A model generated the notes under the pieces. That model was not told where the DNA came from and ran no database searches. It saw only the letters and a program-made list of their open reading frames with translations. This document shows positions 1 through 64,000 of a DNA stretch of 64,000 nucleotides, piece after piece; positions within the stretch are counted from its first letter, which is position 1, and each line of letters opens with the position of its first letter. The stretch comes from Nitrosophilus labii (GTDB taxonomy: Bacteria; Campylobacterota; Campylobacteria; Campylobacterales; Nitratiruptoraceae). The stretch is taken from assembly GCF_014466985.1 (NCBI RefSeq), contig NZ_AP022826.1, forward strand, positions 682,001 to 746,000, in the 5' to 3' direction. A program made the translations under genes and the position numbers.

Positions 1-55
1 CCTCTAAAAACTATTTATAGCTTATAGAAAGTAAAGATGGTGTAAGATTTGGATG

Positions 56-99
56 AAAAATTTTGAGGGTTAGCCGAAGCTAAATTGTTGAAATTTTTT
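56..99. other. Nested inverted repeats at the window edge
   Basis: A small perfect hairpin (TTAGC, loop CGAA, GCTAA at 70-83) lies inside a wider A/T-rich inverted repeat (AAAAATTTT at 56-64 and AAATTTTTT at 91-99). It sits just upstream of the first gene. It could be a terminator of an off-window gene or a leader structure. No complete gene is visible in positions 1-97. Confidence 0.3.
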
Positions 100-118
100 G
101 CCCATAAAAGGAACAAAG

Positions 119-913
119 ATGATTAGAGAGGCAAGCGTAGCCGGAGCTTTTTATCCAGGTAGATGTAACGATATAGAAGAAATGATAGGAAATTTTAACG
201 TAATTTTAGATAGAGCGTTAAGTGATAGCGACGTTTGGAACATTGAGCCAAAAGCTATAATCTCTCCTCACGCAGGATATATTTATAGCGGTTTTACGGC
301 AAATATCGTCTATAGAGTTCTTGCCAACTCTAACCCAAAGAGAGTTGTAGTGATAGGTCCAAGCCACAGAGTTTATCTAAACGGCATAAGTGGAAGTTTT
401 TTCGATAGTTATGAGACTCCATGCGGAGATTTAAAGATCGACAAAGAGTATCTAACATATCTTTCCTCCCTGTTTGATATAGCTTTTGTCAAAGAGGCTC
501 ACAATGAGCACAGTACCGAAGTTCAGATGCCGTTTATTAAGCACTATATGGGTAACGCAAGTGTAATAGAGCTGGTTTATGGAGATTTAGATCCTCTAAC
601 TCTATCTAAAATCTGTATAGAGGTTTTAAGCGATCCAAATAACGCTATCGTAATCAGCACAGATCTAAGCCACTACTACTCTTTAAAAGAGGCTCAAAAG
701 ATAGATAGGTTCTGTTTAAAAGGGGTAAACGACTTAGATATCGATATGCTTCATCAAGGTTGCGAGGCTTGCGGAAAGATTGGGGTAGAAGCGATCATAT
801 TGGCCGCTAAAACACTCGGTCTCAAACCTAGAATACTCGATTATAGAACCAGTGCGGATGCAAGCGGCGATGAAACTACGGTAGTCGGATATATGAGCGC
901 TGTTTTTTTGTAA
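119..913 (+). CDS. AmmeMemoRadiSam system protein B (Memo-like)
   Basis: The protein is Memo-family, related to extradiol dioxygenases. The opening REASVAGAFYPG, then ISPHAGYIYSG, VVVIGPSHR and the late ISTDLSHY segment are the conserved Memo blocks, with the His residues expected to bind metal. Family members occur next to an AMMECR1-like protein and a radical SAM enzyme; those partners are not in the window but could lie upstream. The reaction is unknown for bacterial members. I chose the ATG at 119 because AAAGGAAC at 107-113 precedes it at normal spacing. An in-frame TTG at 98 would add seven residues with no ribosome site. The family call is firm and the function is not. Confidence 0.85.
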   Translation: MIREASVAGAFYPGRCNDIEEMIGNFNVILDRALSDSDVWNIEPKAIISPHAGYIYSGFTANIVYRVLANSNPKRVVVIGPSHRVYLNGISGSFFDSYETPCGDLKIDKEYLTYLSSLFDIAFVKEAHNEHSTEVQMPFIKHYMGNASVIELVYGDLDPLTLSKICIEVLSDPNNAIVISTDLSHYYSLKEAQKIDRFCLKGVNDLDIDMLHQGCEACGKIGVEAIILAAKTLGLKPRILDYRTSADASGDETTVVGYMSAVFL

Positions 914-920
914 CGATCTG

Positions 921-1649
921 TTAATTGTAAATAACTTTACAAAGATATAATCCGTAAGGAGGAGCTAAAGAGGTAGAGTATTTCTTTTTGCATAAAAGCT
1001 GTTCTTTTAGCTCTTTTTGACCCATTTCGCCTTTTCCGATTTTAAGCAAAAAATCTACCATCATTCTTATCTGGCTTCTTAAAAAACCGTTTGCTTCAAA
1101 GTAGAAAATTTTGTAATTTTTATATTTATAAAGTTTCGCTTTATATATTTCTCTTACACTGCTTTTTACATCACTGCCGCTTTTTTGGAAATATTTAAAA
1201 TCATATCTCCCCTCAAAGAGAGTGATTGCTTCTTTTATCTTTTCGAAATCAATATTTTTAACAAATGTGACATAATTAGACTCAAAAGGGTTTGGCTCTT
1301 GTTCACTTAAGATATATCTGTAAGCTCTTCTTTTTGCACTGTATCTTGCGTGAAAATCTTCTGAGACTATCATTATTTTTTTGATTCTGATGGAAGGGAA
1401 GAGTCTTTTGTTTAGATGGAGTCTTAGTTTCTCTAGGTCACTCCAGTAAGTGGGCAAGTCAAAATGGATCACCTGCGCCGTAGCGTGAACTCCCGTATCG
1501 GTTCTGCCACTTGCTGTGATTTTTGAATGGATTTGCAGACTCTTTAACGCCTTTTGTAAAGTATTGGCTACTGTTTTTTGGGTATGTTTTTGAGATTGAA
1601 ATCCGAAAAATCTGCTTCCATCATAAGCTATTATAGATTTGACTCTCAT
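921..1649 (-). CDS. truA: tRNA pseudouridine synthase A
   Basis: TruA converts uridines 38-40 of the tRNA anticodon arm to pseudouridine in the cytoplasm. The diagnostic block GRTDTGVHA is at about residues 48-56, with Asp51 the catalytic aspartate. The opening IAYDGSRFFGFQSQ and the late GFLRSQIRMMV are also typical. Length, 242 residues, is normal. It is the last gene of a minus-strand run whose members abut or overlap (glmU, coaBC, uppS, prepilin peptidase, permease, truA). Its ATG coincides with the stop region of the permease gene, suggesting translational coupling. Confidence 0.95.
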   Translation of the reverse strand: MRVKSIIAYDGSRFFGFQSQKHTQKTVANTLQKALKSLQIHSKITASGRTDTGVHATAQVIHFDLPTYWSDLEKLRLHLNKRLFPSIRIKKIMIVSEDFHARYSAKRRAYRYILSEQEPNPFESNYVTFVKNIDFEKIKEAITLFEGRYDFKYFQKSGSDVKSSVREIYKAKLYKYKNYKIFYFEANGFLRSQIRMMVDFLLKIGKGEMGQKELKEQLLCKKKYSTSLAPPYGLYLCKVIYN

Positions 1650-2671
1650 TAATACCTCTTTTTGACTCTTTTAAAATATAAAATATACCCCGTTATTATC
1701 CATAAAGGCAATATGAACAAGATAGCGTAAAATGGAAACTGTTTTGAAAGAACAAAAGATAGAGTATAAAAAGAGACAATAGTAGCTATTATCCAAAGGT
1801 ATGTTCTATTTTTTTCATATCTGGGGTTGATTATGCCAAAGGCTAAAATAAAAAAGACCGAAATGGCTGGAAATAGAGAAACAAGTGTAAATATACTCAG
1901 ATCAAAAGCTCTGGTTTTGTTTGAAACACTTTCAAACCAATACTCTATAACGTTTTTATATCTTTTTCCCTGGATAACGCTTAAATCGTTCAGTGTCATC
2001 ATATCAAATTCGATTTCGGTTAATTTTTCTTTTTCGTAAGTGTATCCTCGACCGTTTTTCAGGACAAATTTTAAACCCTCTTTATTTGATACTATCAATG
2101 CCTCTTTTGCAACGATAAAGTTCTCTTTGTTCATAACCTTTTGGTTGTATAAAATCACATCTTCAAATCTGTTTTCTCCTTTTTTCCCTCCTATAAAAAG
2201 CAGCCAGTCTCCGAATTTTTGACCAAATTCGCTAGGTTTTATGTTAAATACCGCTTCCGCTTTTTTATAAATAATAAATCCTTTATACATCTGTTTAGCC
2301 TGAGGTATGATTCCTATAGATAATATAAGCAGCGTCAAGGTTGTTAAAAGAGCCGTTTTTCCAAAAATATGGGCTATTTTGTTCGGTTTTATTCCTAGGC
2401 TGAAGATAACTACCATTTCATAATCGTAAGAGAGTTTGGAAAGAGTCATAACAGCGGATGCGAAAAAGGCTATTGGAATGGTATAAAAGAGAATTTGTGG
2501 CAATACGTATAGATATAGTTGAATAAGCTCAAAAAAGTTTACTTTTATAACGGAAGTTATGGAGACTATTTTAACGAAAAAAATAAGTGAAGCTATGGAA
2601 AATAGCGGTAAAAATAGAGAGAAAAACATAGTTGAAAAGTTTCTATTGAGATATTTTGCGAGTCTAACCAT
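1649..2671 (-). CDS. LptF/LptG (YjgP/YjgQ) family permease
   Basis: This is an inner-membrane subunit of the lipopolysaccharide export ABC transporter, which with LptB and LptC extracts LPS from the inner membrane. Three hydrophobic segments lie in the first 120 residues and three in the last 90. Between them is a soluble periplasmic stretch of about 130 residues, the LptF/G layout. Length, 340 residues, is near the usual 350-390. I cannot tell LptF from LptG by sequence alone. It overlaps the prepilin peptidase gene by 8 bp and meets truA at its stop, so it probably belongs to the same transcript. Confidence 0.85.
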   Translation of the reverse strand: MVRLAKYLNRNFSTMFFSLFLPLFSIASLIFFVKIVSITSVIKVNFFELIQLYLYVLPQILFYTIPIAFFASAVMTLSKLSYDYEMVVIFSLGIKPNKIAHIFGKTALLTTLTLLILSIGIIPQAKQMYKGFIIYKKAEAVFNIKPSEFGQKFGDWLLFIGGKKGENRFEDVILYNQKVMNKENFIVAKEALIVSNKEGLKFVLKNGRGYTYEKEKLTEIEFDMMTLNDLSVIQGKRYKNVIEYWFESVSNKTRAFDLSIFTLVSLFPAISVFFILAFGIINPRYEKNRTYLWIIATIVSFYTLSFVLSKQFPFYAILFILPLWIITGYILYFKRVKKRY

Positions 2672-3500
2672 TGATAAACCACTCTAAAAGGGTGTTGAGT
2701 TTTTCGTCAAAAAGATATACTGTAAAAAAGGCCATTGCTAAAAATGGAATATAAGGCAGTTCCACTTCTTTTTTACTTACTTTAAGAAAAATAGAAGCCG
2801 GAATAGCCAAAATCGCCGAAAGAAATATTGCAATAACTGAGAGTTTTACTCCCAAGACAGCTCCTATGGTTGCCGCTACTATTATGTCGCCTTCTCCCAT
2901 AGCCTCTATCATTACCGGTTGAGGGAAATAGCTCTTTAGCCAAGGTGCGCTTTTTAATCTACGTTTTAAACGAAACTCTTCTTTTAGGGAAACGTAATAG
3001 CTTACGTAAAATCTTAAAAGAGAGAAAGCTCCGGCTAGAAGTAACGCGTTTATAAAGTTTTGTAAAATAGTCGGTGAAGTGAAAAAAGATAGAGTTAAGG
3101 CGCTTAAGTTGATGGAGTCTGGCACCGCTTTATACTCAAAGTCTATCAAAGATAGTGCAAGGAGCAACGCAAATGTTAAAGAGAGTAAAAAAGAGTATGG
3201 ATTAACACCGTTTTTGAGAAAAATTAGTAAAAATATGAGTGCGCTTAACAACTCAACGATGGGGTATCTCAAAGAAATTTTCTCTTTGCAGTAGGCGCAT
3301 TTTCCTTGCAAAAATATCCAAGAAAAGATTGGTATATTGTGATACCACTTTAAGTTATTGTTACAATGTGGACAGTGGCTAGAAGGGTAGGCTATGTTTA
3401 AATCTCTTGGCGTTCTATATATTAGTACGTTTAAAAAAGAGCCTATGCTTGCGCCTAAAATCGCTATAAATATTAAAATTATTGTATCAGTTCCACTCAA
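2664..3500 (-). CDS. Prepilin leader peptidase/N-methyltransferase (A24)
   Basis: A polytopic inner-membrane aspartic protease that cleaves type IV prepilin or type II secretion pseudopilin leaders and methylates the new N-terminus. The N-terminal GSFLNVLIYRTPRD motif is followed by a zinc-type pair of cysteine doublets (C43, C46, C68, C71), typical of the bifunctional form. The two catalytic aspartates fit D120 (SLIDFEY) and D205 (GEGDIIVA). Length, 278 residues, is normal. No pilin gene is visible nearby, so its substrates must be encoded elsewhere. It starts immediately after uppS stops. Confidence 0.92.
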   Translation of the reverse strand: MSGTDTIILIFIAILGASIGSFLNVLIYRTPRDLNIAYPSSHCPHCNNNLKWYHNIPIFSWIFLQGKCAYCKEKISLRYPIVELLSALIFLLIFLKNGVNPYSFLLSLTFALLLALSLIDFEYKAVPDSINLSALTLSFFTSPTILQNFINALLLAGAFSLLRFYVSYYVSLKEEFRLKRRLKSAPWLKSYFPQPVMIEAMGEGDIIVAATIGAVLGVKLSVIAIFLSAILAIPASIFLKVSKKEVELPYIPFLAMAFFTVYLFDEKLNTLLEWFING

Positions 3501-4184
3501 CTATATCCCCCCGAAACGTCTCTCTCTTTTTTTAAACTCGTCTATTATATTTTCAAGCTCTTTTTTTGTAAAATCCGGCCACAAAGTTTTTATAAAAAAA
3601 AGCTCGGCATAAGCGGCTCTCCAAAGAAGAAAGTTTGAAAGTCTCATTTCTCCTCCAGTTCTAAGCAGCAAATCCGCCTCTCCAAGTCTGGATGTATCAA
3701 GAAACTGGTCAAAATTATCTTCACTTAGGACGACACCCGCTTTGCAAGCTCTATTTGCCGCTCTTACTATCTCATCTCTGCCACCATAATTTAGAGCTAA
3801 AACCTGTATAAGTTTTTCATTGTTTTTTGTTTCTTCTTTGGTTATTTCTATCCTTTCTTTCAAAGAAGCGCTAAAAGGAGAGATATCCCCTATGGTTTCA
3901 AACCTAACTCCCTCTTTTTGATATAACGGAAGCTCTTTTTTTAAGTATTTCTCTAGCAGTTTCATTAAAAATTCCACTTCATGTTTAGGGCGCTTCCAGT
4001 TTTCAGTACTGAAAGCAAACAGTGTCAAGACTTTGACTTCAGGATGGTTGGCGCAGTAGGTGGTTATCTCTCTTACAACTTCAGCGCCTTTTTCATGTCC
4101 CTTAACTCTTGGAAGTCCTCTTTTTTTAGCCCATCTACCGTTCCCGTCCATAATGATGGCTATATGTCTTGGGGTATTACTCAT
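3501..4184 (-). CDS. uppS: Isoprenyl transferase (undecaprenyl diphosphate synthase)
   Basis: A cis-prenyltransferase that extends farnesyl diphosphate with isopentenyl diphosphate to make undecaprenyl diphosphate, the lipid carrier for peptidoglycan and LPS. The start HIAIIMDGNGRWAKKRG holds the catalytic Asp in MDGNGRW. TLFAFSTENWKRP, LNYGGRDEI and LLLRTGGEMRLSNFLLW are the other family blocks. Length, 227 residues, is slightly short but usual for this phylum. It overlaps coaBC by 8 bp. Confidence 0.96.
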   Translation of the reverse strand: MSNTPRHIAIIMDGNGRWAKKRGLPRVKGHEKGAEVVREITTYCANHPEVKVLTLFAFSTENWKRPKHEVEFLMKLLEKYLKKELPLYQKEGVRFETIGDISPFSASLKERIEITKEETKNNEKLIQVLALNYGGRDEIVRAANRACKAGVVLSEDNFDQFLDTSRLGEADLLLRTGGEMRLSNFLLWRAAYAELFFIKTLWPDFTKKELENIIDEFKKRERRFGGI

Positions 4185-5448
4185 CTAGTTCCTTAACGAT
4201 TTCGGATATATCTAAAGATAACTCGAGTTTATCTTTTAAAGGGCTTTGGAAAGTTCTCTTTTTTGAGATATAAACAATAGAGTTTTTATCGCTGCCAAAT
4301 TTTGTCGCTCCTTTGACAAGATTTAAACAGACCGCATCCAAATCTTTTTTCTCTAGCATATTTTTGGCGTTTTGCAAAGCTTTATCTTCGTCGGTTTCAG
4401 CTTTGAATCCTATTGCGACAATACCATCTTTATTTAAAGTTTGCAAAATATCTATATTTTTAGTCAGTTCCAAACACCACTCCTCGCCCAACATCTCTTT
4501 TTTAAGTTTACCCTCTTGCGGAAATTTTGGTTTATAATCACTTACAGCAGCGGCCATAAAAAGGTATGGCTTTTTGTGAATAAGCTTTGGTGTAGAGAGG
4601 TCGTTTATAAGATCTGGTTTTTTCAAAACTCCTTTTTTTGCGACCTCTATCCTCTCTTTTAGATATTCATACATCTGTTCGGCGCTTTGAACTTTAAAAA
4701 CTTCAACTGGAGGCAAGTCATCAAAATCTTTTGTGGTTATAAATTCTACCTTAGCACCTTTTAGATATAAGGCAATAACTAGAGCTCTTGCCTGTTTTCC
4801 GCTTGAAAAATTGGATAGATATCTTACATCATCTATCTTTTCGACCGTTCCGCTTCCTGTAATTATTGTGTATCTATCTTCCCAAAAACTATCTTTTAAA
4901 AGCTCTCTTGCGGTTTCGTAAAAGATTGTTTTTACTTCGGCTAAAGCCCCTTCGCCAACGGTTTTGCAAGCAAGTTCTTTTGTTTGGGGCTCTACTATTT
5001 TGTAACCGTTTAGTTTTAGAAGTTTCAGGCTAGCTTGTGTAAAGTTGTTTTTATACATATTTGTATTTGCGGCCGGAGCTAAAATTTTTGGTTTGGCAAA
5101 TGCGAGAGCCGTTTGTAAAAGAAGATTGTCTGCTATACCGTTTGAGAGTTTGTTTAGCGTATTTGCCGTTGCGGGCGCGATAACCAATATATCGTAATCT
5201 TCACATACGCCGATATGGTTGTTTTTAGTAGTCCAATCTTCACTATTTTCATCAAGAACTTTTTCACTTCCGGCAGCTTCGAAAGTAAGCGGAGAGATAA
5301 ATCTTTTGGCGCTTTGGGTCATAATAATTTTTACTTTTGCTCCGCTTTTTACAAAAAGTCTTAATAATTCAATAGATTTATAGATAGAAATGCTGCCAGT
5401 TACACCAAGTAATATTTTTTTTCCTTTTAAAATTTGCATATATTTCAT
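4177..5448 (-). CDS. coaBC: Bifunctional phosphopantothenoylcysteine decarboxylase / phosphopantothenate-cysteine ligase
   Basis: Catalyses two steps of coenzyme A synthesis. The N-terminal flavoprotein CoaC half (about residues 1-185) has LGVTGSISIYKS, the catalytic His in NNHIGVCEDYD and the substrate-clamp motif APAANTNMY. The CoaB ligase half (about 190-423) begins at RYTIITGSGTVEKIDDVRYLSN and contains KKPYLFMAAAVSDYKP. Length, 423 residues, fits. Upstream of its start lies one of the 7-bp-unit hairpin repeats, which separates it from glmU. Confidence 0.95.
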   Translation of the reverse strand: MKYMQILKGKKILLGVTGSISIYKSIELLRLFVKSGAKVKIIMTQSAKRFISPLTFEAAGSEKVLDENSEDWTTKNNHIGVCEDYDILVIAPATANTLNKLSNGIADNLLLQTALAFAKPKILAPAANTNMYKNNFTQASLKLLKLNGYKIVEPQTKELACKTVGEGALAEVKTIFYETARELLKDSFWEDRYTIITGSGTVEKIDDVRYLSNFSSGKQARALVIALYLKGAKVEFITTKDFDDLPPVEVFKVQSAEQMYEYLKERIEVAKKGVLKKPDLINDLSTPKLIHKKPYLFMAAAVSDYKPKFPQEGKLKKEMLGEEWCLELTKNIDILQTLNKDGIVAIGFKAETDEDKALQNAKNMLEKKDLDAVCLNLVKGATKFGSDKNSIVYISKKRTFQSPLKDKLELSLDISEIVKELDE

Positions 5449-5460
5449 TTATTTCCTTGT

Positions 5461-5546
5461 TATTGGTATATTGGTTATTGGTGTATTGGTAAAAATTAAA
5501 TTAAATTAGGTAAACCAATACACAAATATGCGAATATACAAATATA
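5461..5546. repeat. Intergenic 7-bp-unit inverted repeat, copy 1
   Basis: Between glmU and coaBC. The left arm (5461-5490) is a string of TATTGGT-like units of 7-8 bp. The right arm (about 5513-5546) is the reverse-complement type (ACCAATACAC and similar). The two arms can pair imperfectly around an A/T-rich loop. It resembles the other gaps listed here as copies 2-7 and has no coding potential. Confidence 0.6.
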
Positions 5547-6836
5547 CTATTTATTAAAAAACTTATAATAAAAATCTTTAACTATTTTAAGAGGTGTTCT
5601 ACTTATTGCCAAAGAGCCTTTTGGAACATCTTTAGTAACCGTAGTTCCAGCGGCTATTATAACATCATCTTCTATTTTAACCGGTGCTACAAGCTGGGTA
5701 TCGCTTCCAACGAATACGTTTTTACCTATAACTGTTTTATATTTGCTTTTGCCGTCGTAGTTACAAGTAATGGTTCCTGCACCTATGTTTGTTCCCTCAT
5801 CGATTTCGCTATCTCCAAGATAACTAAGATGTCCCGCTTTAACACCTAGTAGTTTACTTTTTTTAACCTCAACGAAATTTCCTATATGTGTATCTTTTAA
5901 AAAACTTCCAGGTCTAATTCTAGCCATAGGCCCAATGGTGCAGTATTCGATATGGCTCTCTTCAATGACCGAGTTTGCTTTTATGTGAGAATTTTTTATA
6001 AACGAGTCTCCTTTTATAACAACTCCACTTTCTATTTCGCACTCTCCTTCGAACTTGACTCCTTCTTCTATGAAGACAGTTTTTGGAAGTCTTATGATAA
6101 CTCCATTTAGCATTAGCTCATTTTTTATTCTATCTTGCATAATCTCTTCTGCATGAGCTAAATCTAGTTTTGAGTTTACCCCTTTAAAATCTTCTTCTTT
6201 TACGTAGAGCGGCTTTATCGTATAACCTTTTTGGTTTGCTAGGGTTATAATATCTGTTAGGTAATACTCTTTTTGGGCATTTTCGTTTGAAAGTTTTGGT
6301 AAAAACTCTTCTAAAATCTCACGCTTTATTAGATATACTCCGGCATTTACTGTTTTAGTCTCTAGCTCTTCTTTCGTAGCGTCTTTTTGTTCCACTATTT
6401 TTACAACTTTTCCATCTTTAATGATTACTCTTCCGTATCCGGAAGGATTTTCTAATTCGATCACACTCATAACGATATCTGCTTTTAAAACTACAAAGCT
6501 TTTTAATTCGTCAGCTGTGATTAAAGGCATATCTCCGTTTAGAATCAAAACTTTATCGCTCTTGGTTTTAAGTTCTTTAAGTGCTCCGCCGGTTCCGGGA
6601 AAATTTTTAAGATCTTGAATGTGGAATTTAACGTTTTCAAAATATCTTTTTATAACATCTTTTACAGCTTCAGCTTCGTGTCCTAAAACTACCGTTACAT
6701 CTTCACTTATTTTTAAAGCCTCTTTTATTATGTGATATATCATAGGTTTGCCGCTTATTTTATGTAAAACTTTGGGCAGGGCCGATTTCATTCTAGTTCC
6801 TTTGCCCGCGGCTAGTATCACTACAGATAGACTCAT
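5547..6836 (-). CDS. glmU: Bifunctional UDP-GlcNAc pyrophosphorylase / glucosamine-1-phosphate acetyltransferase
   Basis: Makes UDP-N-acetylglucosamine for peptidoglycan and LPS. The N-terminal nucleotidyltransferase domain opens with [21 protein letters not shown] and has [10 protein letters not shown]. From about residue 235 the protein becomes a left-handed beta-helix of hexapeptide repeats ending in the acetyltransferase site ([17 protein letters not shown], then [12 protein letters not shown]). Length, 429 residues, is normal for this phylum, slightly shorter than the 456 of E. coli. It is the first gene of the minus-strand run down to truA and is divergent from trmA. Confidence 0.97.
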
Positions 6837-6922
6837 GTATAACCTTTAGATATAATTTCAACAAAAGTTACGCTTTTTACCAGCGTTCAAAATATTAACA
6901 AAAAAGTTATAAAGAAGAGATA

Positions 6923-8050
6923 ATGGAGTGTAAATACTTTAGCAGATGTGGAAGCTGTAAAATATTTGATTTAGGATATGAAGGGCAGCTGAAACTAAAA
7001 ATTGATGAGAACAAAAGACTATTTGAGGAGTTAGGAGCTAAAAAGTTTGAGGTTGTAAGCTCACCAGATTCCAATTTTCGGGCACGTGCTGAATTTCGTA
7101 TCTATCACTCCTCATCTAAAATTTTTTATGCTATGCATTCTTTGGAGGGGAAAGGACTTGTAGTGATAGACGAGTGCCCTATGACATCCAAACCTATTTT
7201 CGAACTTATGCCAAAACTCATAAAAGAGCTTGAGAGTATGCTTATCTTAAAAGAGAGACTTTTTGCTATAGAGTTTTTGAGCTCTTTAAATGAAGAGATA
7301 CTAGTTACTTTGATATACCATAAAAAGCTAGATGAGGAGTGGGCGAAAGAGGCTCAAAAAGTTCAAAAACTATTTGATATATCCATAATAGGCAGAAGCA
7401 GAGGTCAAAAAGTTGTTTTAAAAAAAGATTTTATAACGGAAGAGTTGAGGGTTTTTGATAAGAGTTACAGATTTATACAGAAGGAGGGGAGTTTTACACA
7501 ACCTAATCCTTATATCAACCAAAAGATGATAGAGTGGACAAAAGAGGCTTCAAAAGGTTTTGGTAAAGATCTGCTTGAACTCTATTGCGGAGCCGGAAAT
7601 TTTACGATCCCATTAAGTGAAAATTTCAATAAGGTATTGGCGACCGAAATATCAAAAACCTCTATAAAAGCGGCTTTGAAAAATTGTGAGTTAAACGGTA
7701 CCAATAATGTAAAGTTTGTTAGACTTAGCAGTGAAGAGTTTGTTGAAGCTTATGAAGAGAAAAGGTCTTTTTCAAGACTGAAAAATGCACAAATAGACCT
7801 AAAAGAGTATGATTTTTCAACGATTTTCGTCGATCCTCCTCGAGCTGGACTAGATGAGACAACAAGAACGTTATCAAAAAAGTTTGAAAATATCATCTAC
7901 ATCTCCTGTAATCCAAAAACGATGTATAGGGATCTACAAGAGATCATAAAAACGCATAAAATCGAAAAATTTGCATTTTTCGATCAATTTCCATATACAA
8001 ACCATTTAGAGTGCGGTGCAATTTTGAAAATGAGTAAGAAAAAGTATTAA
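6923..8050 (+). CDS. trmA: tRNA (uracil-5-)-methyltransferase
   Basis: A SAM-dependent enzyme that makes 5-methyluridine at position 54 of tRNA. The Rossmann motif LLELYCGAGNFTIPL binds SAM. FVDPPRAGLD and IYISCNPKTM (catalytic Cys) are the RNA m5U methyltransferase signatures. An RlmC/RlmD-type 23S rRNA enzyme is the alternative, but the 375-residue length and lack of a TRAM domain favour TrmA. The N-terminus has Cys residues (CKYFSRCGSC) that resemble an Fe-S or metal site, unlike E. coli TrmA. It is transcribed alone. Confidence 0.88.
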   Translation: MECKYFSRCGSCKIFDLGYEGQLKLKIDENKRLFEELGAKKFEVVSSPDSNFRARAEFRIYHSSSKIFYAMHSLEGKGLVVIDECPMTSKPIFELMPKLIKELESMLILKERLFAIEFLSSLNEEILVTLIYHKKLDEEWAKEAQKVQKLFDISIIGRSRGQKVVLKKDFITEELRVFDKSYRFIQKEGSFTQPNPYINQKMIEWTKEASKGFGKDLLELYCGAGNFTIPLSENFNKVLATEISKTSIKAALKNCELNGTNNVKFVRLSSEEFVEAYEEKRSFSRLKNAQIDLKEYDFSTIFVDPPRAGLDETTRTLSKKFENIIYISCNPKTMYRDLQEIIKTHKIEKFAFFDQFPYTNHLECGAILKMSKKKY

Positions 8051-8108
8051 GAGGTTAACTTGTAGAGACTATACTAACTTTATTAATTGAAAGAAAAGAT
8101 ATAAAAAG

Positions 8109-8621
8109 TTACGGCTTATAAAGAGAATAGAGTCTTTTTTCTTCAAGTTCTACTCTTTTTGTTAAGACGTTTCCTATATTTTCTAATTCATTCAAAAAAT
8201 CGTTATTATATTTTTGATACATTTGATAATCATTATATTTTCTAATAAAATTCAAAACTTCTTTAGCTATTGTTGCCATTTCATGTTCAACATCTTTTAT
8301 GAATTTTTCATAAGTTTTATTATCGCTATATTTTTTTTCTAAATATGTATATAGTTGAGAATCTTCGACCATTAGATGGACTTCCAATGTTAACTTGAAA
8401 TCATGAAGTTTTTCTGAAATATCTTTGTAATTTGAGGGATTATTTTCATATAATTCTTTGATTTCACTATAAATTTTAAATAATGTCTTATGGTCATTTT
8501 TTAAATCATCAATAAGACTTTCATTAAAATCTTCGTTTTTTTGGAATTCGGTGTTATATTTACTTTTTCTATCATCCCTTTTTTCTTTAAATAGGTTTAA
8601 TAGTTTTTTAATAAAATCCAC
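8109..8621 (-). CDS. Hemerythrin-like (HHE domain) protein
   Basis: A 170-residue helical protein with a charged N-terminal 40 residues and then a hemerythrin-type four-helix fold. Visible ligand candidates are the His in LKNDHKTLF, HLMVED (an HxxxE motif) and the His in VEHEMATI. The last helix has VELEEKRLY where a second HxxxE would be expected, so one iron ligand appears to be missing or replaced. Family members bind oxygen or NO, or protect iron centres. It stands alone, with AT-rich gaps on both sides. Confidence 0.65.
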   Translation of the reverse strand: MDFIKKLLNLFKEKRDDRKSKYNTEFQKNEDFNESLIDDLKNDHKTLFKIYSEIKELYENNPSNYKDISEKLHDFKLTLEVHLMVEDSQLYTYLEKKYSDNKTYEKFIKDVEHEMATIAKEVLNFIRKYNDYQMYQKYNNDFLNELENIGNVLTKRVELEEKRLYSLYKP

Positions 8622-9053
8622 TTTTTATCCTTTTTTTTATAAAAATAATAATAGAAACTAATGATAAAATATTATTATATAGTTTTCCTTAGATTTAGTT
8701 TATAAAAATTTTATTTAATATAAATATGAATCAATAAATCGATTTTTTTAGATATATTTTTAAAATTTTACAATTATTTACTGAATTTTGAGAAAGATAG
8801 AGAATTTATATAGTTTGTATAGAAAATCTGTAGTTAATACTTTATATAATAGCTGCCTTTTGGAATATTTAACACATTATTGAAACTTTTAAGATAAATT
8901 GAATTGTAGATGATAAACATTTTAAAAATTAATATCGAATTTGTACTTATATTCAATAATTATTATTAATATAAAGTGGTGAGCTCACAGAAGTAGTGAG
9001 CTCTCATATTTAAGTTTAAGTTGGATAATTCACTAAGTATCTGTTCAATTAAC
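8622..9053. other. AT-rich gap between ychF and the hemerythrin-like gene
   Basis: This is 432 bp of very AT-rich DNA without a credible ORF on either strand. The only clear structure is the hairpin at 8981-9003, listed separately. The promoter of the hemerythrin-like gene should lie just upstream of 8621 on the minus strand, but I could not choose a -10/-35 pair with confidence. Confidence 0.6.
8981..9003 (-). terminator. 8-bp perfect hairpin downstream of ychF
   Basis: GAGCTCAC, a 7-nt loop (AGAAGTA), then GTGAGCTC. It lies 50 bp beyond the ychF stop on the minus strand. There is no strong U-run after it, so it may be a weak or factor-dependent terminator. Confidence 0.4.
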
Positions 9054-10154
9054 TTATACGTTAAATCTAAAGTGCATAACATCTCCATCTTGCACTATAT
9101 ACTCTTTTCCTTCTAGTCTCATTTTACCAGCCTCTTTGGCACCTTGTTCCCCACCATGTTTTATAAAATCTTCATAACTTATAACTTCGGCTCTAATAAA
9201 ACCTTTTTCAAAGTCGTTGTGAATGACGCCGGCTGCTTGAGGCGCTGTCCATCCTCTTTTTATAGTCCAGCTTCTAACCTCTTTGACACCGGCCGTAAAG
9301 TAGCTTATAAGTCCAAGTCTATCAAAAGCTGTTCTTATGATCTTATCAAGTCCGCTCTCATTTACACCCAAATCGTCTAAAAACTCTTTTGCTTCCTCTT
9401 CATCTAAAGCGACAAGCTCTTCTTCCACTTTAGCGCAAAGCTTTATAACATCAGCTCCCACTTCTTTTGCATGCTCTTTTACTTTTTGAACATATTCGTT
9501 ATCTTCTAGTAGTCCATCCTCATCTACGTTAGCGGCGTAAATAATCGGTTTTGCACTTAAAAATCTAAGTTCTTTGTTTAAAGTTTTCAAATCTTCATCA
9601 TCTTTTTTTGAAAAAATCGAAACAGGCTTTAGCTCTTCTAAATGCTTTTTAAGTTCGTTTGCCATTTCAAGAAGAGTTTTAGCTTTTTTGTCTGATTTTG
9701 CCTGGCGAGTAAGTTTTTCTATCTTTCTTTCAAGTTGTTGAAGGTCTGCAAAGATAAGTTCACTCTCTATTATCTCTATGTCTCTTATCGGATCTACTCC
9801 GCCTTCTACGTGAGTGATATTTTCATCTTCAAAACATCTAACCATATGTAAAATCATATCTGTTTCACGTATATTGCTTAAAAACTGGTTTCCAAGTCCT
9901 TCACCTTTACTTGCACCTTTTACCAGACCTGCAATATCAACAAAATCTATAGTAGAGTGTAAAATTCGCTGTGGATTTACAATCTTTGCCAACTCTTCAA
10001 GTCTGTTATCCGGCACCGGAACAACGGCTTTATTAGGCTCGATTGTGCAAAAAGGGTAGTTTGCGCTTTCAGCGTTTTGAGCTTTCGTAAGGGCGTTGAA
10101 AGTTGTTGATTTGCCCACATTTGGAAGTCCTACTATGCCTACACTAAGTCCCAT
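9054..10154 (-). CDS. ychF: Redox-regulated ATPase YchF (Obg family)
   Basis: A universally conserved P-loop NTPase that binds ribosomes and prefers ATP. The start [17 protein letters not shown] is the Walker A region. [20 protein letters not shown] is the G3 region, and NVDE replaces the usual NKxD, which explains the ATP preference. The C-terminal TGS domain ends in the conserved [17 protein letters not shown]. Length, 366 residues, is normal. It follows pepA in the same direction but is separated by a hairpin repeat. Confidence 0.97.
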
Positions 10155-10204
10155 ATCATTCCTTAAACTCTTTTAATTTTGGCGAAATTATAACATAAGA
10201 TATT

Positions 10205-10291
10205 TTGGTGATTGGTGTATTGGTTATTGGTATATTAGTTAAGATTTTTCCCAATAAACAAATACACCAATATACCAATATACCAATATAC
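10205..10291. repeat. Intergenic 7-bp-unit inverted repeat, copy 2
   Basis: Between pepA and ychF. The left arm (about 10205-10238) is a run of TTGGTGA/TTGGTAT-like units. The right arm (about 10251-10291) repeats ACCAATAT several times. This is the clearest near-palindrome of the TTGGTAT subtype. Confidence 0.65.
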
Positions 10292-10295
10292 TGAA

Positions 10296-11765
10296 TTATG
10301 GATGTTTTTTATCGAAAACAAACTCTTTTTGAAGCCATTTTATGGCAAGTCTGACTCCCGCCCCGCTTGCTCCATAAGGGTTATAACCCCACTCCTTTTG
10401 AACAAATGCAGGTCCCGCGATGTCAAGATGAACCCATTTATCTTTGTTTTTCTCTTCTATAAATTCGCTTAAAAAGAGTGCTGCTGTAATGGCGCCACCG
10501 TATCTGCTAGAAGAGATGTTGGATATATCGGCTATCTTACTTTCAAGAAGTTTTGGAAGATATCTATTGAATGGAAGTTCCGCCGCCAACTCTCCACTTG
10601 CTTTTGCCGCCTCTAAGATTCTCTTTTTTAGTTCATTGTTGTGTCCCATAACACCCGTCGTATATTCGCCCAAAGCTACTACACAGGCTCCAGTTAAAGT
10701 TGCAAAATCCAAAATATAATCGGGCTCAACCTTTTCTTGAGCGTAACATAGACAATCTGCTAAAACTAGTCTTCCTTCTGCATCAGTGTTTTTAACCTCT
10801 ATTGTTTTTGAGTTTTTAGCTTTTAGTACGTCGTCTGGTTTGTAGGCATTACCGCTAACCATATTTTCTGCAGCTCCGACTATGGCGTGAATCTCTACAG
10901 GAAGCTCCATCTTTTTGGCGGCTTTTATGATTCCTAAAACTGCGCAGGCTCCGCTTTTGTCAGCTTTCATAGTAACCATGTAATCGCTAGGTTTCAAACT
11001 AAGCCCTCCGCTATCGTACGTTAAACCTTTTCCTACCAGAGCGATTTTTGCTTTTGCGTTTTCCGGTTTATAGCTAAGATGGATAAGTCTTGGGGGATTT
11101 GTGCTAGCTTTTGCAACTGCTAAAAATGCGCCCATCCCCTCCTTTTCTAGCTCTTTTTCATCTAATATTTTACATTCTAAATCTTCTTCATTTGCCATTT
11201 TTTCAGCTAATTTTGCCAAAGTTACTGGATTTATTTCGTTTGGTGGAGTATTTATGATATCTCTGACAAAATTTGTAGCTTCTGCTACAATAACTGCTTC
11301 TTTTATACTCTTTTTAGCGTTTTTAGTTGTAAAGTTCTTATCAGAATAGTCCTCTTTAGCTATATATATGGTTTCAAGATCACTTTTTTGTTTTTTGCTT
11401 TTATACTTATCAAACTCGTATACTCCTAGTACCATTCCTTCTACTACGGCTTTGATGTTTGTAATAGGACAGTTTTGGATATAAACCCCAATTTTTGCAG
11501 ATTTAAATTTTTTATTTTTTATAGTTTTAATAGCCTTTGCAGCAGCTATACGTATCTCATCATGTTCTAGATTTTTTGCTCCTACATATACTCTTCTTTG
11601 GTGAGGTAGAAATGCAACCTCTTCTGGTTCGGCTTTAAAGTTTAAAAGTTTAAGTTCATATTTATCTTTTACCCATTTATGCTCAAAGTTTTTTTCTATA
11701 ATAAATACTATCTCTAAATCAGCGTCTATATCTGATACCTTTTTCTCTATTAGCTCAAATTTCAT
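10296..11765 (-). CDS. pepA: Leucyl aminopeptidase (M17)
   Basis: A cytoplasmic di-metal aminopeptidase that removes N-terminal residues and may also act as a DNA-binding factor in some species. The metal and active-site blocks are VGKGLTYDSGGLSLKP, the following MKADKSGACAVLG and NTDAEGRLVLADCL. The C-terminal YGGAITAALFL segment is also typical. Length, 489 residues, is normal. Promoter position is unclear. The DedA gene follows upstream with only 26 bp between, so the two may be cotranscribed. Confidence 0.96.
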   Translation of the reverse strand: MKFELIEKKVSDIDADLEIVFIIEKNFEHKWVKDKYELKLLNFKAEPEEVAFLPHQRRVYVGAKNLEHDEIRIAAAKAIKTIKNKKFKSAKIGVYIQNCPITNIKAVVEGMVLGVYEFDKYKSKKQKSDLETIYIAKEDYSDKNFTTKNAKKSIKEAVIVAEATNFVRDIINTPPNEINPVTLAKLAEKMANEEDLECKILDEKELEKEGMGAFLAVAKASTNPPRLIHLSYKPENAKAKIALVGKGLTYDSGGLSLKPSDYMVTMKADKSGACAVLGIIKAAKKMELPVEIHAIVGAAENMVSGNAYKPDDVLKAKNSKTIEVKNTDAEGRLVLADCLCYAQEKVEPDYILDFATLTGACVVALGEYTTGVMGHNNELKKRILEAAKASGELAAELPFNRYLPKLLESKIADISNISSSRYGGAITAALFLSEFIEEKNKDKWVHLDIAGPAFVQKEWGYNPYGASGAGVRLAIKWLQKEFVFDKKHP

Positions 11766-11791
11766 ATATCCCCCTTTAATTTTGTCTAAAA

Positions 11792-12466
11792 CTATTTCTG
11801 CGTTACTTTATGAAAATAGTAGTATAATCCTCCACCAAGAACCACTGCTACCGGAAGTGCTATATACCAATGTTCTTTAGCCCAATGTAAAATTTTTAAA
11901 ATCTCTTCGCCAAAAATGTATGCCGGGATTATTGTAATAGAAGCCCAAGCGAAGGCACTTATAAAGTTTATAAACGCAAACTTTTTTGCGCTATATCTAG
12001 TAAGTCCAATCGCCATCGGGATAACCGTTCTAAGCCCGTACATATATCTTTGTATAAATATTACCGGCCAACCGTACTTTTTTAGTAAAAGATGAGCAAG
12101 TGCAAATTTTCTTCTTTGATTTTTAAGTTGGGAGTGAATATACTTTTTGTTGTATCTACCTATGTAAAAGTAGATCTGATCTCCTATAAATCCGCCAAGA
12201 CCAGCTACCACAATAGCTAAAGGTAGCGTCATATGACCGGTGTGGCACATTACTCCCGCCATAACTAAACCCGTTTCACCCTCCATAATACTCCAGATAA
12301 AGAGTATTACGTATCCGTAAATTTTTAGGAGATTTGTTAATTTTTCTTCAAGGTCGTCACCAGGTGCCTGATAGAGTTCATACGCTATAAAACCTATTAC
12401 AACCAATATCAATATAACGACAACGTTAACAAAATGTTCTCTATTTTTGTCGAAAAATTTTTTCAT
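11792..12466 (-). CDS. DedA family membrane protein
   Basis: A 224-residue polytopic inner-membrane protein of the DedA/SNARE-associated family. Characterised members act as undecaprenyl phosphate or phospholipid flippases. The hallmark GLGGFIGDQIYFYIGRY and the FIQRYMYGLRTVIPMAIGLTRY segment with conserved Arg residues are present. Hydrophobic helices lie near residues 13-32, 45-70, 80-105 and in the last 70 residues. Substrate is not predictable from sequence. It precedes pepA. Confidence 0.88.
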   Translation of the reverse strand: MKKFFDKNREHFVNVVVILILVVIGFIAYELYQAPGDDLEEKLTNLLKIYGYVILFIWSIMEGETGLVMAGVMCHTGHMTLPLAIVVAGLGGFIGDQIYFYIGRYNKKYIHSQLKNQRRKFALAHLLLKKYGWPVIFIQRYMYGLRTVIPMAIGLTRYSAKKFAFINFISAFAWASITIIPAYIFGEEILKILHWAKEHWYIALPVAVVLGGGLYYYFHKVTQK

Positions 12467-12480
12467 TTAGTCCTTTCATA

Positions 12481-12550
12481 TTTAGTAATTAGTAATTAGT
12501 AATTGGCTTATGAAGATGATATATTTTTATTAACTCCATTTCCTAATTAC
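12481..12550. repeat. Intergenic 7-bp-unit repeat, copy 3 (short)
   Basis: Three consecutive TAGTAAT units (12483-12503) begin the gap between trpB and the DedA gene. A single reverse-complement unit (CCTAATTACG, 12541-12550) ends it. It is a shorter form of the other hairpin repeats. Confidence 0.5.
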
Positions 12551-12552
12551 GT

Positions 12553-13752
12553 TTAATCAAATGATAATAGTTGCTTTGCCTGAACCATATCTTTATCGCC
12601 TCTACCCGATAAGTTTACTACGATAAGCGAATTTTCTATATTTTCCATCTTTTTTAGATATGCAATGGCATGCGAACTTTCAAAGGCTGGGATAATCCCC
12701 TCTTTTTGGCTAAGCCATACAAAGGCGTCAAGGGCTTCTTGATCAGTAATATGATCATATTTTACCACTCCAAGATCCTTTAGATATGAGTGCTCCGGAC
12801 CAATTCCTGGATAGTCTAGGCCGGCGCTTATAGAGTGGGCTTCAAGTATTTGCCCCTCTTCGTCTTGTAAAACGTAGCTCATTTGTCCATGTAAAATCCC
12901 GGGACTGCCTTTCGCTAAACTAGCCCCATGCTTACCTGTTTCAAGACCTAAACCGCCAGCTTCGATTCCTATACATTTTGTCTCTTCTTCATCTAGAAAA
13001 GCGTTAAAGATCCCCATAGCGTTACTTCCACCGCCGATACAGGCTATTACGTAATTTGGAAGTCTGTTTTCGGCTTTTAAGATCTGTGCTTTTGTTTCGT
13101 AGCCAATAATTCCTTGAAAATCTCTTACCATCATCGGATAAGGATGAGGTCCGGCAACTGTTCCTATTACGTAAAAGGTGTCTCTAGCGTTCGTTACCCA
13201 GTGTCTAATCGCTTCATTCATAGCGTCTTTAAGTGTTTTGGAACCGTTTTTAACCGAATGTACTTTAGCGCCTAAAAGTTTCATTCTAAAGACGTTTAAT
13301 TCTTGTCTTTTGACATCTTTTTCACCCATAAAAATTTCACATTCAAGACCAAAAAGTGCAGCCATAGTTGCAGTAGCTACACCGTGTTGACCCGCACCAG
13401 TTTCGGCTATAACTCTCTTTTTACCAAGTTTTTTGGCAAGTAGTCCTTGTAAAATAGTATTATTTATCTTATGAGCTCCGGTATGATTTAGATCTTCTCT
13501 TTTAAGGTATATCGTAGCGCCAAGCTCTTTTGAGATATTTTGGGCATAATAAAGGGGAGTAGGCCTTCCTACGTATTGTTCGAGATAGTATTTTGCCTCT
13601 TTCCAGAACTCTTCGTTAAATCTGAGTTTTTTATAGCTCTCTTCTAGTTCAAAAAGTATGGGCATTAAAGTTTCGGGAACGTATCTTCCTCCAAATTTTC
13701 CAAAATGACCGAAACTATCAGGATCGTATTTGCTCTTTTTTGGTATATACAT
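12553..13752 (-). CDS. trpB: Tryptophan synthase beta chain
   Basis: A PLP enzyme joining indole and serine. Lys95 in [10 protein letters not shown] is the PLP Schiff-base lysine; [12 protein letters not shown] and [10 protein letters not shown] bind serine and the PLP phosphate. Length, 399 residues, and the [14 protein letters not shown] start match the TrpB1 type that pairs with TrpA. No trpA or other trp gene is adjacent. The gene instead starts at the stop of apt (1-bp overlap), so it sits in an operon with purine salvage. The scattered trp arrangement is common in this phylum. Confidence 0.96.
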
Positions 13753-14303
13753 TACTCAATCTCCAATACGCTATAAACGTTTGTAAGTTTTTTAAGTTTA
13801 GCTTCACCGTTTAAAAATTTTAGATTTATAATAAAACAGACTTCAACCACATTTTCATGAATTTTATTTATAAGTTTTACGGCTGCTTCAGCAGTTCCTC
13901 CCGTAGCTATTAGATCGTCTATAAGTAATACTTTGGCTCCTTCTTCTTTTCTAAAAGCATCTATGTGGATCTCAATCTCATCATAACCGTACTCTAAAGA
14001 GTATTTTTCACTTACTGTAGTATAAGGAAGTTTTCCTTTTTTTCTAACTGGAATAAAACCGATACCTAGTCTCGTAGCTAATGCGGCACCAAATATAAAA
14101 CCTCTGCTTTCAATACCAGCAATAAAGTCAAGATTATAATCTTTATATCTCTCTTCTAAGTGTTCCATTAAAAGAGAAAAAGCTTCTTTGTTGTTTAAAA
14201 GTGTAGTAATATCTTTAAAAACGATTCCAGGCTTTGGAAAATCCGGTATGTCTCTTATTGAAGAGAGTAAAAAGTCTTTTTCTTCTTTTTTTAGCTCTTT
14301 CAT
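13752..14303 (-). CDS. apt: Adenine phosphoribosyltransferase
   Basis: Converts adenine and PRPP to AMP. The start [30 protein letters not shown] and the PRPP-binding [17 protein letters not shown] are diagnostic. Length, 183 residues, is normal. A ribosome site AAGGAG precedes the ATG. It is between a 26-residue membrane ORF upstream and trpB downstream, all on the minus strand with spacing of 14 bp and -1 bp. Confidence 0.95.
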
Positions 14304-14317
14304 TACGGCTCCTTAAA

Positions 14318-14398
14318 TCAAAAAATCAGAAGTTTCAAAATAGCCATAGCTACTATCAATATCCCGAACATAATATATCCAGCAGTTTCTATACCCAT
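14318..14398 (-). CDS. 26-residue hydrophobic small protein upstream of apt
   Basis: On the minus strand an excellent ribosome site (AAAAAGGAG) lies 5 nt before an ATG at 14398. This opens 26 codons ending in TGA at 14318-14320. The product is MGIETAGYIM followed by a nearly uninterrupted hydrophobic stretch with one Lys near the end, so a single transmembrane helix. The stop is 14 bp before the apt start, and apt has its own AAGGAG in that gap. It may be a small membrane protein or a leader ORF controlling apt-trpB. I recognise no family. Confidence 0.6.
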   Translation of the reverse strand: MGIETAGYIMFGILIVAMAILKLLIF

Positions 14399-14416
14399 TT
14401 TAGCTCCTTTTTATAT

Positions 14417-14561
14417 GTGGGTGTGAGTGTGGGTGGGTGTGAGTTTTTAGTATTGGTGTTAGTGTTAGCGACCACATTCACTTCCCTTGTCTCCTAAAAT
14501 AAATTCCAATCTTCAATGTCTAATGTTCCTAATATACTAATAGACAAATACACAAATTACT
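14417..14561. repeat. Intergenic low-complexity repeat, copy 4
   Basis: GTGGGTGTGAGT-like units start this gap, followed by TTAGTATTGGTGTTAGTG. A partly complementary segment with CTAATGTTCCTAATATACTAA follows later. It belongs to the same type as the other hairpin gaps but is more diverged. It lies between rpiB and the small protein. Confidence 0.45.
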
Positions 14562-14564
14562 TAA

Positions 14565-15008
14565 TCACTTTGATTGCTCTAATGCCATTATTTTTTTAAC
14601 CCTGTTAGCATGTCTTCCACCCTCAAACTCAGTGGTACACCAAGCTTCCACTATTGACTCTATTTCACCTCTACCGACGACTCTCTCTCCAAAACATAAA
14701 ATATTTGCATCATTATGTGCTCTTGCCATTTTAGCCGTATAATAATCGTAAACTTCAGCTGCTCTAATACCTTTTATCTTATTTGCGGCTATGCTCATCC
14801 CTATCCCGGTTCCACAGATAAGTACTCCTTGGCTTCCGGGATTTTGAGCAACTTTTTTTGCAACTTTTTGCGCAAAATCTGGATAATCAACCCTAGAATC
14901 ATCTTTAGGGCCAAGATCTTCCACAACATAACCTCTATTTAAAAAGAGTTTTTTTACAAACTCTTTTACGGCAAACCCGGCATGGTCCGTAGCAATATAT
15001 ACTTTCAT
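14565..15008 (-). CDS. rpiB: Ribose-5-phosphate isomerase B
   Basis: Interconverts ribose 5-phosphate and ribulose 5-phosphate. The start YIATDHAGFAVKEFV, the catalytic-Cys block GVLICGTGIGMSIAANK and the late NDANILCFGERVVG are the RpiB/LacA signatures. Length, 147 residues, is usual. The gene begins directly after the protease gene stops, so the two are probably cotranscribed. Confidence 0.94.
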   Translation of the reverse strand: MKVYIATDHAGFAVKEFVKKLFLNRGYVVEDLGPKDDSRVDYPDFAQKVAKKVAQNPGSQGVLICGTGIGMSIAANKIKGIRAAEVYDYYTAKMARAHNDANILCFGERVVGRGEIESIVEAWCTTEFEGGRHANRVKKIMALEQSK

Positions 15009-15704
15009 TCAAATCCTTTCGATACTGTTTATCAAAGATATCAGATCTATTCCGGCAAATATAGACAATAGATATAAAATATAATAAATAGGAATGAATA
15101 AAATCGTACTCAAGGGGGTTGCAATGATAATTATCAAGATAATCATACCATAAGGAAATATTTTATGGTAAAAATCGACTATTTTATAAAGTTTTAGTTT
15201 TTGTGCTAAATGCATTACTGCGTTTGCACCGTCAAGAGGAGGAATAGGCCAGAGATTGAAAACGCCTAGTACTACGTTAATAAGTACGGAATGGGCTAAA
15301 AATAGAATCATCACAGTTTCAAATAGGGAGTTTGGCTCTCCTAAAAAGGCTATCAAAATAGCAAAAAAAGCGGCCAAAGCGAAGTTGTATGTTATACCAG
15401 CTAAACTTACGGCAATCGCTGCATTTTCTCCGCCGTTTCTTATTACTGTGTTTATATTGACGGGGACCGGTTTAGCCCATCCAAAAAGAAAACCAGCATT
15501 GCTAAAATATAAAAGCGCGGGCACTATGATAGTTCCGACAAGATCAATATGTTTTATTGGGTTAATACTCAATCTTCCTTCATTTTTTGCTGTATCATCA
15601 CCATATTTGTATGCCACTAACGCATGCATTATCTCATGACCGATTATAGCTATTGCTAATGCTAATATCATTGTAAAAATATTTAAAATTTTAATATATT
15701 CCAA
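15009..15704 (-). CDS. Site-2 protease family (M50) membrane metalloprotease
   Basis: A polytopic intramembrane zinc protease. HEIMH at residues 23-27 supplies two His ligands and the catalytic Glu. NLWPIPPLDGANAV holds the third ligand Asp. Five or six hydrophobic segments span the 231 residues. There is no PDZ domain, so it is the minimal Rip/SpoIVFB-like type rather than RseP. Substrate unknown. Confidence 0.88.
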   Translation of the reverse strand: MEYIKILNIFTMILALAIAIIGHEIMHALVAYKYGDDTAKNEGRLSINPIKHIDLVGTIIVPALLYFSNAGFLFGWAKPVPVNINTVIRNGGENAAIAVSLAGITYNFALAAFFAILIAFLGEPNSLFETVMILFLAHSVLINVVLGVFNLWPIPPLDGANAVMHLAQKLKLYKIVDFYHKIFPYGMIILIIIIATPLSTILFIPIYYILYLLSIFAGIDLISLINSIERI

Positions 15705-15714
15705 AAAATTCCTT

Positions 15715-15797
15715 GTATATTTGGTATATATGTATATTGTTTATATTGGTATCTTATAGTGGAATTATCTAATATACCAATAACCATTTACCAATAA
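15715..15797. repeat. Intergenic 7-bp-unit inverted repeat, copy 5
   Basis: TTGGTATATATG and ATTGGTATC-type units on the left face AATATACCAATAACC and ACCAATAAC units on the right. It fills the gap between lepB and the M50 protease gene. Confidence 0.5.
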
Positions 15798-16559
15798 CTA
15801 TCTGTTTTTCATCTCCTCTTCTATCTCTTCTACGCTCTTTCCTACTCTATCCCATCTTATTTCGTAATTTTTATCCCAGCTAAAATAGATAAACCAAGGC
15901 TTTCCTACAATCAGTCTATATGGAACGCTGCCCCAAAATCTACTATCATTTGAGTGATCTCTGTTGTCTCCCATCATAAAAAATTCGCCTTTTGGAACCT
16001 CAATAGGACCGAAATTAAAGATCTCTTGCGGGTATCTTCCGTCATTTATTACTTCAGGATCGTTGTGTATGCCTGGATGCTCTTTTCTATAAGGATTTTT
16101 TACCCATAACAAACCGTTTATTTCGACTATATCTTCTTTAGGAAAATTTTGTTTTACAAACTCGTTTCCTTCATGAGGGTGCAAATAGAGCTCTTTGTTA
16201 TGAAGAAAAAGATAATCGCCTCCTACGGCTACGCATCTCTTTACGTAATGTATCTTTTCGTTTACTGGATATCTAAAAATAACAATATCTCCTCTTTTGG
16301 GTTTTGGTCCCTCAATCAGGTGACCGTCGTTATCTGTATCGGGAAGAACAGGGATCTCTAACCAGGGTATATGGGGAGTAGGAACTCCGTAGGCAAATTT
16401 TTTTACAAATAGATGATCACCTATTAAAAGGGTGTTTTTCATACTTCCACTAGGAATAACGAAAGCTTGGGCAACAAAAAATATTATTAACAAAACTATT
16501 ATGACGGTACCTGTCCATGTATTAGACCAGTGATAAAGTTTTATAAGTCTATCTTTCAA
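15798..16559 (-). CDS. lepB: Signal peptidase I
   Basis: The membrane serine protease that removes Sec signal peptides. One hydrophobic anchor occupies about residues 16-35, followed by the catalytic Ser39 in IPSGSM. The general-base Lys is about residue 107 in HYVKRCVAVGGD. FFMMGDNRDHSNDSRFWG is the conserved box E. Length, 253 residues, is normal. folD lies 44 bp upstream on the same strand. Confidence 0.96.
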   Translation of the reverse strand: MKDRLIKLYHWSNTWTGTVIIVLLIIFFVAQAFVIPSGSMKNTLLIGDHLFVKKFAYGVPTPHIPWLEIPVLPDTDNDGHLIEGPKPKRGDIVIFRYPVNEKIHYVKRCVAVGGDYLFLHNKELYLHPHEGNEFVKQNFPKEDIVEINGLLWVKNPYRKEHPGIHNDPEVINDGRYPQEIFNFGPIEVPKGEFFMMGDNRDHSNDSRFWGSVPYRLIVGKPWFIYFSWDKNYEIRWDRVGKSVEEIEEEMKNR

Positions 16560-16603
16560 TTTATTTCCTTCTATATTTGTTGATTTAATATTTACGTAAA
16601 TAT

Positions 16604-17449
16604 TTAGTTACGGTTTTTAGCTGCTTTGATAGTATTTTTTAAAAGCATTGCTATTGTCATAGGACCTACACCGCCAGGCACCGGTGTTATGTAACTTGCT
16701 TTTTTGCTTACATTTTCAAAATCAACATCTCCAACAATTTTACCGTTATCAAGTTTATTAATGCCTATATCTATAACTATAGCTCCTTCTTTTACCATAT
16801 CTTCAGTGATTAGGTTTGGTTTACCCACTCCAACGACCAATAGATCTGTTCTTTTAGTGTGAGATTTGAGATCTTTGGTAAAAATATGGCAAATATCGAC
16901 CGTTGCAAAATCGTTTAGCAAAAGTGCGGCCATTGGCTTACCCACAATATTGCTAGCACCGACTACACAAGCGTCCATACCTTTAATATCTATTTGATAC
17001 TCTTTTAACAACTCCATAACTCCAAGAGGGGTACAAGGAACAAAACTGTCAAGCCCTTGATTGAGTCTGCCAAAATTATAGGGATGAAAACCGTCAACAT
17101 CTTTTTTCGGATCGATTACTTCCAATATTTTTGTTGTGTCTATATGTTTTGGCAAAGGGAGTTGAACCAGAATGCCGTCAATATTTGGATTTTGATTCAT
17201 CATTTCAATGGTTTCAATAATCTCTTTTTCGCTGATCTCTTCTGGCATCTCATGAGTTATGGAGTAGATTCCGACCTCTTTACAAGAACGAGCTTTCATT
17301 TTGACGTATGTGTGGCTTGCAGGATCGTTTCCTACAAGAATAACTGCTAGTCCTGGAACTATATCTTTCTCTTTTTTTAGAAGTTCAACCTCTTTTCTCA
17401 CTTCCTCTTTTATTTTTAGTGATAAAGCTTTACCATCTAAAATAGTCAT
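16604..17449 (-). CDS. folD: Bifunctional methylenetetrahydrofolate dehydrogenase / cyclohydrolase
   Basis: Makes 10-formyl-THF from methylene-THF using NADP. SHTYVKMKARSCKEVGI contains the catalytic Lys. GILVQLPLPKHID, VVGASNIVGKPMA and TPVGGVGPMTIAMLL are signature blocks. An upstream ATG at 17485 would add 12 residues. I prefer the ATG at 17449 because GAGGAA lies just before it and MTILDGKALS is the family start. With purU further on, this supplies one-carbon units for purines. Confidence 0.95.
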   Translation of the reverse strand: MTILDGKALSLKIKEEVRKEVELLKKEKDIVPGLAVILVGNDPASHTYVKMKARSCKEVGIYSITHEMPEEISEKEIIETIEMMNQNPNIDGILVQLPLPKHIDTTKILEVIDPKKDVDGFHPYNFGRLNQGLDSFVPCTPLGVMELLKEYQIDIKGMDACVVGASNIVGKPMAALLLNDFATVDICHIFTKDLKSHTKRTDLLVVGVGKPNLITEDMVKEGAIVIDIGINKLDNGKIVGDVDFENVSKKASYITPVPGGVGPMTIAMLLKNTIKAAKNRN

Positions 17450-17529
17450 AATTTCCTCTTCAAATTTTTTTAGGTATGATATCAAAAATAGATTTTGTTT
17501 TGGTTTAAATCCTATATAAAGGGAATTTG

Positions 17530-17877
17530 TTGAGAATTGTTTTACTATTTATTCTTCTTATTTCTCTTTTTGCAGACGACTCTTTCATAACCAGATACGA
17601 ATATGCGAAAATGCTTTATGAAAATCCTAGAGGTATTGGGTGTCAACATTGTCACGGAGTAAAAGGAGAGGGATCGATAATCGCTAAATACAAAGATAAA
17701 AAAGGGGTAAAGTATCTAAAAGCTCCTGATATTAGAGATGTGGATTATAAAAGGTTTTATAAAAAACTGAATTCTAGAAAGATTAAGAGCGCAATGCCTA
17801 GCTATTTTTTAACAAGAAGCGAGATAAAAACGCTTTACTACTATATAAAGATGATAAATAGTGAGGATAAGAGATGA
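17530..17877 (+). CDS. Small monoheme c-type cytochrome
   Basis: About 115 residues: a signal peptide (hydrophobic stretch IVLLFILLISLFA) and one heme site CQHCH at about residue 38. There is no CcoP- or SoxX-like second domain. The distal Met may be in IKSAMPSYFL, the usual cytochrome c position. Two TTG codons (17527, 17530) could start it. The second has better spacing from AAAGGGA (17518-17524). Its stop overlaps the next gene start (ATGA). Probably a periplasmic electron carrier. Confidence 0.8.
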   Translation: MRIVLLFILLISLFADDSFITRYEYAKMLYENPRGIGCQHCHGVKGEGSIIAKYKDKKGVKYLKAPDIRDVDYKRFYKKLNSRKIKSAMPSYFLTRSEIKTLYYYIKMINSEDKR

Positions 17878-18818
17878 TTTTTGAAAAGAGTTTTATAGAT
17901 GAGCTAGAGAGTTTAGTGGAAAAAAAAGATTTAAAAGCTATTGAAAAATATATCCTCAAACTAAAAAGAGAAAAAACTAAAAAGATTGTTTATAGATCAG
18001 CTTTAATGGTCTCTGCACATAGGCCGAAACATTTAAATAAACTTGACTCTTTAGAAGCCGATATCGCCATTATAAACTTAGAAGATGGAGTAAGTAAAGA
18101 ACTAAAGCCGACTGCGTTGAGGTTGACGGCTCTATTTTTATCTCACATAAAAAGAAGTGATTCTTTATTGGTAGTTAGAGTAAATCCTCTTGATAACGGT
18201 GGAAAAGAGGAGATAGAGTATCTAAATAAATTCAAACCGGACGCCATCAGAGTTCCTAAAGTCAAAACTCCAAAAGATGTGGAAAAAGCTTTGGAGTTAA
18301 TTGATAAAGAGATAGATTTGCATCTATCTATAGAGACAAAAGAGGCTTTTTTAAATCTCGAGAGTTTGAGGGTAAATGAAAGGGTAAAAGTTTTCTATCT
18401 AGGTATTTTGGATCTTTTAAGCGATCTAGATATTTTTCAGCAGATTTTAGAGATAAAAAATCCTACTATCGATCATATATTGAGTCGTTTTTTGGTAGTC
18501 TCTAAAGCTAGTTGCGTTTTACCCGTATCTTTTGTGTATCAAGATTATAAAAATTTAAATGAGTTTGAGGATTGGTGTAGATACGAAAAAAATATGGGTT
18601 ATAGAGTAAAAGGTTGTATATCGCCCGCTCAAGTGGAGATAGCCAATAGAGTTTTCGGTTTATCTAAAGAGATTTTGGAAAGAGCTGAATATATAAAAAT
18701 GAGATTTGAGGAGATGAAAAACAAAGGAATTACAGGATTCACTGATGAAAAATATGGTTTTATAGATGAGCCTATATACAAAGATGCCGTAAATATTCTC
18801 AGAAAATCGATGATATAA
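17874..18818 (+). CDS. HpcH/HpaI aldolase / citrate lyase beta-like protein
   Basis: A TIM-barrel protein of 314 residues. ALMVSAHRPKHLNKLDSLEADIAIINLEDGV matches the CitE-family start with its EDGV metal-binding Glu region. VVRVNPLDN, RVPKVKTPKDVEKA and LSIETKEAF are further family blocks. CitE-like proteins cleave citramalyl- or malyl-CoA or related thioesters. The exact substrate cannot be read here. No CitD/CitF is nearby, so it is a stand-alone lyase type. Confidence 0.75.
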   Translation: MIFEKSFIDELESLVEKKDLKAIEKYILKLKREKTKKIVYRSALMVSAHRPKHLNKLDSLEADIAIINLEDGVSKELKPTALRLTALFLSHIKRSDSLLVVRVNPLDNGGKEEIEYLNKFKPDAIRVPKVKTPKDVEKALELIDKEIDLHLSIETKEAFLNLESLRVNERVKVFYLGILDLLSDLDIFQQILEIKNPTIDHILSRFLVVSKASCVLPVSFVYQDYKNLNEFEDWCRYEKNMGYRVKGCISPAQVEIANRVFGLSKEILERAEYIKMRFEEMKNKGITGFTDEKYGFIDEPIYKDAVNILRKSMI

Positions 18819-18878
18819 AAAAAAGTTAATAAAAAATATTATATGATTTAATAATTTTTTTTTATTGTAAGGTAGATT

Positions 18879-19481
18879 ATGTATAGGTATATAAAAGTAA
18901 AAAATAATAAAAAACTTTTGAATGATATTTTTAGATTTAGGTGCAAGATATTGTGTGATGAATTAAAATACTTTGATAAAAAAAGATATCCGGATGGTTT
19001 AGAGAGAGACGAATATGATAAATATTCAGAACATTATGCTGTTTTAGACGAGAAAGGAGAGATAGCTGCTACGGTTAGATTGATTCATCATTCTCCGATA
19101 GGTTATCCTACGGAAAATCATATGAGAGTTTTTGAAAATATTAAAAAAAGTCTAAAAAGAGATAAGCTAGGAGAAATATCTAGGATATTTATATCAAAAC
19201 AGTATAGAAATTTAAAAGATAGTAGAAAAATAATAGAAAAACTTATAAGTATGATTTACATAGATTTAAAAAACAACGATATAGAATATACTTTTGGCGC
19301 ACTTGAGAAAAGTTTTTTAAGACTTTTAAAAATATATAATATTAATTATGAAATAATTGGAGATTTGCAAGAATATGGAGGAGTTAGATATCCTTGTTTA
19401 CTATATACTTCCTCTTTAGAAAAAGATAAACCTCAAGTTGTTGAGTGTTATAAGATTTGGAAGGTAGGAAATGGTCATTAA
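18879..19481 (+). CDS. LuxI/FeeM-like GNAT-fold N-acyltransferase
   Basis: A 200-residue protein. FRFRCKILCDELKYF followed by DEYDKYSEHYAVLDEKGEIAATVRLI matches the fold of autoinducer synthases, FeeM-type N-acyl amino acid synthases and the PEP-CTERM/exosortase-associated acyltransferases. A second shared block, LGEISRIFISKQYR, also appears. Such enzymes join an acyl chain from acyl-ACP to an amine. Its SD is TAAGG. The stop overlaps the next ORF by 11 bp, so it is coupled to an outer-membrane receptor. No LuxR-type gene or exosortase is present in the window. The product is unknown; a signal or lipid-like amide is the inference. Confidence 0.7.
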   Translation: MYRYIKVKNNKKLLNDIFRFRCKILCDELKYFDKKRYPDGLERDEYDKYSEHYAVLDEKGEIAATVRLIHHSPIGYPTENHMRVFENIKKSLKRDKLGEISRIFISKQYRNLKDSRKIIEKLISMIYIDLKNNDIEYTFGALEKSFLRLLKIYNINYEIIGDLQEYGGVRYPCLLYTSSLEKDKPQVVECYKIWKVGNGH

Positions 19482-21555
19482 AAAACTTTTTTTGTTATTA
19501 ATATTAATTTCATCATTCTTGTATGCCCAATACGATAAAAATGAATCGATAAAAAAAAAGGATATAGAAGAGATTATTATAGATATTGTTAATGATTTAA
19601 AAGAATTAACGGAAATTGCTACAGTTACAAAAAAGAATGAAGCTTACCAGCCTTATATAGTATCAACTTTTAGTGGAAAAGAGTTAGAAAAATTAGGAAT
19701 AAAAAATCTTAAAGAGGCTCTAGAACTAATTCCGGGCGTAGATATGACGACTGATAATATTGATAATAAAACCCCTGTTTTTAGAGGTTCCAATCCATTT
19801 GCTTACGGTCAATCAAAGTTAATTGTTGATGGTGTAGTAGTAAATAATGTAATGTTTGATTCATATAATGAATTTTTATATATGCCGATTGAGATTATTA
19901 AAAGGATAGAAGTTGTAAGAGGTCCTGGAAGTAAAACTGATGGAATTAACGCTTATGCCGGCTCTATTAAAGTTATAACTTACGCAGAACAGTTTAAAGG
20001 TATGAAGACACAAGATAAAATGTTTTTAAATATAGGTTCTTATGAATATAGAGGTGGAGGTTTTTTAAAAAACTATAAAAATGGAGCACTCAATATCTTT
20101 ACCGATTTTTATTATCAACAAGACGATAAGTTTTTGCCTGCTGGAAAAGATATGTTATCTACTGGGACTTATGGGAACTATAACAGTCAATTTTCTCAAA
20201 GTGGAGATGCTCCTTTATGGACAAAAAATTACTCTTTGGGAGTCACTTTAAATTATAAAGATTTTACGTTAAAAGCAAGGAAGCTTTTTTATAAGCATGG
20301 AAGTGCTTACGGGATCAATTATATGTTGCCTGAAAGCGATAACCATACTAAGTTTTTAAATGACTATATTGAACTTGGATTAGATAGATACGTTAATGAG
20401 CTTAAAGTAGCTGCAAAAGTTGGAGTTAAAATTGACGAATTTTATAGTGATGCTAGATTGGCACCGCCGGGCATAGTCTTTCCTAATCCGCTAGATAACA
20501 ACAATTTAGTTCAGTATACCAACGGTTTTTACGGGATTCACAATACAAAACAGAGAACTATGTATCATTCACTCTTTTTTGATTATTCAAAGATTGATAA
20601 CCATAAGATCAAATTTGGCTATTTACTTTCAAGAGAAGAAACTTATAAAGTTACAACAAAAACTACAGATAGATTTGGAATTTTACCAGGGCTTATCGAT
20701 TATAGCGATACGTATCCATTTTTTGATAAAGATGCGAAAAGAGATACTCTGATACTCTCCTTTCAAGACGATTTTGATATAAATGAAAATGTAACAATAA
20801 GTTATGGAGTCAATATCGAGGATAATACGCATATAGATCCACAAGTAAACCCGCGAGTTGCCTCTGTATTTAGAATAAAAGAAAATATATATAAATTAAT
20901 TTATAGCAGATCAATTAGAAATCCTTCTTGGCAAGAACTATATACTATAAACAACAGCTCAAGAGTCGGAAATCCAAACTTAAAGCCAGAAATAGTAAAT
21001 GCATTTGAAGCAGCATATATAAGAAAATTTTCTGTAGATAGTTATATGCAGTTTAATATTTTTTATCTAAAAAATAGAGACCAAATCAATAAAATAAACT
21101 CTCAAAACAGATATGAAAATGCGCAAAATACCGATATTTATGGATTTGAGTTTGAGTATAAAAGAATGCTTGGACAAAAGAGCAAGTTTTGTGGAAACTA
21201 CTCTTATGTAGATGGAGAGGATGATAAAGGTGAACAGTTAGCAAATGTAGCAAAACATATGATTAAAACTTTTTTGGTTTACGAACTAACTCCACAGATT
21301 GATGTTAATATTATAGGAAAATACGTAGGAGATAAAAGAAGATTCTCTTTTGATTCAAGAGATAGTTTAAAAGGGTATGTCACTTTGGATTTAGGATTTA
21401 ATTATGAAAATTTAAAATATAATTATTCAGTAAATTTAATCGTTAAAAATATTTTTGATGCTGACGTAAGATATCCTTCAGAGCCTGATACTTATACAGA
21501 AGATTATAGACAAGAAGGAAGAAACATGATGATATCTTTTAGGAAAGAGTTTTGA
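19471..21555 (+). CDS. TonB-dependent outer membrane receptor
   Basis: 694 residues. A signal peptide (FLLLILISSFLYA) is followed by a possible TonB box near TEIATVTKK. The plug domain (about 50-150) has SGKELEKLGIKNLKEALELIPGVD, VFRGSNPF and RIEVVRGPGS. The rest is a 22-strand-type barrel ending in aromatic-F as usual (FRKEF). Length matches a siderophore- or cobalamin-like receptor. The ligand is not predictable. It is the second gene of an overlapping four-gene operon, and a TonB gene converges on the operon end. Confidence 0.9.
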   Translation: MVIKKLFLLLILISSFLYAQYDKNESIKKKDIEEIIIDIVNDLKELTEIATVTKKNEAYQPYIVSTFSGKELEKLGIKNLKEALELIPGVDMTTDNIDNKTPVFRGSNPFAYGQSKLIVDGVVVNNVMFDSYNEFLYMPIEIIKRIEVVRGPGSKTDGINAYAGSIKVITYAEQFKGMKTQDKMFLNIGSYEYRGGGFLKNYKNGALNIFTDFYYQQDDKFLPAGKDMLSTGTYGNYNSQFSQSGDAPLWTKNYSLGVTLNYKDFTLKARKLFYKHGSAYGINYMLPESDNHTKFLNDYIELGLDRYVNELKVAAKVGVKIDEFYSDARLAPPGIVFPNPLDNNNLVQYTNGFYGIHNTKQRTMYHSLFFDYSKIDNHKIKFGYLLSREETYKVTTKTTDRFGILPGLIDYSDTYPFFDKDAKRDTLILSFQDDFDINENVTISYGVNIEDNTHIDPQVNPRVASVFRIKENIYKLIYSRSIRNPSWQELYTINNSSRVGNPNLKPEIVNAFEAAYIRKFSVDSYMQFNIFYLKNRDQINKINSQNRYENAQNTDIYGFEFEYKRMLGQKSKFCGNYSYVDGEDDKGEQLANVAKHMIKTFLVYELTPQIDVNIIGKYVGDKRRFSFDSRDSLKGYVTLDLGFNYENLKYNYSVNLIVKNIFDADVRYPSEPDTYTEDYRQEGRNMMISFRKEF

Positions 21556-22100
21556 TGAAAAGAGTAGTTATTATTATATTTTTAACAAATATTTTACTTT
21601 TTGCGTATAGTTACGATGATTTTTTATTGAAAACCCAGGCAAAAATTTATCCAAAACTTATTCTACTTGATAAAAAAATAGATAAAAAATTAATAGACGG
21701 AAAGATTCAAGTAGGAATCGTTTACGATAACGATGATTTTTTTACCGCTTTGTTGATAAAAAAACTGATAAAAAGTATGTATGGCAATAAGTTAGATGGA
21801 TATAGTTTCAAAATAATTCCTATAAATATGTTAAATATTTTAAATGAAAAATTGAATATTTTTTCATATCTATATATTTTAAAATCTATTCCTGATCGAT
21901 TAAAAACGCTTTCGCTATATGTTAAAAAATATAGAATTGTAACATTTACGTATGATAAAAACGATTTGCAATATGGTTTTTTGTTTTCTATAAATTTGGA
22001 AAAAAAACCGATTCTATATATGAATAGAAAGGCGTTGGAAAAAGAGTTCGATTTTGTACCTTCTCTATTTCAAATCGTCAGGTTGATAGATAATGTTTAA
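21555..22100 (+). CDS. YfiR-like (DUF4154) periplasmic protein
   Basis: About 181 residues: a signal peptide, then an alpha/beta domain. KIQVGIVYDNDDFFTALLIKK resembles the YfiR beta-strand start. The C-terminal ILYMNRKALEKEFDFVPSLFQIVRLID matches the YfiR end pattern in which strand then helix hold hydrophobics. In Pseudomonas, YfiR represses the membrane cyclase YfiN from the periplasm. The ATG at 21555 overlaps the receptor stop (TGATG) and has AGGAAAG upstream; a TTG three bases earlier is less likely. Assignment is by pattern and context. Confidence 0.6.
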   Translation: MKRVVIIIFLTNILLFAYSYDDFLLKTQAKIYPKLILLDKKIDKKLIDGKIQVGIVYDNDDFFTALLIKKLIKSMYGNKLDGYSFKIIPINMLNILNEKLNIFSYLYILKSIPDRLKTLSLYVKKYRIVTFTYDKNDLQYGFLFSINLEKKPILYMNRKALEKEFDFVPSLFQIVRLIDNV

Positions 22101-24027
22101 CATATCTCTATCAAACAAGATCTTGATCTACTTTTTTCTTATAACTGTTTCTATTATAATTTCTACTTATCTAGTTTTAGAAAAAATTACGAAACAGGCT
22201 TTTTATGACGCTGAACTTGAAAAAGCAAAAATTATTGCAAAAACAGTAACTCCTCTTCTAGCATTGGATCTCTTTTTGGGTCTTGATGATAACATTAATA
22301 AAATTTTAAAAGAGCTTTCAAAAAATGAGAATATATTATCAGTTTCAATTATAAAGGGTAATGAGATATATAAAGAGTTCAAAAAAAAGATATCTAACGA
22401 TGAAGACTCTTTTCTGGTTTCAAGAAGAATTGTTCAGCCAAATTCAAACAAAATTTTAGGTAGGCTCGAGATACTATATTCTAGTAAACATTATAAAAAT
22501 TTAGTAAAAAAATATCAAAAGGCACTATTTATTTTTTTAGCAGTTCTTTGGATTTTAATTTTATTGTTTGGGTACTATTTAAATATATTGATAAAGCCTC
22601 TTAGAAATATTGCAAAAGATTTGGAAAATTATGATCCGAAAAATAGTATAAGGTTTAAGTATGTTGAAAAAAGTGATGAGATAGGCGCAATCTCTAAAGC
22701 GTTAAATAAAATGCAAGGTAAAATTAAAGATTATTCTAAAAGACTTGAGAGTATGAATAAAATTTTAGAAAAAAAGGTTGAAATAAAGACTAAGGAGCTA
22801 AAAGAGCAGCTATATTTAGATTCTTTGACGAAACTGCCCAACAGATTTAGTCTTGTAAAAGATATTCAAAGTGCGAAAAAGAGTAGTTTAATAATTATTA
22901 ATATTGACGATTTTAAGCAAATAAACGATTTTTTCGGGCATGAAACCGGGGATAAAATCTTGAAAGGTTTTGCAAATAGACTTAGAAATCTATTAAAAAC
23001 TGAGTTTCCTAAAATTTATAGGCTATCTGGAGATGAGTTTGCTCTTTTTTTTAACAAAAAGATGACTAAAGGAGATTTAGAGTACTTTATAGAGATTTTA
23101 ATGAAAAATATTGAAAACATGACTTTTATACATAATGATAATGAGCTTAATATCAGAGTAACTATTGGAGCTGCTATAGAAACTAACTCTCCTTTGGAAA
23201 AAGCAGATATAGCTTTGAAATTAGCTAGAAAAGAGAGAGTTCCATATAAGATTTATGACAAAGATTTGAAGATAGAAAAACAGTATAAAGAGAATATAGA
23301 GTGGGTAAAAAAGATAAAAAAAGCTATAGATAAAAATAGAATAGTTCCATATTTTCAACCTATATTTAGTACAAGTGAATTTAAATTAAAAGGGTATGAG
23401 TGTTTGATGAGACTGGTTGAAGAAAATGGCGAATGTATTACTCCTACCAATTTTTTAGAGATTGCAAAAAAGAGTAGATACTATACTTATTTAACAAAGA
23501 TTATGTTTGAAAAAAGTTGCAGTTATTTTTCAAATCTTGATTGTACATTCTCTTTCAATCTTTCGATTGAAGATATATCGAATCCTGAAATTATAGAGTT
23601 TATAAAAGAGACGATAGATAGATACAAAGTTTATGAAAAAACGATTTTTGAGATTGTTGAGTCCGAAGGTATAGAAAATTTTGAAGAGGTGTCTGTTTTT
23701 ATTGAAAATATGAAACAACTTGGCGCTAAAATAGCTATAGATGATTTTGGTTCAGGATATTCCAATTTTGAGTATTTGGCAAAACTTACTATTGATTATA
23801 TAAAGATTGACGGCTCTTTGATAAAAAATATCGATAAAGATGAGGATTCTAGAATTGTTGTAGAGATAATAGTTGATTATGCTAAGAAAAAGGGTATTAA
23901 AACTGTTGCAGAATTTGTAGGCAATGAAAAAATATATAAAACAGTTAAAAAAATTGGAGTTGACTTTGCTCAAGGTTATTATATAGGTAAGCCTGGACCG
24001 ACTACTATTTTTGATATCAATAAATAA
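22093..24027 (+). CDS. Membrane sensor with HAMP, GGDEF and EAL domains
   Basis: 644 residues. Helix 1 is about 9-30, followed by a periplasmic domain of about 110 residues. Helix 2 is about 140-160, then a HAMP segment and a short coiled coil. The GGDEF-type domain carries SGDEF at about 311-315 (Ser at position 1) with upstream DFKQINDFFGHETGD. The EAL domain has ECLMR (ExLxR kept), NLSIED, FEIVESEG, IAIDDFGSGYSNF, YIKIDGSLI, VAEFV and AQGYYIGKP, so all catalytic residues look intact. It probably makes and/or breaks cyclic di-GMP. It overlaps the YfiR-like gene by 8 bp; architecture resembles YfiN with an added EAL. Confidence 0.9.
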   Translation: MFNISLSNKILIYFFLITVSIIISTYLVLEKITKQAFYDAELEKAKIIAKTVTPLLALDLFLGLDDNINKILKELSKNENILSVSIIKGNEIYKEFKKKISNDEDSFLVSRRIVQPNSNKILGRLEILYSSKHYKNLVKKYQKALFIFLAVLWILILLFGYYLNILIKPLRNIAKDLENYDPKNSIRFKYVEKSDEIGAISKALNKMQGKIKDYSKRLESMNKILEKKVEIKTKELKEQLYLDSLTKLPNRFSLVKDIQSAKKSSLIIINIDDFKQINDFFGHETGDKILKGFANRLRNLLKTEFPKIYRLSGDEFALFFNKKMTKGDLEYFIEILMKNIENMTFIHNDNELNIRVTIGAAIETNSPLEKADIALKLARKERVPYKIYDKDLKIEKQYKENIEWVKKIKKAIDKNRIVPYFQPIFSTSEFKLKGYECLMRLVEENGECITPTNFLEIAKKSRYYTYLTKIMFEKSCSYFSNLDCTFSFNLSIEDISNPEIIEFIKETIDRYKVYEKTIFEIVESEGIENFEEVSVFIENMKQLGAKIAIDDFGSGYSNFEYLAKLTIDYIKIDGSLIKNIDKDEDSRIVVEIIVDYAKKKGIKTVAEFVGNEKIYKTVKKIGVDFAQGYYIGKPGPTTIFDINK

Positions 24028-25003
24028 TTTTGTATTGAACGAAAATTCTTATTTTAGTCTTCTCTTTAGGCCTTGGATAATCTTTATAGGCTGAAAGTAT
24101 TGTTTCGAGACTATTTTTGTCTAGTATCTCGTAACTAGAGCTTTTTATGATCTTTAAATCACTTATATCTCCGTTTGGATGAAGATAAAACTCAACGATA
24201 TTTACTCCCTCTTGTCTTGTTTTCACGGCAAATTCTGGATAGCCTCTTATATATAGATATTTTTGAGTAATTTTTCCGATAGCTGAGAGATTGTTTTTTA
24301 TAAACTCTTTTTGTCCTTTAGTAAAGGAATCAAACTCGCCCTGGTAAAGTTCGTTTATTTTTTGATCTTCCATCGATTTACTTATCTCTTGTAAAGAGGG
24401 TAGTTTGGATTGCTTTAAAAAAGAGACTAGGTTTTTTTCTTCACTTTTTTTTGTCTCTTTTTTTGTTTGTTGCGTCTTTTTAAAAAGTTTTTCAAGTTTT
24501 GGAATTTTTTCCTCTTTTTTTGGTTGGATAGATTTTTGTTTCGACTTTTTTATCTCCTGTTTGGCAACTTTTATAGGTTTAATATTTTTAACTTTTTTGG
24601 TGATATTATATTCTTTAGATTTTACGATTTTACTCTTTTTTAAGACCTTCTTTTTCATTTTTTGAATATTTTTAACAATCTTTTTTTCAGGTTTTTTTTC
24701 AACTTGTTCAATTTTTTTAACTATTTTTTCTCTTTTTTGTAAAACCTCTTTTTTTACTCTTTTTGGCTCTATCTGTTTTTTGGGAGTTGTTTTTTTGACT
24801 ATTTTTTTAGATTCGGAAGTTTTTTGGGGCATGCTTTTATCTAAATTGACTCTACTTAGGTTCATATTGATAGAGGATTTTTGCTTCCTGTTAAACTTTT
24901 GTGCCTCAACCTCTTTTAAAAGAGTTAAAAAAACAATAAAAAGAATCAAATATAATACTAAAGTTATTAAAAATGAGAACAAATATCTATATCTATAAAT
25001 CAT
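24017..25003 (-). CDS. tonB: TonB-like energy transducer protein
   Basis: 328 residues with one N-terminal helix (about 11-30). Then comes a very long Lys/Glu/Gln-rich linker to about 200 in place of the usual Pro-rich one, and a C-terminal TonB domain ending with GDISDLKIIKSSSYEILDKNSLETI and IRIFVQYKI. It spans the periplasm to drive TonB receptors. The 3 prime end overlaps the GGDEF-EAL gene end convergently by 11 bp. No exbB or exbD is adjacent, so the motor must be elsewhere. Confidence 0.8.
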   Translation of the reverse strand: MIYRYRYLFSFLITLVLYLILFIVFLTLLKEVEAQKFNRKQKSSINMNLSRVNLDKSMPQKTSESKKIVKKTTPKKQIEPKRVKKEVLQKREKIVKKIEQVEKKPEKKIVKNIQKMKKKVLKKSKIVKSKEYNITKKVKNIKPIKVAKQEIKKSKQKSIQPKKEEKIPKLEKLFKKTQQTKKETKKSEEKNLVSFLKQSKLPSLQEISKSMEDQKINELYQGEFDSFTKGQKEFIKNNLSAIGKITQKYLYIRGYPEFAVKTRQEGVNIVEFYLHPNGDISDLKIIKSSSYEILDKNSLETILSAYKDYPRPKEKTKIRIFVQYKIIY

Positions 25004-25091
25004 AAAGTGATTATAATCTTTTAAAAGCTATTAATCAATATTTTTATACAATTTTATTAATAGTTTAAATATATTAAACAAAGGATGTAAA

Positions 25092-26372
25092 ATGTTTAAA
25101 AACAGTTTAAAAGCTTTCGATGAGGCGCAAAATTATATTCCCGGAGGTGTAGATTCACCCGTTAGAGCATTTAAAAACGTTGGTGGAACACCGGTTTTTA
25201 TTGAGAGGGGAGAAGGGGCTTATCTTATAGATATAGATTCAAATAGATATATAGACTATGTACAAAGCTGGGGACCTTTAATCTTTGGTCACGCTAATGA
25301 AGAGACTTTGAATGCAGTTTTTGAAACGGCAAAGAAGGGTTTGAGTTTTGGAGCTCCTACACTTTTAGAAACAGAACTAGCAAAAGAGATTGTAGAACTT
25401 TTCGACTCTATAGACAAGGTTAGATTTGTAAATAGCGGAACAGAGGCCGTAATGAGCGCTATTAGACTTGCAAGGGGATTTACCGGGCGTGACGATATAG
25501 TAAAGTTTGAAGGCTGTTACCACGGCCATAGCGACTCTCTTTTGGTTCAAGCTGGAAGTGGGGCTGCAACTTTTGGTAATCCAAGTAGTCCAGGGGTTCC
25601 TTCGGATCTGACAAAACATACCCTTTTAGCCAAATACAACGATATAGAGAGTGTAAAAAGGTGTTTTGAAGCTAGTGATGATATTGCTTGTGTCATTATT
25701 GAACCTATTGCGGGCAATATGGGATTAGTTCCTGCCAAAGAAGAGTTTTTGGTTTCTCTTAGAGAGCTTTGTGATGAAAAAGGAGCACTTTTAATTTTTG
25801 ATGAAGTTATGAGCGGATTTAGAGCTAGCTTAAAAGGTGCATCTGGATTGACCTCGGTTAAACCTGATTTAGTAACTTTAGGTAAAGTTATAGGAGGGGG
25901 AATGCCCGTAGGGGCTTTTGGAGGAAAAGCAGAGATTATGAATCAATTGTCTCCAGAAGGCCCCGTTTATCAGGCAGGCACTCTAAGCGGTAATCCCGTA
26001 GCAATGGCTGCCGGACTTATAACTGTAAGAAGACTAAAAAAAGATCCTACAATTTACGAAACTCTTGAAAAAAGAGCGAAAAATTTAGTTAAAGGACTAA
26101 AAGAGGCCGCAGATAATGCTTCTGTACCTTTACAAATAGATGTTAGAGGAAGTATGTTTGGATTTTTCTTTAATGAAAACGAGGTTAAAAATTTTGACGA
26201 TGCTTTGAAGTCAGATACGAAAAGATTTGCCAAGTTTCATCAAGAGATGTTAAAAAGAGGGGTCTATTTTGCTTGTAGTCAGTTTGAAACAGGTTTTATT
26301 TCTACTCCTATTACTGATGAGTTGATAGATGAAACCGTAGAAAAGACTAAAGAGGTTTTTAAACTGATATAA
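25092..26372 (+). CDS. hemL: Glutamate-1-semialdehyde 2,1-aminomutase
   Basis: A PLP enzyme making 5-aminolevulinate for heme synthesis. [19 protein letters not shown] is the family start. [20 protein letters not shown] and the PLP Lys in [17 protein letters not shown] are diagnostic. Length, 426 residues, is usual. It fits the C5 heme pathway, with hemH in this same window. The next gene follows at 18 bp. Confidence 0.97.
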
Positions 26373-26390
26373 AAATTTTAAAGGGAAGAA

Positions 26391-26693
26391 ATGGAAGAGA
26401 AGCCGCCAAAATATAGAAAAATAATCGAGGGAGCGGAGGCTCTCTCATTGGGAGTATCTGTTGTTGTAGCAATTTTAATAGGCGTGGGTCTGGGTCTGTG
26501 GATGAAAAGTATGTTCGGATACTCTTGGCTTTTATGGTTGGGTGTTTTTTGGGGTGTTAGTGCAGCTATTTTAAATATCTATAAAGCATATCAAAAACAA
26601 AAAAATGAGTTAGAAGAGCTGGCAAAAGATCCCAAATATAAAAATTATCAAATAAAAGATAAAGATGAAGAACTACAAGAGTTTAAAAAATGA
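26391..26693 (+). CDS. AtpZ/AtpI-family membrane protein
   Basis: 100 residues with two hydrophobic helices (about 19-40 and 47-65) and a charged tail. It has the AtpZ-like pattern of ALSLGVSVVVAILIGVGLGLW and the SWLLWLGVFWGVSAAILNIYKAY second helix. AtpZ/AtpI assist F0 c-ring assembly or magnesium uptake. No other atp genes are in the window. It overlaps the next gene by 4 bp. Confidence 0.7.
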   Translation: MEEKPPKYRKIIEGAEALSLGVSVVVAILIGVGLGLWMKSMFGYSWLLWLGVFWGVSAAILNIYKAYQKQKNELEELAKDPKYKNYQIKDKDEELQEFKK

Positions 26694-27193
26694 GAAACTT
26701 TTTCTTTATCTTAATAGTTTTAGATCTATTAATAATTCTTTATTTTTTGACCAATAAAGATTATCTTTATATTTTAAATACTCAAGTAGCTTTGATATCC
26801 TCTCTAATAGTCACCGGTGGCTCTTTTTTAGGTTATAGAAGAGTAGTTTTAAAAAGAGCTAAAGAGCAAAATATTTTAGATGATAAAGATTTGATAGATA
26901 AAATCGAAGATCCATATAATCTTTATGAAGAAGAGCTAAAAGAGTCCCAAATTGACGCAAAACAGATTTTCGAAGAGGAGAAAAAAAGATTAAAGAGTCC
27001 AAAAGAGAGTATAAAAAACTTCATTTTAACTAGTAGCGGTTTTTTATCTATATATAGAATATTTGGATATCTTTTTTTGGTTGTTTCGGTTTTGATTCTT
27101 ATAGATAAGAAGATGTTTGATGCCATAGCATATATGGTGGGACTATCTTTAGTGCCTATTTCGGCTATGGTTTTTACTTTTGTTAGGAAGTGA
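26690..27193 (+). CDS. Conserved-type membrane protein, function unknown
   Basis: 167 residues. Two hydrophobic segments occur at about residues 4-40 and two at about 115-165, with a charged middle. Its start overlaps the AtpZ-like gene (ATGA), implying the two work together or are coexpressed. Its 3 prime end overlaps the convergent PAS-like gene by 11 bp. I recognise no family. It may be an epsilon-specific partner of the AtpZ-like protein. Confidence 0.6.
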   Translation: MRNFFFILIVLDLLIILYFLTNKDYLYILNTQVALISSLIVTGGSFLGYRRVVLKRAKEQNILDDKDLIDKIEDPYNLYEEELKESQIDAKQIFEEEKKRLKSPKESIKNFILTSSGFLSIYRIFGYLFLVVSVLILIDKKMFDAIAYMVGLSLVPISAMVFTFVRK

Positions 27194-27872
27194 TCATCGG
27201 AATATTGAGTGTTATTTTATTAGACTCAATTTCAAGGTAAGAGTTGATTGTTTTTGCGAGATTTTTAAGCTTTTCTATATCATCTTTGTCAAATCTTTTT
27301 CCTATAATTTCTATAGCAAAAAGCGTATATTTTTTATCTCTTATTTTGATATATTCACCTATATTTATATGCAATTTGATTTTTATCTGATCCGAATCTT
27401 TAAATCTATCAAAAATTTTATTGAGAAGTTTTATAAATCTTTCGGTATTGAGTTTAATTTCAGGTAATGTAGGATCTATATCTTTAACAAATTTCGCTTT
27501 ACTTTTAGTTGCGTTTGCGCTTATGCAAAGATCTATCAAAGCATATATATTTACAAGATCAGCATCACTCTCTTCAATAGTTTCTATTTTGAGTTCCGGA
27601 TATCTGTAAAGTCTTAGTCCTATCTCTTCATCATTTTCGTATCCTACGCATACTGCGAAAAATTTGTATCTTCCATATTCTAAATTTACAAAAGTTGTTT
27701 TAAAACCGTAACTATTGCTTGCATAACTTAATGCTAATTGATACAGTTCATGGGAGGATATGTAGCCAAGTAGATATTGTGCTTCTTGATTTACGGACAT
27801 AACTTTTCCGTTTTTGTTGAAAAGGATAAAAGGATTATAATCATACTCTATAAATTTTTCATAAAAATCCAT
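27183..27872 (-). CDS. PAS-like sensor/regulator protein without output domain
   Basis: About 229 residues. The first 100 look like a PAS domain (FILFNKNGKVMSVNQEAQYLLGY). The rest is an alpha/beta domain with SANATKSKAKFV and FIKLLNKIFDRFKDSDQIKIKL that resembles the N-terminal part of a histidine-kinase-like dimerisation and ATPase fold, but no catalytic motifs are visible. I chose the ATG at 27872 with AAGGAAG just before it, over a TTG at 27905 that lies inside the rpoD terminator hairpin. It follows rpoD on the same strand. Role unknown. Confidence 0.55.
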   Translation of the reverse strand: MDFYEKFIEYDYNPFILFNKNGKVMSVNQEAQYLLGYISSHELYQLALSYASNSYGFKTTFVNLEYGRYKFFAVCVGYENDEEIGLRLYRYPELKIETIEESDADLVNIYALIDLCISANATKSKAKFVKDIDPTLPEIKLNTERFIKLLNKIFDRFKDSDQIKIKLHINIGEYIKIRDKKYTLFAIEIIGKRFDKDDIEKLKNLAKTINSYLEIESNKITLNIPMITS

Positions 27873-27894
27873 AATCTTCCTTAAGACGGATAGA

Positions 27895-27918
27895 TTTAGA
27901 GGCAAAATTGCCTCTAAA
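27895..27918 (-). terminator. Hairpin after rpoD
   Basis: An 11-bp perfect inverted repeat (TTTAGAGGCAA, loop AA, TTGCCTCTAAA), starting 4 bp past the rpoD stop on the minus strand. There is no long U-run, so termination may be partial, allowing read-through into the PAS-like gene. Confidence 0.65.
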
Positions 27919-27921
27919 AGC

Positions 27922-29769
27922 CTATTCTTCTATATAATTTTTCAGTTTTTTGCCGACTTTTGGATGTTTTAGTTTTTTAATCGCACTAGATTCTATCTGT
28001 CTTACTCTCTCTCTTGTAACGTTTAACTCTTTTCCTATCTCCTCTAAAGTCCTATCGCTTTCATCAGGCATCAGACCAAATCTCATTCTAATAACGGCTT
28101 TTTCCCTTTCGTTTAATTGATCCAAGACATCTTCTATTTGATGTTTTAAATCCTCTTTAAGAATTGCCTCAAGAGGATTTACGGTACTTTTATCCTCTAT
28201 AAAATCACCAAACTTACCGTCCTCGTCACTTCCTATAGGAGCTTCAAGACTTATAGGCTCTTTGGTTATTTTAATAACGTTTTTGACTTTATCTACACTT
28301 AATCCCACCTCTTTGGCTATAGTTTCTACATCAGGCTCTTTTCCAGTCTCTTGTAGATGTTTTCTTATTATTTTGTTAATTCTGTTTATAGTTTCAATCA
28401 TATGGATAGGTATTCTTATAGTTCTTGCCTGATCCGCAATCGCTCTAGATATTGCCTGTCTTATCCACCATGTAGCATAAGTAGAAAATTTATATCCCTT
28501 TTTGTATTCAAATTTATCAACTGCTTTCATCAAACCAATATTTCCCTCTTGGATCAGATCCAAAAACGGCAATCCTCTATTGGTATATCTTTTAGCGATG
28601 GAAACCACAAGTCTTAAGTTTGATTTGGCCATTCTGGTTTTGGCCTCTTCACTTATCTTTTTTCCTCTTTTAATCTGTTCTAATATTTCTTGAAGCTTTT
28701 CAGGTTCAAGGTTAAAACCTTTTTTACTTGCCTCTTTAGCTAAAAATAGCTTTTTAATATCCATATATGTGCTCACCATGGTTGCTTCAGGTACGGCTGC
28801 GGCAATATCTTCTTTACTCATATTTGTTATATTTTTCAAAATCTTTCTATGGTTTTCTCTTAGATGTTCGTTAAATAGAGGCAATTTATACTCTAATCTT
28901 TTTAGCTCTTTTTCAAATCCTTCGTCACTTTTTAGAGCCGTTTCTATAGATTTTACAAGTTCATTTATGAGTTTACTAGTAGGGCCTAGTTCCATCAGTT
29001 TTTCTTTTAAGATCTTTTTTTTGTACGTTAAAAGTAATTGGTGATATAACTTCTCCTCATCGCTTGCATCTTTCGGAACTTCTTTGTCTCTAACTTTTAA
29101 CCAATCCTTTTTTGCTTTTTCTAAAGCTTTGAAGGCTTCTATAACCTTTTTTTCTCTCTTGGTTCTTTTACTATTTTGTTTATCTTCTGCGCTTTCATCA
29201 CTATCTTCGTTTTCATCTTCTTCCTCAAAACTTTTAAATAGCTCTTTTACTCTTCTTTCTCTGTTGATTAAAGGTTCTTTATAATCAAGTATAAAATCTA
29301 TTAAATAAGGGATTGAACATATAGCGTCTAGTATAATATCTTCGCCAATTTCTATCTTTTTTGATAGTTCAATCTCTTCCTCTTTTGTAAGAAGAGGAAT
29401 CTGTCCCATCTCTCTTAAATACATTCTAACCGGACTATCGCTTCTGCTCCATTCAAGAAGCTCTTTTTCTTTCATAAGATCGAACTCTTCCGCTAGCTCT
29501 TCTTCCGATAGACTCTTTTTTGCTTCCTCTTTTTTTTCTTTTTCTTCAATATTTAAAAGTTTCGCCGCTTCAGCAGATGTGATAAGCTTTACGTTATATT
29601 TGTCAGTTAAAGACTTAACTTTTTTTGCTTGAGCCAAAGTAGGCTGTTTATCGAAAGCTTCCACAACCTTTTCATATGTCAAATTGGAGTTTTTGTGCTC
29701 TTCAAAAAGCTCTTCAAGTTTTTTATTTAGGTTTTTTGTTTTGGAAGTAGTTGTTTTAGTAGCAGCCAT
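27922..29769 (-). CDS. rpoD: RNA polymerase primary sigma factor (sigma-70)
   Basis: 615 residues. Region 1.1 fills about the first 100; region 1.2 has [31 protein letters not shown]. Region 2 has [40 protein letters not shown]. Region 4 ends with [27 protein letters not shown]. An acidic, low-complexity insert ([17 protein letters not shown]) sits in the nonconserved region. It is the housekeeping sigma for the -10 boxes proposed here. Confidence 0.97.
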
Positions 29770-29947
29770 ATTGAGTTTGCTCCTTATAAAATTTGTCTAA
29801 TGCCCAAATCTTGCCCGATTATACACAAAAATATTTAAAAAATAATTAATAATTTTAATTATATTAAACTTACTTGAATGAAAGTTTTATTTTTTTTCAA
29901 TTTTTGGTAAAATCACTTAAATTTTTTAAGGCTGGAAGGAATTTGAT

Positions 29948-30451
29948 ATGAATATTATAACAGGTAAGGTTTGGAAATTTGGTGACAATATAGATACCGA
30001 TCTTATCATAGCTGCACGATATCTTACAACTTCGGATCCCCATGAACTTGCAAAACATGTTATGGAAGACGCAGATCCTGAGTTTGCAAAAAAAATGAAT
30101 CCTGGTGATATTATTGTGGCGGGAGAAAATTTTGGTTGCGGAAGTAGCCGAGAGCATGCCCCAATAGCTTTGAAGGCTGCAGGAGTAGCTGCAGTGGTAG
30201 CAAAAAGTTTTGCAAGAATATTTTATAGAAACGCATTTAATATGGGATTGCCGATTTTTGAGTTAAAAGATTCCGATAAGATAAATGAAGGAGATTTGAT
30301 CTCAATCGATATGGATAAAGGAATCATCAAAGATGTCAATAAAAATATAGAGTATAAATTCTCTCCTATACCGCCTTTTATGCAAGAACTTCTTGCTTGT
30401 GGCGGTCTTATAAATTATGCAAAAGCGGAGATGTTAAAAAAGGGTGAGTAG
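29948..30451 (+). CDS. leuD: 3-isopropylmalate dehydratase small subunit
   Basis: With LeuC it isomerises 2- to 3-isopropylmalate in leucine synthesis. [28 protein letters not shown] and [14 protein letters not shown] are the small-subunit signatures. Length, 167 residues, is normal for the short type. leuC is not adjacent. leuB follows 66 bp later, so this is a partial leu operon. SD is AAGGAAT before the ATG. Confidence 0.95.
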
Positions 30452-30517
30452 TTAACTGATTGAGTTGTTTGCTTATTGTTATCGAATAACCTTTTTAACT
30501 AAAACTATGGAGGAAAG

Positions 30518-31588
30518 ATGAGAAAATACAAAATAGCCGTTATCAAAGGTGACGGTATAGGTCCCGAGATTGTAGATGAAGCTATAAAAGTACTAGATGC
30601 CGTAAGTGTGAAAGAGGGTTTTGAGCTCTCTTACAAAGAGTATCTGATGGGTGGGGCCGCTTACGACGTTTTTGGTGATCCTCTACCGGAAGAGACTGTA
30701 GAGGGGGCTAAAAATGCTGATGCTATACTTTTTGGAGCTATCGGCGGTGAGAAATGGGACAGTTTACCTAGAGACAAAAGACCCGAAACCGGGCTTTTGA
30801 AACTTAGGAAAGCTCTTGGCGTATATGCAAATTTAAGACCTGTTACCGTATATGACGAACTTATCAATGCAAGTACTTTAAAACCGGAAGTTATAAAAGG
30901 TGTGGACCTTTTAGTGGTGAGAGAACTAATAGGCGGTATATACTTTGGTCAGCCAAGAGCGTTTGAGGAGGATAGAGCTTATAACACGATGGTTTATACT
31001 AAAGCAGAGATTGAAAGAATCGCAAAGATCGCTTTTGAGATAGCTCAAAAAAGAAGGCTCAAAGTTACATCTGTAGATAAAGCTAATGTGCTAGAAGTGA
31101 GTCAGCTTTGGAGAGAGACCGTAGAAGAGGTTGCTAAAGATTATCCTGAAGTTACGCTAGAACATATGTATGTAGATAATGCGGCTATGCAACTAGTTCG
31201 CGATCCGAAACAGTTTGACGTTATCTTAACCGGAAATATTTTCGGTGATATTTTAAGCGATGAAGCTAGTATGTTAAGCGGTTCTATCGGTCTTTTGCCA
31301 AGTGCTTCGGTGGGCGATAAACACGGACTTTATGAGCCTATTCATGGAAGCGCACCGGATATAGCCGGACAGGGTATTGCAAACCCTATAGCTACGATTG
31401 CTAGCGCTAGTATGATGTTAAGATATCAAGTTGGAGAAGATAAAGCGGCAGATAGAATAGATAGAGCTATAAAGAGAGTTTTGAAAGAGGGTTACAGAAC
31501 AAAAGATTTAAGCGGTTTTGACGCCAAAGAGATAGTTACCACAAACGAGATGGGCTCGCTAATAGCGCAATATGCTTCCGAAGATTAA
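30518..31588 (+). CDS. leuB: 3-isopropylmalate dehydrogenase
   Basis: NAD-dependent oxidative decarboxylation of 3-isopropylmalate. The start [34 protein letters not shown] and [25 protein letters not shown] are characteristic of LeuB rather than isocitrate dehydrogenase. Length, 356 residues, is normal. It has a GGAGG ribosome site. The stop overlaps the next gene start by 17 bp, an unusual coupling of leucine synthesis with a tRNA-processing-type enzyme. Confidence 0.96.
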
Positions 31589-32759
31589 AAACGGGGAGCT
31601 TTTCCCCGATTATGAAACATTTCTTCCAAAAAATCTTCAAAAAGAGATTGGTTTTTTAAAAGATTTCTTCAAACCTTATACGGATAGAGTCTATCTTGTA
31701 GGCGGTGCTGTTAGAGATATGATAAGAAAAAGATATCATAAAGAAAATATAGAGATTGTTGATCTAGATATTGAGGTATATGGAGTTGATAAAACTTTTT
31801 TCGAATCTCTTATGCAAAAACTAAATGCTAAAGGGGTCGGCAAGTCGTTTTTCGTATATAAATATAAAGAAAACATTGATATATCTCTTCCTAGGGTTGA
31901 AAGTAAAATCGGCAAAGGGCATAAAGGTTTCAAAGTGGAGCTTGCTAAAAGCGAGAAAGAGGCTTCTAGGAGGCGTGATTTTAAGATGAACGCTTTGATG
32001 TTAAATATATTTGATGGAAAGATTTTGGATTTTTGGGGAGGAATTGAGGATATATTTAAAAAAAGAATATCCATTATCGATGAAGAAAAATTCAAAGAAG
32101 ATAGCCTAAGAGTCTTAAGAGCTATGCAGTTTAGCGCTAGATTTGGCTATAAGATAGAGAAAAAATCTTGTGAAATTATGAAAGATATAGAGCTAAATGA
32201 TCTCAGCAGCGAGAGGATTTTTTGGGAATTTGAGAAGATGTTCAAAGCTAAAAATCTCCATTTTGGCCTCTATTATCTTTTAGTTTTAGGCATTTTTAAA
32301 AAGATTTTTAATCTAGAACCAAATAGAGATTTTTTTTTCAGAACTGCTTTTGAACTTGCCAAAAATCGACATCTTTTTGAAAAAGAGATCTATAAGTTCT
32401 ATTTTTTATATATTATTGGAAAAAATCTTCATAAAAACTTTTTCTATTTTTTGGATATTTTAAAAACCCCTAATGAGTATTATAAAATCTTTAAAAGACA
32501 AAAACATTTGCCAAGAAGCAGAAGTGATCGTTTTTTGGTTGCACTTTCGATAATTTATCCTCTAAAAAACTGGTTAGGAAATTATAAAGAAGATGTTAAA
32601 ATTAGAGCGAAAAAATTAGGTTTTTGGGATAGAAGTTTTGATGGTGGAATATATCCTAAAGAGCTTTTAAAAAAAGGATTTATCGGTAAAGAGCTAGGGA
32701 CTGAGCTAAAAAGAAGAAGACTTGATATGATAAGAAAAAATTTCAAAGGAAAAGAATGA
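31572..32759 (+). CDS. CCA tRNA nucleotidyltransferase / poly(A) polymerase family
   Basis: A 395-residue class II nucleotidyltransferase. [16 protein letters not shown] and the DLDIEVYG acidic pair form the metal site. [15 protein letters not shown] and [18 protein letters not shown] are the head/neck motifs that read CTP and ATP. It adds or repairs the 3 prime CCA of tRNA, or is a partial activity of a split pair. The C-terminal part differs from E. coli Cca and lacks a clear HD domain. It overlaps leuB by 17 bp and purU by 4 bp. Confidence 0.82.
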
Positions 32760-33592
32760 GAAACTATAGAGTTTTGATAGATTGCAAAGATGAGAAAGGA
32801 CTAGTTTTTAAAGTTTCTAAAATATTTTTTGAAAATAGTTTAAATATTGAAAAAAATGACGAGTTCGTCGATAAAACAAACGGAAAATTTTTTATGAGAA
32901 GCGAAGTAAGCGGCAAAATAGATAAAAACCTTCTTGAAAACTCTTTAAAAGAGGCGTTGCCGGCTGAGGCTAACATAAAGGTAATTGAGCCTAGAAGAAA
33001 AAAGATTGTTTTAATGGCGACTAAAGAATCGCATGTCTTAGGAGATATTCTTATCCGCCATTATGATGGGGAATTAGAAGCGGATATCGTTGCTGTTATA
33101 TCAAATTATGATATTTTAAGACCTCTTGTTGAGAAGTTTGGAATCGACTATTTTCACGTTCCCGTAGAGACACTTCAAAGAAGTGAGCACGAAGAGAAAA
33201 TTTTGGCACTTCTTGAGATGTTTGAAAAGATAGATTATATAGTATTGGCAAAATATATGAGGATTTTAACGCCAGATTTCGTTCAAAAATATGAAAACAA
33301 AATCATCAATATCCACCACTCTTTTTTGCCGGCTTTTATAGGAGCCAATCCTTACAAACAAGCGTATGATAGGGGTGTTAAGATTATAGGGGCTACGGCG
33401 CATTTTGTAAACAATAATCTTGATGAAGGACCTATTATAGCTCAAGACGTGATACACGTAGATCACACATATTCCTGGCAGGATATGAGAAATGCTGGTA
33501 GAGACGTTGAAAAAGTGGTTCTTGCCAAAGCGTTGAAACTTGCTTTAGAAGATAGAATTTTCGTATATGCGAACAAGACGGTAATATTTTAG
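32756..33592 (+). CDS. purU: Formyltetrahydrofolate deformylase
   Basis: Hydrolyses 10-formyl-THF to formate and THF. An N-terminal ACT domain (RVLIDCKDEKGLVFKVSKIF) precedes the formyltransferase fold with MATKESHVLGDI, NIHHSFLPAFIGANPY and GATAHFVNNNLDEGPIIAQD. Length, 278 residues, is normal. It can balance one-carbon pools together with FolD and may supply formate. Confidence 0.94.
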   Translation: MRNYRVLIDCKDEKGLVFKVSKIFFENSLNIEKNDEFVDKTNGKFFMRSEVSGKIDKNLLENSLKEALPAEANIKVIEPRRKKIVLMATKESHVLGDILIRHYDGELEADIVAVISNYDILRPLVEKFGIDYFHVPVETLQRSEHEEKILALLEMFEKIDYIVLAKYMRILTPDFVQKYENKIINIHHSFLPAFIGANPYKQAYDRGVKIIGATAHFVNNNLDEGPIIAQDVIHVDHTYSWQDMRNAGRDVEKVVLAKALKLALEDRIFVYANKTVIF

Positions 33593-33608
33593 TAGTCCGA
33601 AATCTAAA

Positions 33609-34079
33609 ATGTTTAACATAGTTTTAGTAAATCCTCAAATCCCGCCAAATACCGGAAATATAGGTAGACTTTGTGTTAATACTAACTCAACTTTGCATTT
33701 AGTAAAGCCCTTAGGATTTGATATAAGCGAAAAAGCGGTTAAAAGGGCAGGGTTGGACTACTGGGAAAAGCTTGATTTGGTTATTTGGGAGAGTTTAGAA
33801 GAGTTTTATAAAGAGAATAAAAAGTATCTTGATAGATTTTTTTTCGCAACTACCAAATCGAAAAAGCCGTATTTTGAGGTTACTTTTAAACCCGGAGATT
33901 TTTTAATATTTGGTAGCGAAACCAAAGGTCTTCCTATGGAGTTTATGCGAAAAAATTGGCAAAACGCAATTACTATTCCAATGTGCGAAAACGGAAGAAG
34001 TTTAAATCTTTCTGTTAGTGTTGGAATTATTTTATACGAAGCGATAAAACAAAATATTGATAGTTTTTGTGGACATTAG
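33609..34079 (+). CDS. trmL: tRNA (cytidine(34)-2-prime-O)-methyltransferase, SPOUT family
   Basis: A 156-residue knotted methyltransferase that modifies the wobble base of tRNA-Leu. NIVLVNPQIPPNTGNIGRLC, LLKPLGFD-like HLVKPLGFD, FGSETKGLP and the end PMCENGRSLNLSVSVGIILYEA are all diagnostic. Length is standard. It follows purU by 16 bp. Confidence 0.92.
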   Translation: MFNIVLVNPQIPPNTGNIGRLCVNTNSTLHLVKPLGFDISEKAVKRAGLDYWEKLDLVIWESLEEFYKENKKYLDRFFFATTKSKKPYFEVTFKPGDFLIFGSETKGLPMEFMRKNWQNAITIPMCENGRSLNLSVSVGIILYEAIKQNIDSFCGH

Positions 34080-34118
34080 ATATTGACGAGGAGGTGAGTA
34101 TGATGAGTGGGATGATAT

Positions 34119-34243
34119 TTGGAATTGGGAATTAGGAATTGGGAAATTGAATTTTTAATTAAATAGTTTAGTAGGACTATTAGTTATAAAGCAACTTAAC
34201 TATTTTAACCAATTTCCAATTCCCAATTCCTAATTCCCAATAA
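34119..34243. repeat. Intergenic 7-bp-unit inverted repeat, copy 6 (best example)
   Basis: The left arm (about 34120-34147) repeats GGAATTG, GGAATTA and GGAATTG in phase. The right arm (about 34209-34242) repeats CCAATTT, CCAATTC, CCAATTC and CTAATTC. The two arms can form a stem of over 25 bp around a 60-nt A/T-rich loop. It lies between trmL and a small membrane ORF. Confidence 0.7.
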
Positions 34244-34257
34244 ACCAAAGGTTTTAT

Positions 34258-34374
34258 ATGAAAGAGATTATAGATACTATTGTTGTTATTTTATTTGTTT
34301 TATTTATGGTGTGGTTGATAGTTGGTTATCATCACCAAAAAGGACACCATAAAAGAGGAGAGGATGAAGATTGA
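34258..34374 (+). CDS. 38-residue single-helix membrane protein with a His-rich tail
   Basis: An ATG at 34258 follows AAAGG. Thirty-eight codons encode MKEII, then a hydrophobic helix of about 18 residues and a tail with HHQKGHHKRGEDED. The five His and the acidic end might bind metal. The stop overlaps the -35 of the antitoxin promoter by a few bases. Family unknown. A translated small protein is plausible but unproven. Confidence 0.5.
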   Translation: MKEIIDTIVVILFVLFMVWLIVGYHHQKGHHKRGEDED

Positions 34375-34399
34375 AATGTATTACAAAATGTGATACAAT
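34371..34399 (+). promoter_or_regulatory. Promoter and operator of the toxin-antitoxin pair
   Basis: TTGAAA (34371-34376), exactly 17 bp, then TACAAT (34394-34399) make a near-consensus sigma-70 promoter. A 19-bp imperfect palindrome, GTATTACA-AAA-TGTGATAC (34378-34396, one mismatch per arm), fills the spacer and half of the -10. It is in the usual place for autorepression by an antitoxin. Confidence 0.7.
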
Positions 34400-34421
34400 T
34401 TTAAAAAAAAGGATATATAAT

Positions 34422-34661
34422 ATGCTTTGTATTAGAGTTGATAAAGAGCTTGAACAGAAGATAGAGACTTTTTCTAAAGAGTTTAATATCACAAAATCAA
34501 AGCTTGTAAAAGAGGCTATTAAAGAGTATCTATCTAAAAAAACCCCATATGAGCTGGGGAAAAAATATTTTGGAAAGTATGGAAGCGGCGAAAAAGATTT
34601 ATCAACAACATACAAATCGAAAATAAAAGAAAAAATATATGGAAAAAATCATAATAGATAG
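34422..34661 (+). CDS. Ribbon-helix-helix antitoxin-like protein
   Basis: About 79 residues. LCIRVDKELEQKIETFSKEFNITKSKLVKEAIKEYLSK is a ribbon-helix-helix (CopG/MetJ-type) DNA-binding segment. The C-terminal tail, basic and unstructured-looking, would neutralise the toxin. The upstream TTG at 34371 is in the promoter, so I take the ATG at 34422 with AAGGA 8-9 nt before it. It overlaps the PIN-domain gene by 23 bp, the usual antitoxin-first order. Confidence 0.75.
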   Translation: MLCIRVDKELEQKIETFSKEFNITKSKLVKEAIKEYLSKKTPYELGKKYFGKYGSGEKDLSTTYKSKIKEKIYGKNHNR

Positions 34662-35061
34662 CGGCACAATTATTGCTCTTTTTGATAAAAATGATAAGTT
34701 TCATAAAAAAGTTTTGGACTTTTTAAAGGATTTCAAAGGAAAACTCTATTCTACATGGCCCGTCATTACGGAAGTTTCCCATATTTTAGATTTTAATTTG
34801 CAAGTGCAGATAGATTTTTTAAAATGGGTTAGCATTGGAGGGATAGAGATCGTCAGTTTAGATAATGAAGATTTAATAAATATTATAAATTATATGGAGA
34901 AATATCTTGATGTTCCTATGGATTTGGCAGACTCCTCTTTGATTGTGTTATCAAATAAATTAAATATCGACAAAATTCTAACTATTGATAGAGATTTTTA
35001 TATTTATAGAAACAGTAAGAAAATTCATCTTGTAAACGTTTTAGAACAATGTAAAGGATAG
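34639..35061 (+). CDS. PIN-domain toxin-like ribonuclease
   Basis: 140 residues. IIIDSGTIIALFD (first Asp), PVITEVSHIL (Glu), MDLADSSLIV (Asp) and KILTIDRDF (last Asp) are the four acidic residues of a VapC-type PIN nuclease. Family members cleave tRNA or rRNA and bind a VapB-like partner. It is coupled to the ribbon-helix-helix gene. glyS starts 3 bp after its stop, so read-through from the toxin operon may reach an essential gene. Confidence 0.8.
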   Translation: MEKIIIDSGTIIALFDKNDKFHKKVLDFLKDFKGKLYSTWPVITEVSHILDFNLQVQIDFLKWVSIGGIEIVSLDNEDLINIINYMEKYLDVPMDLADSSLIVLSNKLNIDKILTIDRDFYIYRNSKKIHLVNVLEQCKG

Positions 35062-35063
35062 AT

Positions 35064-37112
35064 ATGTTAAAACCGCTTTTAATAGAGATTGGTGTCGAGG
35101 AACTTCCTGCACTACCTTTTTTAAAAGAGCTTCCAAATATCGAAAAAAAGTGGGAGAAAATTTTAGAAGAGAACTCTTTAGTTTGCGAATTTGAGTTTTT
35201 TTACACTCCAAGAAGGTTGGTTCTGTGGCATCCTAAATTTCCCGTAAAACAGCCAGATTTCGAAGAGGAGCTTTATGGCGCCCCCATTGAGATAGCCTTT
35301 AAAGACTCTGAACCTACCAAAGCGGCTTTAAGTTTTGCTAAAAAGTGCGGTGTTGATGTTGCGAGTTTGGGTCGAGCCCAAAAAGGAAACAAAGAGGTTT
35401 TGTACTATAAAAGGACTATTAAAGGAAAAGAGGCCAAAGAGCTTTTTGAAGATATGATAGTAAAGTGGCTTAAATCCCTAAATTTCGGAAAAGCTATGAG
35501 ATGGGGAAGCCTTAAAGAGGAGTTCATAAGGCCTATTAGATGGGCTATAGTAAATCTGGAAAAAGAGTTCTTCGAATATAAAATATACGGTATAAACTCT
35601 TCAAACTTCACATACAGCCATAGATCGGTTACGATGGATAAGATAGAACTAAAAGACGCAAAAGATTATTTTGAAAAGCTTGAAAAAAACGGGGTAATTC
35701 TCTATCAAGATAAAAGATACGAAAAGATTTTACAAGAGTTTGAAGAACTTGAGAAAAATGAGAGTATCCATATAGAAAAAGATGAAGAGCTTTTAGATGA
35801 GGTTGTTGCTATTACCGAGTATCCTACCGCTTTAAAAGGCGAATTTGAGGAGCAATTTTTAGAGCTTCCTCCAGAAGTTATCATCACTAGTATGAAAGGG
35901 CATCAAAGATATTTTCCGATATTTAAAAACGGTTCTTTATATAACGGTTTTGTTGTAGTTTCTAATGCTAAAACCGATGATTTTTCGCTAGTTGTAAAAG
36001 GAAATGAGAGAGTTTTGAGAGCCAGACTATCAGACGCTCTTTTCTTTTGGGAAAACGATCTTAAAAAAGGACTCGACCCTGAAGGATTGAAAGATGTTAC
36101 GTTTATGGATGAGCTCGGCTCTTTATTTGACAAAGAGTTAAGAGAGCTAAAAGTTGCTCTAACTCTTTTTGAAAAGTACAAAAATAGACTTATTGAACAA
36201 ACCTCTTTGAACGAAGGTGAGCTAAAAGCCCTAATAGAAAGAGCGGTTATGCTCTCAAAAGCCGATCTACTGACGGAAATGGTTTATGAATTTACTGAAC
36301 TTCAGGGGGTTATGGGGTATTATTATGCTCTAAAGCAAAAAGAGGATGAGTTAGTTGCTTTGGCTATTAAAGAGCAGTATTATCCTAAGGGAGAAGATAG
36401 CGAGCTTCCTACAACTTTGTTTACTTCATTGATATCTATATCTGTTAAATTAGACACGCTGATGGCTCTATTTAGTATAGGAAAGATTCCAACAGGTTCA
36501 CGAGATCCTTTCGCTCTTAGAAGAGCAGCTTTGGGTATTATTAAGATTGTTCTAGCTGAAGAGATCCCTTTTGACGTCTCAAAAATTTTTGAAGAGTTAA
36601 AAGATGAGTATAAAGAGTTTGATACCAAAATATTGGAAGAGTTTTTTATAGAGAGGATATATCACTCTTTCGATGTGAATCCTTCCGTCGTAAAAGCCGT
36701 AATAGGGAGCGGAGAGAGAGATATTTTAGAGATTGCCAAAAAGATAGAGGCTTTAAAAAGCATAGTTGAGAGTGATGATTTCAAAGAGATTTTTACCACT
36801 TTTAAAAGAGTTGCGAATATCGTAAAAGATGTAGATATTGAAAAAGAGACAACAGTTAAAGAGACTCTTTTTGAAAGCAAATATGAACATGAGCTTTGGG
36901 ATAGTTTTAATGAAATTTTGAAAAAAGATTATGATAGATATGAGTCTAAACTAGATGCTCTTTTTGGATTAAAACCGGTTATTGACAGATTTTTTGATCA
37001 CGTTTTAGTAAACGTAGATGAGGAAAAGATAAAAAACAATCGAAAAAATCTAATCGCCTCAATCTATAAAGAGTTTAAAAAGATAGCTGATATCAAGGAG
37101 ATATCGATTTAA
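35064..37112 (+). CDS. glyS: Glycyl-tRNA synthetase beta subunit
   Basis: The tetrameric alpha2-beta2 type in this phylum. The start PLLIEIGVEELPALPF, the MRWGS block and FIRPIRWAIVNL are conserved in GlyS, as are SYSHRSV-like TYSHRSVTMD and TGSRDPFALRRAALGIIKI. It has the 682-residue length typical of the beta chain. The alpha subunit glyQ is not in this window. Confidence 0.96.
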   Translation: MLKPLLIEIGVEELPALPFLKELPNIEKKWEKILEENSLVCEFEFFYTPRRLVLWHPKFPVKQPDFEEELYGAPIEIAFKDSEPTKAALSFAKKCGVDVASLGRAQKGNKEVLYYKRTIKGKEAKELFEDMIVKWLKSLNFGKAMRWGSLKEEFIRPIRWAIVNLEKEFFEYKIYGINSSNFTYSHRSVTMDKIELKDAKDYFEKLEKNGVILYQDKRYEKILQEFEELEKNESIHIEKDEELLDEVVAITEYPTALKGEFEEQFLELPPEVIITSMKGHQRYFPIFKNGSLYNGFVVVSNAKTDDFSLVVKGNERVLRARLSDALFFWENDLKKGLDPEGLKDVTFMDELGSLFDKELRELKVALTLFEKYKNRLIEQTSLNEGELKALIERAVMLSKADLLTEMVYEFTELQGVMGYYYALKQKEDELVALAIKEQYYPKGEDSELPTTLFTSLISISVKLDTLMALFSIGKIPTGSRDPFALRRAALGIIKIVLAEEIPFDVSKIFEELKDEYKEFDTKILEEFFIERIYHSFDVNPSVVKAVIGSGERDILEIAKKIEALKSIVESDDFKEIFTTFKRVANIVKDVDIEKETTVKETLFESKYEHELWDSFNEILKKDYDRYESKLDALFGLKPVIDRFFDHVLVNVDEEKIKNNRKNLIASIYKEFKKIADIKEISI

Positions 37113-37134
37113 ATTTACTTAATTAGAGGTTGTT

Positions 37135-38241
37135 GTGATTTATGATTTTATAGTCATTGGAGCCGGTAGTGCTGGTGCTCATACCGCTTACTTTTTGAAA
37201 AAAGGCGGAGCCAAAGTTTTAGTATTGGAACAAAATGAAATAGCAAGCGGAGGTAGCGGAGCCGCCGGTGCTTTTATATCTCCTAGACTAGGGCGTGGAG
37301 GCCCTCTTCAAAAAGTTACCAACGAAGCTTTCAGATTTAGCGTAGATTTTTATAAAAAAAATTTCTCGCACCTTTTTCATCAAACGGGTATATTAAGAGT
37401 TCCAAAAGATGATGAGGATGCTAAAAAATTTGAAGAGTATAAAAAGTTTTTAGACGTAGAGCATACTATACTCTCTTCTGATGAGATAGAGGATTTAAAA
37501 GATTATGCAAAAAAATTTGGAGGTATCTTTTTTAAAGATGGAGGCGTAATAAATGCTAAAAATCTTTGTGAAGAGCTCTTAAAAGATATCGATGTAAAAT
37601 GCGCTATCTTGGTAAAAGAGTTGAAAAAAGAGGATAATTTTTTTAATGTGGAAGGATTTAAAGGTAAAAGTGTAATCTTAGCTACCGGAGCTTGGGACGA
37701 ACTTTTAAATGAGAGTTATATCAAGATTGGCAAAGTAGCCGGGATCAGGTTTGACGTTAAAAGCTCTTTAAATCTCCCATACTCGGTGCATAAAAAGATA
37801 TCCATATCGAAGAAAATAGAAGATAAAATCGTTATAGGCGCAACCCATAAAAGATTGGAAAATATAAATCAAAACTTTTGTAGGCCTGATGGCTCTTTAC
37901 TGCAAGAGGCAAAGAAAATGGCGGAATTTGAAGAGATAGAACTTTTGCAGATGTATTGCGGTGTAAGATCTAGCGTTAATGATCATCTACCTATCGTAGG
38001 AGAGTTGATAGATTTAAAAGAGGCGTTAAAACTTTTTAAAGGTGTGAAAAAAAAGCCGAAAAAAAGTGAGTTACCGAGAGAAAAAGGAGTTTATATTATA
38101 AATGGATTTGGAGGTAGAGGTTTTGTTTTTGGTCCCTACTTGGCTAAAATATTATCAGATTTTATAATTAACTCTAAAGAGATAGATGAAAGGGTCGATA
38201 TGGACAGATATTTTTACAGATTTTTAAAGAGGCTTAAATGA
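37135..38241 (+). CDS. FAD-dependent oxidoreductase, DAO family
   Basis: A 368-residue flavoprotein. FIVIGAGSAGAHTAYFLKKGG is the FAD-binding GxGxxG. GGSGAAGAFISPRLGRGG is the second conserved block. The last 30 residues hold the GFGGRGFVFGPYLA motif common to D-amino acid oxidase-like and MnmC-C-terminal proteins. Substrate could be a glycine-type amine or a tRNA base; I cannot decide. Start is GTG at 37135. It overlaps hemH by 4 bp. Confidence 0.72.
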   Translation: MIYDFIVIGAGSAGAHTAYFLKKGGAKVLVLEQNEIASGGSGAAGAFISPRLGRGGPLQKVTNEAFRFSVDFYKKNFSHLFHQTGILRVPKDDEDAKKFEEYKKFLDVEHTILSSDEIEDLKDYAKKFGGIFFKDGGVINAKNLCEELLKDIDVKCAILVKELKKEDNFFNVEGFKGKSVILATGAWDELLNESYIKIGKVAGIRFDVKSSLNLPYSVHKKISISKKIEDKIVIGATHKRLENINQNFCRPDGSLLQEAKKMAEFEEIELLQMYCGVRSSVNDHLPIVGELIDLKEALKLFKGVKKKPKKSELPREKGVYIINGFGGRGFVFGPYLAKILSDFIINSKEIDERVDMDRYFYRFLKRLK

Positions 38242-39179
38242 AAGCTATAGTTCTTTTAAATATGGGCGGTCCAAATAGTTTGGAAGAGGTAGAACTATTT
38301 TTAAAAAATATGTTTAACGATCCAAATATATTACCGATCAAAAATGAGCTTTTAAGAAAATTGGTAGCTTTTATGATAACATTTTCTAGAAAAAAAGAGG
38401 CTAGAACAAACTATGAAAAACTTGGAGGAAAAAGTCCTTTAAACCTTTATACGAAGAAGCTTATCGAAAAACTTTCAAAGTATCTGCCACAACTTTATAT
38501 AACGGCTGCTATGAGATATACTCCTCCCTTTGCCAAAGAGGCTATAAAAGAGCTTATATCAAGAGGTGTAGATGAAGTTTTCTTGATCCCCTTGTATCCT
38601 CAATATTCGAAAACTACAGTTAAATCCTCATTAGAGGATTTTTACAATACCGCAAAAGGTTACGGTTTTCACGCTAGATTTCACGATATCTCAAATTTTT
38701 ACAAAAATAGACTCTATAATGAAGCTATTATAGAGAAGATTGAAGAGACTTTAAAAGATGATGAAGCAAATGAGTTTGATCTGATCTTTTCGGCTCACTC
38801 TCTACCAAAAAAGATTATCAAAAGCGGTGATCCTTACCAATTTGAAGTAGAAGAGCATGTAAATATTTTAAAAGAGATGTTAAAAGAGAAGGGAGTCAAA
38901 TTTAAAAATGTACATCTAGCCTATCAGTCAAAATTGGGACCGGTTCAATGGTTAGAGCCTTCACTAGAAGATAAGTTAAAAGAGTTGGATAACAAAAAAG
39001 TGATTATTTATCCTATTTCATTTATACTAGACAACAGCGAAACGCTTTTTGAGCTTCATATAGAATACGCCCATATTGCAAAAGAGTTGGGATTTGAAGA
39101 TTATAGAGTGGCTGAATGCGTAAATGATAGCGATAAGTTTTGTGAGGCTTTGGTAGATATATATAAAGGGATGCGATGA
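38238..39179 (+). CDS. hemH: Ferrochelatase
   Basis: Inserts iron in protoporphyrin IX, the last step of heme synthesis by the protoporphyrin route. AIVLLNMGGPNSLEEVELFL, YPQYSKTTVKSSL and FSAHSLPKKII (active-site His) are diagnostic, as is the late PISFILDNSETLFELHIEY. Length, 313 residues, is normal for a soluble or membrane-associated bacterial enzyme. The heme pathway fits the many c-type cytochromes here. Confidence 0.95.
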   Translation: MKAIVLLNMGGPNSLEEVELFLKNMFNDPNILPIKNELLRKLVAFMITFSRKKEARTNYEKLGGKSPLNLYTKKLIEKLSKYLPQLYITAAMRYTPPFAKEAIKELISRGVDEVFLIPLYPQYSKTTVKSSLEDFYNTAKGYGFHARFHDISNFYKNRLYNEAIIEKIEETLKDDEANEFDLIFSAHSLPKKIIKSGDPYQFEVEEHVNILKEMLKEKGVKFKNVHLAYQSKLGPVQWLEPSLEDKLKELDNKKVIIYPISFILDNSETLFELHIEYAHIAKELGFEDYRVAECVNDSDKFCEALVDIYKGMR

Positions 39180-40447
39180 TAAAAAAGAGACTCTTTTTTG
39201 AACCTGAAATTAAAAAGGACGGTTTGGCAAAGATTGAGGAAGCTTATGAAAAGATAATAAAAGAGATGAAAGAAGGTATTTCGGGATATTACGATCTTCC
39301 CGTAAATCAAGATAGCATTGTTGAAGAAATTTACGATTTTATCTCAAAAAATCATTATTTATCAAATAATCTTATAAAAGATCTGGTAGTTATCGGTATA
39401 GGCGGATCTTCGCTTGGAACTAGAGCTATAGATACTCTTTTGAAATTTAGCCATAACAGAAATATCGTAAATATACATTTTTTAGAAAATTTAGATCCAC
39501 TTTATCTAACAAACAGTATCAAAAAGATAGATCTAAGTAGAGCTTTCATAGTAGTTATATCAAAATCTGGAACGACTATAGAGACTATCTCTATAACAAA
39601 GTATATCTTCTCATTGATGCAAGATCCTATAAAGGGACTTGATCTTGAACATAAAATAGCCGTTATAACCGATAAAGACTCTCCTTTGGATAGACTTGCA
39701 GTTGAGAGGGGCTGGAAAACGTTTCATATACCAAAAAATGTAGGCGGAAGATTTTCGGTTTTGTGTCCCGTAGGACTTTTCCCCTTAGCTGTTTTGGGGT
39801 ATGACGTTAGAGAGCTTTTAGAGGGTGCAAAAATAATGAGGGATGAGTTTTTAACACAAGGTACAAAACTTTTAATGTTTAAAAAAGCTTACTATTATTA
39901 CAAAAATAGAAAAAAGAAAAATATAAATATTCTTTTTTCTTACTCTTCTATGTTTGAAGCGTTTAACAAGTGGTATATACAGCTTTGGGGAGAGAGTCTT
40001 GGCAAAAAAAGAAAAGATACAGAAAGAGTTGGACTTACACCTATAGGTCTTATAGGCTCCATCGATCAGCACTCCTTTTTGCAACTAATAGTTGAAGGAC
40101 CAAAAGATAAAACGGTAACCTTTTTAAAGCTTAAAAACTTTGAACTACCTATTACAGTGCCTCATATCTCTTTGCCATATCTCGAAACTACCGATTTTGT
40201 AAATGGCAGAAGATTTCAAACTATTATCAATACTCAGTGCGATGCAACTATGGAGTCCATAATGGAGGCTGATGTTCCAGTTGATCTTATTGAGATAAAC
40301 GAACTTAACGAAAATAGTGCCGGATATTTGATCTACTACTTTGAGTTGCTAACTTCTGCGGTGGGAACAATGCTTGATATTGATACTTACAATCAGCCGG
40401 GAGTAGAAAAAGGAAAGCAAAAGCTAAAAATTAAATTATCGAAGTAG
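39176..40447 (+). CDS. pgi: Glucose-6-phosphate isomerase
   Basis: Interconverts glucose 6-phosphate and fructose 6-phosphate in gluconeogenesis. VVIGIGGSSLGTRAID, VISKSGTTIETIS, VGGRFSVLCPVGLFPLA and SIDQHSFLQLIVEGPKD are the PGI signatures. At 423 residues it is of the shorter bacterial type. It overlaps hemH by 4 bp (ATGA). Transcription probably ends in the following repeat-rich gap. Confidence 0.95.
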   Translation: MIKKRLFFEPEIKKDGLAKIEEAYEKIIKEMKEGISGYYDLPVNQDSIVEEIYDFISKNHYLSNNLIKDLVVIGIGGSSLGTRAIDTLLKFSHNRNIVNIHFLENLDPLYLTNSIKKIDLSRAFIVVISKSGTTIETISITKYIFSLMQDPIKGLDLEHKIAVITDKDSPLDRLAVERGWKTFHIPKNVGGRFSVLCPVGLFPLAVLGYDVRELLEGAKIMRDEFLTQGTKLLMFKKAYYYYKNRKKKNINILFSYSSMFEAFNKWYIQLWGESLGKKRKDTERVGLTPIGLIGSIDQHSFLQLIVEGPKDKTVTFLKLKNFELPITVPHISLPYLETTDFVNGRRFQTIINTQCDATMESIMEADVPVDLIEINELNENSAGYLIYYFELLTSAVGTMLDIDTYNQPGVEKGKQKLKIKLSK

Positions 40448-40449
40448 TT

Positions 40450-40665
40450 GTATTTTAGTCGTTAGTATGGAGTATGAAGTTAGGAGTGAAGAGTGATAGT
40501 GATAGTTTTATCCCTTATCACGAATCACGAATAGATAGAGATGAAGGGGGAGATAGAAGGTAGAAGGATGAAGGTAGAAAGGGGGGGGAGGTGAAGGGTG
40601 TTAGTGTTGGTATTGGTGCAAATTCCCAATTCCAAATTTCTAATTCCCAATTCCATTAAACTAAG
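40450..40665. repeat. Repeat-rich intergenic region, copy 7
   Basis: 216 bp of purine-rich low-complexity DNA. It starts with TTAGTATGGAGTATG-like units and passes through GAAGGGGGAGATAGAAGGTAG. It ends in AATTCCCAATTCC units like the right arm of copy 6. A short palindrome TTATCACGAATCACGAATAG lies within. Only the last part clearly matches the 7-bp-unit family. No ORF is convincing. Confidence 0.5.
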
Positions 40666-40673
40666 GTTAAAAT

Positions 40674-41576
40674 ATGGTTGGATATATATATGATGAAATA
40701 TTTACTATGCACGATACCGCAGAGCATATCGAGAACAAAAACAGAATTGTTGTCATAGACGAAATTTTAAAAGAGTTTGATTTAAAACGTTATAATGTAA
40801 AAAGAGCTACAAAAGAAGAACTTTATAAAATACATGAAAAACATTATGTAGATTGGGTAGAGAGTGCATACGATAATGGCTATAGGATAATTTTAAATGA
40901 AGACACGATTCTCTCTCCTATGAGTTACGAAGTAGCATTAACGGCCTCCGGTTCAACTAAACCTATAATCGACTCTTTTAAAAGAGGAGAAATAAAAAGA
41001 GCCTTTTTAAATATCCGCCCACCGGGACATCATGCCGAAAAAAGAACAGGGCAGGGTTTTTGTATATTTAACAATATTGCTTTAATGGCAAGATATGCTC
41101 AAAGTGTAGGCTATAAAAAAGTTATGATAATCGATTTTGACGTTCATCACGGGAACGGTACGCAAGATATATTTTATGAAGATGATACAGTGTTTTTCTT
41201 TAGCACCCATGAGAGAAACAACTACCCTTACTTTACTGGAAGTGAAGATGAGATTGGAAAAGGTAAAGGCAAAGGTTATAATCTAAATAGACCTTATGAT
41301 GATTACTGCGATGATGAGACATTTTTAAAACTTTATGATGACCTTCCAAAATGGTTTGATTTTGATATTGTTTTAGTTAGTGCTGGATATGATTTGATGA
41401 GGGATGAGTTTATCTCAACCGCGCAGATTAGTTTTGAAGGACTTAGAGCGCTCATTCGAAAAATTTTAGATTTTGCAAAGGATAAACCGATTGCTTTTTT
41501 ACTAGAAGGTGGATATAACTTAGACTCTTTAGCAAAGAGTGCAAAAATAACCGTTAAAGAGCTTATTGATTATTAA
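40674..41576 (+). CDS. Histone deacetylase-like (class II / acetylpolyamine-type) deacetylase
   Basis: A 300-residue zinc deacetylase. RPPGHHAEKRTGQGFCIFNNIALMAR has the His-His pair, IIDFDVHHGNGTQDIF the metal Asp-His, and VLVSAGYDLMRDEF the last Asp. Bacterial members act on acetylpolyamines, acetoin-related substrates or protein lysines. Neither neighbour (pgi, a pentaheme cytochrome) suggests the substrate. Confidence 0.9.
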   Translation: MVGYIYDEIFTMHDTAEHIENKNRIVVIDEILKEFDLKRYNVKRATKEELYKIHEKHYVDWVESAYDNGYRIILNEDTILSPMSYEVALTASGSTKPIIDSFKRGEIKRAFLNIRPPGHHAEKRTGQGFCIFNNIALMARYAQSVGYKKVMIIDFDVHHGNGTQDIFYEDDTVFFFSTHERNNYPYFTGSEDEIGKGKGKGYNLNRPYDDYCDDETFLKLYDDLPKWFDFDIVLVSAGYDLMRDEFISTAQISFEGLRALIRKILDFAKDKPIAFLLEGGYNLDSLAKSAKITVKELIDY

Positions 41577-41609
41577 AGCTACTGTTTTAACTCTTTTATA
41601 AAAGATTTT

Positions 41610-41652
41610 TTGATACAGGTCATTTTTTAATCTTTCTTATAATAATTATAAT
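41610..41652 (+). promoter_or_regulatory. Probable Crp/Fnr-type promoter of the pentaheme cytochrome
   Basis: TTGAT-ACAG-GTCAT (41610-41623) matches TTGAT-N4-ATCAA with two mismatches in the second arm. A perfect -10, TATAAT (41647-41652), lies 30 bp after its centre, which places the box near -42. Compare the better boxes at 55187 and 60943. Confidence 0.5.
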
Positions 41653-41683
41653 AACATATAATCTAAAAAAGTGAGAGTGAGAG

Positions 41684-42793
41684 ATGAGAAAAGTTTTATT
41701 GCTGCTTTTTATCGTAAAAAGTGCTATTTTAGCAAATATTTTTGCTGGTAGCGCAACTACTAAGTCTATGGAGATAAAAGGAGATTTTGCAAAGACTAAG
41801 CAGTGTATAAGATGCCATTTAGATATATATGAAGAGTATAAAAATTCTCCACACTTTAACTCCACTACAAAAAATGATTCTATCCATAAAGCGGTATGGG
41901 AGGCGTACAAAAGTGCTAAAAATGCTAAAAAATATGTTTGCGGCAAATGTCATACTCCAACTGTTAAGGATCTCAAATTGATAAATAGTCAAAAATATGA
42001 AGAGGAGTATAACGAGGCGATTGCTTGCGCATATTGCCACAGGATTGAGGCAATTAAAGAGCATCCAAAAGCGAATGAAAATATTATTTTAGATAAAAAA
42101 GGTGTATATTACGGGACTAGAAATCCTCAAATAAGATCAGAGTATCATAAGATAATCAAAACAAATCTTATTCATAAAAATGGTGATACTTGTATGGGCT
42201 GTCACTCCCATAAGCAAAACGGCAACGGTTTTGTGGTATGTAAAACCGATAGTAATAACACTTTAGAACAAAACTGCATTACCTGTCATATGCCTCAAGT
42301 TGAAGGTTCTCTTTCAGATAGGGTAAATACTCCAACACATGCGTTTCATGGATTTGCAGGGGTAAAAAACAATCCTAAAATGTTGGCGAAATATGTAGAT
42401 TTAAAAGTGATTCCAAAAAATGGCTATTTTTTAGTTGAAATTTTTAATCATGCACCACATGATCTTCTTTTACATCCTATGAGAGCGGCAAAACTTATTG
42501 TTGAGATTTATAAGGGTGAAAAGCTTATTAAAAGAGTTGAACAAATGTTTGAGAGAGTCATAGGAAAAGATGGCAAGCCTACACCTCCTTGGGTTGCCGA
42601 TAGTGTCATAAAAGATAGTATGATTAAAGCTAAAGAAAAAAGAGTAGTAAAAATAGATGAAGATATTAAAGGAAAAAGAGTAGTTGCAAAAATCGGCTTT
42701 TATAAAGTAAAACCTGCTCTTGCAAAAAAGTTTAATCTAGAGGAATTTGTAAAATTTAATATATTAAAAGAGGCAGAATTTAAAAGAGATTAA
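41684..42793 (+). CDS. Pentaheme c-type cytochrome (cytochrome c554-like)
   Basis: 369 residues with a signal peptide (VLLLLFIVKSAILA). Five CxxCH heme sites are visible: CIRCH 41-45, CGKCH 86-90, CAYCH 115-119, CMGCH 170-174 and CITCH 198-202. A C-terminal domain of about 150 residues has no heme and looks like a beta-sandwich (VEIFNHAPHDLLLHPMRAAK). The arrangement resembles cytochrome c554-family electron carriers of nitrogen metabolism. A weak Crp/Fnr-type box precedes it, matching an anaerobic role. Confidence 0.82.
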   Translation: MRKVLLLLFIVKSAILANIFAGSATTKSMEIKGDFAKTKQCIRCHLDIYEEYKNSPHFNSTTKNDSIHKAVWEAYKSAKNAKKYVCGKCHTPTVKDLKLINSQKYEEEYNEAIACAYCHRIEAIKEHPKANENIILDKKGVYYGTRNPQIRSEYHKIIKTNLIHKNGDTCMGCHSHKQNGNGFVVCKTDSNNTLEQNCITCHMPQVEGSLSDRVNTPTHAFHGFAGVKNNPKMLAKYVDLKVIPKNGYFLVEIFNHAPHDLLLHPMRAAKLIVEIYKGEKLIKRVEQMFERVIGKDGKPTPPWVADSVIKDSMIKAKEKRVVKIDEDIKGKRVVAKIGFYKVKPALAKKFNLEEFVKFNILKEAEFKRD

Positions 42794-42816
42794 AACTTTT
42801 TAGATAAAATCCTTTT

Positions 42817-44550
42817 ATGGAAAATCGATATAGTTGGAAAAAGATATATGAGCTTTTAAAAAGAGATAAAAAACGTTTTATTATAGCTCAAATAGTGGCC
42901 ATTTTAGCTACATTGGCAAGTGTTCCTACACCTCTTTTGATGCCGGTGTTAGTTGATGAGATCTTGTTAGATAGACCGGGTTGGATTCTTGGTACAATAG
43001 ACAAGATTTTGGGTAGCGGAAGTGCATTTTACTATACTATTATTGTGTTGATGGCTGTGCTTTTTTTGAGGTTTTCGTATGTAGCTTTAAACGTTTTGCA
43101 AAATAGGATTTTTGAGACAATCTCAAAAAAGATAACATATAAGATTAGAAAAGATGTTTTAACTCATTTAGAGAGAGTCTCAATGGCCGAATATGAGCTT
43201 TTGGGAAGTGGAAGCGTTGCCTCAAGGCTGGTAACCGACATAGAGACTTTAGATAAGTTTCTAAGTATCTCCATAAGCAGACTTCTAATTTCCGTACTAT
43301 CATTGATAGGAATTTGTGTTGTTTTGCTCTTTATTCATTGGCAGTTGGCGCTTTTTATACTTTTTTTAAATCCTATGGTAGTTGTTTTTTCTACTAAACT
43401 ATCAAGATATGTTGCAAAGCTTAAAAGAGAAGAAAATAGTGCTATCGAGATCTTTCAAAAGGCGTTGATAGAAACGCTAGAGGTTTTTGAGCAGATACGT
43501 GCCGCTAATAAAGAGAGATATTTTTTTGAAAATATTATTAAAAAGGCTAAAGAGGTAAAAGAAAAATCTATCACTTTTAGTTGGAAAAGCGATGCTGCTT
43601 CAAGGCTTAGTTTTTTAGTTTTTGTATCCGGTTTTGAGATTTTCAGGGCTGCTGGTATTTTGGCTGTTGCTTACTCTGATCTTAGTATCGGTTTGATGTT
43701 GGCAATATTCGGCTATCTTTGGTTTATGATGACTCCCATACAGGAGATTTTGGGTATTCAGTACGCTTACAAAAATGCAAACGTGGCTCTAGAGAGGATA
43801 AACGAGCTACTAGCTTTAAAAAAGGAGCCAAAATATCCACATCTAAAAAATCCTTTTAATGAAGGTAGAGCTATAGAGATTAGACTAGAGAATGTATATT
43901 TTGGCTATAAAGAGAACAAAGAGATATTAAAAGATCTAAATATGACGATACCGGCGGGTAAAAAGACGGCAATCGTTGGTGCTAGCGGAAGCGGTAAAAC
44001 AACTCTTTCTAGGATTTTAGTCGGTTTTTATCCAATAAATAGTGGTGAGGTTTACTATAACGGAGTCTCTATTAAAGAGATTGGTTTAGACGTAGTTAGA
44101 GAAAACGTCTCTTTAGTTTTACAAACTCCAGTTCTTTTTAACGATACGGTGAGATTTAATATAACTTTAGGTAAAAAGTTCGATGAAGAAAAGCTTCAAG
44201 AGGCGTTAAGAATGGCTCAGTTGGAAGATGTGGTGAAAGATATGGAAAAAGGTTTAGATACTCTTGTAGGCAAAGGAGGCATAAAACTTTCCGGAGGGCA
44301 AAGGCAGCGTATAGCGATAGCTAGAATGATTTTACAAAATCCTAAAGTAGTAATCTTTGACGAATCTACCTCAGCTATAGACATAGATACCGAGAAGAAA
44401 CTTTTTAATTCGCTAAAAGATTTCTTAAAAAACAGAACTACTATTATAATTGCCCATAGAGCTAGTACTATAATGCAAGCAGATTATATCTATATTTTAG
44501 ATAATGGAAAGATAGTGAAAAAAGGAAAGTTTAACGAGTTAAAGATATAA
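42817..44550 (+). CDS. ABC exporter, fused permease and ATPase
   Basis: 577 residues: six transmembrane helices in the first 310, then a nucleotide-binding domain. Walker A GASGSGKT, the signature LSGGQRQRIA, Walker B KVVIFDEST and the late H-loop IIIAHRAS are all intact. It is of the MsbA / multidrug exporter type. Substrate unknown. It is convergent with the next small secreted protein, with 4 bp between their stops. Confidence 0.9.
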   Translation: MENRYSWKKIYELLKRDKKRFIIAQIVAILATLASVPTPLLMPVLVDEILLDRPGWILGTIDKILGSGSAFYYTIIVLMAVLFLRFSYVALNVLQNRIFETISKKITYKIRKDVLTHLERVSMAEYELLGSGSVASRLVTDIETLDKFLSISISRLLISVLSLIGICVVLLFIHWQLALFILFLNPMVVVFSTKLSRYVAKLKREENSAIEIFQKALIETLEVFEQIRAANKERYFFENIIKKAKEVKEKSITFSWKSDAASRLSFLVFVSGFEIFRAAGILAVAYSDLSIGLMLAIFGYLWFMMTPIQEILGIQYAYKNANVALERINELLALKKEPKYPHLKNPFNEGRAIEIRLENVYFGYKENKEILKDLNMTIPAGKKTAIVGASGSGKTTLSRILVGFYPINSGEVYYNGVSIKEIGLDVVRENVSLVLQTPVLFNDTVRFNITLGKKFDEEKLQEALRMAQLEDVVKDMEKGLDTLVGKGGIKLSGGQRQRIAIARMILQNPKVVIFDESTSAIDIDTEKKLFNSLKDFLKNRTTIIIAHRASTIMQADYIYILDNGKIVKKGKFNELKI

Positions 44551-44554
44551 GATG

Positions 44555-44947
44555 TTATTTACTATCTTTAGTTTTTTTCTCTCTTGTTTCTTCTTTGGTT
44601 AGATCTATAACGAACTCTTTTCCGCCGTATCCATCTTTTGAACAGTGAGCTCTAAAGATTAGTTTTTTGGTTCCTTTGGGTATCTTGAATCCATAAAGGT
44701 CAGAGTAGATGATCTTCTCATTTGGATGAGGTTTAAAAACAACTCTAGGCGCAATAAGTTTTCTGTTTTGATTTAAGATTTGCCAATGATCTACAAAATG
44801 TTTTTCGTCTACGTCTTTATGCTTTATATGCACATAAGCTACGTAGCTACCTCCAAAACTTTTTTTGATTTTAGCCTCTACAACATCTGCTTTTTCGGCA
44901 TATAGAAAGGTTAAAAAGGCAATTAAAACGATACTAGGCTTTTTCAC
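44555..44947 (-). CDS. Small secreted protein, function unknown
   Basis: 130 residues with a clear signal peptide (IVLIAFLTFLYA). The mature part is beta-strand-like and ends in Lys/Glu-rich sequence. It has weak resemblance in size and style to SoxZ or carrier-type sulfur-binding domains, but no Cys signature supports this. I do not recognise a family. It is the last gene before the accessory region. Confidence 0.6.
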   Translation of the reverse strand: MKKPSIVLIAFLTFLYAEKADVVEAKIKKSFGGSYVAYVHIKHKDVDEKHFVDHWQILNQNRKLIAPRVVFKPHPNEKIIYSDLYGFKIPKGTKKLIFRAHCSKDGYGGKEFVIDLTKEETREKKTKDSK

Positions 44948-45070
44948 TTACACTCACCATTTTTTAGTTTTGAAAAATTATATCACAAAAGAGAAAATAA
45001 AAATAGCAAATTGAGTAGTTTTTATGAATAATGAAGATGCAGTTACGAAAATAAAAAAGTAGTGGCCTGT

Positions 45071-45679
45071 ACAGATTCAAAAAGATATGGCACTCCTATA
45101 AGGAGGGAAGGGAGTGCAAATCAGATACACGTTGCTAGGGGTCAAAGGGTATAAAAGATTAGAAAGGATATACTACAATTCGCTTATGATAAGCGAGGAG
45201 GCAAGAAGAAGAAAAAAGATTTTAGATTTTTGGCAAAAGTATGGATTGGAAGCTACAATAGATGCTTTTGGAGTAAGTAGAAGAACACTATATCGCTGGA
45301 AAAGAGCTTTAAAAGAGGCAAAAGGAGATGTTGTCTTACTTAATCCAAAATCTACAAGACCTAAAAAAGTCAGAAAATCGAAAGTCTCTTTGGAAATAGT
45401 GCAAGAGATAAAAAGATTGAGAGAAAAATATCCCAATATAGGCAGGGCGAAACTCTATCATCTTTTAAAACCTTTTTGTGAAAAAAAAGGAATAAAAACT
45501 CCTTCAGAATCAACAATAGGAAGAATAATAGCAAAAGCTCCTGATAAAATGAGATTATTCCCATATCGTATAGACACTAAAGGTAGAGTTAAACCCAAAA
45601 AAAGAGAAAGGAAAAATCGTAAACCAAAAAATCTTAAAACTAAACCTATGCAGCTTTGGGGAATTGATACAATACAAAA
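45071..45679 (+). mobile_element. Left partial copy of a DDE/rve insertion sequence (IS481-like)
   Basis: 609 bp matching the right copy at 49327-49935 in reverse orientation, with protein identity over the first 188 residues. It starts after the shared end TG(T/C)ACAGATTC and stops abruptly where the IS21-family element begins (TGTCA at 45680). The left terminal repeat of the parent element should be near 45067. Its right end is missing. Confidence 0.75.
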
Positions 45680-45767
45680 TGTCAAGTGCAACCTAAAAAT
45701 GTACCAGAGGTGCAAAGTAAAAATGTACCACTTAGTAACAGAAAAATTGTTGTGTTTTAAGAGATAG
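45114..45767 (+). pseudogene. Truncated transposase, left copy
   Basis: Encodes the N-terminal helix-turn-helix (FGVSRRTLYRWKRALKEAKG) and the first part of the rve integrase domain (MQLWGIDTIQ holds the first catalytic Asp). The last 27 or so codons come from the end of the IS21-family element and are nonsense. GTG start at 45114 follows AAGGAGGGAAGG. The matching copy at 49080 extends further. Confidence 0.8.
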
Positions 45768-45777
45768 ATTCAAGTGG

Positions 45778-47109
45778 GACTGTAAAATAAACTGTGTAAA
45801 CCACCTAAAGCCCTTAAAACCTTAGCGTGTATATTTTTGCATAATTTCACTGAAAAATATACAAAGCTGAGGATAGATTTCACTCCAGCTTCTGATTTTT
45901 GTATTACTCCATTTGTGCTGTACCTCCTGTGTGGCAAGATAAAGAAGCTTAAAAGCTGAATCGATGGTTGGAAAAGAACCCACAGACTTTGTTCTTTTTT
46001 TAATATTTGAATTTATCGATTCTATGGGATTTGTCGTATAAATCAGTTTTCTTATAGCTTGGGGATATTTAAAAAATGTAGATAGCTCATTCCAGTTAGA
46101 TTGCCAAGACTGGGTAATATGGGGATATTTTTGACCCCATTTGTCATTAAAATTTGTAAGAGCAAGCTCTGCTTCTTCTTCGGTTGATGAAGTGTAGATA
46201 CTCTTTAAATCTTTAGCTACCTCTTTTCTATCTTTCCAAGATACAAATTTTAGGCTATTTCTGATCTGGTGTACAATACATCTTTGAATTTCTGCCTTTG
46301 GATAAACTGCCTCTATAGCCTCTTTAAATCCATTTAGTCCGTCTATTGCAAATATCAATACATCTTCAACACCTCTGTTTTTTATCTCATTTAAAAGTGT
46401 TAACCACTGTTTAGAACTTTCATTTTCACCTATCCATATACCAAGAATATCTTTTTTCCCTTCAAGAGTTATGCCTAGCATTATATATGCAGCAATATTT
46501 TTAACTACTCTATCCACTCTTATTTTTAAAACTGTAGCATCCATAAATATTATCGGATATATTGCCTCTAGCGGACGACTATGCCACTCTTTTGCCTTAT
46601 CTATTATTGCTTCTGTTATATTGGAAATTGTCTGAATAGAAAGTTCATACCCATATAAATCATCAAGATGGTGTTGAAATCTGTTCACTCATCCCTTTTG
46701 CATATAAAGACAAAATTAAATCTTCTGTCCCCTTTATGAGAGTCTGTCGCTTCTTGATAAGCTTTGGTTCGAAGGTAGCGTTTCTGTCTCTTGGTATCTT
46801 AACCTCTATATCCCCATATTTGGACTTTAAAGTTTTTTCACTGTACCCATTACGATAATTTGGATTATCTGAAACTTGATGCTTCTCATATCCTAAATGC
46901 TCAGTTAACTCTACTTCTGTAGCAGTCTGATAAACCTCTTTTAAAAGACCTTTGAATTCTTCCAAGATCTCATCAATATCTATCCCCTTTCCCTCTTTGA
47001 TAGCTTTTTTTACCTCTTCTGTATTGATATACCTCATTGTGTAAATCCTTTTTATTCTTTAATTTTATCTAATCTTTTTATAAGGATTTACACAGTTATA
47101 TTTACACTC
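45778..47109 (-). mobile_element. IS256-family insertion sequence nested in IS21
   Basis: Imperfect terminal inverted repeats of about 25 bp (GACTGTAAA...AACTGTGTAAA from 45778; the matching GAGTGTAAA...AACTGTGTAAA on the minus strand from 47109). It contains a two-frame transposase gene. It lies beyond the last codons of istB and probably destroyed its stop. I saw no clear target duplication. Confidence 0.8.
45822..47037 (-). pseudogene. IS256-family transposase with a frameshift
   Basis: The N-terminal part (124 residues, to LILSLYAKGMSEQ) and the C-terminal part (288 residues, from HHLDDLYGYELS) are in different frames. They meet at 46663-46688 in CAGATTTCAACACC. By comparison with the usual GMSxxxIxxHLxxLYG spacing, two bases appear to be lost from a T-run. 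Catalytic parts MDATVLKIRV, FAIDGLNGFKEAI and the terminal TNPIESINSNIKKRTKSVG are present. Could be decay or programmed frameshifting. Confidence 0.8.
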
Positions 47110-47862
47110 TCTTCTTTTTTGCTTGAGTCTGTAACTTTCACTTTGGATATTGAGTATATGGCTATGGTGAACTAGCCTATCAAGTATTGCTGTAGTTAAC
47201 GCTTCATCATTGTTGAGTACCTCCTTGAATTTTGTAAAAGATAGATTGCTTGTAATGATAATTGATCCTATCTCATACCGTTTGTTGATAACCTGGAAAA
47301 AAAGATTGGCCTGATTTTCATTGAGCTTGATATAGCCAAACTCATCTATGATTAAAAGTTTTGTTGGATTGATAACCTTTTTGAAATAGTGCTGCAATCT
47401 ATTTGTCTGCTGTGCAATTTCAAGCTGTAGCAATAGAACAGCTGCAGTGATGAATTTTGTTTTTATTCTTGCCTGGGTAGCTAAATATCCCAAAGCTATG
47501 GCAAGATGAGTTTTTCCTACACCACTTGGACCTATAAGCAGGATATTTTGGGCATTTTCAATAAATCTTAAAGTTGAGAGTTCATTGATAAGATTTCTAT
47601 CTACACTTGAAGCTTTAAAATCAAACATTTCCAGAGTCTTTACTTTTGGAAAGCCTGCCATCTTCAATGTCGTTTCTCTTGAGCGCTCTATCTTCTTTTG
47701 ATATTCATACTCAAACAACTTTAATAAAAATTGAGAGTATGAAAGATTGTTATGAACCGTCTCTTGTGCTATGGATGCAAAGCTCTCTTTGATGGCCGGT
47801 AGTTTAAAAATCGTTGCATACTCTTGAATCTGTTCGTTTATGCTTTTATCAGTTTGTGGCAT
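47065..47862 (-). CDS. istB: IS21 helper ATPase
   Basis: The ATP-binding partner of IstA. Walker A is ILLIGPSGVGKTHLA and Walker B LLIIDEFGYIKLN. I chose the ATG at 47862 because AGGAG precedes it with 7 nt between; it overlaps the istA end by 14 bp. The natural C-terminus is near KQKRRE; the final 15 or so residues are from the inserted IS256 end. Confidence 0.85.
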   Translation of the reverse strand: MPQTDKSINEQIQEYATIFKLPAIKESFASIAQETVHNNLSYSQFLLKLFEYEYQKKIERSRETTLKMAGFPKVKTLEMFDFKASSVDRNLINELSTLRFIENAQNILLIGPSGVGKTHLAIALGYLATQARIKTKFITAAVLLLQLEIAQQTNRLQHYFKKVINPTKLLIIDEFGYIKLNENQANLFFQVINKRYEIGSIIITSNLSFTKFKEVLNNDEALTTAILDRLVHHSHILNIQSESYRLKQKRRECKYNCVNPYKKIR

Positions 47863-48940
47863 AGACATCTCCTGCAATGGAATTAAGACTATCTTGGTAT
47901 AACAAAGCATCATACTCTTTCAATGTGCTTTTTGATTCTTGGTTGAAAGCAATAATGGAATTTTTTGGTATATAATTTGTATCTGTTTTATATCTGTTTT
48001 TAGTTTTTTTGTTTGAAGGCTCTACTGTTTGAACAAGTGGCAGTAGAGCCTTCTGTTCTAACAGAAAAAGTTTTATCGGTTTCTCTTTTGTTGTTGCGTG
48101 AATTCTTTCATTGGTTACTGCAAGCCACCTAAATATTTGGCTATTTAAAGAAGCGCAATCTATTTGTAAAGGTGAGTTTTTCAGTTTAGCTTTTAATGGA
48201 ATATAGAAGTTTCTTTTTACATATCCGATAAACCGCTCAACTTTTCCTTTAGTTTGTGCTCTATATGGTTTACATAGTATTGGAGTAAAGCCATACTCTT
48301 TTGAAAAATACAAAAACTTCTAATTAAATTTATGCTTTGTAGCTCCATAAGCATTTCTTTGAATTACAACACTTTTTAGATTATCATACAGTATGCTTTT
48401 TGGAACCCCTTCAAAGAAATCGAAAGCTTTTTTATGGCACTCTTGAAATGTCTCTTGTCTCATATTGTCTGTAAAATAGACATATGCGTATCTGCTGTAT
48501 CCTAAAATCATCACAAATGCATATATCGGATTTTTGCCTCCTTTTATTACGCTCCAGTCCACTTGGGCTTGAACTCCTGGAGCAGTCTCAAATCTAATGA
48601 CTTTTTCCTCTTTTAAAGGCAGGAACTCTTTATATAAACTGCTCATATAGCTTTGCAGTATCCTTATCTTTCCTTCATACCCTTTATCTACTATTTCACG
48701 GTATATTACACTGGAAGGAATTTTATTGGGCAAAGCATCAGCAATTCTTTGTCTGATATAGTTTTTAAATGGATCCAGCTTAGATTTATATTCAACTTTT
48801 TTTCTTGGTTTTAGCCCTTTTTCTTTGAGTCTTTTAGATATAGTTCTTCTATCAAGCCCTGTCATTCTTGCAATTGCTCTTATGCTGTAGCCTTGTTTAT
48901 AGAGTGTATGGATCATAATAAACTCCTCATATGTAATCAT
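47849..48940 (-). pseudogene. istA: IS21 transposase with an in-frame TAG stop
   Basis: A single reading frame covers 48940-47849 but is broken by TAG at 48322-48320 (HKFN, stop, KFLYFSKEYGF). The HTH (YSIRAIARMTGLDRRTISKRL), QVDWSVI Asp, LYDNLKS Asp and KGKVERFIGY Glu are all readable, so the DDE triad is split by the stop. A start at ATG 48940 with GGGGG before it is better than the upstream one. The element is likely dead unless the stop is read through. Confidence 0.85.
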
Positions 48941-49059
48941 TACGCCCCCAAGTAAAAAAATCACTGGAAGCAATTTATCATATTCTCTTATTTTTGAACA
49001 CTCTTTAGTGGTACATTTTCATATTGCGTATCTGGTACATTTTAGCATTGCAGGTGACA

Positions 49060-49935
49060 TTAGGGCTTTTAGGATATGTTCAATAATGTGTGAGATCTTT
49101 TTGTTCTATTAAAGCGTCAAACTCTTTTTTGAATTCACTACCATTGTCAGAAAGGATTGCTAAAGAGCTTTTTTGATAGAGTTTAATTGAAGATATGCCA
49201 TCTATGAGAGCTTCAAGAGCTTTTGCCGTATGTTTAGCATGTTTGGATGGAATTGCGACTGCGAAGGCTATACGGCTTACAGGATCTATCATTGTCATAA
49301 TATATCGTTTTATGCCATTTGATACTTTTTGTATTGTATCAATTCCCCAAAGCTGCATAGGTTTAGTTTTAAGATTTTTTGGTTTACGATTTTTCCTTTC
49401 TCTTTTTTTGGGTTTAACTCTACCTTTAGTGTCTATACGATATGGGAATAATCTCATTTTATCAGGAGCTTTTGCTATTATTCTTCCTATTGTTGATTCT
49501 GAAGGAGTTTTTATTCCTTTTTTTTCACAAAAAGGTTTTAAAAGATGATAGAGTTTCGCCCTGCCTATATTGGGATATTTTTCTCTCAATCTTTTTATCT
49601 CTTGCACTATTTCCAAAGAGACTTTCGATTTTCTGACTTTTTTAGGTCTTGTAGATTTTGGATTAAGTAAGACAACATCTCCTTTTGCCTCTTTTAAAGC
49701 TCTTTTCCAGCGATATAGTGTTCTTCTACTTACTCCAAAAGCATCTATTGTAGCTTCCAATCCATACTTTTGCCAAAAATCTAAAATCTTTTTTCTTCTT
49801 CTTGCCTCCTCGCTTATCATAAGCGAATTGTAGTATATCCTTTCTAATCTTTTATACCCTTTGACCCCTAGCAACGTGTATCTGATTTGCACTCCCTTCC
49901 CTCCTTATAGGAGTGCCATATCTTTTTGAATCTGT
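49060..49935 (-). mobile_element. Right partial copy of the IS481-like insertion sequence
   Basis: Inverted relative to the left copy, with the shared outer end ...GAATCTGTGCA (49928-49938). It keeps about 876 bp and is cut by the right end of the IS21-family element at 49059. It contains more of the integrase domain than the left copy. Confidence 0.75.
49080..49892 (-). pseudogene. Transposase, right copy, with premature TGA
   Basis: 270 residues: HTH, rve integrase with IDTIQKVSNG and AILSDNGSEFKKEF (second Asp). The reading frame stops at TGA (49082-49080) in HY-stop-TYPKSP, where family members continue HY(W/F)TYPK with the catalytic Glu later. The rest is lost to the IS21 end 20 bp further. 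The third catalytic residue is therefore missing. Confidence 0.8.
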
Positions 49936-50026
49936 GCAATCAAAAATACAAATCTTCAGCTTGGAATTGAACATAAAGTCAAAAACTATATCAATCAATC
50001 TTTAAAAACTTTAAAAAGGAGCGAAT

Positions 50027-50221
50027 ATGCAATTGCAAGAGCTTAATACTCATCCTCTTAAACGTCTCAATATCAAGCAGGTTCAAGAGATGGTAGGTTT
50101 AAAAAAATCTGCAATATACCAAAAAGTAAAAGAAGAAAAGTTTCCTAAACCTCATAAAGATGGCCGATCGACTTTTTGGTTCTATCAGGATATTGTTAAT
50201 TATTTGTTACAGTTTAAGTAG
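50027..50221 (+). CDS. AlpA-family excisionase-like regulator
   Basis: 64 residues. LNIKQVQEMVGLKKSAIYQKVKEEKFPKPHKDGRSTFWFYQDIVNYL is a winged helix-turn-helix of the MerR/AlpA excisionase type. In P4-like elements, AlpA activates the integrase and excision. AAAAAGGAG precedes the ATG. The next gene is the initiator-like protein, 16 bp away. A vestige of its C-terminal end recurs at 51421. Confidence 0.85.
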   Translation: MQLQELNTHPLKRLNIKQVQEMVGLKKSAIYQKVKEEKFPKPHKDGRSTFWFYQDIVNYLLQFK

Positions 50222-50237
50222 TTTTTAAGGAAAAATC

Positions 50238-51071
50238 ATGAGAAAAGAGCAACTAACTTTGTTTGATGTTCAAACAAAAATAGAAAATTCTTCGTCTACC
50301 GTTGATGAACTTAGAGTTCCTATTTTTGCGCCTGTATCAAAAATTGTCAAAAATTCACGGACATATAAGGATTTTATAGAAAACAAAAATGTTCGTGTTG
50401 TAAAAACAAAATGGGGAACAGTAGAGATAAGAAATAGACTTCTGACTGATACGCATAAATCTATAATTGATGTAATTCTAAGTGTACATAAAAAAACTAA
50501 ACGTTTAACAGATGGCAGCATCGCTATATATTTTTCTTTATATGAAGCCTGGAAAATGTATCAAAATAGCAATAATGCAAAAAGTAAAAATGCAAAATGG
50601 TTCAAAGAAAAAATAGATGAGATAAGGGATACTGTCATAAAATACAAAGATAACCATGGAAACGAATTTGACTTTAATATAATTTCGCATCAGGCTTACA
50701 GTGAAAAAGAGGATTCATATGGAATTGTTTTTGACGCAAGATATGTTAAATTTTATGAAAACGGTTTATCAGTCAATTACAAAAGAGAGGTAGCAAACCT
50801 TTTAGAGCTTGAAAGTCCTCTTCTAAGATCAATAATAAGATTTTTCTTTACACATAAACAACTTAACTTAAATATAATGGACATATTTGAAACAATAGGC
50901 TTTCCAATGGAAAGCGATAGATCTATTAGATACGCAAAAAAAGAAGTAAAAGAAAACATTGATACTCTTGAAAAGTTTGGTATCCTGTATAACCCAAAAA
51001 ATGAGACATTTTACTATCAAGGGTTGAATTCTGTAAAAATTTTACCAGCTTGTATAAATGCTATTGAATAG
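50238..51071 (+). CDS. Plasmid-type replication initiator protein (probable)
   Basis: 277 residues with an N-terminal part of basic and hydrophobic segments and a C-terminal winged helix-like region (LLELESPLLRSIIRFFFTHKQLNLNIMDIFETIGFP). I do not see a named Rep_3 or RepA motif that settles the family. The call rests on the adjacent iterons 73 bp downstream, a terminator and the AlpA neighbour. A phage-type replication or regulatory protein is the alternative. Confidence 0.55.
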   Translation: MRKEQLTLFDVQTKIENSSSTVDELRVPIFAPVSKIVKNSRTYKDFIENKNVRVVKTKWGTVEIRNRLLTDTHKSIIDVILSVHKKTKRLTDGSIAIYFSLYEAWKMYQNSNNAKSKNAKWFKEKIDEIRDTVIKYKDNHGNEFDFNIISHQAYSEKEDSYGIVFDARYVKFYENGLSVNYKREVANLLELESPLLRSIIRFFFTHKQLNLNIMDIFETIGFPMESDRSIRYAKKEVKENIDTLEKFGILYNPKNETFYYQGLNSVKILPACINAIE

Positions 51072-51073
51072 AT

Positions 51074-51098
51074 GGGGCGGTTACAAAAAAACCGCCCC
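51074..51098 (+). terminator. Rho-independent-type hairpin after the initiator gene
   Basis: GGGGCGGTT, loop ACAAAAA, AACCGCCCC: a 9-bp GC-rich perfect stem 2 bp after the stop. A strong U-run is missing but TCTATAAG follows. Confidence 0.7.
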
Positions 51099-51104
51099 TC
51101 TATA

Positions 51105-51129
51105 AGAACTATAATATCTATATAGTTCT
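51105..51129. promoter_or_regulatory. Palindrome beside the iterons
   Basis: AGAACTATA, 7 bp, TATAGTTCT: a 9-bp perfect dyad ending 14 bp before the first iteron. Such dyads often bind the initiator dimer to repress its own gene or mark the origin. Confidence 0.4.
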
Positions 51130-51143
51130 ATAAATATCTGCAA

Positions 51144-51209
51144 AATACCCCAATCACGCTTCCGCAATACCCCAATCACGCTTCCGCAATACCCCAATCA
51201 CGCTTCCGT
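51144..51209 (+). repeat. Three tandem 22-bp iterons (putative replication origin)
   Basis: Three head-to-tail direct repeats of exactly 22 bp, each beginning AATACCCCAATCAC and ending GCTTCCG(C/T). Unit starts are at 51144, 51166 and 51188. Only the last base of unit 3 differs. Two helical turns per unit places the sites on one DNA face, as in plasmid iterons bound by Rep. Confidence 0.85.
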
Positions 51210-51615
51210 TTTATGTTTAAGTTTTTTAATTTTTAGAATATAAATATCTATATTTTAAAGCTTTTTGTATTTATTTCAGTATTAAAATCCCATAAAATCG
51301 CAGTTTTATTAGTTTTAGTATTTAAGATTATATACCCCAACCACGCTTCCGAGAAAAACTTAAATGACCTAATTATGGGTATATTAACAATCATAATTAT
51401 TTAAGAAAACTAAATCATAAGGACATTTTGGTTCTACAAAGATATTGTTAATTATTTGTTACAGTTTAGGTAATTGATTATAAGTATATATGTAACTATT
51501 TACACGAAATATAATATTTTATATAATTCGTTTTTCAAAAAAAGGTATTTATGATCTTAATTGTTATATACTTAGTTATGAAAGCTTTTAAGAGCTATAT
51601 AAAAAAGGGTGTACC
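51210..51615. other. Rest of the origin region: fourth iteron and vestige of an alpA duplicate
   Basis: AT-rich DNA without a complete gene. A fourth iteron copy with one clear change is at 51331-51351. At 51421-51474 a frame reads GTFWFYKDIVNYLLQF(R) then stop, matching the C-terminus of the AlpA-like protein; the upstream part is deleted. AT-richness beside iterons is typical of an unwinding region. Confidence 0.6.
51421..51474 (+). pseudogene. Fragment of a duplicated alpA-like gene
   Basis: Eighteen codons ending in TAA match the last 17 residues of the AlpA-like protein at 50027 except for Q to K and K to R changes and one more near the start. Flanking nucleotides are also similar. There is no start codon in frame. 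It suggests a second alpA was partly deleted, or that the element carried an internal direct repeat. Confidence 0.65.
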
Positions 51616-51918
51616 ATGAGTGTGGTAATCAATGTAAAGCGAGAAATAGGTGGATTTGATTTTGCAGGTTCAAGAGGCAGTGGTGAAATTATCAGAAAGA
51701 AAATAAAACCTATTCTTGATGAAGGAGATAAAGTAACTCTTGACTTTGTAGGAATAAATGGTATTACGCAATCTTTTGCAGATGAAATATTCGGGATTTT
51801 TATACGAGCTTTTGGAGTTGGATATATCAAAGATAAACTCTTGATAGTTAACGCAAATGAAAATATTCGAAAAATCATCAATTTTGTAGTATCTTACTCA
51901 AAAAAACGAACAGCCTAA
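51616..51918 (+). CDS. STAS-like domain protein (DUF4325 type)
   Basis: 100 residues. FAGSRGSGEIIRKKIKPILDEGDKVTLDFVGINGITQSFADEIFGIFIRAFG is the DUF4325/STAS-like pattern, related to anti-anti-sigma folds. Start ATG with AAAGGGTG upstream. It converges on the GHKL ATPase gene with the two stop codons overlapping. The pair resembles an ATPase plus STAS partner-switch, but usually such genes are codirectional. Confidence 0.75.
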   Translation: MSVVINVKREIGGFDFAGSRGSGEIIRKKIKPILDEGDKVTLDFVGINGITQSFADEIFGIFIRAFGVGYIKDKLLIVNANENIRKIINFVVSYSKKRTA

Positions 51919-51929
51919 TAGAGCTGTTC
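51900..51929 (-). terminator. Terminator shared by the STAS-like and GHKL genes
   Basis: A 7-bp stem (GAACAGC at 51908-51914, GCTGTTC at 51923-51929) encloses both stop codons. On the minus strand it is followed by a U-run (A-run at 51900-51906 on plus), so it is a good rho-independent terminator for the GHKL gene. It is weaker in the plus direction. Confidence 0.65.
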
Positions 51930-52727
51930 ATCATCACCATCTTCAATTAACATATTTATAATATCATCATATGTTAATGTAATATTGTTCAGGTGTAACT
52001 CAAATGCAACAATCACCCCCTTATAAGGACATTCTAATTTCTTTTTTACCGGATAATTATAAATATCTTCTTTATATATTCCGTCATTAGAAATGATGAT
52101 AAATTGTCCACCTATATGCTTGACAAATTTTTGAAACGCATATAAGCCAAACCCAGCATTTCGTTCTTGTCCATAAATTTTTTTAGCAGATGCTGTAAAT
52201 CCTTTCTCTAGAGCTTTTTCTATAGCATCATATTCTGTAGTAATATATGGAGCTTCAGTTTTCACATTTTTTAAAAATCCAATACCCCTATCAGCTATTG
52301 CAAACTGCACAACATTTTTTTGTGGATAGTATTGAGCCATAGCATATCCACCTACAATAGAGTGTGAATGATCTATTACATTATTCATCATTTCGGTAAA
52401 AAGATATTGCAAGAGATTTTTTATATCTTCTTTATCCTCTCCAGTAATATCTATGTTTTTCAACAATACATTTGTAAGATGCTGCGATATTTCTTCTATC
52501 TTCGCTCTACTTATTATATGTTCGATAGGTGAGTAAGTTTTCCATTCTTTATAGTTTCCATCCAGCATATGATCAATATATGAGTTGTTTGTTTTATGAA
52601 CTCTTCCGTTATCTTCTCCAAAAGCTTTATACACACAAACAAATACTGGTTCAACCCATTTAATCTTTGCAAAATCGATAGAATTAAAATCCAGATATTG
52701 TTCAATATTTGATATTTTTATTTCCAT
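51915..52727 (-). CDS. GHKL-type ATPase (histidine kinase / anti-sigma kinase-like)
   Basis: 270 residues. The N-box TEMMNNVIDHS, the G1 box FAIADRGIGFLKN and the G2 box GFGLYAFQKFVKHIGG show an ATP-binding Bergerat fold in the middle (about 125-225). There is no histidine phosphoacceptor or transmembrane helix. The N-terminal 100 residues are unfamiliar. With the STAS-like gene opposite, a partner-switch role is inferred. AAGGT lies before the ATG. Confidence 0.75.
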   Translation of the reverse strand: MEIKISNIEQYLDFNSIDFAKIKWVEPVFVCVYKAFGEDNGRVHKTNNSYIDHMLDGNYKEWKTYSPIEHIISRAKIEEISQHLTNVLLKNIDITGEDKEDIKNLLQYLFTEMMNNVIDHSHSIVGGYAMAQYYPQKNVVQFAIADRGIGFLKNVKTEAPYITTEYDAIEKALEKGFTASAKKIYGQERNAGFGLYAFQKFVKHIGGQFIIISNDGIYKEDIYNYPVKKKLECPYKGVIVAFELHLNNITLTYDDIINMLIEDGDDEQLY

Positions 52728-52761
52728 TATTTACCTTATAATTTTTTTAGAGTATATTAAG

Positions 52762-52780
52762 TCTCGTTTGAAAGACGAGA
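52762..52780. terminator. Short hairpin between integrase and GHKL gene
   Basis: TCTCGT, 7-nt loop, ACGAGA. It lies in the 179-bp gap and could end integrase transcription or form the leader of the GHKL gene. Confidence 0.35.
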
Positions 52781-52906
52781 AAGTCAATATTTTTTAAATA
52801 CATAAAAATTATACATAATATACGAAACTGAAACAAATGTCTCTATCTTTTATTATAATGTAAGAGAAAATTGTTGCATGATTAAAATTTTTTAAGGGAA
52901 AAAATC

Positions 52907-54114
52907 TTAAATGATTCTCCCCTCATTACCTTTTAATCTATCAATGTAATCGCTCCACCACTGCATTAAGCGAATTCTTTCTGGCAGATATTGCGCTTTG
53001 TTGTAGGTTTGTTTTACGCTGTTTGGAATGGTATGAGCCATTTGCATCTCTATTGCATCGGAATGAACTCCGTGTATATGCATGTTTTCATGCAAAATTG
53101 TGCTTGCCGTATGTCTAAATCCGTGTCCGGTAATAAGGCCTTTGTATCCGAGCCTATGGAGAGCTTGGTTGATAGTGTTTTCTGATAGTGGGATGTAATA
53201 TGATTTGTAGGAGGGGAAAACGTATATACTACAATCTTTACTTATCGGTTCCATAAATTTGATAATTTCAATCATGCTACTGGTAAGAGGGACGATGTGA
53301 GGCTTTTTTAATTTCATCTTGTGTCCCGGTATGATCCAAATTCTTTTTTCAAAATCAAACTCTTTCCATTCGGCATTCCTTATATTTGAAGGTTTTAAAA
53401 AAACGTATGGCATAAGTTTTAAAGCCATGCGGGGAGATGCATCACCAAAATAGTTATCAATAGCGATAAGCAGTTCTCTTAATCGGTTTTCATCCGTGAT
53501 ATGGGGTAGATTTTTATGTCGTTTGGGTTTTAAAAGGATGGATTTATCTATATCGGCTAAAATATTTCTTTTGGCAAATCCCAGCGTTACCGCATATTTA
53601 TATATCCGTTCAAGAATATTAAAAATTCTTCTGTTGGTTTCATCTTTGTTGCTTTTTTCGAGTCTTTTTACGATAGATATGATATCAGCCTTGATATTGC
53701 GTTAATATCCTTTTCTCCTATAAAAGGAAAGAGATGAAGTTCCAATTTTCTAACATAGCCCGTTTTTGTCTCTTTATTCATACGTTTTGGAACCTGTAAA
53801 TTGAGATATTCAAGAGCAATATCTTTAAAAAGATATTTGGCTTTTGTGGCAGTGGAAGGATTAATACCCTCCAGTATCATTTTTCGGTACTTCTCCCTTT
53901 TTTCTCTTGCCTCTTTTTGTGATATTTGAGGATATTTTCCAAGGGACATAGAAGATCTTTTACCCATAAAACTATAATCAAATCTCCACCATTTTCTGCC
54001 GTCTTTTTCAACTATCATATATAGACCGTAACCATCGGCCAATTTATACATTTTATCTTTCGGTTTTGAGTTTTTGATTTGAGTATCGGTGAGAGGTTTA
54101 ACTATTTTAGGCAT
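52907..54114 (-). pseudogene. Tyrosine integrase (P4-like) with a single frameshift
   Basis: The N-terminal part (148 residues) contains the arm-binding domain (LADGYGLYMIVEKDGRKWWRFDY, SLGKYPQISQKEAR). The second frame continues without a gap (KADIISIVKRLEKSNKDE, then MALKLMPYVFLKPSNIRNAEW) to the end. The break is at about 53695-53703 in GCAATATCAAGGCTG and needs one base. The Arg, HGFRH and YNKAQYL nucleophile Tyr are intact. The gene points away from the tRNA-Glu, as in tRNA-targeting islands. Confidence 0.85.
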
Positions 54115-54389
54115 TTTGACTCCTTATATTTTCTTCTTTACATATATACATAATTGGAGTCAAATCGAAGATAGTGTAGTATAATTTACATATATGAGGG
54201 ATAAGTAATTTAGACATTTTTATCCTTTTGCGGTAAATTTAGTCACTAAAAAAATCTAACCGCAAAAACAACTGTAAAAAAAGTTGTATAGTGATGGATT
54301 TAAATGGAAATTAACGGAAGCGCAAAAGTGATAAATTTTCGATTTGTTGGGAATATTTGGAAGATTTTGGAATTTTACGGAAAAAGTGA
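54115..54389. other. Integrase-tRNA interval with repeats
   Basis: Direct repeats TTTACATATAT at 54137-54147 and 54185-54195 could be arm-type integrase sites. TTTTGCGGT (54226-54234) and ACCGCAAAA (54259-54267) form a 9-bp inverted repeat. ACAACT...AGTTGT (54268-54287) forms a small hairpin. The integrase promoter should lie here. No gene. Confidence 0.4.
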
Positions 54390-54464
54390 TGGCGACCCCA
54401 GGGGGACTCGAACCCCCGTCACCGCCGTGAAAGGGCGGTGTCCTAACCGCTAGACGATGGGGCC
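54390..54464 (-). tRNA. tRNA-Glu (anticodon UUC)
   Basis: A 75-nt cloverleaf on the minus strand: 5 prime GGCCCCA acceptor, D-arm TCTAGCGGTTAGGA, anticodon stem CCGCC/GGCGG with loop CTTTCAC (anticodon TTC). The T-arm GGGGGTTCGAGTCCCCC is followed by encoded CCA. It abuts an integrase remnant, so it is a likely integration target. Confidence 0.95.
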
Positions 54465-54736
54465 ACATCGTCAAATCGAATTGAAATTATACAAAAAATA
54501 TTTTGATGTTTTCTTAAGTAGTTAAGATAGTTTTCGTAATTTCAGAATATATAAGACTTATTTTTTTATTTATAAGGAAAAATTTTAAGATATTCCTCCA
54601 TTAAAGTAAAAATTGATAAAAGTTAAGAAAAAAAAGTAAGAAATAGCGTATACTAATCTTTATAAAAGTTATTGTTATTGATAGGGAATCTTCTTCTAAA
54701 AAAGATTTCAAAATAAACCAAAATAAGGAGTTTAAG

Positions 54737-55183
54737 TTGGAAATAGCATTATATTTTCATCTTCTAGCAGCAACTGCTTGGATTGGTGGTTCAGTGTTTC
54801 TTTTTGCATTAGGAATTTTTTTAAGAGATAAAGTTGCACAAAAAAACGTATATTTGCATATCGGACCGCTATATGGCTATTTTGAATCTGTTTGGCTTAT
54901 AGTGCTTATTGGAACAGGTCTGCATATGTTTTTTGGACATGGTTTAGATCAAGTATTAAAAGTGGCTTTAGACTCAAGTCTTGGTCAGGTTATATTGATA
55001 AAGATTTTATTGGTAACTGCAATAACAATTTTTACAGTAGTACATATGTATATAGCTTTTAAAACTCACGGAAAAGAGAGAACTAAGATAGAGCTTTTAA
55101 TCTCCAGAGCAAGTTCTATGATGATCTTTGTACTCAATTTAGTTATATTGTGGTATGCGGCCGAGTTAAGAACAATGCTTTAG
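54737..55183 (+). CDS. CopD-like membrane protein
   Basis: 148 residues with four hydrophobic helices. IALYFHLLAATAWIGGSVFLFALG, with His in helix 1, resembles the CopD/DUF420 heme-type membrane proteins. VHMYIAFKTHGKER also has His. Possible copper or heme binding, cytoplasmic membrane. TTG start at 54737, with AAGGAG before it. The next gene has its own promoter. Confidence 0.6.
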   Translation: MEIALYFHLLAATAWIGGSVFLFALGIFLRDKVAQKNVYLHIGPLYGYFESVWLIVLIGTGLHMFFGHGLDQVLKVALDSSLGQVILIKILLVTAITIFTVVHMYIAFKTHGKERTKIELLISRASSMMIFVLNLVILWYAAELRTML

Positions 55184-55186
55184 TTT

Positions 55187-55228
55187 TTGATTTTAATCAA
55201 TGATAAAATGGGAAGTTACTCTTATAAT
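55187..55228 (+). promoter_or_regulatory. Class II Crp/Fnr-type promoter
   Basis: A perfect TTGAT-TTTA-ATCAA box (55187-55200) and a perfect -10 TATAAT (55223-55228). With a transcription start at about 55235, the box centre (55193.5) is at -41.5, the standard class II activator position. No recognisable -35 is needed. Confidence 0.8.
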
Positions 55229-55262
55229 TAGGATATATTTAATCTGAATTAAGGAGAAGGTT

Positions 55263-55607
55263 ATGGATTTACCTCAAAACGCACAAAAGGTGGAAGTTCC
55301 AGGAGCTACTGTCGATTTTTATAGATTTGAAAAAGATGGTGATACATACTATATCTTTGATACTAGTCGATGTGGACCGCCAGAACCAATGGTTAATGCA
55401 ATGTCTGGGTTAAAACTAGTTAAAGACCCTAATACAAAGTTAATTATGATTAATCACAAAAAACCTATGGGATTGTTAGATAAAATTGGTAATAATTACG
55501 ATATTCAAATAGAAAATCTACCAGATGGGAGAGTTAAGCTTATTTTTAGTTATATTGAGGGGTCAAGCGAAAAAGCAAATCTTAACGACTCATCTTGTCA
55601 CGGTTAA
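55263..55607 (+). CDS. DUF2249 domain protein
   Basis: 114 residues. FDTSRCGPPEPMVNAMSGLKLV, LIMINHKKPMGLLDKI and NLPDGRVKLIFSY match the TusA-like DUF2249 fold, with the conserved PPEP. There is one late Cys (SSCHG). It is the first gene behind the Crp/Fnr-type promoter; AAGGAGAAGG is a very strong ribosome site. Such genes occur with nitric-oxide handling genes in denitrifiers. Confidence 0.8.
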   Translation: MDLPQNAQKVEVPGATVDFYRFEKDGDTYYIFDTSRCGPPEPMVNAMSGLKLVKDPNTKLIMINHKKPMGLLDKIGNNYDIQIENLPDGRVKLIFSYIEGSSEKANLNDSSCHG

Positions 55608-55640
55608 TTACTCCTTAAAATTTATATCAAAGGAGATGCT

Positions 55641-56882
55641 ATGTTCAATATTTCAAGGGAGTTTGCGCCTCCCTTTAAGCTAATAGTGCCTTTTTTTATA
55701 GTTGGAACTATTTTTTATATTTTATCAGCTGCTGCACTTCTTTTTATAAGCTTTGATTATGATTATATGCAGATGAGTATAGCAGGATGGGTACATCTGT
55801 TTTTATTGGGATATGTGATGATGATAATTTTTGGCGCTATGGCACAATTGATCCCAGTTGTTTTAGAGACGGGACATTTTAGCGTAGATTTTTATTATGT
55901 TATTTTTCCACTGCTTCTGTTTGGAACTATTATTATGGTTATGGGTTTTTGGTCAAATCCTATTTTGCTCAGTTTTGGCGGTATTTTAGTTTTAGCAGCT
56001 ATGGGAATTTTTGCTATTGAAGTATTTTTAACCATAAAAAAGACCGATTTAAACACTTTAACAGTCAAATGCGTAAAAGTGTCCAATATATTCCTGCTAC
56101 TTGGAATATTGAGCGGCTTTTTACTCTCTTTGACAATATCGGGTTTTTTGGGAGTAGATATAAACTCTATTTTAAAAGCTCATGTTTATGCGGTAGTTGG
56201 TGGTTATATTATGATTACCATAATGGGGATAACTTTGATACTACTTCCTATGTTTGGTTTGGCTCACGGTTTTGACGAAAGACCTGTAAACTTGGCTTTT
56301 AAGATAATGAGTTATTCTGTTGCTTTAGTAATGTTAGGAGCATTTTTAGATTTTACAGTTTTGACCAATTTGGGATATATCGGCGCTTTTGCGTCTGTGA
56401 TGTTCTATTTTTATCAGATATTTTTGATTTATAAAACAAGAGTTAGAAAAGAGAGTGATATCTGGTATAAATCAATATTTTTTTCTTATCTCTCTTTGTT
56501 GTTTTCTTGGATTTTAGGATTTGTTTATCTGCTCTCAACAGATTATAGGCCGCTTTTATACGGTGCTGTATGGTTTTTGTTTATGGGATTTTTCTCTTTT
56601 TTGATAAATGGCCATCTTTACAAAATCGTTCCTTTTTTAGTTTGGTTTCATAGATATGCACCACTTGTAGGAAAAGAGAAAGTTCCTATGCTTCATGAAA
56701 TGTATCCTAAAAAACAGGCTGAATATGAGTTTTGGTTTACGATGGGCGGTACATTAATTGCTGGATTTGGTCTTATAATAGAATCAGCAGATTTTTTCAA
56801 AGCCGGAGTAGCTTTTTTATTTATAGGAAGTATCTTTTTGGGAACTTCATTAAAATGGATGTTAAATTTTGGAAGAAACTGA
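55641..56882 (+). CDS. 12-TM NnrS / heme-copper oxidase-like membrane protein
   Basis: 413 residues with about 12 helices. His residues in membrane motifs (GWVHLFLLGYVMM, LKAHVYAVVGGYIM, FGLAHGFD, INGHLYKIVPFLVWFHRY) suggest heme or metal ligands as in NnrS and heme-copper subunit I-like proteins. Electron transfer or NO-related function is inferred from the neighbours. It is the second gene of the operon, 33 bp after the DUF2249 gene. Confidence 0.65.
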   Translation: MFNISREFAPPFKLIVPFFIVGTIFYILSAAALLFISFDYDYMQMSIAGWVHLFLLGYVMMIIFGAMAQLIPVVLETGHFSVDFYYVIFPLLLFGTIIMVMGFWSNPILLSFGGILVLAAMGIFAIEVFLTIKKTDLNTLTVKCVKVSNIFLLLGILSGFLLSLTISGFLGVDINSILKAHVYAVVGGYIMITIMGITLILLPMFGLAHGFDERPVNLAFKIMSYSVALVMLGAFLDFTVLTNLGYIGAFASVMFYFYQIFLIYKTRVRKESDIWYKSIFFSYLSLLFSWILGFVYLLSTDYRPLLYGAVWFLFMGFFSFLINGHLYKIVPFLVWFHRYAPLVGKEKVPMLHEMYPKKQAEYEFWFTMGGTLIAGFGLIIESADFFKAGVAFLFIGSIFLGTSLKWMLNFGRN

Positions 56883-56900
56883 AAGGGGGTAGGTGAATAT

Positions 56901-57209
56901 ATGGCAAAAGTTACAAAAGAACAGGTTTATGATGCTATCAGAACTGTTATCGATCCTGAAGTAGGTTTTAATTTAGTTGATATGGGGTTGATTTATGATG
57001 TTGATATAGATGATGAAAATAGCGTACATGTAAAGATGACGCTTTCAACTAGAGGATGTCCGTTGCATCAGATGATGCAGCAATGGGTCAAAGAGGCAGT
57101 TGAGAGGATTCCTGAGGTAAAAGAGGTAACCGTTGAGATTGTGTGGGATCCTCCTTGGAATATCTCAATGGCAAGTGATAATGTTAAAAAAGCGCTTGGA
57201 GCAGGATAA
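56901..57209 (+). CDS. MIP18/SufT-type iron-sulfur assembly factor
   Basis: 102 residues. VYDAIRTVIDPEVGFNLVDMGLIYDVDID and the Cys block STRGCPLHQMMQQW are the MIP18 (DUF59/PaaD) signatures. It helps load Fe-S clusters in the cytoplasm. AAGGGGGT precedes the start. It may repair clusters damaged by NO, given its neighbours. Confidence 0.85.
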   Translation: MAKVTKEQVYDAIRTVIDPEVGFNLVDMGLIYDVDIDDENSVHVKMTLSTRGCPLHQMMQQWVKEAVERIPEVKEVTVEIVWDPPWNISMASDNVKKALGAG

Positions 57210-57440
57210 TTGAAAAAAGAGTTAAAAAGAGAGTTGCGCCATTTATATGGTGCTGCAATTCTCTTTTTTTATTATTTAAAATTACCGTTATTAATAGGAA
57301 TACCTATACTATATATCTTTTTAGATTATGAAAGAAATATTTTTTTAGATATTTTATGGCTAATCTCACTGTTTTTAATTTTGAAAGATATTTTTGTACT
57401 ATTAAAAAGATTTAAAAATGGAGAAAAGTTGTGGAGATAA
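57210..57440 (+). CDS. Small membrane protein in the NO-type operon
   Basis: 76 residues from TTG, immediately after the previous stop. Two hydrophobic helices (about 14-36 and 45-60) separated by basic segments. Unknown family. The tight spacing shows that it belongs to the operon. Confidence 0.55.
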   Translation: MKKELKRELRHLYGAAILFFYYLKLPLLIGIPILYIFLDYERNIFLDILWLISLFLILKDIFVLLKRFKNGEKLWR

Positions 57441-57931
57441 CACTAGATACTAAAATATATGATTTGTTAAAAGAGTATCCTTTTATGGAGGATAAGCTTA
57501 TAGAGATAAACCCTAAATATAAAAAGTTGAAAAATCCGGTTCTTAGAAGAACTGTCGCAAGGATTGCTTCTATTAAGCAGGCTGCTTTGGTAGGGGGAAT
57601 GGAACCTATAGAGCTTTTAAATCTTATAAGAAAAGAGGTTGGTCAGCCTCCCCTAGAAAATGTACCTGAAAAAGATGTTAACATTCAAAAAGTTCCCGAG
57701 TGGGTAACCAAAGAGCCCAGTGTAGAGCTTGACGGAAATAGGCTTTTAGATGAAGGGAAAAATCCATTGGCGGAGATTAATAAGAACTTGAAAGAGTTAA
57801 AAAAGGATGAGACAATATTGTTAAAAACAGACTTTTTCCCAGCGCCTTTAGTGGATGAAATCAAAAAGAGAGGCTATGAAGTATTTAGTGCAAATTCGAA
57901 AGAGGTCTATTTTACATATATAAAAAAATAG
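57431..57931 (+). CDS. DUF1858-DUF2249 fusion protein
   Basis: 166 residues from GTG at 57431. The N-terminal 70 residues (TKIYDLLKEYPFMEDKLIEINPKYKKLKNPVLRRTVARIASIKQAA) are a DUF1858 domain, as in ScdA/RIC-type proteins. The last 60 form a DUF2249-like domain. It lacks the hemerythrin part of RIC, but a hemerythrin-like protein occurs at 8109. Function is probably repair or sensing under nitrosative stress (inference). Overlaps the previous gene by 10 bp. Confidence 0.75.
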   Translation: MEITLDTKIYDLLKEYPFMEDKLIEINPKYKKLKNPVLRRTVARIASIKQAALVGGMEPIELLNLIRKEVGQPPLENVPEKDVNIQKVPEWVTKEPSVELDGNRLLDEGKNPLAEINKNLKELKKDETILLKTDFFPAPLVDEIKKRGYEVFSANSKEVYFTYIKK

Positions 57932-57937
57932 TCGATA

Positions 57938-58537
57938 TCAATCGATATCGACCATTTGTGCCCATTTCTCTTTAGATAGTAAGATTTTTTTCACTCTTTC
58001 TTGCCATAATTTTTTAAATAGATCTTTTTCTTCCTTAGTTGCTTGATTTGTCATAATTTTTTGCATAAGTTGTTGCTGTCTAGGATCTGGGGCAATTGTT
58101 GGTGCATAACTAATATCTACGAAAGTCCCATTATCCGTTCTTTGCAGTCTTATCTCTTTTGGTATATCTTGAGAGAAAAGAAGTTTATTGGCTCTATTGA
58201 ATTTTCCTCCGATTCCTTTAAAACCTCCTTCTTCACTTACTCCGCATATAAAAGCTATTGTGTTTCCAATAACACCTTCTACACCTTCGTTTTTTGCGCC
58301 TTTAACCATAATCTTTATTTCACCTCTTACTGGTAAAGAATCGCCATATAGTTTTTTTAAGCCAAGTTTTGTCATAAGGTATGCACCTGCGACTGTAGGA
58401 CAAGAGTGTCCGGCAAACTTTACTACATCGAGATAGTTTATCTCTATTTCTCCATTTTCTACAGCTCCTAAAAAATCGGCTAGAGGGTCATATAGTAAGA
58501 TAGGTTCAACTTTTTTGAAAAACTCTGGATAGTTCAT
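57938..58537 (-). CDS. FmdE-like protein
   Basis: 199 residues. VKFAGHSCPTVAGAYLMTKLGLKKLYG is the FmdE start with the metal-binding His-Cys pair. ICGVSEEGGFKGIGGKF and RTDNGTFVDISYAP follow. FmdE-like proteins often sit near molybdenum or tungsten enzymes and may act in their handling. Here napA (a Mo enzyme) is 2.5 kb away. The gene is divergent from the Crp/Fnr regulator and converges with the operon before it. Confidence 0.8.
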   Translation of the reverse strand: MNYPEFFKKVEPILLYDPLADFLGAVENGEIEINYLDVVKFAGHSCPTVAGAYLMTKLGLKKLYGDSLPVRGEIKIMVKGAKNEGVEGVIGNTIAFICGVSEEGGFKGIGGKFNRANKLLFSQDIPKEIRLQRTDNGTFVDISYAPTIAPDPRQQQLMQKIMTNQATKEEKDLFKKLWQERVKKILLSKEKWAQMVDID

Positions 58538-58607
58538 AATGTTCCTTTTTTTTATATCAATTTTTTATTTTTTTGCTGCAATCTATAATAATATCGAAAA
58601 AATCTTT

Positions 58608-58629
58608 TTGATATAATGACATATATCAA
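58608..58629. promoter_or_regulatory. Palindrome and Crp/Fnr-type box overlapping the regulator promoter
   Basis: A 22-bp perfect dyad: TTGATATA, 6 bp, TATATCAA. Within it ATGAC-ATAT-ATCAA (58616-58629) fits TTGAY-N4-ATCAA with one mismatch. TATAAT (58612-58617) could be the -10 of the regulator gene. A box overlapping the -10 implies autorepression. Confidence 0.6.
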
Positions 58630-58639
58630 AAGGTGGGAT

Positions 58640-59302
58640 ATGGCATTACAAGCAAAAGTTGAGGATTTAAAAGGGCTTTTCCTATTTGACGGCATGAGTG
58701 ACGAACAGTTAGATGAGATAGCTTCTTTTGTAAAACTAAAAAAATATGCTGCAAAAGATATAATCTACTATGAAAACGACATAAAAAAACAGCTCTACTA
58801 TCTTAAAACCGGTCATGTAAAAGTTTATAAAGTCGATAGATTTGATAACGAAATATTTCTTTACGATATAAAAAGTGATAACATGATAACCAAAATTAGT
58901 TCCTTATCTGATAATACTATAAACTGTTTTGGAAATATTGAATGTTTAGAACCGTGTGAAGTATTGATAATAGATTATGAAAAATTTAAAAATTTTTGTA
59001 TTGCAAATCCTCAAATACTATTAAGAGTTGTAGAGATATTTGCTAAAAGAAATCAGATGTTGGAGTGTTTAATAAATAGAGAACTAGTATATGATGGAGT
59101 TGCTAAGGTCGCTTTTACTTTAGTGAATGAACTTGATACATTCAATAGATTAAAAAAACAAGAAGTAGCTTATAGACTCAATATTCAACCAGAAACACTA
59201 TCAAGAATTTTGAAAAAGCTTATAAAAAGAGATTTGATAAAGAGTGAACAAGGAATTATTGAGATTTTGGATTTAGAGGGGCTTAAAGAGATTTATGAAT
59301 GA
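58640..59302 (+). CDS. Crp/Fnr family transcription regulator (DNR/NssR-like)
   Basis: About 220 residues. The cNMP-type sensor fold includes DIIYYENDIKKQLYYLKTGHVKVYKVDRFDNEIFLYD. The C-terminal HTH has VAYRLNIQPETLSRILKKLIKRDLI, with recognition helix PETLSRILKKL. There is no N-terminal Cys cluster for a [4Fe-4S] site, so it is not a classic oxygen-sensing FNR. DNR/NssR-type NO sensing through heme is an inference. I start at ATG 58640 with GGTGGG before it; an ATG at 58616 is inside the operator. Confidence 0.8.
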   Translation: MALQAKVEDLKGLFLFDGMSDEQLDEIASFVKLKKYAAKDIIYYENDIKKQLYYLKTGHVKVYKVDRFDNEIFLYDIKSDNMITKISSLSDNTINCFGNIECLEPCEVLIIDYEKFKNFCIANPQILLRVVEIFAKRNQMLECLINRELVYDGVAKVAFTLVNELDTFNRLKKQEVAYRLNIQPETLSRILKKLIKRDLIKSEQGIIEILDLEGLKEIYE

Positions 59303-59311
59303 GGATGAATT

Positions 59312-60643
59312 ATGAAAAAGATAACTTCACAGATAAAATTTATTGGCGGTGCATTATCTTTAGTTATTATTGCAATAGTTGCATCGGTAATATATATAAA
59401 TCAAAAAAGCAAATATGATTCAATAGTAATAAATATCGCAGGCAAACAAAGAATGCTTACACAAAAGATAAGTAAAGAGATTTTTCGTTTAAAAACTGCT
59501 AGAGAGATAAATTTGAACGAGTTAAACGAAGCAGAAAAACTTTTTGATACAAATTTAAAAGATCTTTTAGAGGGTAATATAGAAAGAGGGATATACGCTC
59601 CTCCTACTCAAGAGATTATGGAACAACTTACAAGAGTGAAAAAACTTTGGGAACCGTTTAAGAAAAAAGTAGATAGATTTAAAAAATTAATAACAAAAAT
59701 CGAGGTAGAAAAAAACTTTGTAATAGAAAACAATGAGTATTTATTGGAGATTTCCGATAAAGTTGTTAAAAAGATGGTTGATGCCAATATAGACGCAACT
59801 TATATAGATAAAGCCGGAAGACAAAGAATGTTAAGTCAAAGAATGATGTATTTTTTACTTCTTTATCTAAATGAAGGAGAGCCTAAATACTATAGAGTTT
59901 TTTATGAGACTCTTCATCTTTATGATTCTACACTAAAGCAGTTTTATAGTGATAAAAGAGTAATGGAAAAAGAAAAATTGAATCAGATACTAGAAAACAA
60001 CTATATTTTTTGGAAAGAGTATATAGCTCATGCTAAAGAACTGATTGAATTGCAAGGTAAGTTAAACGATATAGTTGATTATGTAAATCAGTTTAACAAT
60101 GTTCTTTTAAACGGTATGGATCAAGCCGTTTCTATGTATACGATATATTCAGAAAAACAACGAACTTTGCTTGAAGATATAGAAAATATTTTAGCTATGA
60201 TTGCATTGGTTATTATGTTTTACTCATTTTTTCTTATAAGAAATATTCAAAAACATTTTGAAGAGTTTTTGGAAAAATCAAAATCTTTTGTCAGTTTTGA
60301 TTTTGATAAAGAAGAACCAAAAATTTGTGAAAATGTAGATGAATTGACTATAGCTTCTAAAAGATTGGAAAATTTTATCCAGAGAGTCGATAAGATGATT
60401 ATAGATGCTCAAGATGCTATTAAAGCTTCCGAACATCTTACCAAGGAGCTTAGCGACGTTAGTGAAATACTAGAAAAAAATGCGAAAGTTATAGACAAGT
60501 CAAAAAGAATTGAATTGGAAAAATATCTTGATACTAGTGAAGATATTGCTATTCAATCTTTAGAGGATTTAGAGAGAAGTGCTAAATTGTTACAAAAGCT
60601 TCATGAAAATTTATCAAATATTCTTAAAAAGACAAAAAGATAG
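59312..60643 (+). CDS. PilJ/NarX-type sensor domain protein
   Basis: 443 residues. Helix 1 is about 8-28. Two copies of the nitrate-sensor P-box style motif occur: INIAGKQRMLTQKI and IDKAGRQRMLSQRM. A second hydrophobic helix lies at about 285-310, followed by a cytoplasmic coiled coil. No kinase, HAMP-GGDEF or methyl-accepting output is visible. It is likely a nitrate/nitrite-binding transmembrane protein, 10 bp after the regulator and before napA. The output partner is unknown. Confidence 0.8.
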   Translation: MKKITSQIKFIGGALSLVIIAIVASVIYINQKSKYDSIVINIAGKQRMLTQKISKEIFRLKTAREINLNELNEAEKLFDTNLKDLLEGNIERGIYAPPTQEIMEQLTRVKKLWEPFKKKVDRFKKLITKIEVEKNFVIENNEYLLEISDKVVKKMVDANIDATYIDKAGRQRMLSQRMMYFLLLYLNEGEPKYYRVFYETLHLYDSTLKQFYSDKRVMEKEKLNQILENNYIFWKEYIAHAKELIELQGKLNDIVDYVNQFNNVLLNGMDQAVSMYTIYSEKQRTLLEDIENILAMIALVIMFYSFFLIRNIQKHFEEFLEKSKSFVSFDFDKEEPKICENVDELTIASKRLENFIQRVDKMIIDAQDAIKASEHLTKELSDVSEILEKNAKVIDKSKRIELEKYLDTSEDIAIQSLEDLERSAKLLQKLHENLSNILKKTKR

Positions 60644-61039
60644 TATTATTAAAACTGCTTTGAATAATTATCAAAATGTTTAGTTTAAAAAAAATCTTAG
60701 TGTTATGTTATATTAATTGTATCAAAACTAAAGCTAATACTATTATATAGTAGTATAAAATTTTGCTCGATCTATTTCAAGACTACAAATGTAATGTTAA
60801 ATTGTTTTCCCATTTATCTTTCAATTTATATTTTCTTCTATTTTGTTCTTTAAAATATATATTACTTTTAAAAATGACACAGCAATGTCACTAATAAAGA
60901 CATAAATAATCTTAATTATTTTAATAACTATATTTTATTATTTTGACTCAAGTCAAGGCGAGGAGTTTAGAAAATCTATAAAATTTTTTCGTTAATTCAC
61001 AATTGCCGAGTTACGGCAAAATCTTATGAGGAGGCATAT
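60644..61039 (+). promoter_or_regulatory. napA control region with two operators and a leader hairpin
   Basis: No gene. TTGAC-TCAA-GTCAA (60943-60956) is a Crp/Fnr-type box. A -10-like TATAAA (60977-60982) places it near -40. A second, TGACA-CAGCAA-TGTCA (60885-60900), is 57 bp further upstream. The transcript leader folds TTGCCG-AGTTA-CGGCAA (61003-61019). GAGGAGG (61028-61034) is the napA ribosome site. The rest is AT-rich. Confidence 0.7.
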
Positions 61040-63850
61040 ATGGCACTTAGTCGTAGAGATTTTTTAAAAAGTAGTGCTGCCGCTGCAGCAGCTAGTGCGG
61101 TTGGACTTAGTGTTCCAAAAGAGCTTGAAGCTGCAAGCAAGACGGCTGAATCTGGATGGAGATGGGATAAGGCGGTTTGTCGTTTTTGTGGTACTGGTTG
61201 TGGTATTATGATCGCTACTAAAGATGATAGAATCGTTGCAGTTAAAGGTGACCCACTTGCTCCTGTTAACAGAGGTCTTAACTGTATTAAAGGGTATTTT
61301 ACCGCTAAGATTATGTATGGTGCCGACAGGCTAACTACGCCGTTATTGAGAGTTAACGAAAAAGGCGAGTTTGATAAAAAAGGTAAGTTTAAACCTGTAA
61401 GTTGGAAGAGAGCTTATGATGAGATGGAGAAGCAATTCAAAAAAGCCTATAATGAGCTTGGACCAACAGGAGTGGCATTTTTTGGTTCAGGACAATATAC
61501 GGTTCAGGAGGGATACGCAGCTGCAAAACTTATGAAAGCTGGATTTAGGAGTAACAATATTGACCCAAATGCTAGACACTGTATGGCTAGCGCGGTTGCA
61601 GGCTTTATTCAAACTTTTGGTATAGATGAACCAGCAGGTTGTTATGATGATATTGAGCTTACTGACACTATCGTGGCTTGGGGATCTAATATGGCAGAGA
61701 TGCACCCGATTCTTTGGGCAAGATGTACTGATAGGAAACTTTCAAATCCAGATAGAGTAAAAGTTGTGGTGCTATCTACCTACGTTCATAGAAGCTGTGA
61801 CCTTGCAGATGAAGTTATTATATTTAAACCTAGTACTGATCTTGCTATTTGGAACTACATTGCAAGAAGTATTGTTTATGATCATCCTGATGTAATAGAT
61901 TGGGACTTTGTTAAAGAATATACAATATTTGCAACAGGTTTTCCAGATATTGGTTACGGAATGAGAAGTCCAAAAAATGCTAAAGATCTTGGATATTCTA
62001 CGAAAGAGTTAGAAACGATTTCAAAACAAGCAGAAAAAGAGCTAACTGATGCTGAAAGAGTTGCATTAAGTCCATTGGGACTTGGAAATACTAAGAAACT
62101 TAAGATGAAACATGCTAAAGCAGCGGGTAAACACTGGAGTATCAGTTTTGAAGAGTTCAAAAAAGGTTTAGAGCCATATACACTTGATTACGTAGCAAGT
62201 GTAGCAAAAGGTGATCCTGATGAGTCTTTGGATGAATTTAAAAGAAAATTAAAACTTCTTAAAGATCTATATGTTGAAAAAGGAAGAAAAGTAGTATCTT
62301 TCTGGACGATGGGTATGAACCAGCATACAAGAGGTACTTGGGTTAACGAACAAAGCTATATGGTTCACTTTTTACTAGGAAAACAGGCCAAACCTGGTGA
62401 TGGCGCATTCTCTTTAACGGGTCAGCCTAGTGCATGTGGTACGGCAAGAGAGGTTGGAACATTTGCCCATAGATTACCGGCAGATATGGTAGTTAAAAAT
62501 CCAAAACATAGAGCTATCTCTGAAAAGATATGGAGACTTCCAAAAGGTACTCTCAATCCTAAAGTTGGTAGCCATATAGTTAAAATTATGAGAGACCTTG
62601 AAGATGGTAAGATAAAATTTGCTTGGGTGCATGTATGTAACCCATGGCAAGATACGGCAAATGCAAATCACTGGATCAAAGCGGCAAGAACTATGGATAA
62701 CTTTATAGTAGTAAGTGACGGTTATCCTGGAATAAGCGCTAAAGTTGCTGACCTTATCTTACCAAGTGCTATGATATATGAAAAATGGGGAGCTTACGGA
62801 AACGCAGAAAGAAGAACTCAGCACTGGAGACAGCAGGTAACTCCTGTTGGAGAAGCTATGCCAGATTTATGGCAATATACTGAATTTGCAAAGAGATTTA
62901 AATTAAAAGAGGTTTGGAAAGAGCACAGATTACCAGACGGAACCGTTCTGCCAGATGTTTTAGATGAAGCGAAGAAGATGGGTTACAGTCCTGAAGATAC
63001 GCTTTTTGATGTACTTTTTGCTAATGATTACTTAAAATCATTTAAGTGGCCTGATCCAATAGGTGAAGGTTTCCAAAATACTGAAGCTGAAGGCGATAAG
63101 AGAAACGTCAAAGGCACAGATGGAAAACCTTTTAAAGGATATGGTTTCTTTATCCAAAAAGCTCTTTGGGAAGAGTATAGAAAGTTTGGTGAAGGACATG
63201 GACACGATTATGCGCCATTTGACGTATATCATAAAGTAAGAGGACTTAGATGGCCTGTTGTTAACGGAAAAGATACTCCTTGGAGATTCAATGTTAACTA
63301 TGATCCATATGCTAAGATGGAAAAAGAAAAAGGTCATGTTAAAGGCGAATTTGCGTTCTATGGACACGCACTTAAAGCTATACCTCAAGGTAGCTTGACA
63401 GGTCCAGATAAAAATAAACCTAAAATCCATCTACCAAACAAAGCAAAAATATTCTTTAGGCCATATATGGAGCCACCTGAAACTCCAGATAATGAATATG
63501 ATACTTGGCTATGTACAGGTAGGGTTCTTGAACATTGGCATAGCGGTACTATGACAATGAGAGTTCCTGAATTATATAGAGCTGTTCCTGAAGCACTTTG
63601 TTATATGCATCCTGAAGATGCTAAAAAACGTGGTGTTAAAAGAGGAGACCTTGTTTGGGTAGAAAGTAGACGTGGCAAAGTTAAAGCAAGAGTCGAAACA
63701 AGAGGAAGAAACAGACCGCCAAAAGGACTTGTTTTCGTTCCTTGGTTTGATGAGAGGGTATATATTAATAAAGTTTGCTTGGATGCAACATGTCCAATAT
63801 CTAAACAGACTGATTATAAAAAATGTGCAGTTAAAATCTACAAAGCATAA
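61040..63850 (+). CDS. napA: Periplasmic nitrate reductase catalytic subunit
   Basis: 936 residues. It opens with a twin-arginine signal ([21 protein letters not shown]), then a [4Fe-4S] site ([13 protein letters not shown] with a later Cys in GLNCIKG). The bis-MGD molybdopterin domains follow, including MASAVAGF and the Cys-containing NARHCMASA region where the Mo-ligand Cys is expected. It reduces nitrate to nitrite in the periplasm. At 936 residues it is of the large epsilonproteobacterial type. napG begins right after it, so the nap order is AG, as in this phylum. Confidence 0.96.
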
Positions 63851-63864
63851 AGGAAGGAATTGTT

Positions 63865-64000
63865 TTGAGCAATTCTGGAATTGAAAAAAAGGGGGTGGGG
63901 ATGGATGAGAAAAAGTCTTCAAAAGTTAACGATAGAAGAAGATTTCTTATCCAAATGGCACAAAATGTTGCCATAGCTGGAGTAGGTGGCTTACTGTGGA
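63865..64000 (+). CDS. napG: Start of the NapG ferredoxin-type protein (partial)
   Basis: Continues past the window. A TTG at 63865 follows AAGGAAGGA; an in-frame ATG at 63901 after GGGGGTGGGG is the alternative. The readable part has a twin-arginine signal (NDRRRFLIQMAQ, then AIAGVGG). NapG passes electrons from quinol (with NapH) to NapA. Position right after napA supports the call. Confidence 0.8.
   Translation, partial: MSNSGIEKKGVGMDEKKSSKVNDRRRFLIQMAQNVAIAGVGGLLW

Follow-up and report, generated by a model that had tools for sequence, protein, structure and literature searches.

The 64,000-nucleotide window analysed here (G000:C1:682001-746000, from the 2.09-Mb, two-contig genome of Nitrosophilus labii) carries a four-gene cassette in which a LuxI/FeeM-type N-acyltransferase (AT), a predicted N-acyl amino acid synthase, is followed by a TonB-dependent outer-membrane receptor (TBDR), a YfiR-like periplasmic protein and an inner-membrane GGDEF-EAL enzyme, and whose gene order recurs in many genera. 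We propose that the cassette encodes a self-sensing circuit in which an N-acyl amino acid made by AT would be sensed by the TBDR and relayed by the YfiR-like protein to cyclic di-GMP turnover, a reading to which we assign a probability of about 0.52. The broader claim, that such cassettes form a new class of cell-cell signalling in which cells secrete an N-acyl amino acid, or the methyl ester of one, that acts through a TBDR and a YfiR-type relay on cyclic di-GMP without a LuxR-type receptor, loss or exchange of the synthase giving rise to receiver-only and altered-signal lineages, is more tentative and in our judgement falls somewhat short of an even chance.

The four ORFs all lie on the + strand, between positions 18879 and 24027 of the window, and encode AT (18879..19481, 200 aa), the TBDR (19471..21555, 694 aa, with a plug at residues 60-164 plus a barrel), the YfiR-like protein (21555..22100, 181 aa from its ATG) and the GGDEF-EAL enzyme (22093..24027, 644 aa). 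Neighbouring frames overlap by 11, 1 and 8 bp, as the first-pass annotation of this DNA had described, when the ATG at 21555 is taken as the YfiR-like start. The ORF caller had chosen a TTG at 21552, one codon earlier, and we placed the start at the ATG because the invariant Met of the family alignment, the second residue of the TTG-started ORF, falls there. Pfam matches (Acetyltransf_5, Autoind_synth and FeeM for AT; Plug plus beta-barrel for the TBDR; GGDEF plus EAL for the fourth gene) uphold the domains first assigned to acyltransferase, receptor and effector, and the same search returned no match for the window's own YfiR-like protein. Upstream of AT lies a 60-bp A+T-rich spacer (18819..18878, + strand) with a weak sigma70-like match at 18826-18855 and no Fur box above shuffled background, preceded by genes for a cytochrome c and a CitE-like aldolase/lyase (17527..18818, + strand). 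These genes abut AT throughout the window's family, overlapping it in some species, and are possibly co-transcribed with it there; because they are conserved beside AT only in this family, we place them outside the core cassette. A TonB-family gene (24017..25003, - strand, 328 aa) is convergent to the cassette, a position kept only within the window's own family, in several members, and its product is a candidate energiser of the TBDR. Intrinsic terminators were not found within 17400-24200, nor structured RNA at the cassette locus, the sole one seen being a tRNA at 54393-54464.

A close AT homologue is present in 31 of the 397 genomes of the phylum, and its neighbourhood was read in all 31, one AT lying at a contig end and leaving 30 informative genomes. 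The TBDR gene is directly downstream of AT on the same strand in 27 of these 30, so that adjacency is the rule in the relatives where the first-pass annotation had suggested looking for it, and a general separation of AT from the receptor was not seen. On contigs long enough to show it, the YfiR-like and GGDEF-EAL genes come next after the TBDR; the exception is one genus (g37, of the same family as Sulfurimonas), whose GGDEF-EAL gene lies immediately 5' of AT in divergent orientation. Among named genomes, a separate scan run with a closer subset of the AT alignment found 33 close AT homologues (30 of them adjoined by a TBDR) and placed the cassette in Nitratiruptor, Hydrogenimonas, Sulfurimonas and some Arcobacter/Arcobacteraceae. 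The flanks on both sides vary from genus to genus, so that the unit consists of the four genes. Of the 397 genomes, 29 have both AT and the receptor-module clade, 2 have AT alone and 4 the module alone (Fisher p 2e-37, uncorrected for relatedness); given this co-occurrence and a gene order shared by many genera, we do not consider the arrangement a product of chance. AT is the sole Acetyltransf_5 protein of the window's genome, and the receptor module is missing altogether from one genome with a distant AT (G077). Carriage of the cassette on plasmids was considered and rejected, the plasmid collection containing no receptor match. The same arrangement outside the phylum was likewise rejected for 20 regions around more distant ATs in one proteobacterial class, none of which holds a match to either TBDR or YfiR; in a few of them GGDEF-EAL is encoded nearby. 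A literature search confined to openly licensed papers, and thus weak evidence of absence, yielded no description of the cassette, in line with the initial remark that this four-gene combination was not a familiar one.

The predicted structure of AT (ACYLTRANSFERASE; mean pLDDT 97) superposes nearly equally well on LuxI-type and FeeM structures, with Z scores of 17.5-18.8 for TofI, LasI, BjaI and RpaI (TofI 18.8, LasI 18.4) and 17.4 for FeeM. The LuxI/GNAT fold is accompanied by the pattern Arg...Glu-x-Asp-x-(Phe/Tyr)-Asp...Glu-x-Ser-Arg, with Tyr replaced by Trp once among the 31 ATs and with R21, E42, D44, D47, E99, S101 and R102 invariant in 31/31; from the shared fold we infer that Glu99 would be equivalent to FeeM Glu95. 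Pfam Autoind_synth scores 32.2 against a gathering score of 24 and PF21926 (FeeM) passes with 29.4 against a cut-off of 27, both agreeing with the superposition and with the LuxI/FeeM-like label first given to the protein. The LuxI signature (PROSITE PS00949), which we take to be R-x3-F-x2-[KRQ]-x2-W, is matched in this form by 0/31 ATs, and the NCBIfam AHL-synthase models reach 22.2 bits against a cut-off of 292 and 19.3 against 250. The best curated profile is TIGR03694 (107.6 bits, just below its cut-off of 111.95), which all 31 members match. TIGR03694 proteins are reported to be N-acyl amino acid synthases linked to the exosortase system (Craig et al. 2011, as cited in PMC7293339 and PMC4897644). 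We rejected the exosortase link that this profile hints at, as PF09721 finds no exosortase in the window's genome and matches in 2 of 28 AT genomes. LuxR-type receptors, sought by their autoinducer-binding domain (PF03472), were found in 0/33 AT genomes. AT is predicted to be an N-acyl amino acid synthase.

The TBDR, whose signal peptide was judged by eye, has no detectable STN signalling domain. Its best score against curated siderophore, heme and B12 receptor families is 92 bits versus a cut-off of 223.5, and among solved structures CirA, the colicin I receptor, is the closest in sequence, with the match covering the plug. A Fur-box scan upstream of 43 cassettes gave a mean best match of 11.65/19 versus 11.72 in shuffled sequence, and for lack of any excess Fur regulation was rejected. 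Neither a match above the cut-off of a known metal-chelate family nor an excess of Fur boxes was seen; the first-pass annotation would have counted a clear family match with a Fur box upstream against its proposal.

The model of the YfiR-like protein (mean pLDDT 90) superposes on P. aeruginosa YfiR with Z scores of 13.7-15.0 over ~142 residues (4zhu, 5eb1, 4yn7, 4yn9, 4yna, 4xjy, 6ikk, 4zhy), unrelated entries scoring ~9, which places the original YfiR-like assignment on a structural footing; Pfam DUF4154 weakly matches 6 of 27 homologues (best E 9.8e-6). The disulfide cysteines of P. aeruginosa YfiR have no counterpart here, the alignment showing no conserved Cys column and the window's mature protein no Cys. 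The GGDEF-EAL protein has hydrophobic segments centred at residues ~13-24 and ~149-161, with a periplasmic loop between them and a HAMP-like linker; the YfiN model NF007423 aligns to residues 10-365, and histidine-kinase models match the N-terminal part alone somewhat better than YfiN does. The GGDEF motif is usually SGDEF and comes without the RxxD inhibitory site. The EAL catalytic residues E436, N489, E520, E523, D550, D551, K571, E607 and Q627 are invariant in 25/25 effectors, at a spacing like that of RocR. Because these residues are all present in 25/25, cyclic di-GMP hydrolysis is the likelier output, and a degenerate cyclic di-GMP receptor of the LapD type was rejected; the effector may possess cyclase activity as well.

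A gene of the leucine-carboxyl-methyltransferase family (LCM, PF04072) precedes AT by a few bases in three genomes (G370, G294 and Arcobacter SZUA-449; LCM-AT loci L057/L108, L058/L106 and L105), the order in SZUA-449 (L105) being LCM-AT-TBDR-YfiR-GGDEF-EAL, and none of the other AT genomes tested has a member of this family. An LCM beside AT accords with a product that bears a free carboxylate, such as an N-acyl amino acid, which some lineages may turn into a methyl ester. In roseobacters, the synthase of N-acyl amino acid methyl esters is reported as unidentified, and given this gap the LCM-AT pair is of interest for that pathway.

Matches to the YfiR family occur in 49 of the 397 genomes, and most AT-free copies sit in TBDR-YfiR-effector sets whose effector is a GGDEF, a GGDEF-EAL (PAS-GGDEF-EAL) or a histidine kinase protein; an existing NCBIfam model, NF053592, is named 'sensor histidine kinase, YfiR-like protein-associated'. 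The window's own genome contains a second TBDR-YfiR-PAS-GGDEF-EAL module without AT (L165, G000:C1:2000-17000, the module itself at ~G000:C1:6965-11908). The system first put forward for this locus is therefore upheld in its linkage of AT to the receptor and refined in its scope, since TBDR-YfiR-output is a wider, mostly AT-free module, a relay of a known type, to which AT is an addition. In a receptor tree, a quick one with long branches in its AT-free part, the AT-bearing receptors form one clade, with six state changes versus 23.5 under shuffled labels; this argues for a history in which AT was probably gained once by a pre-existing relay and lost several times later. The pairwise divergence of AT correlates with that of the TBDR, YfiR-like protein and effector (r 0.83, 0.79 and 0.76).

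Some lineages depart from the linked state. In G370 and G294, AT lies away from the module yet is retained in the genome; it falls into one AT clade with the linked Arcobacter copies, and the receptors likewise group together in the receptor tree. Within the LCM-type subclade AT is divergent, whereas the receptor is still among Sulfurimonas receptors and the relay has likewise kept a Sulfurimonas-like placement, and AT therefore appears to have been exchanged. AT has been lost while the module persists in G132, G381 and G136: a decayed AT remnant lies directly 5' of an intact receptor chain in G132 (L150). Elsewhere AT is broken into fragments beside an intact chain (G257, L065), or AT and TBDR are both gone from the syntenic site and YfiR and the effector are kept (G281, L152). 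Receiver-only relatives, such as LuxR solos, are typical of signal systems, and the AT-decayed cassettes may be likened to them, single-event deletions being no proof.

In the circuit that we infer, AT would use an acyl chain, probably supplied by acyl-ACP, to acylate an amino acid or a similar amine, and the resulting N-acyl amino acid would exit the cell, or arrive from neighbours, and then bind the TBDR. Once occupied, whether or not TonB-driven uptake takes place, the receptor would contact the YfiR-like protein in the periplasm and alter its state, and the YfiR-like protein would alter GGDEF-EAL activity as YfiR does that of YfiN, most likely by switching cyclic di-GMP hydrolysis, the EAL site being intact. 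The anatomy of the cassette is secure, and self-sensing, the best-supported reading of it, draws on the conserved gene order, the single clade of AT-bearing receptors, the correlated divergence, the folds of AT and of the YfiR-like protein, the invariant catalytic residues of AT, TIGR03694 as its best profile, the LCM pairing, the retention of unlinked ATs in the genome, the two cassettes with a decayed AT beside an intact receptor chain, the lack of LuxR in 33 AT genomes and the intact EAL site. Counted against it are the frequent AT-less modules, from which it follows that the chassis can sense other things, and an AT-linked receptor could bind an unrelated compound that AT merely helps to process; the exchange of AT in the LCM-type subclade, which would require either that the receptor be tolerant or that the products be similar; and the position of AT slightly under the TIGR03694 cut-off, together with the G077 AT and its genome without a receptor module.

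The main rival holds that the TBDR imports an environmental nutrient or metal chelate, which YfiR and the GGDEF-EAL enzyme report, while AT acylates or detoxifies the cargo or produces an acylated siderophore. Import is the chief role of TBDRs, the resemblance to CirA over the plug and the TonB gene adjoining the cassette in the window's family point the same way, and the TBDR-YfiR chassis is widespread without AT. However, siderophore family cut-offs are not reached, Fur boxes are not in excess, the conserved unit lacks siderophore biosynthesis genes, AT falls in the long-chain acyl LuxI/FeeM group, and decay of AT alone beside an intact receptor chain would be odd if AT were needed for ligand processing; we regard such assisted scavenging as unlikely. 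AT might instead make a homoserine lactone, in a true LuxI-type circuit with the TBDR as receptor in place of LuxR, as suggested by its best superpositions (TofI and LasI, Z 18.8 and 18.4), by Autoind_synth scoring above its gathering value and by the Trp that Arcobacter-type ATs carry at the LuxI Trp position. This is rather improbable in view of the LuxI signature (0/31), the AHL-synthase scores of ~20 bits against cut-offs of 250-292, the lack of LuxR in the 33 AT genomes and the pairing with a carboxyl methyltransferase, which fits a carboxylic acid and not a lactone.

A role in membrane lipids, with AT making an OlsB-like lyso-ornithine amino-lipid and the receptor chain serving as an envelope sensor of membrane composition, draws on OlsB models that match 6/31 ATs (E about 1e-8), but the TIGR03694 and LuxI/FeeM matches are stronger, the OlsB likeness is limited to a minority and the conserved unit has no OlsA-type partner, so that we consider it very unlikely. 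Loss of AT from G132, G381 and G136 and its relocation in G370 and G294, with the module persisting in each case, would also be expected if AT were co-transcribed with the receptor chain for convenience and functionally apart from it. Against this stand a linkage kept over many genera despite changing flanks, the correlated divergence, the strong co-occurrence and the retention of moved ATs in the genome, and we give mere co-transcription only a slim chance.

The self-sensing circuit resembles several known systems in part. In YfiBNR (TpbB) of Pseudomonas aeruginosa, YfiR exerts its inhibition on the periplasmic domain of YfiN, and outer-membrane YfiB sequesters YfiR (PMC4655355). Both systems combine an outer-membrane part, a periplasmic YfiR fold and an inner-membrane protein with a periplasmic domain, HAMP and GGDEF, but a TBDR takes the place of the OmpA-like lipoprotein YfiB, the cassette effector adds an intact EAL, its YfiR-like protein lacks the disulfide cysteines and an AT gene leads the operon. 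The PEP-CTERM/exosortase N-acyl amino acid synthases of TIGR03694 (Craig et al. 2011, as cited in PMC7293339 and PMC4897644) provide the closest profile to AT and share the LuxI/FeeM fold, whereas AT is shorter, just under the cut-off, encoded in a genome without exosortase and linked to a receptor chain. With LuxI-LuxR the cassette has in common the synthase fold and catalytic residues, a synthase adjoining its presumed receptor and receptor-only relatives; unlike LuxI-LuxR it lacks the LuxI signature and LuxR, its receptor would sit in the outer membrane and its output would be cyclic di-GMP and not transcription. AT-less TBDR-YfiR-output modules (cf. NF053592) have the same TBDR-YfiR-effector order, but no acyltransferase and a varying effector. 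N-acyl amino acid synthase (NAS)-PilZ fusion enzymes recovered from the metagenome of a slaughterhouse biofilm, in which the synthase carries a putative cyclic di-GMP-binding domain, likewise tie such a synthase to cyclic di-GMP (PMC4897644), whereas the link in the cassette runs via a receptor chain.

Two further observations concern the surroundings of acyltransferases. In 8/8 loci (L066-L071, L073 and L076), mostly from families f7 (which includes Arcobacter) and f4, genes for a 7TMR-DISM histidine kinase and an OmpR-type response regulator, in some cases joined by a second regulator, accompany the gene of a FeeM-type acyltransferase (PF21926, about 220-255 aa). This constitutes a second synthase-plus-receptor arrangement. 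In Hydrogenimonas (L042 and L056), a gene for a 1036-aa membrane protein, which resembles RND pumps only in its length and N-terminal sequence, is found 64-70 bp 5' of AT at both loci and may encode an exporter.

An operon that joins synthase, receptor and cyclic di-GMP enzyme gives such synthases a concrete, testable role. If the self-sensing circuit is real, it would represent outer-membrane perception of a self-made amphiphile, a new way for a cell to sense its own molecule, and it would hint at the role of many orphan TBDR-YfiR-effector modules. It would also provide vent and sulfur-oxidising Campylobacterota, in whose AT genomes LuxR was not found, with a signalling mechanism.
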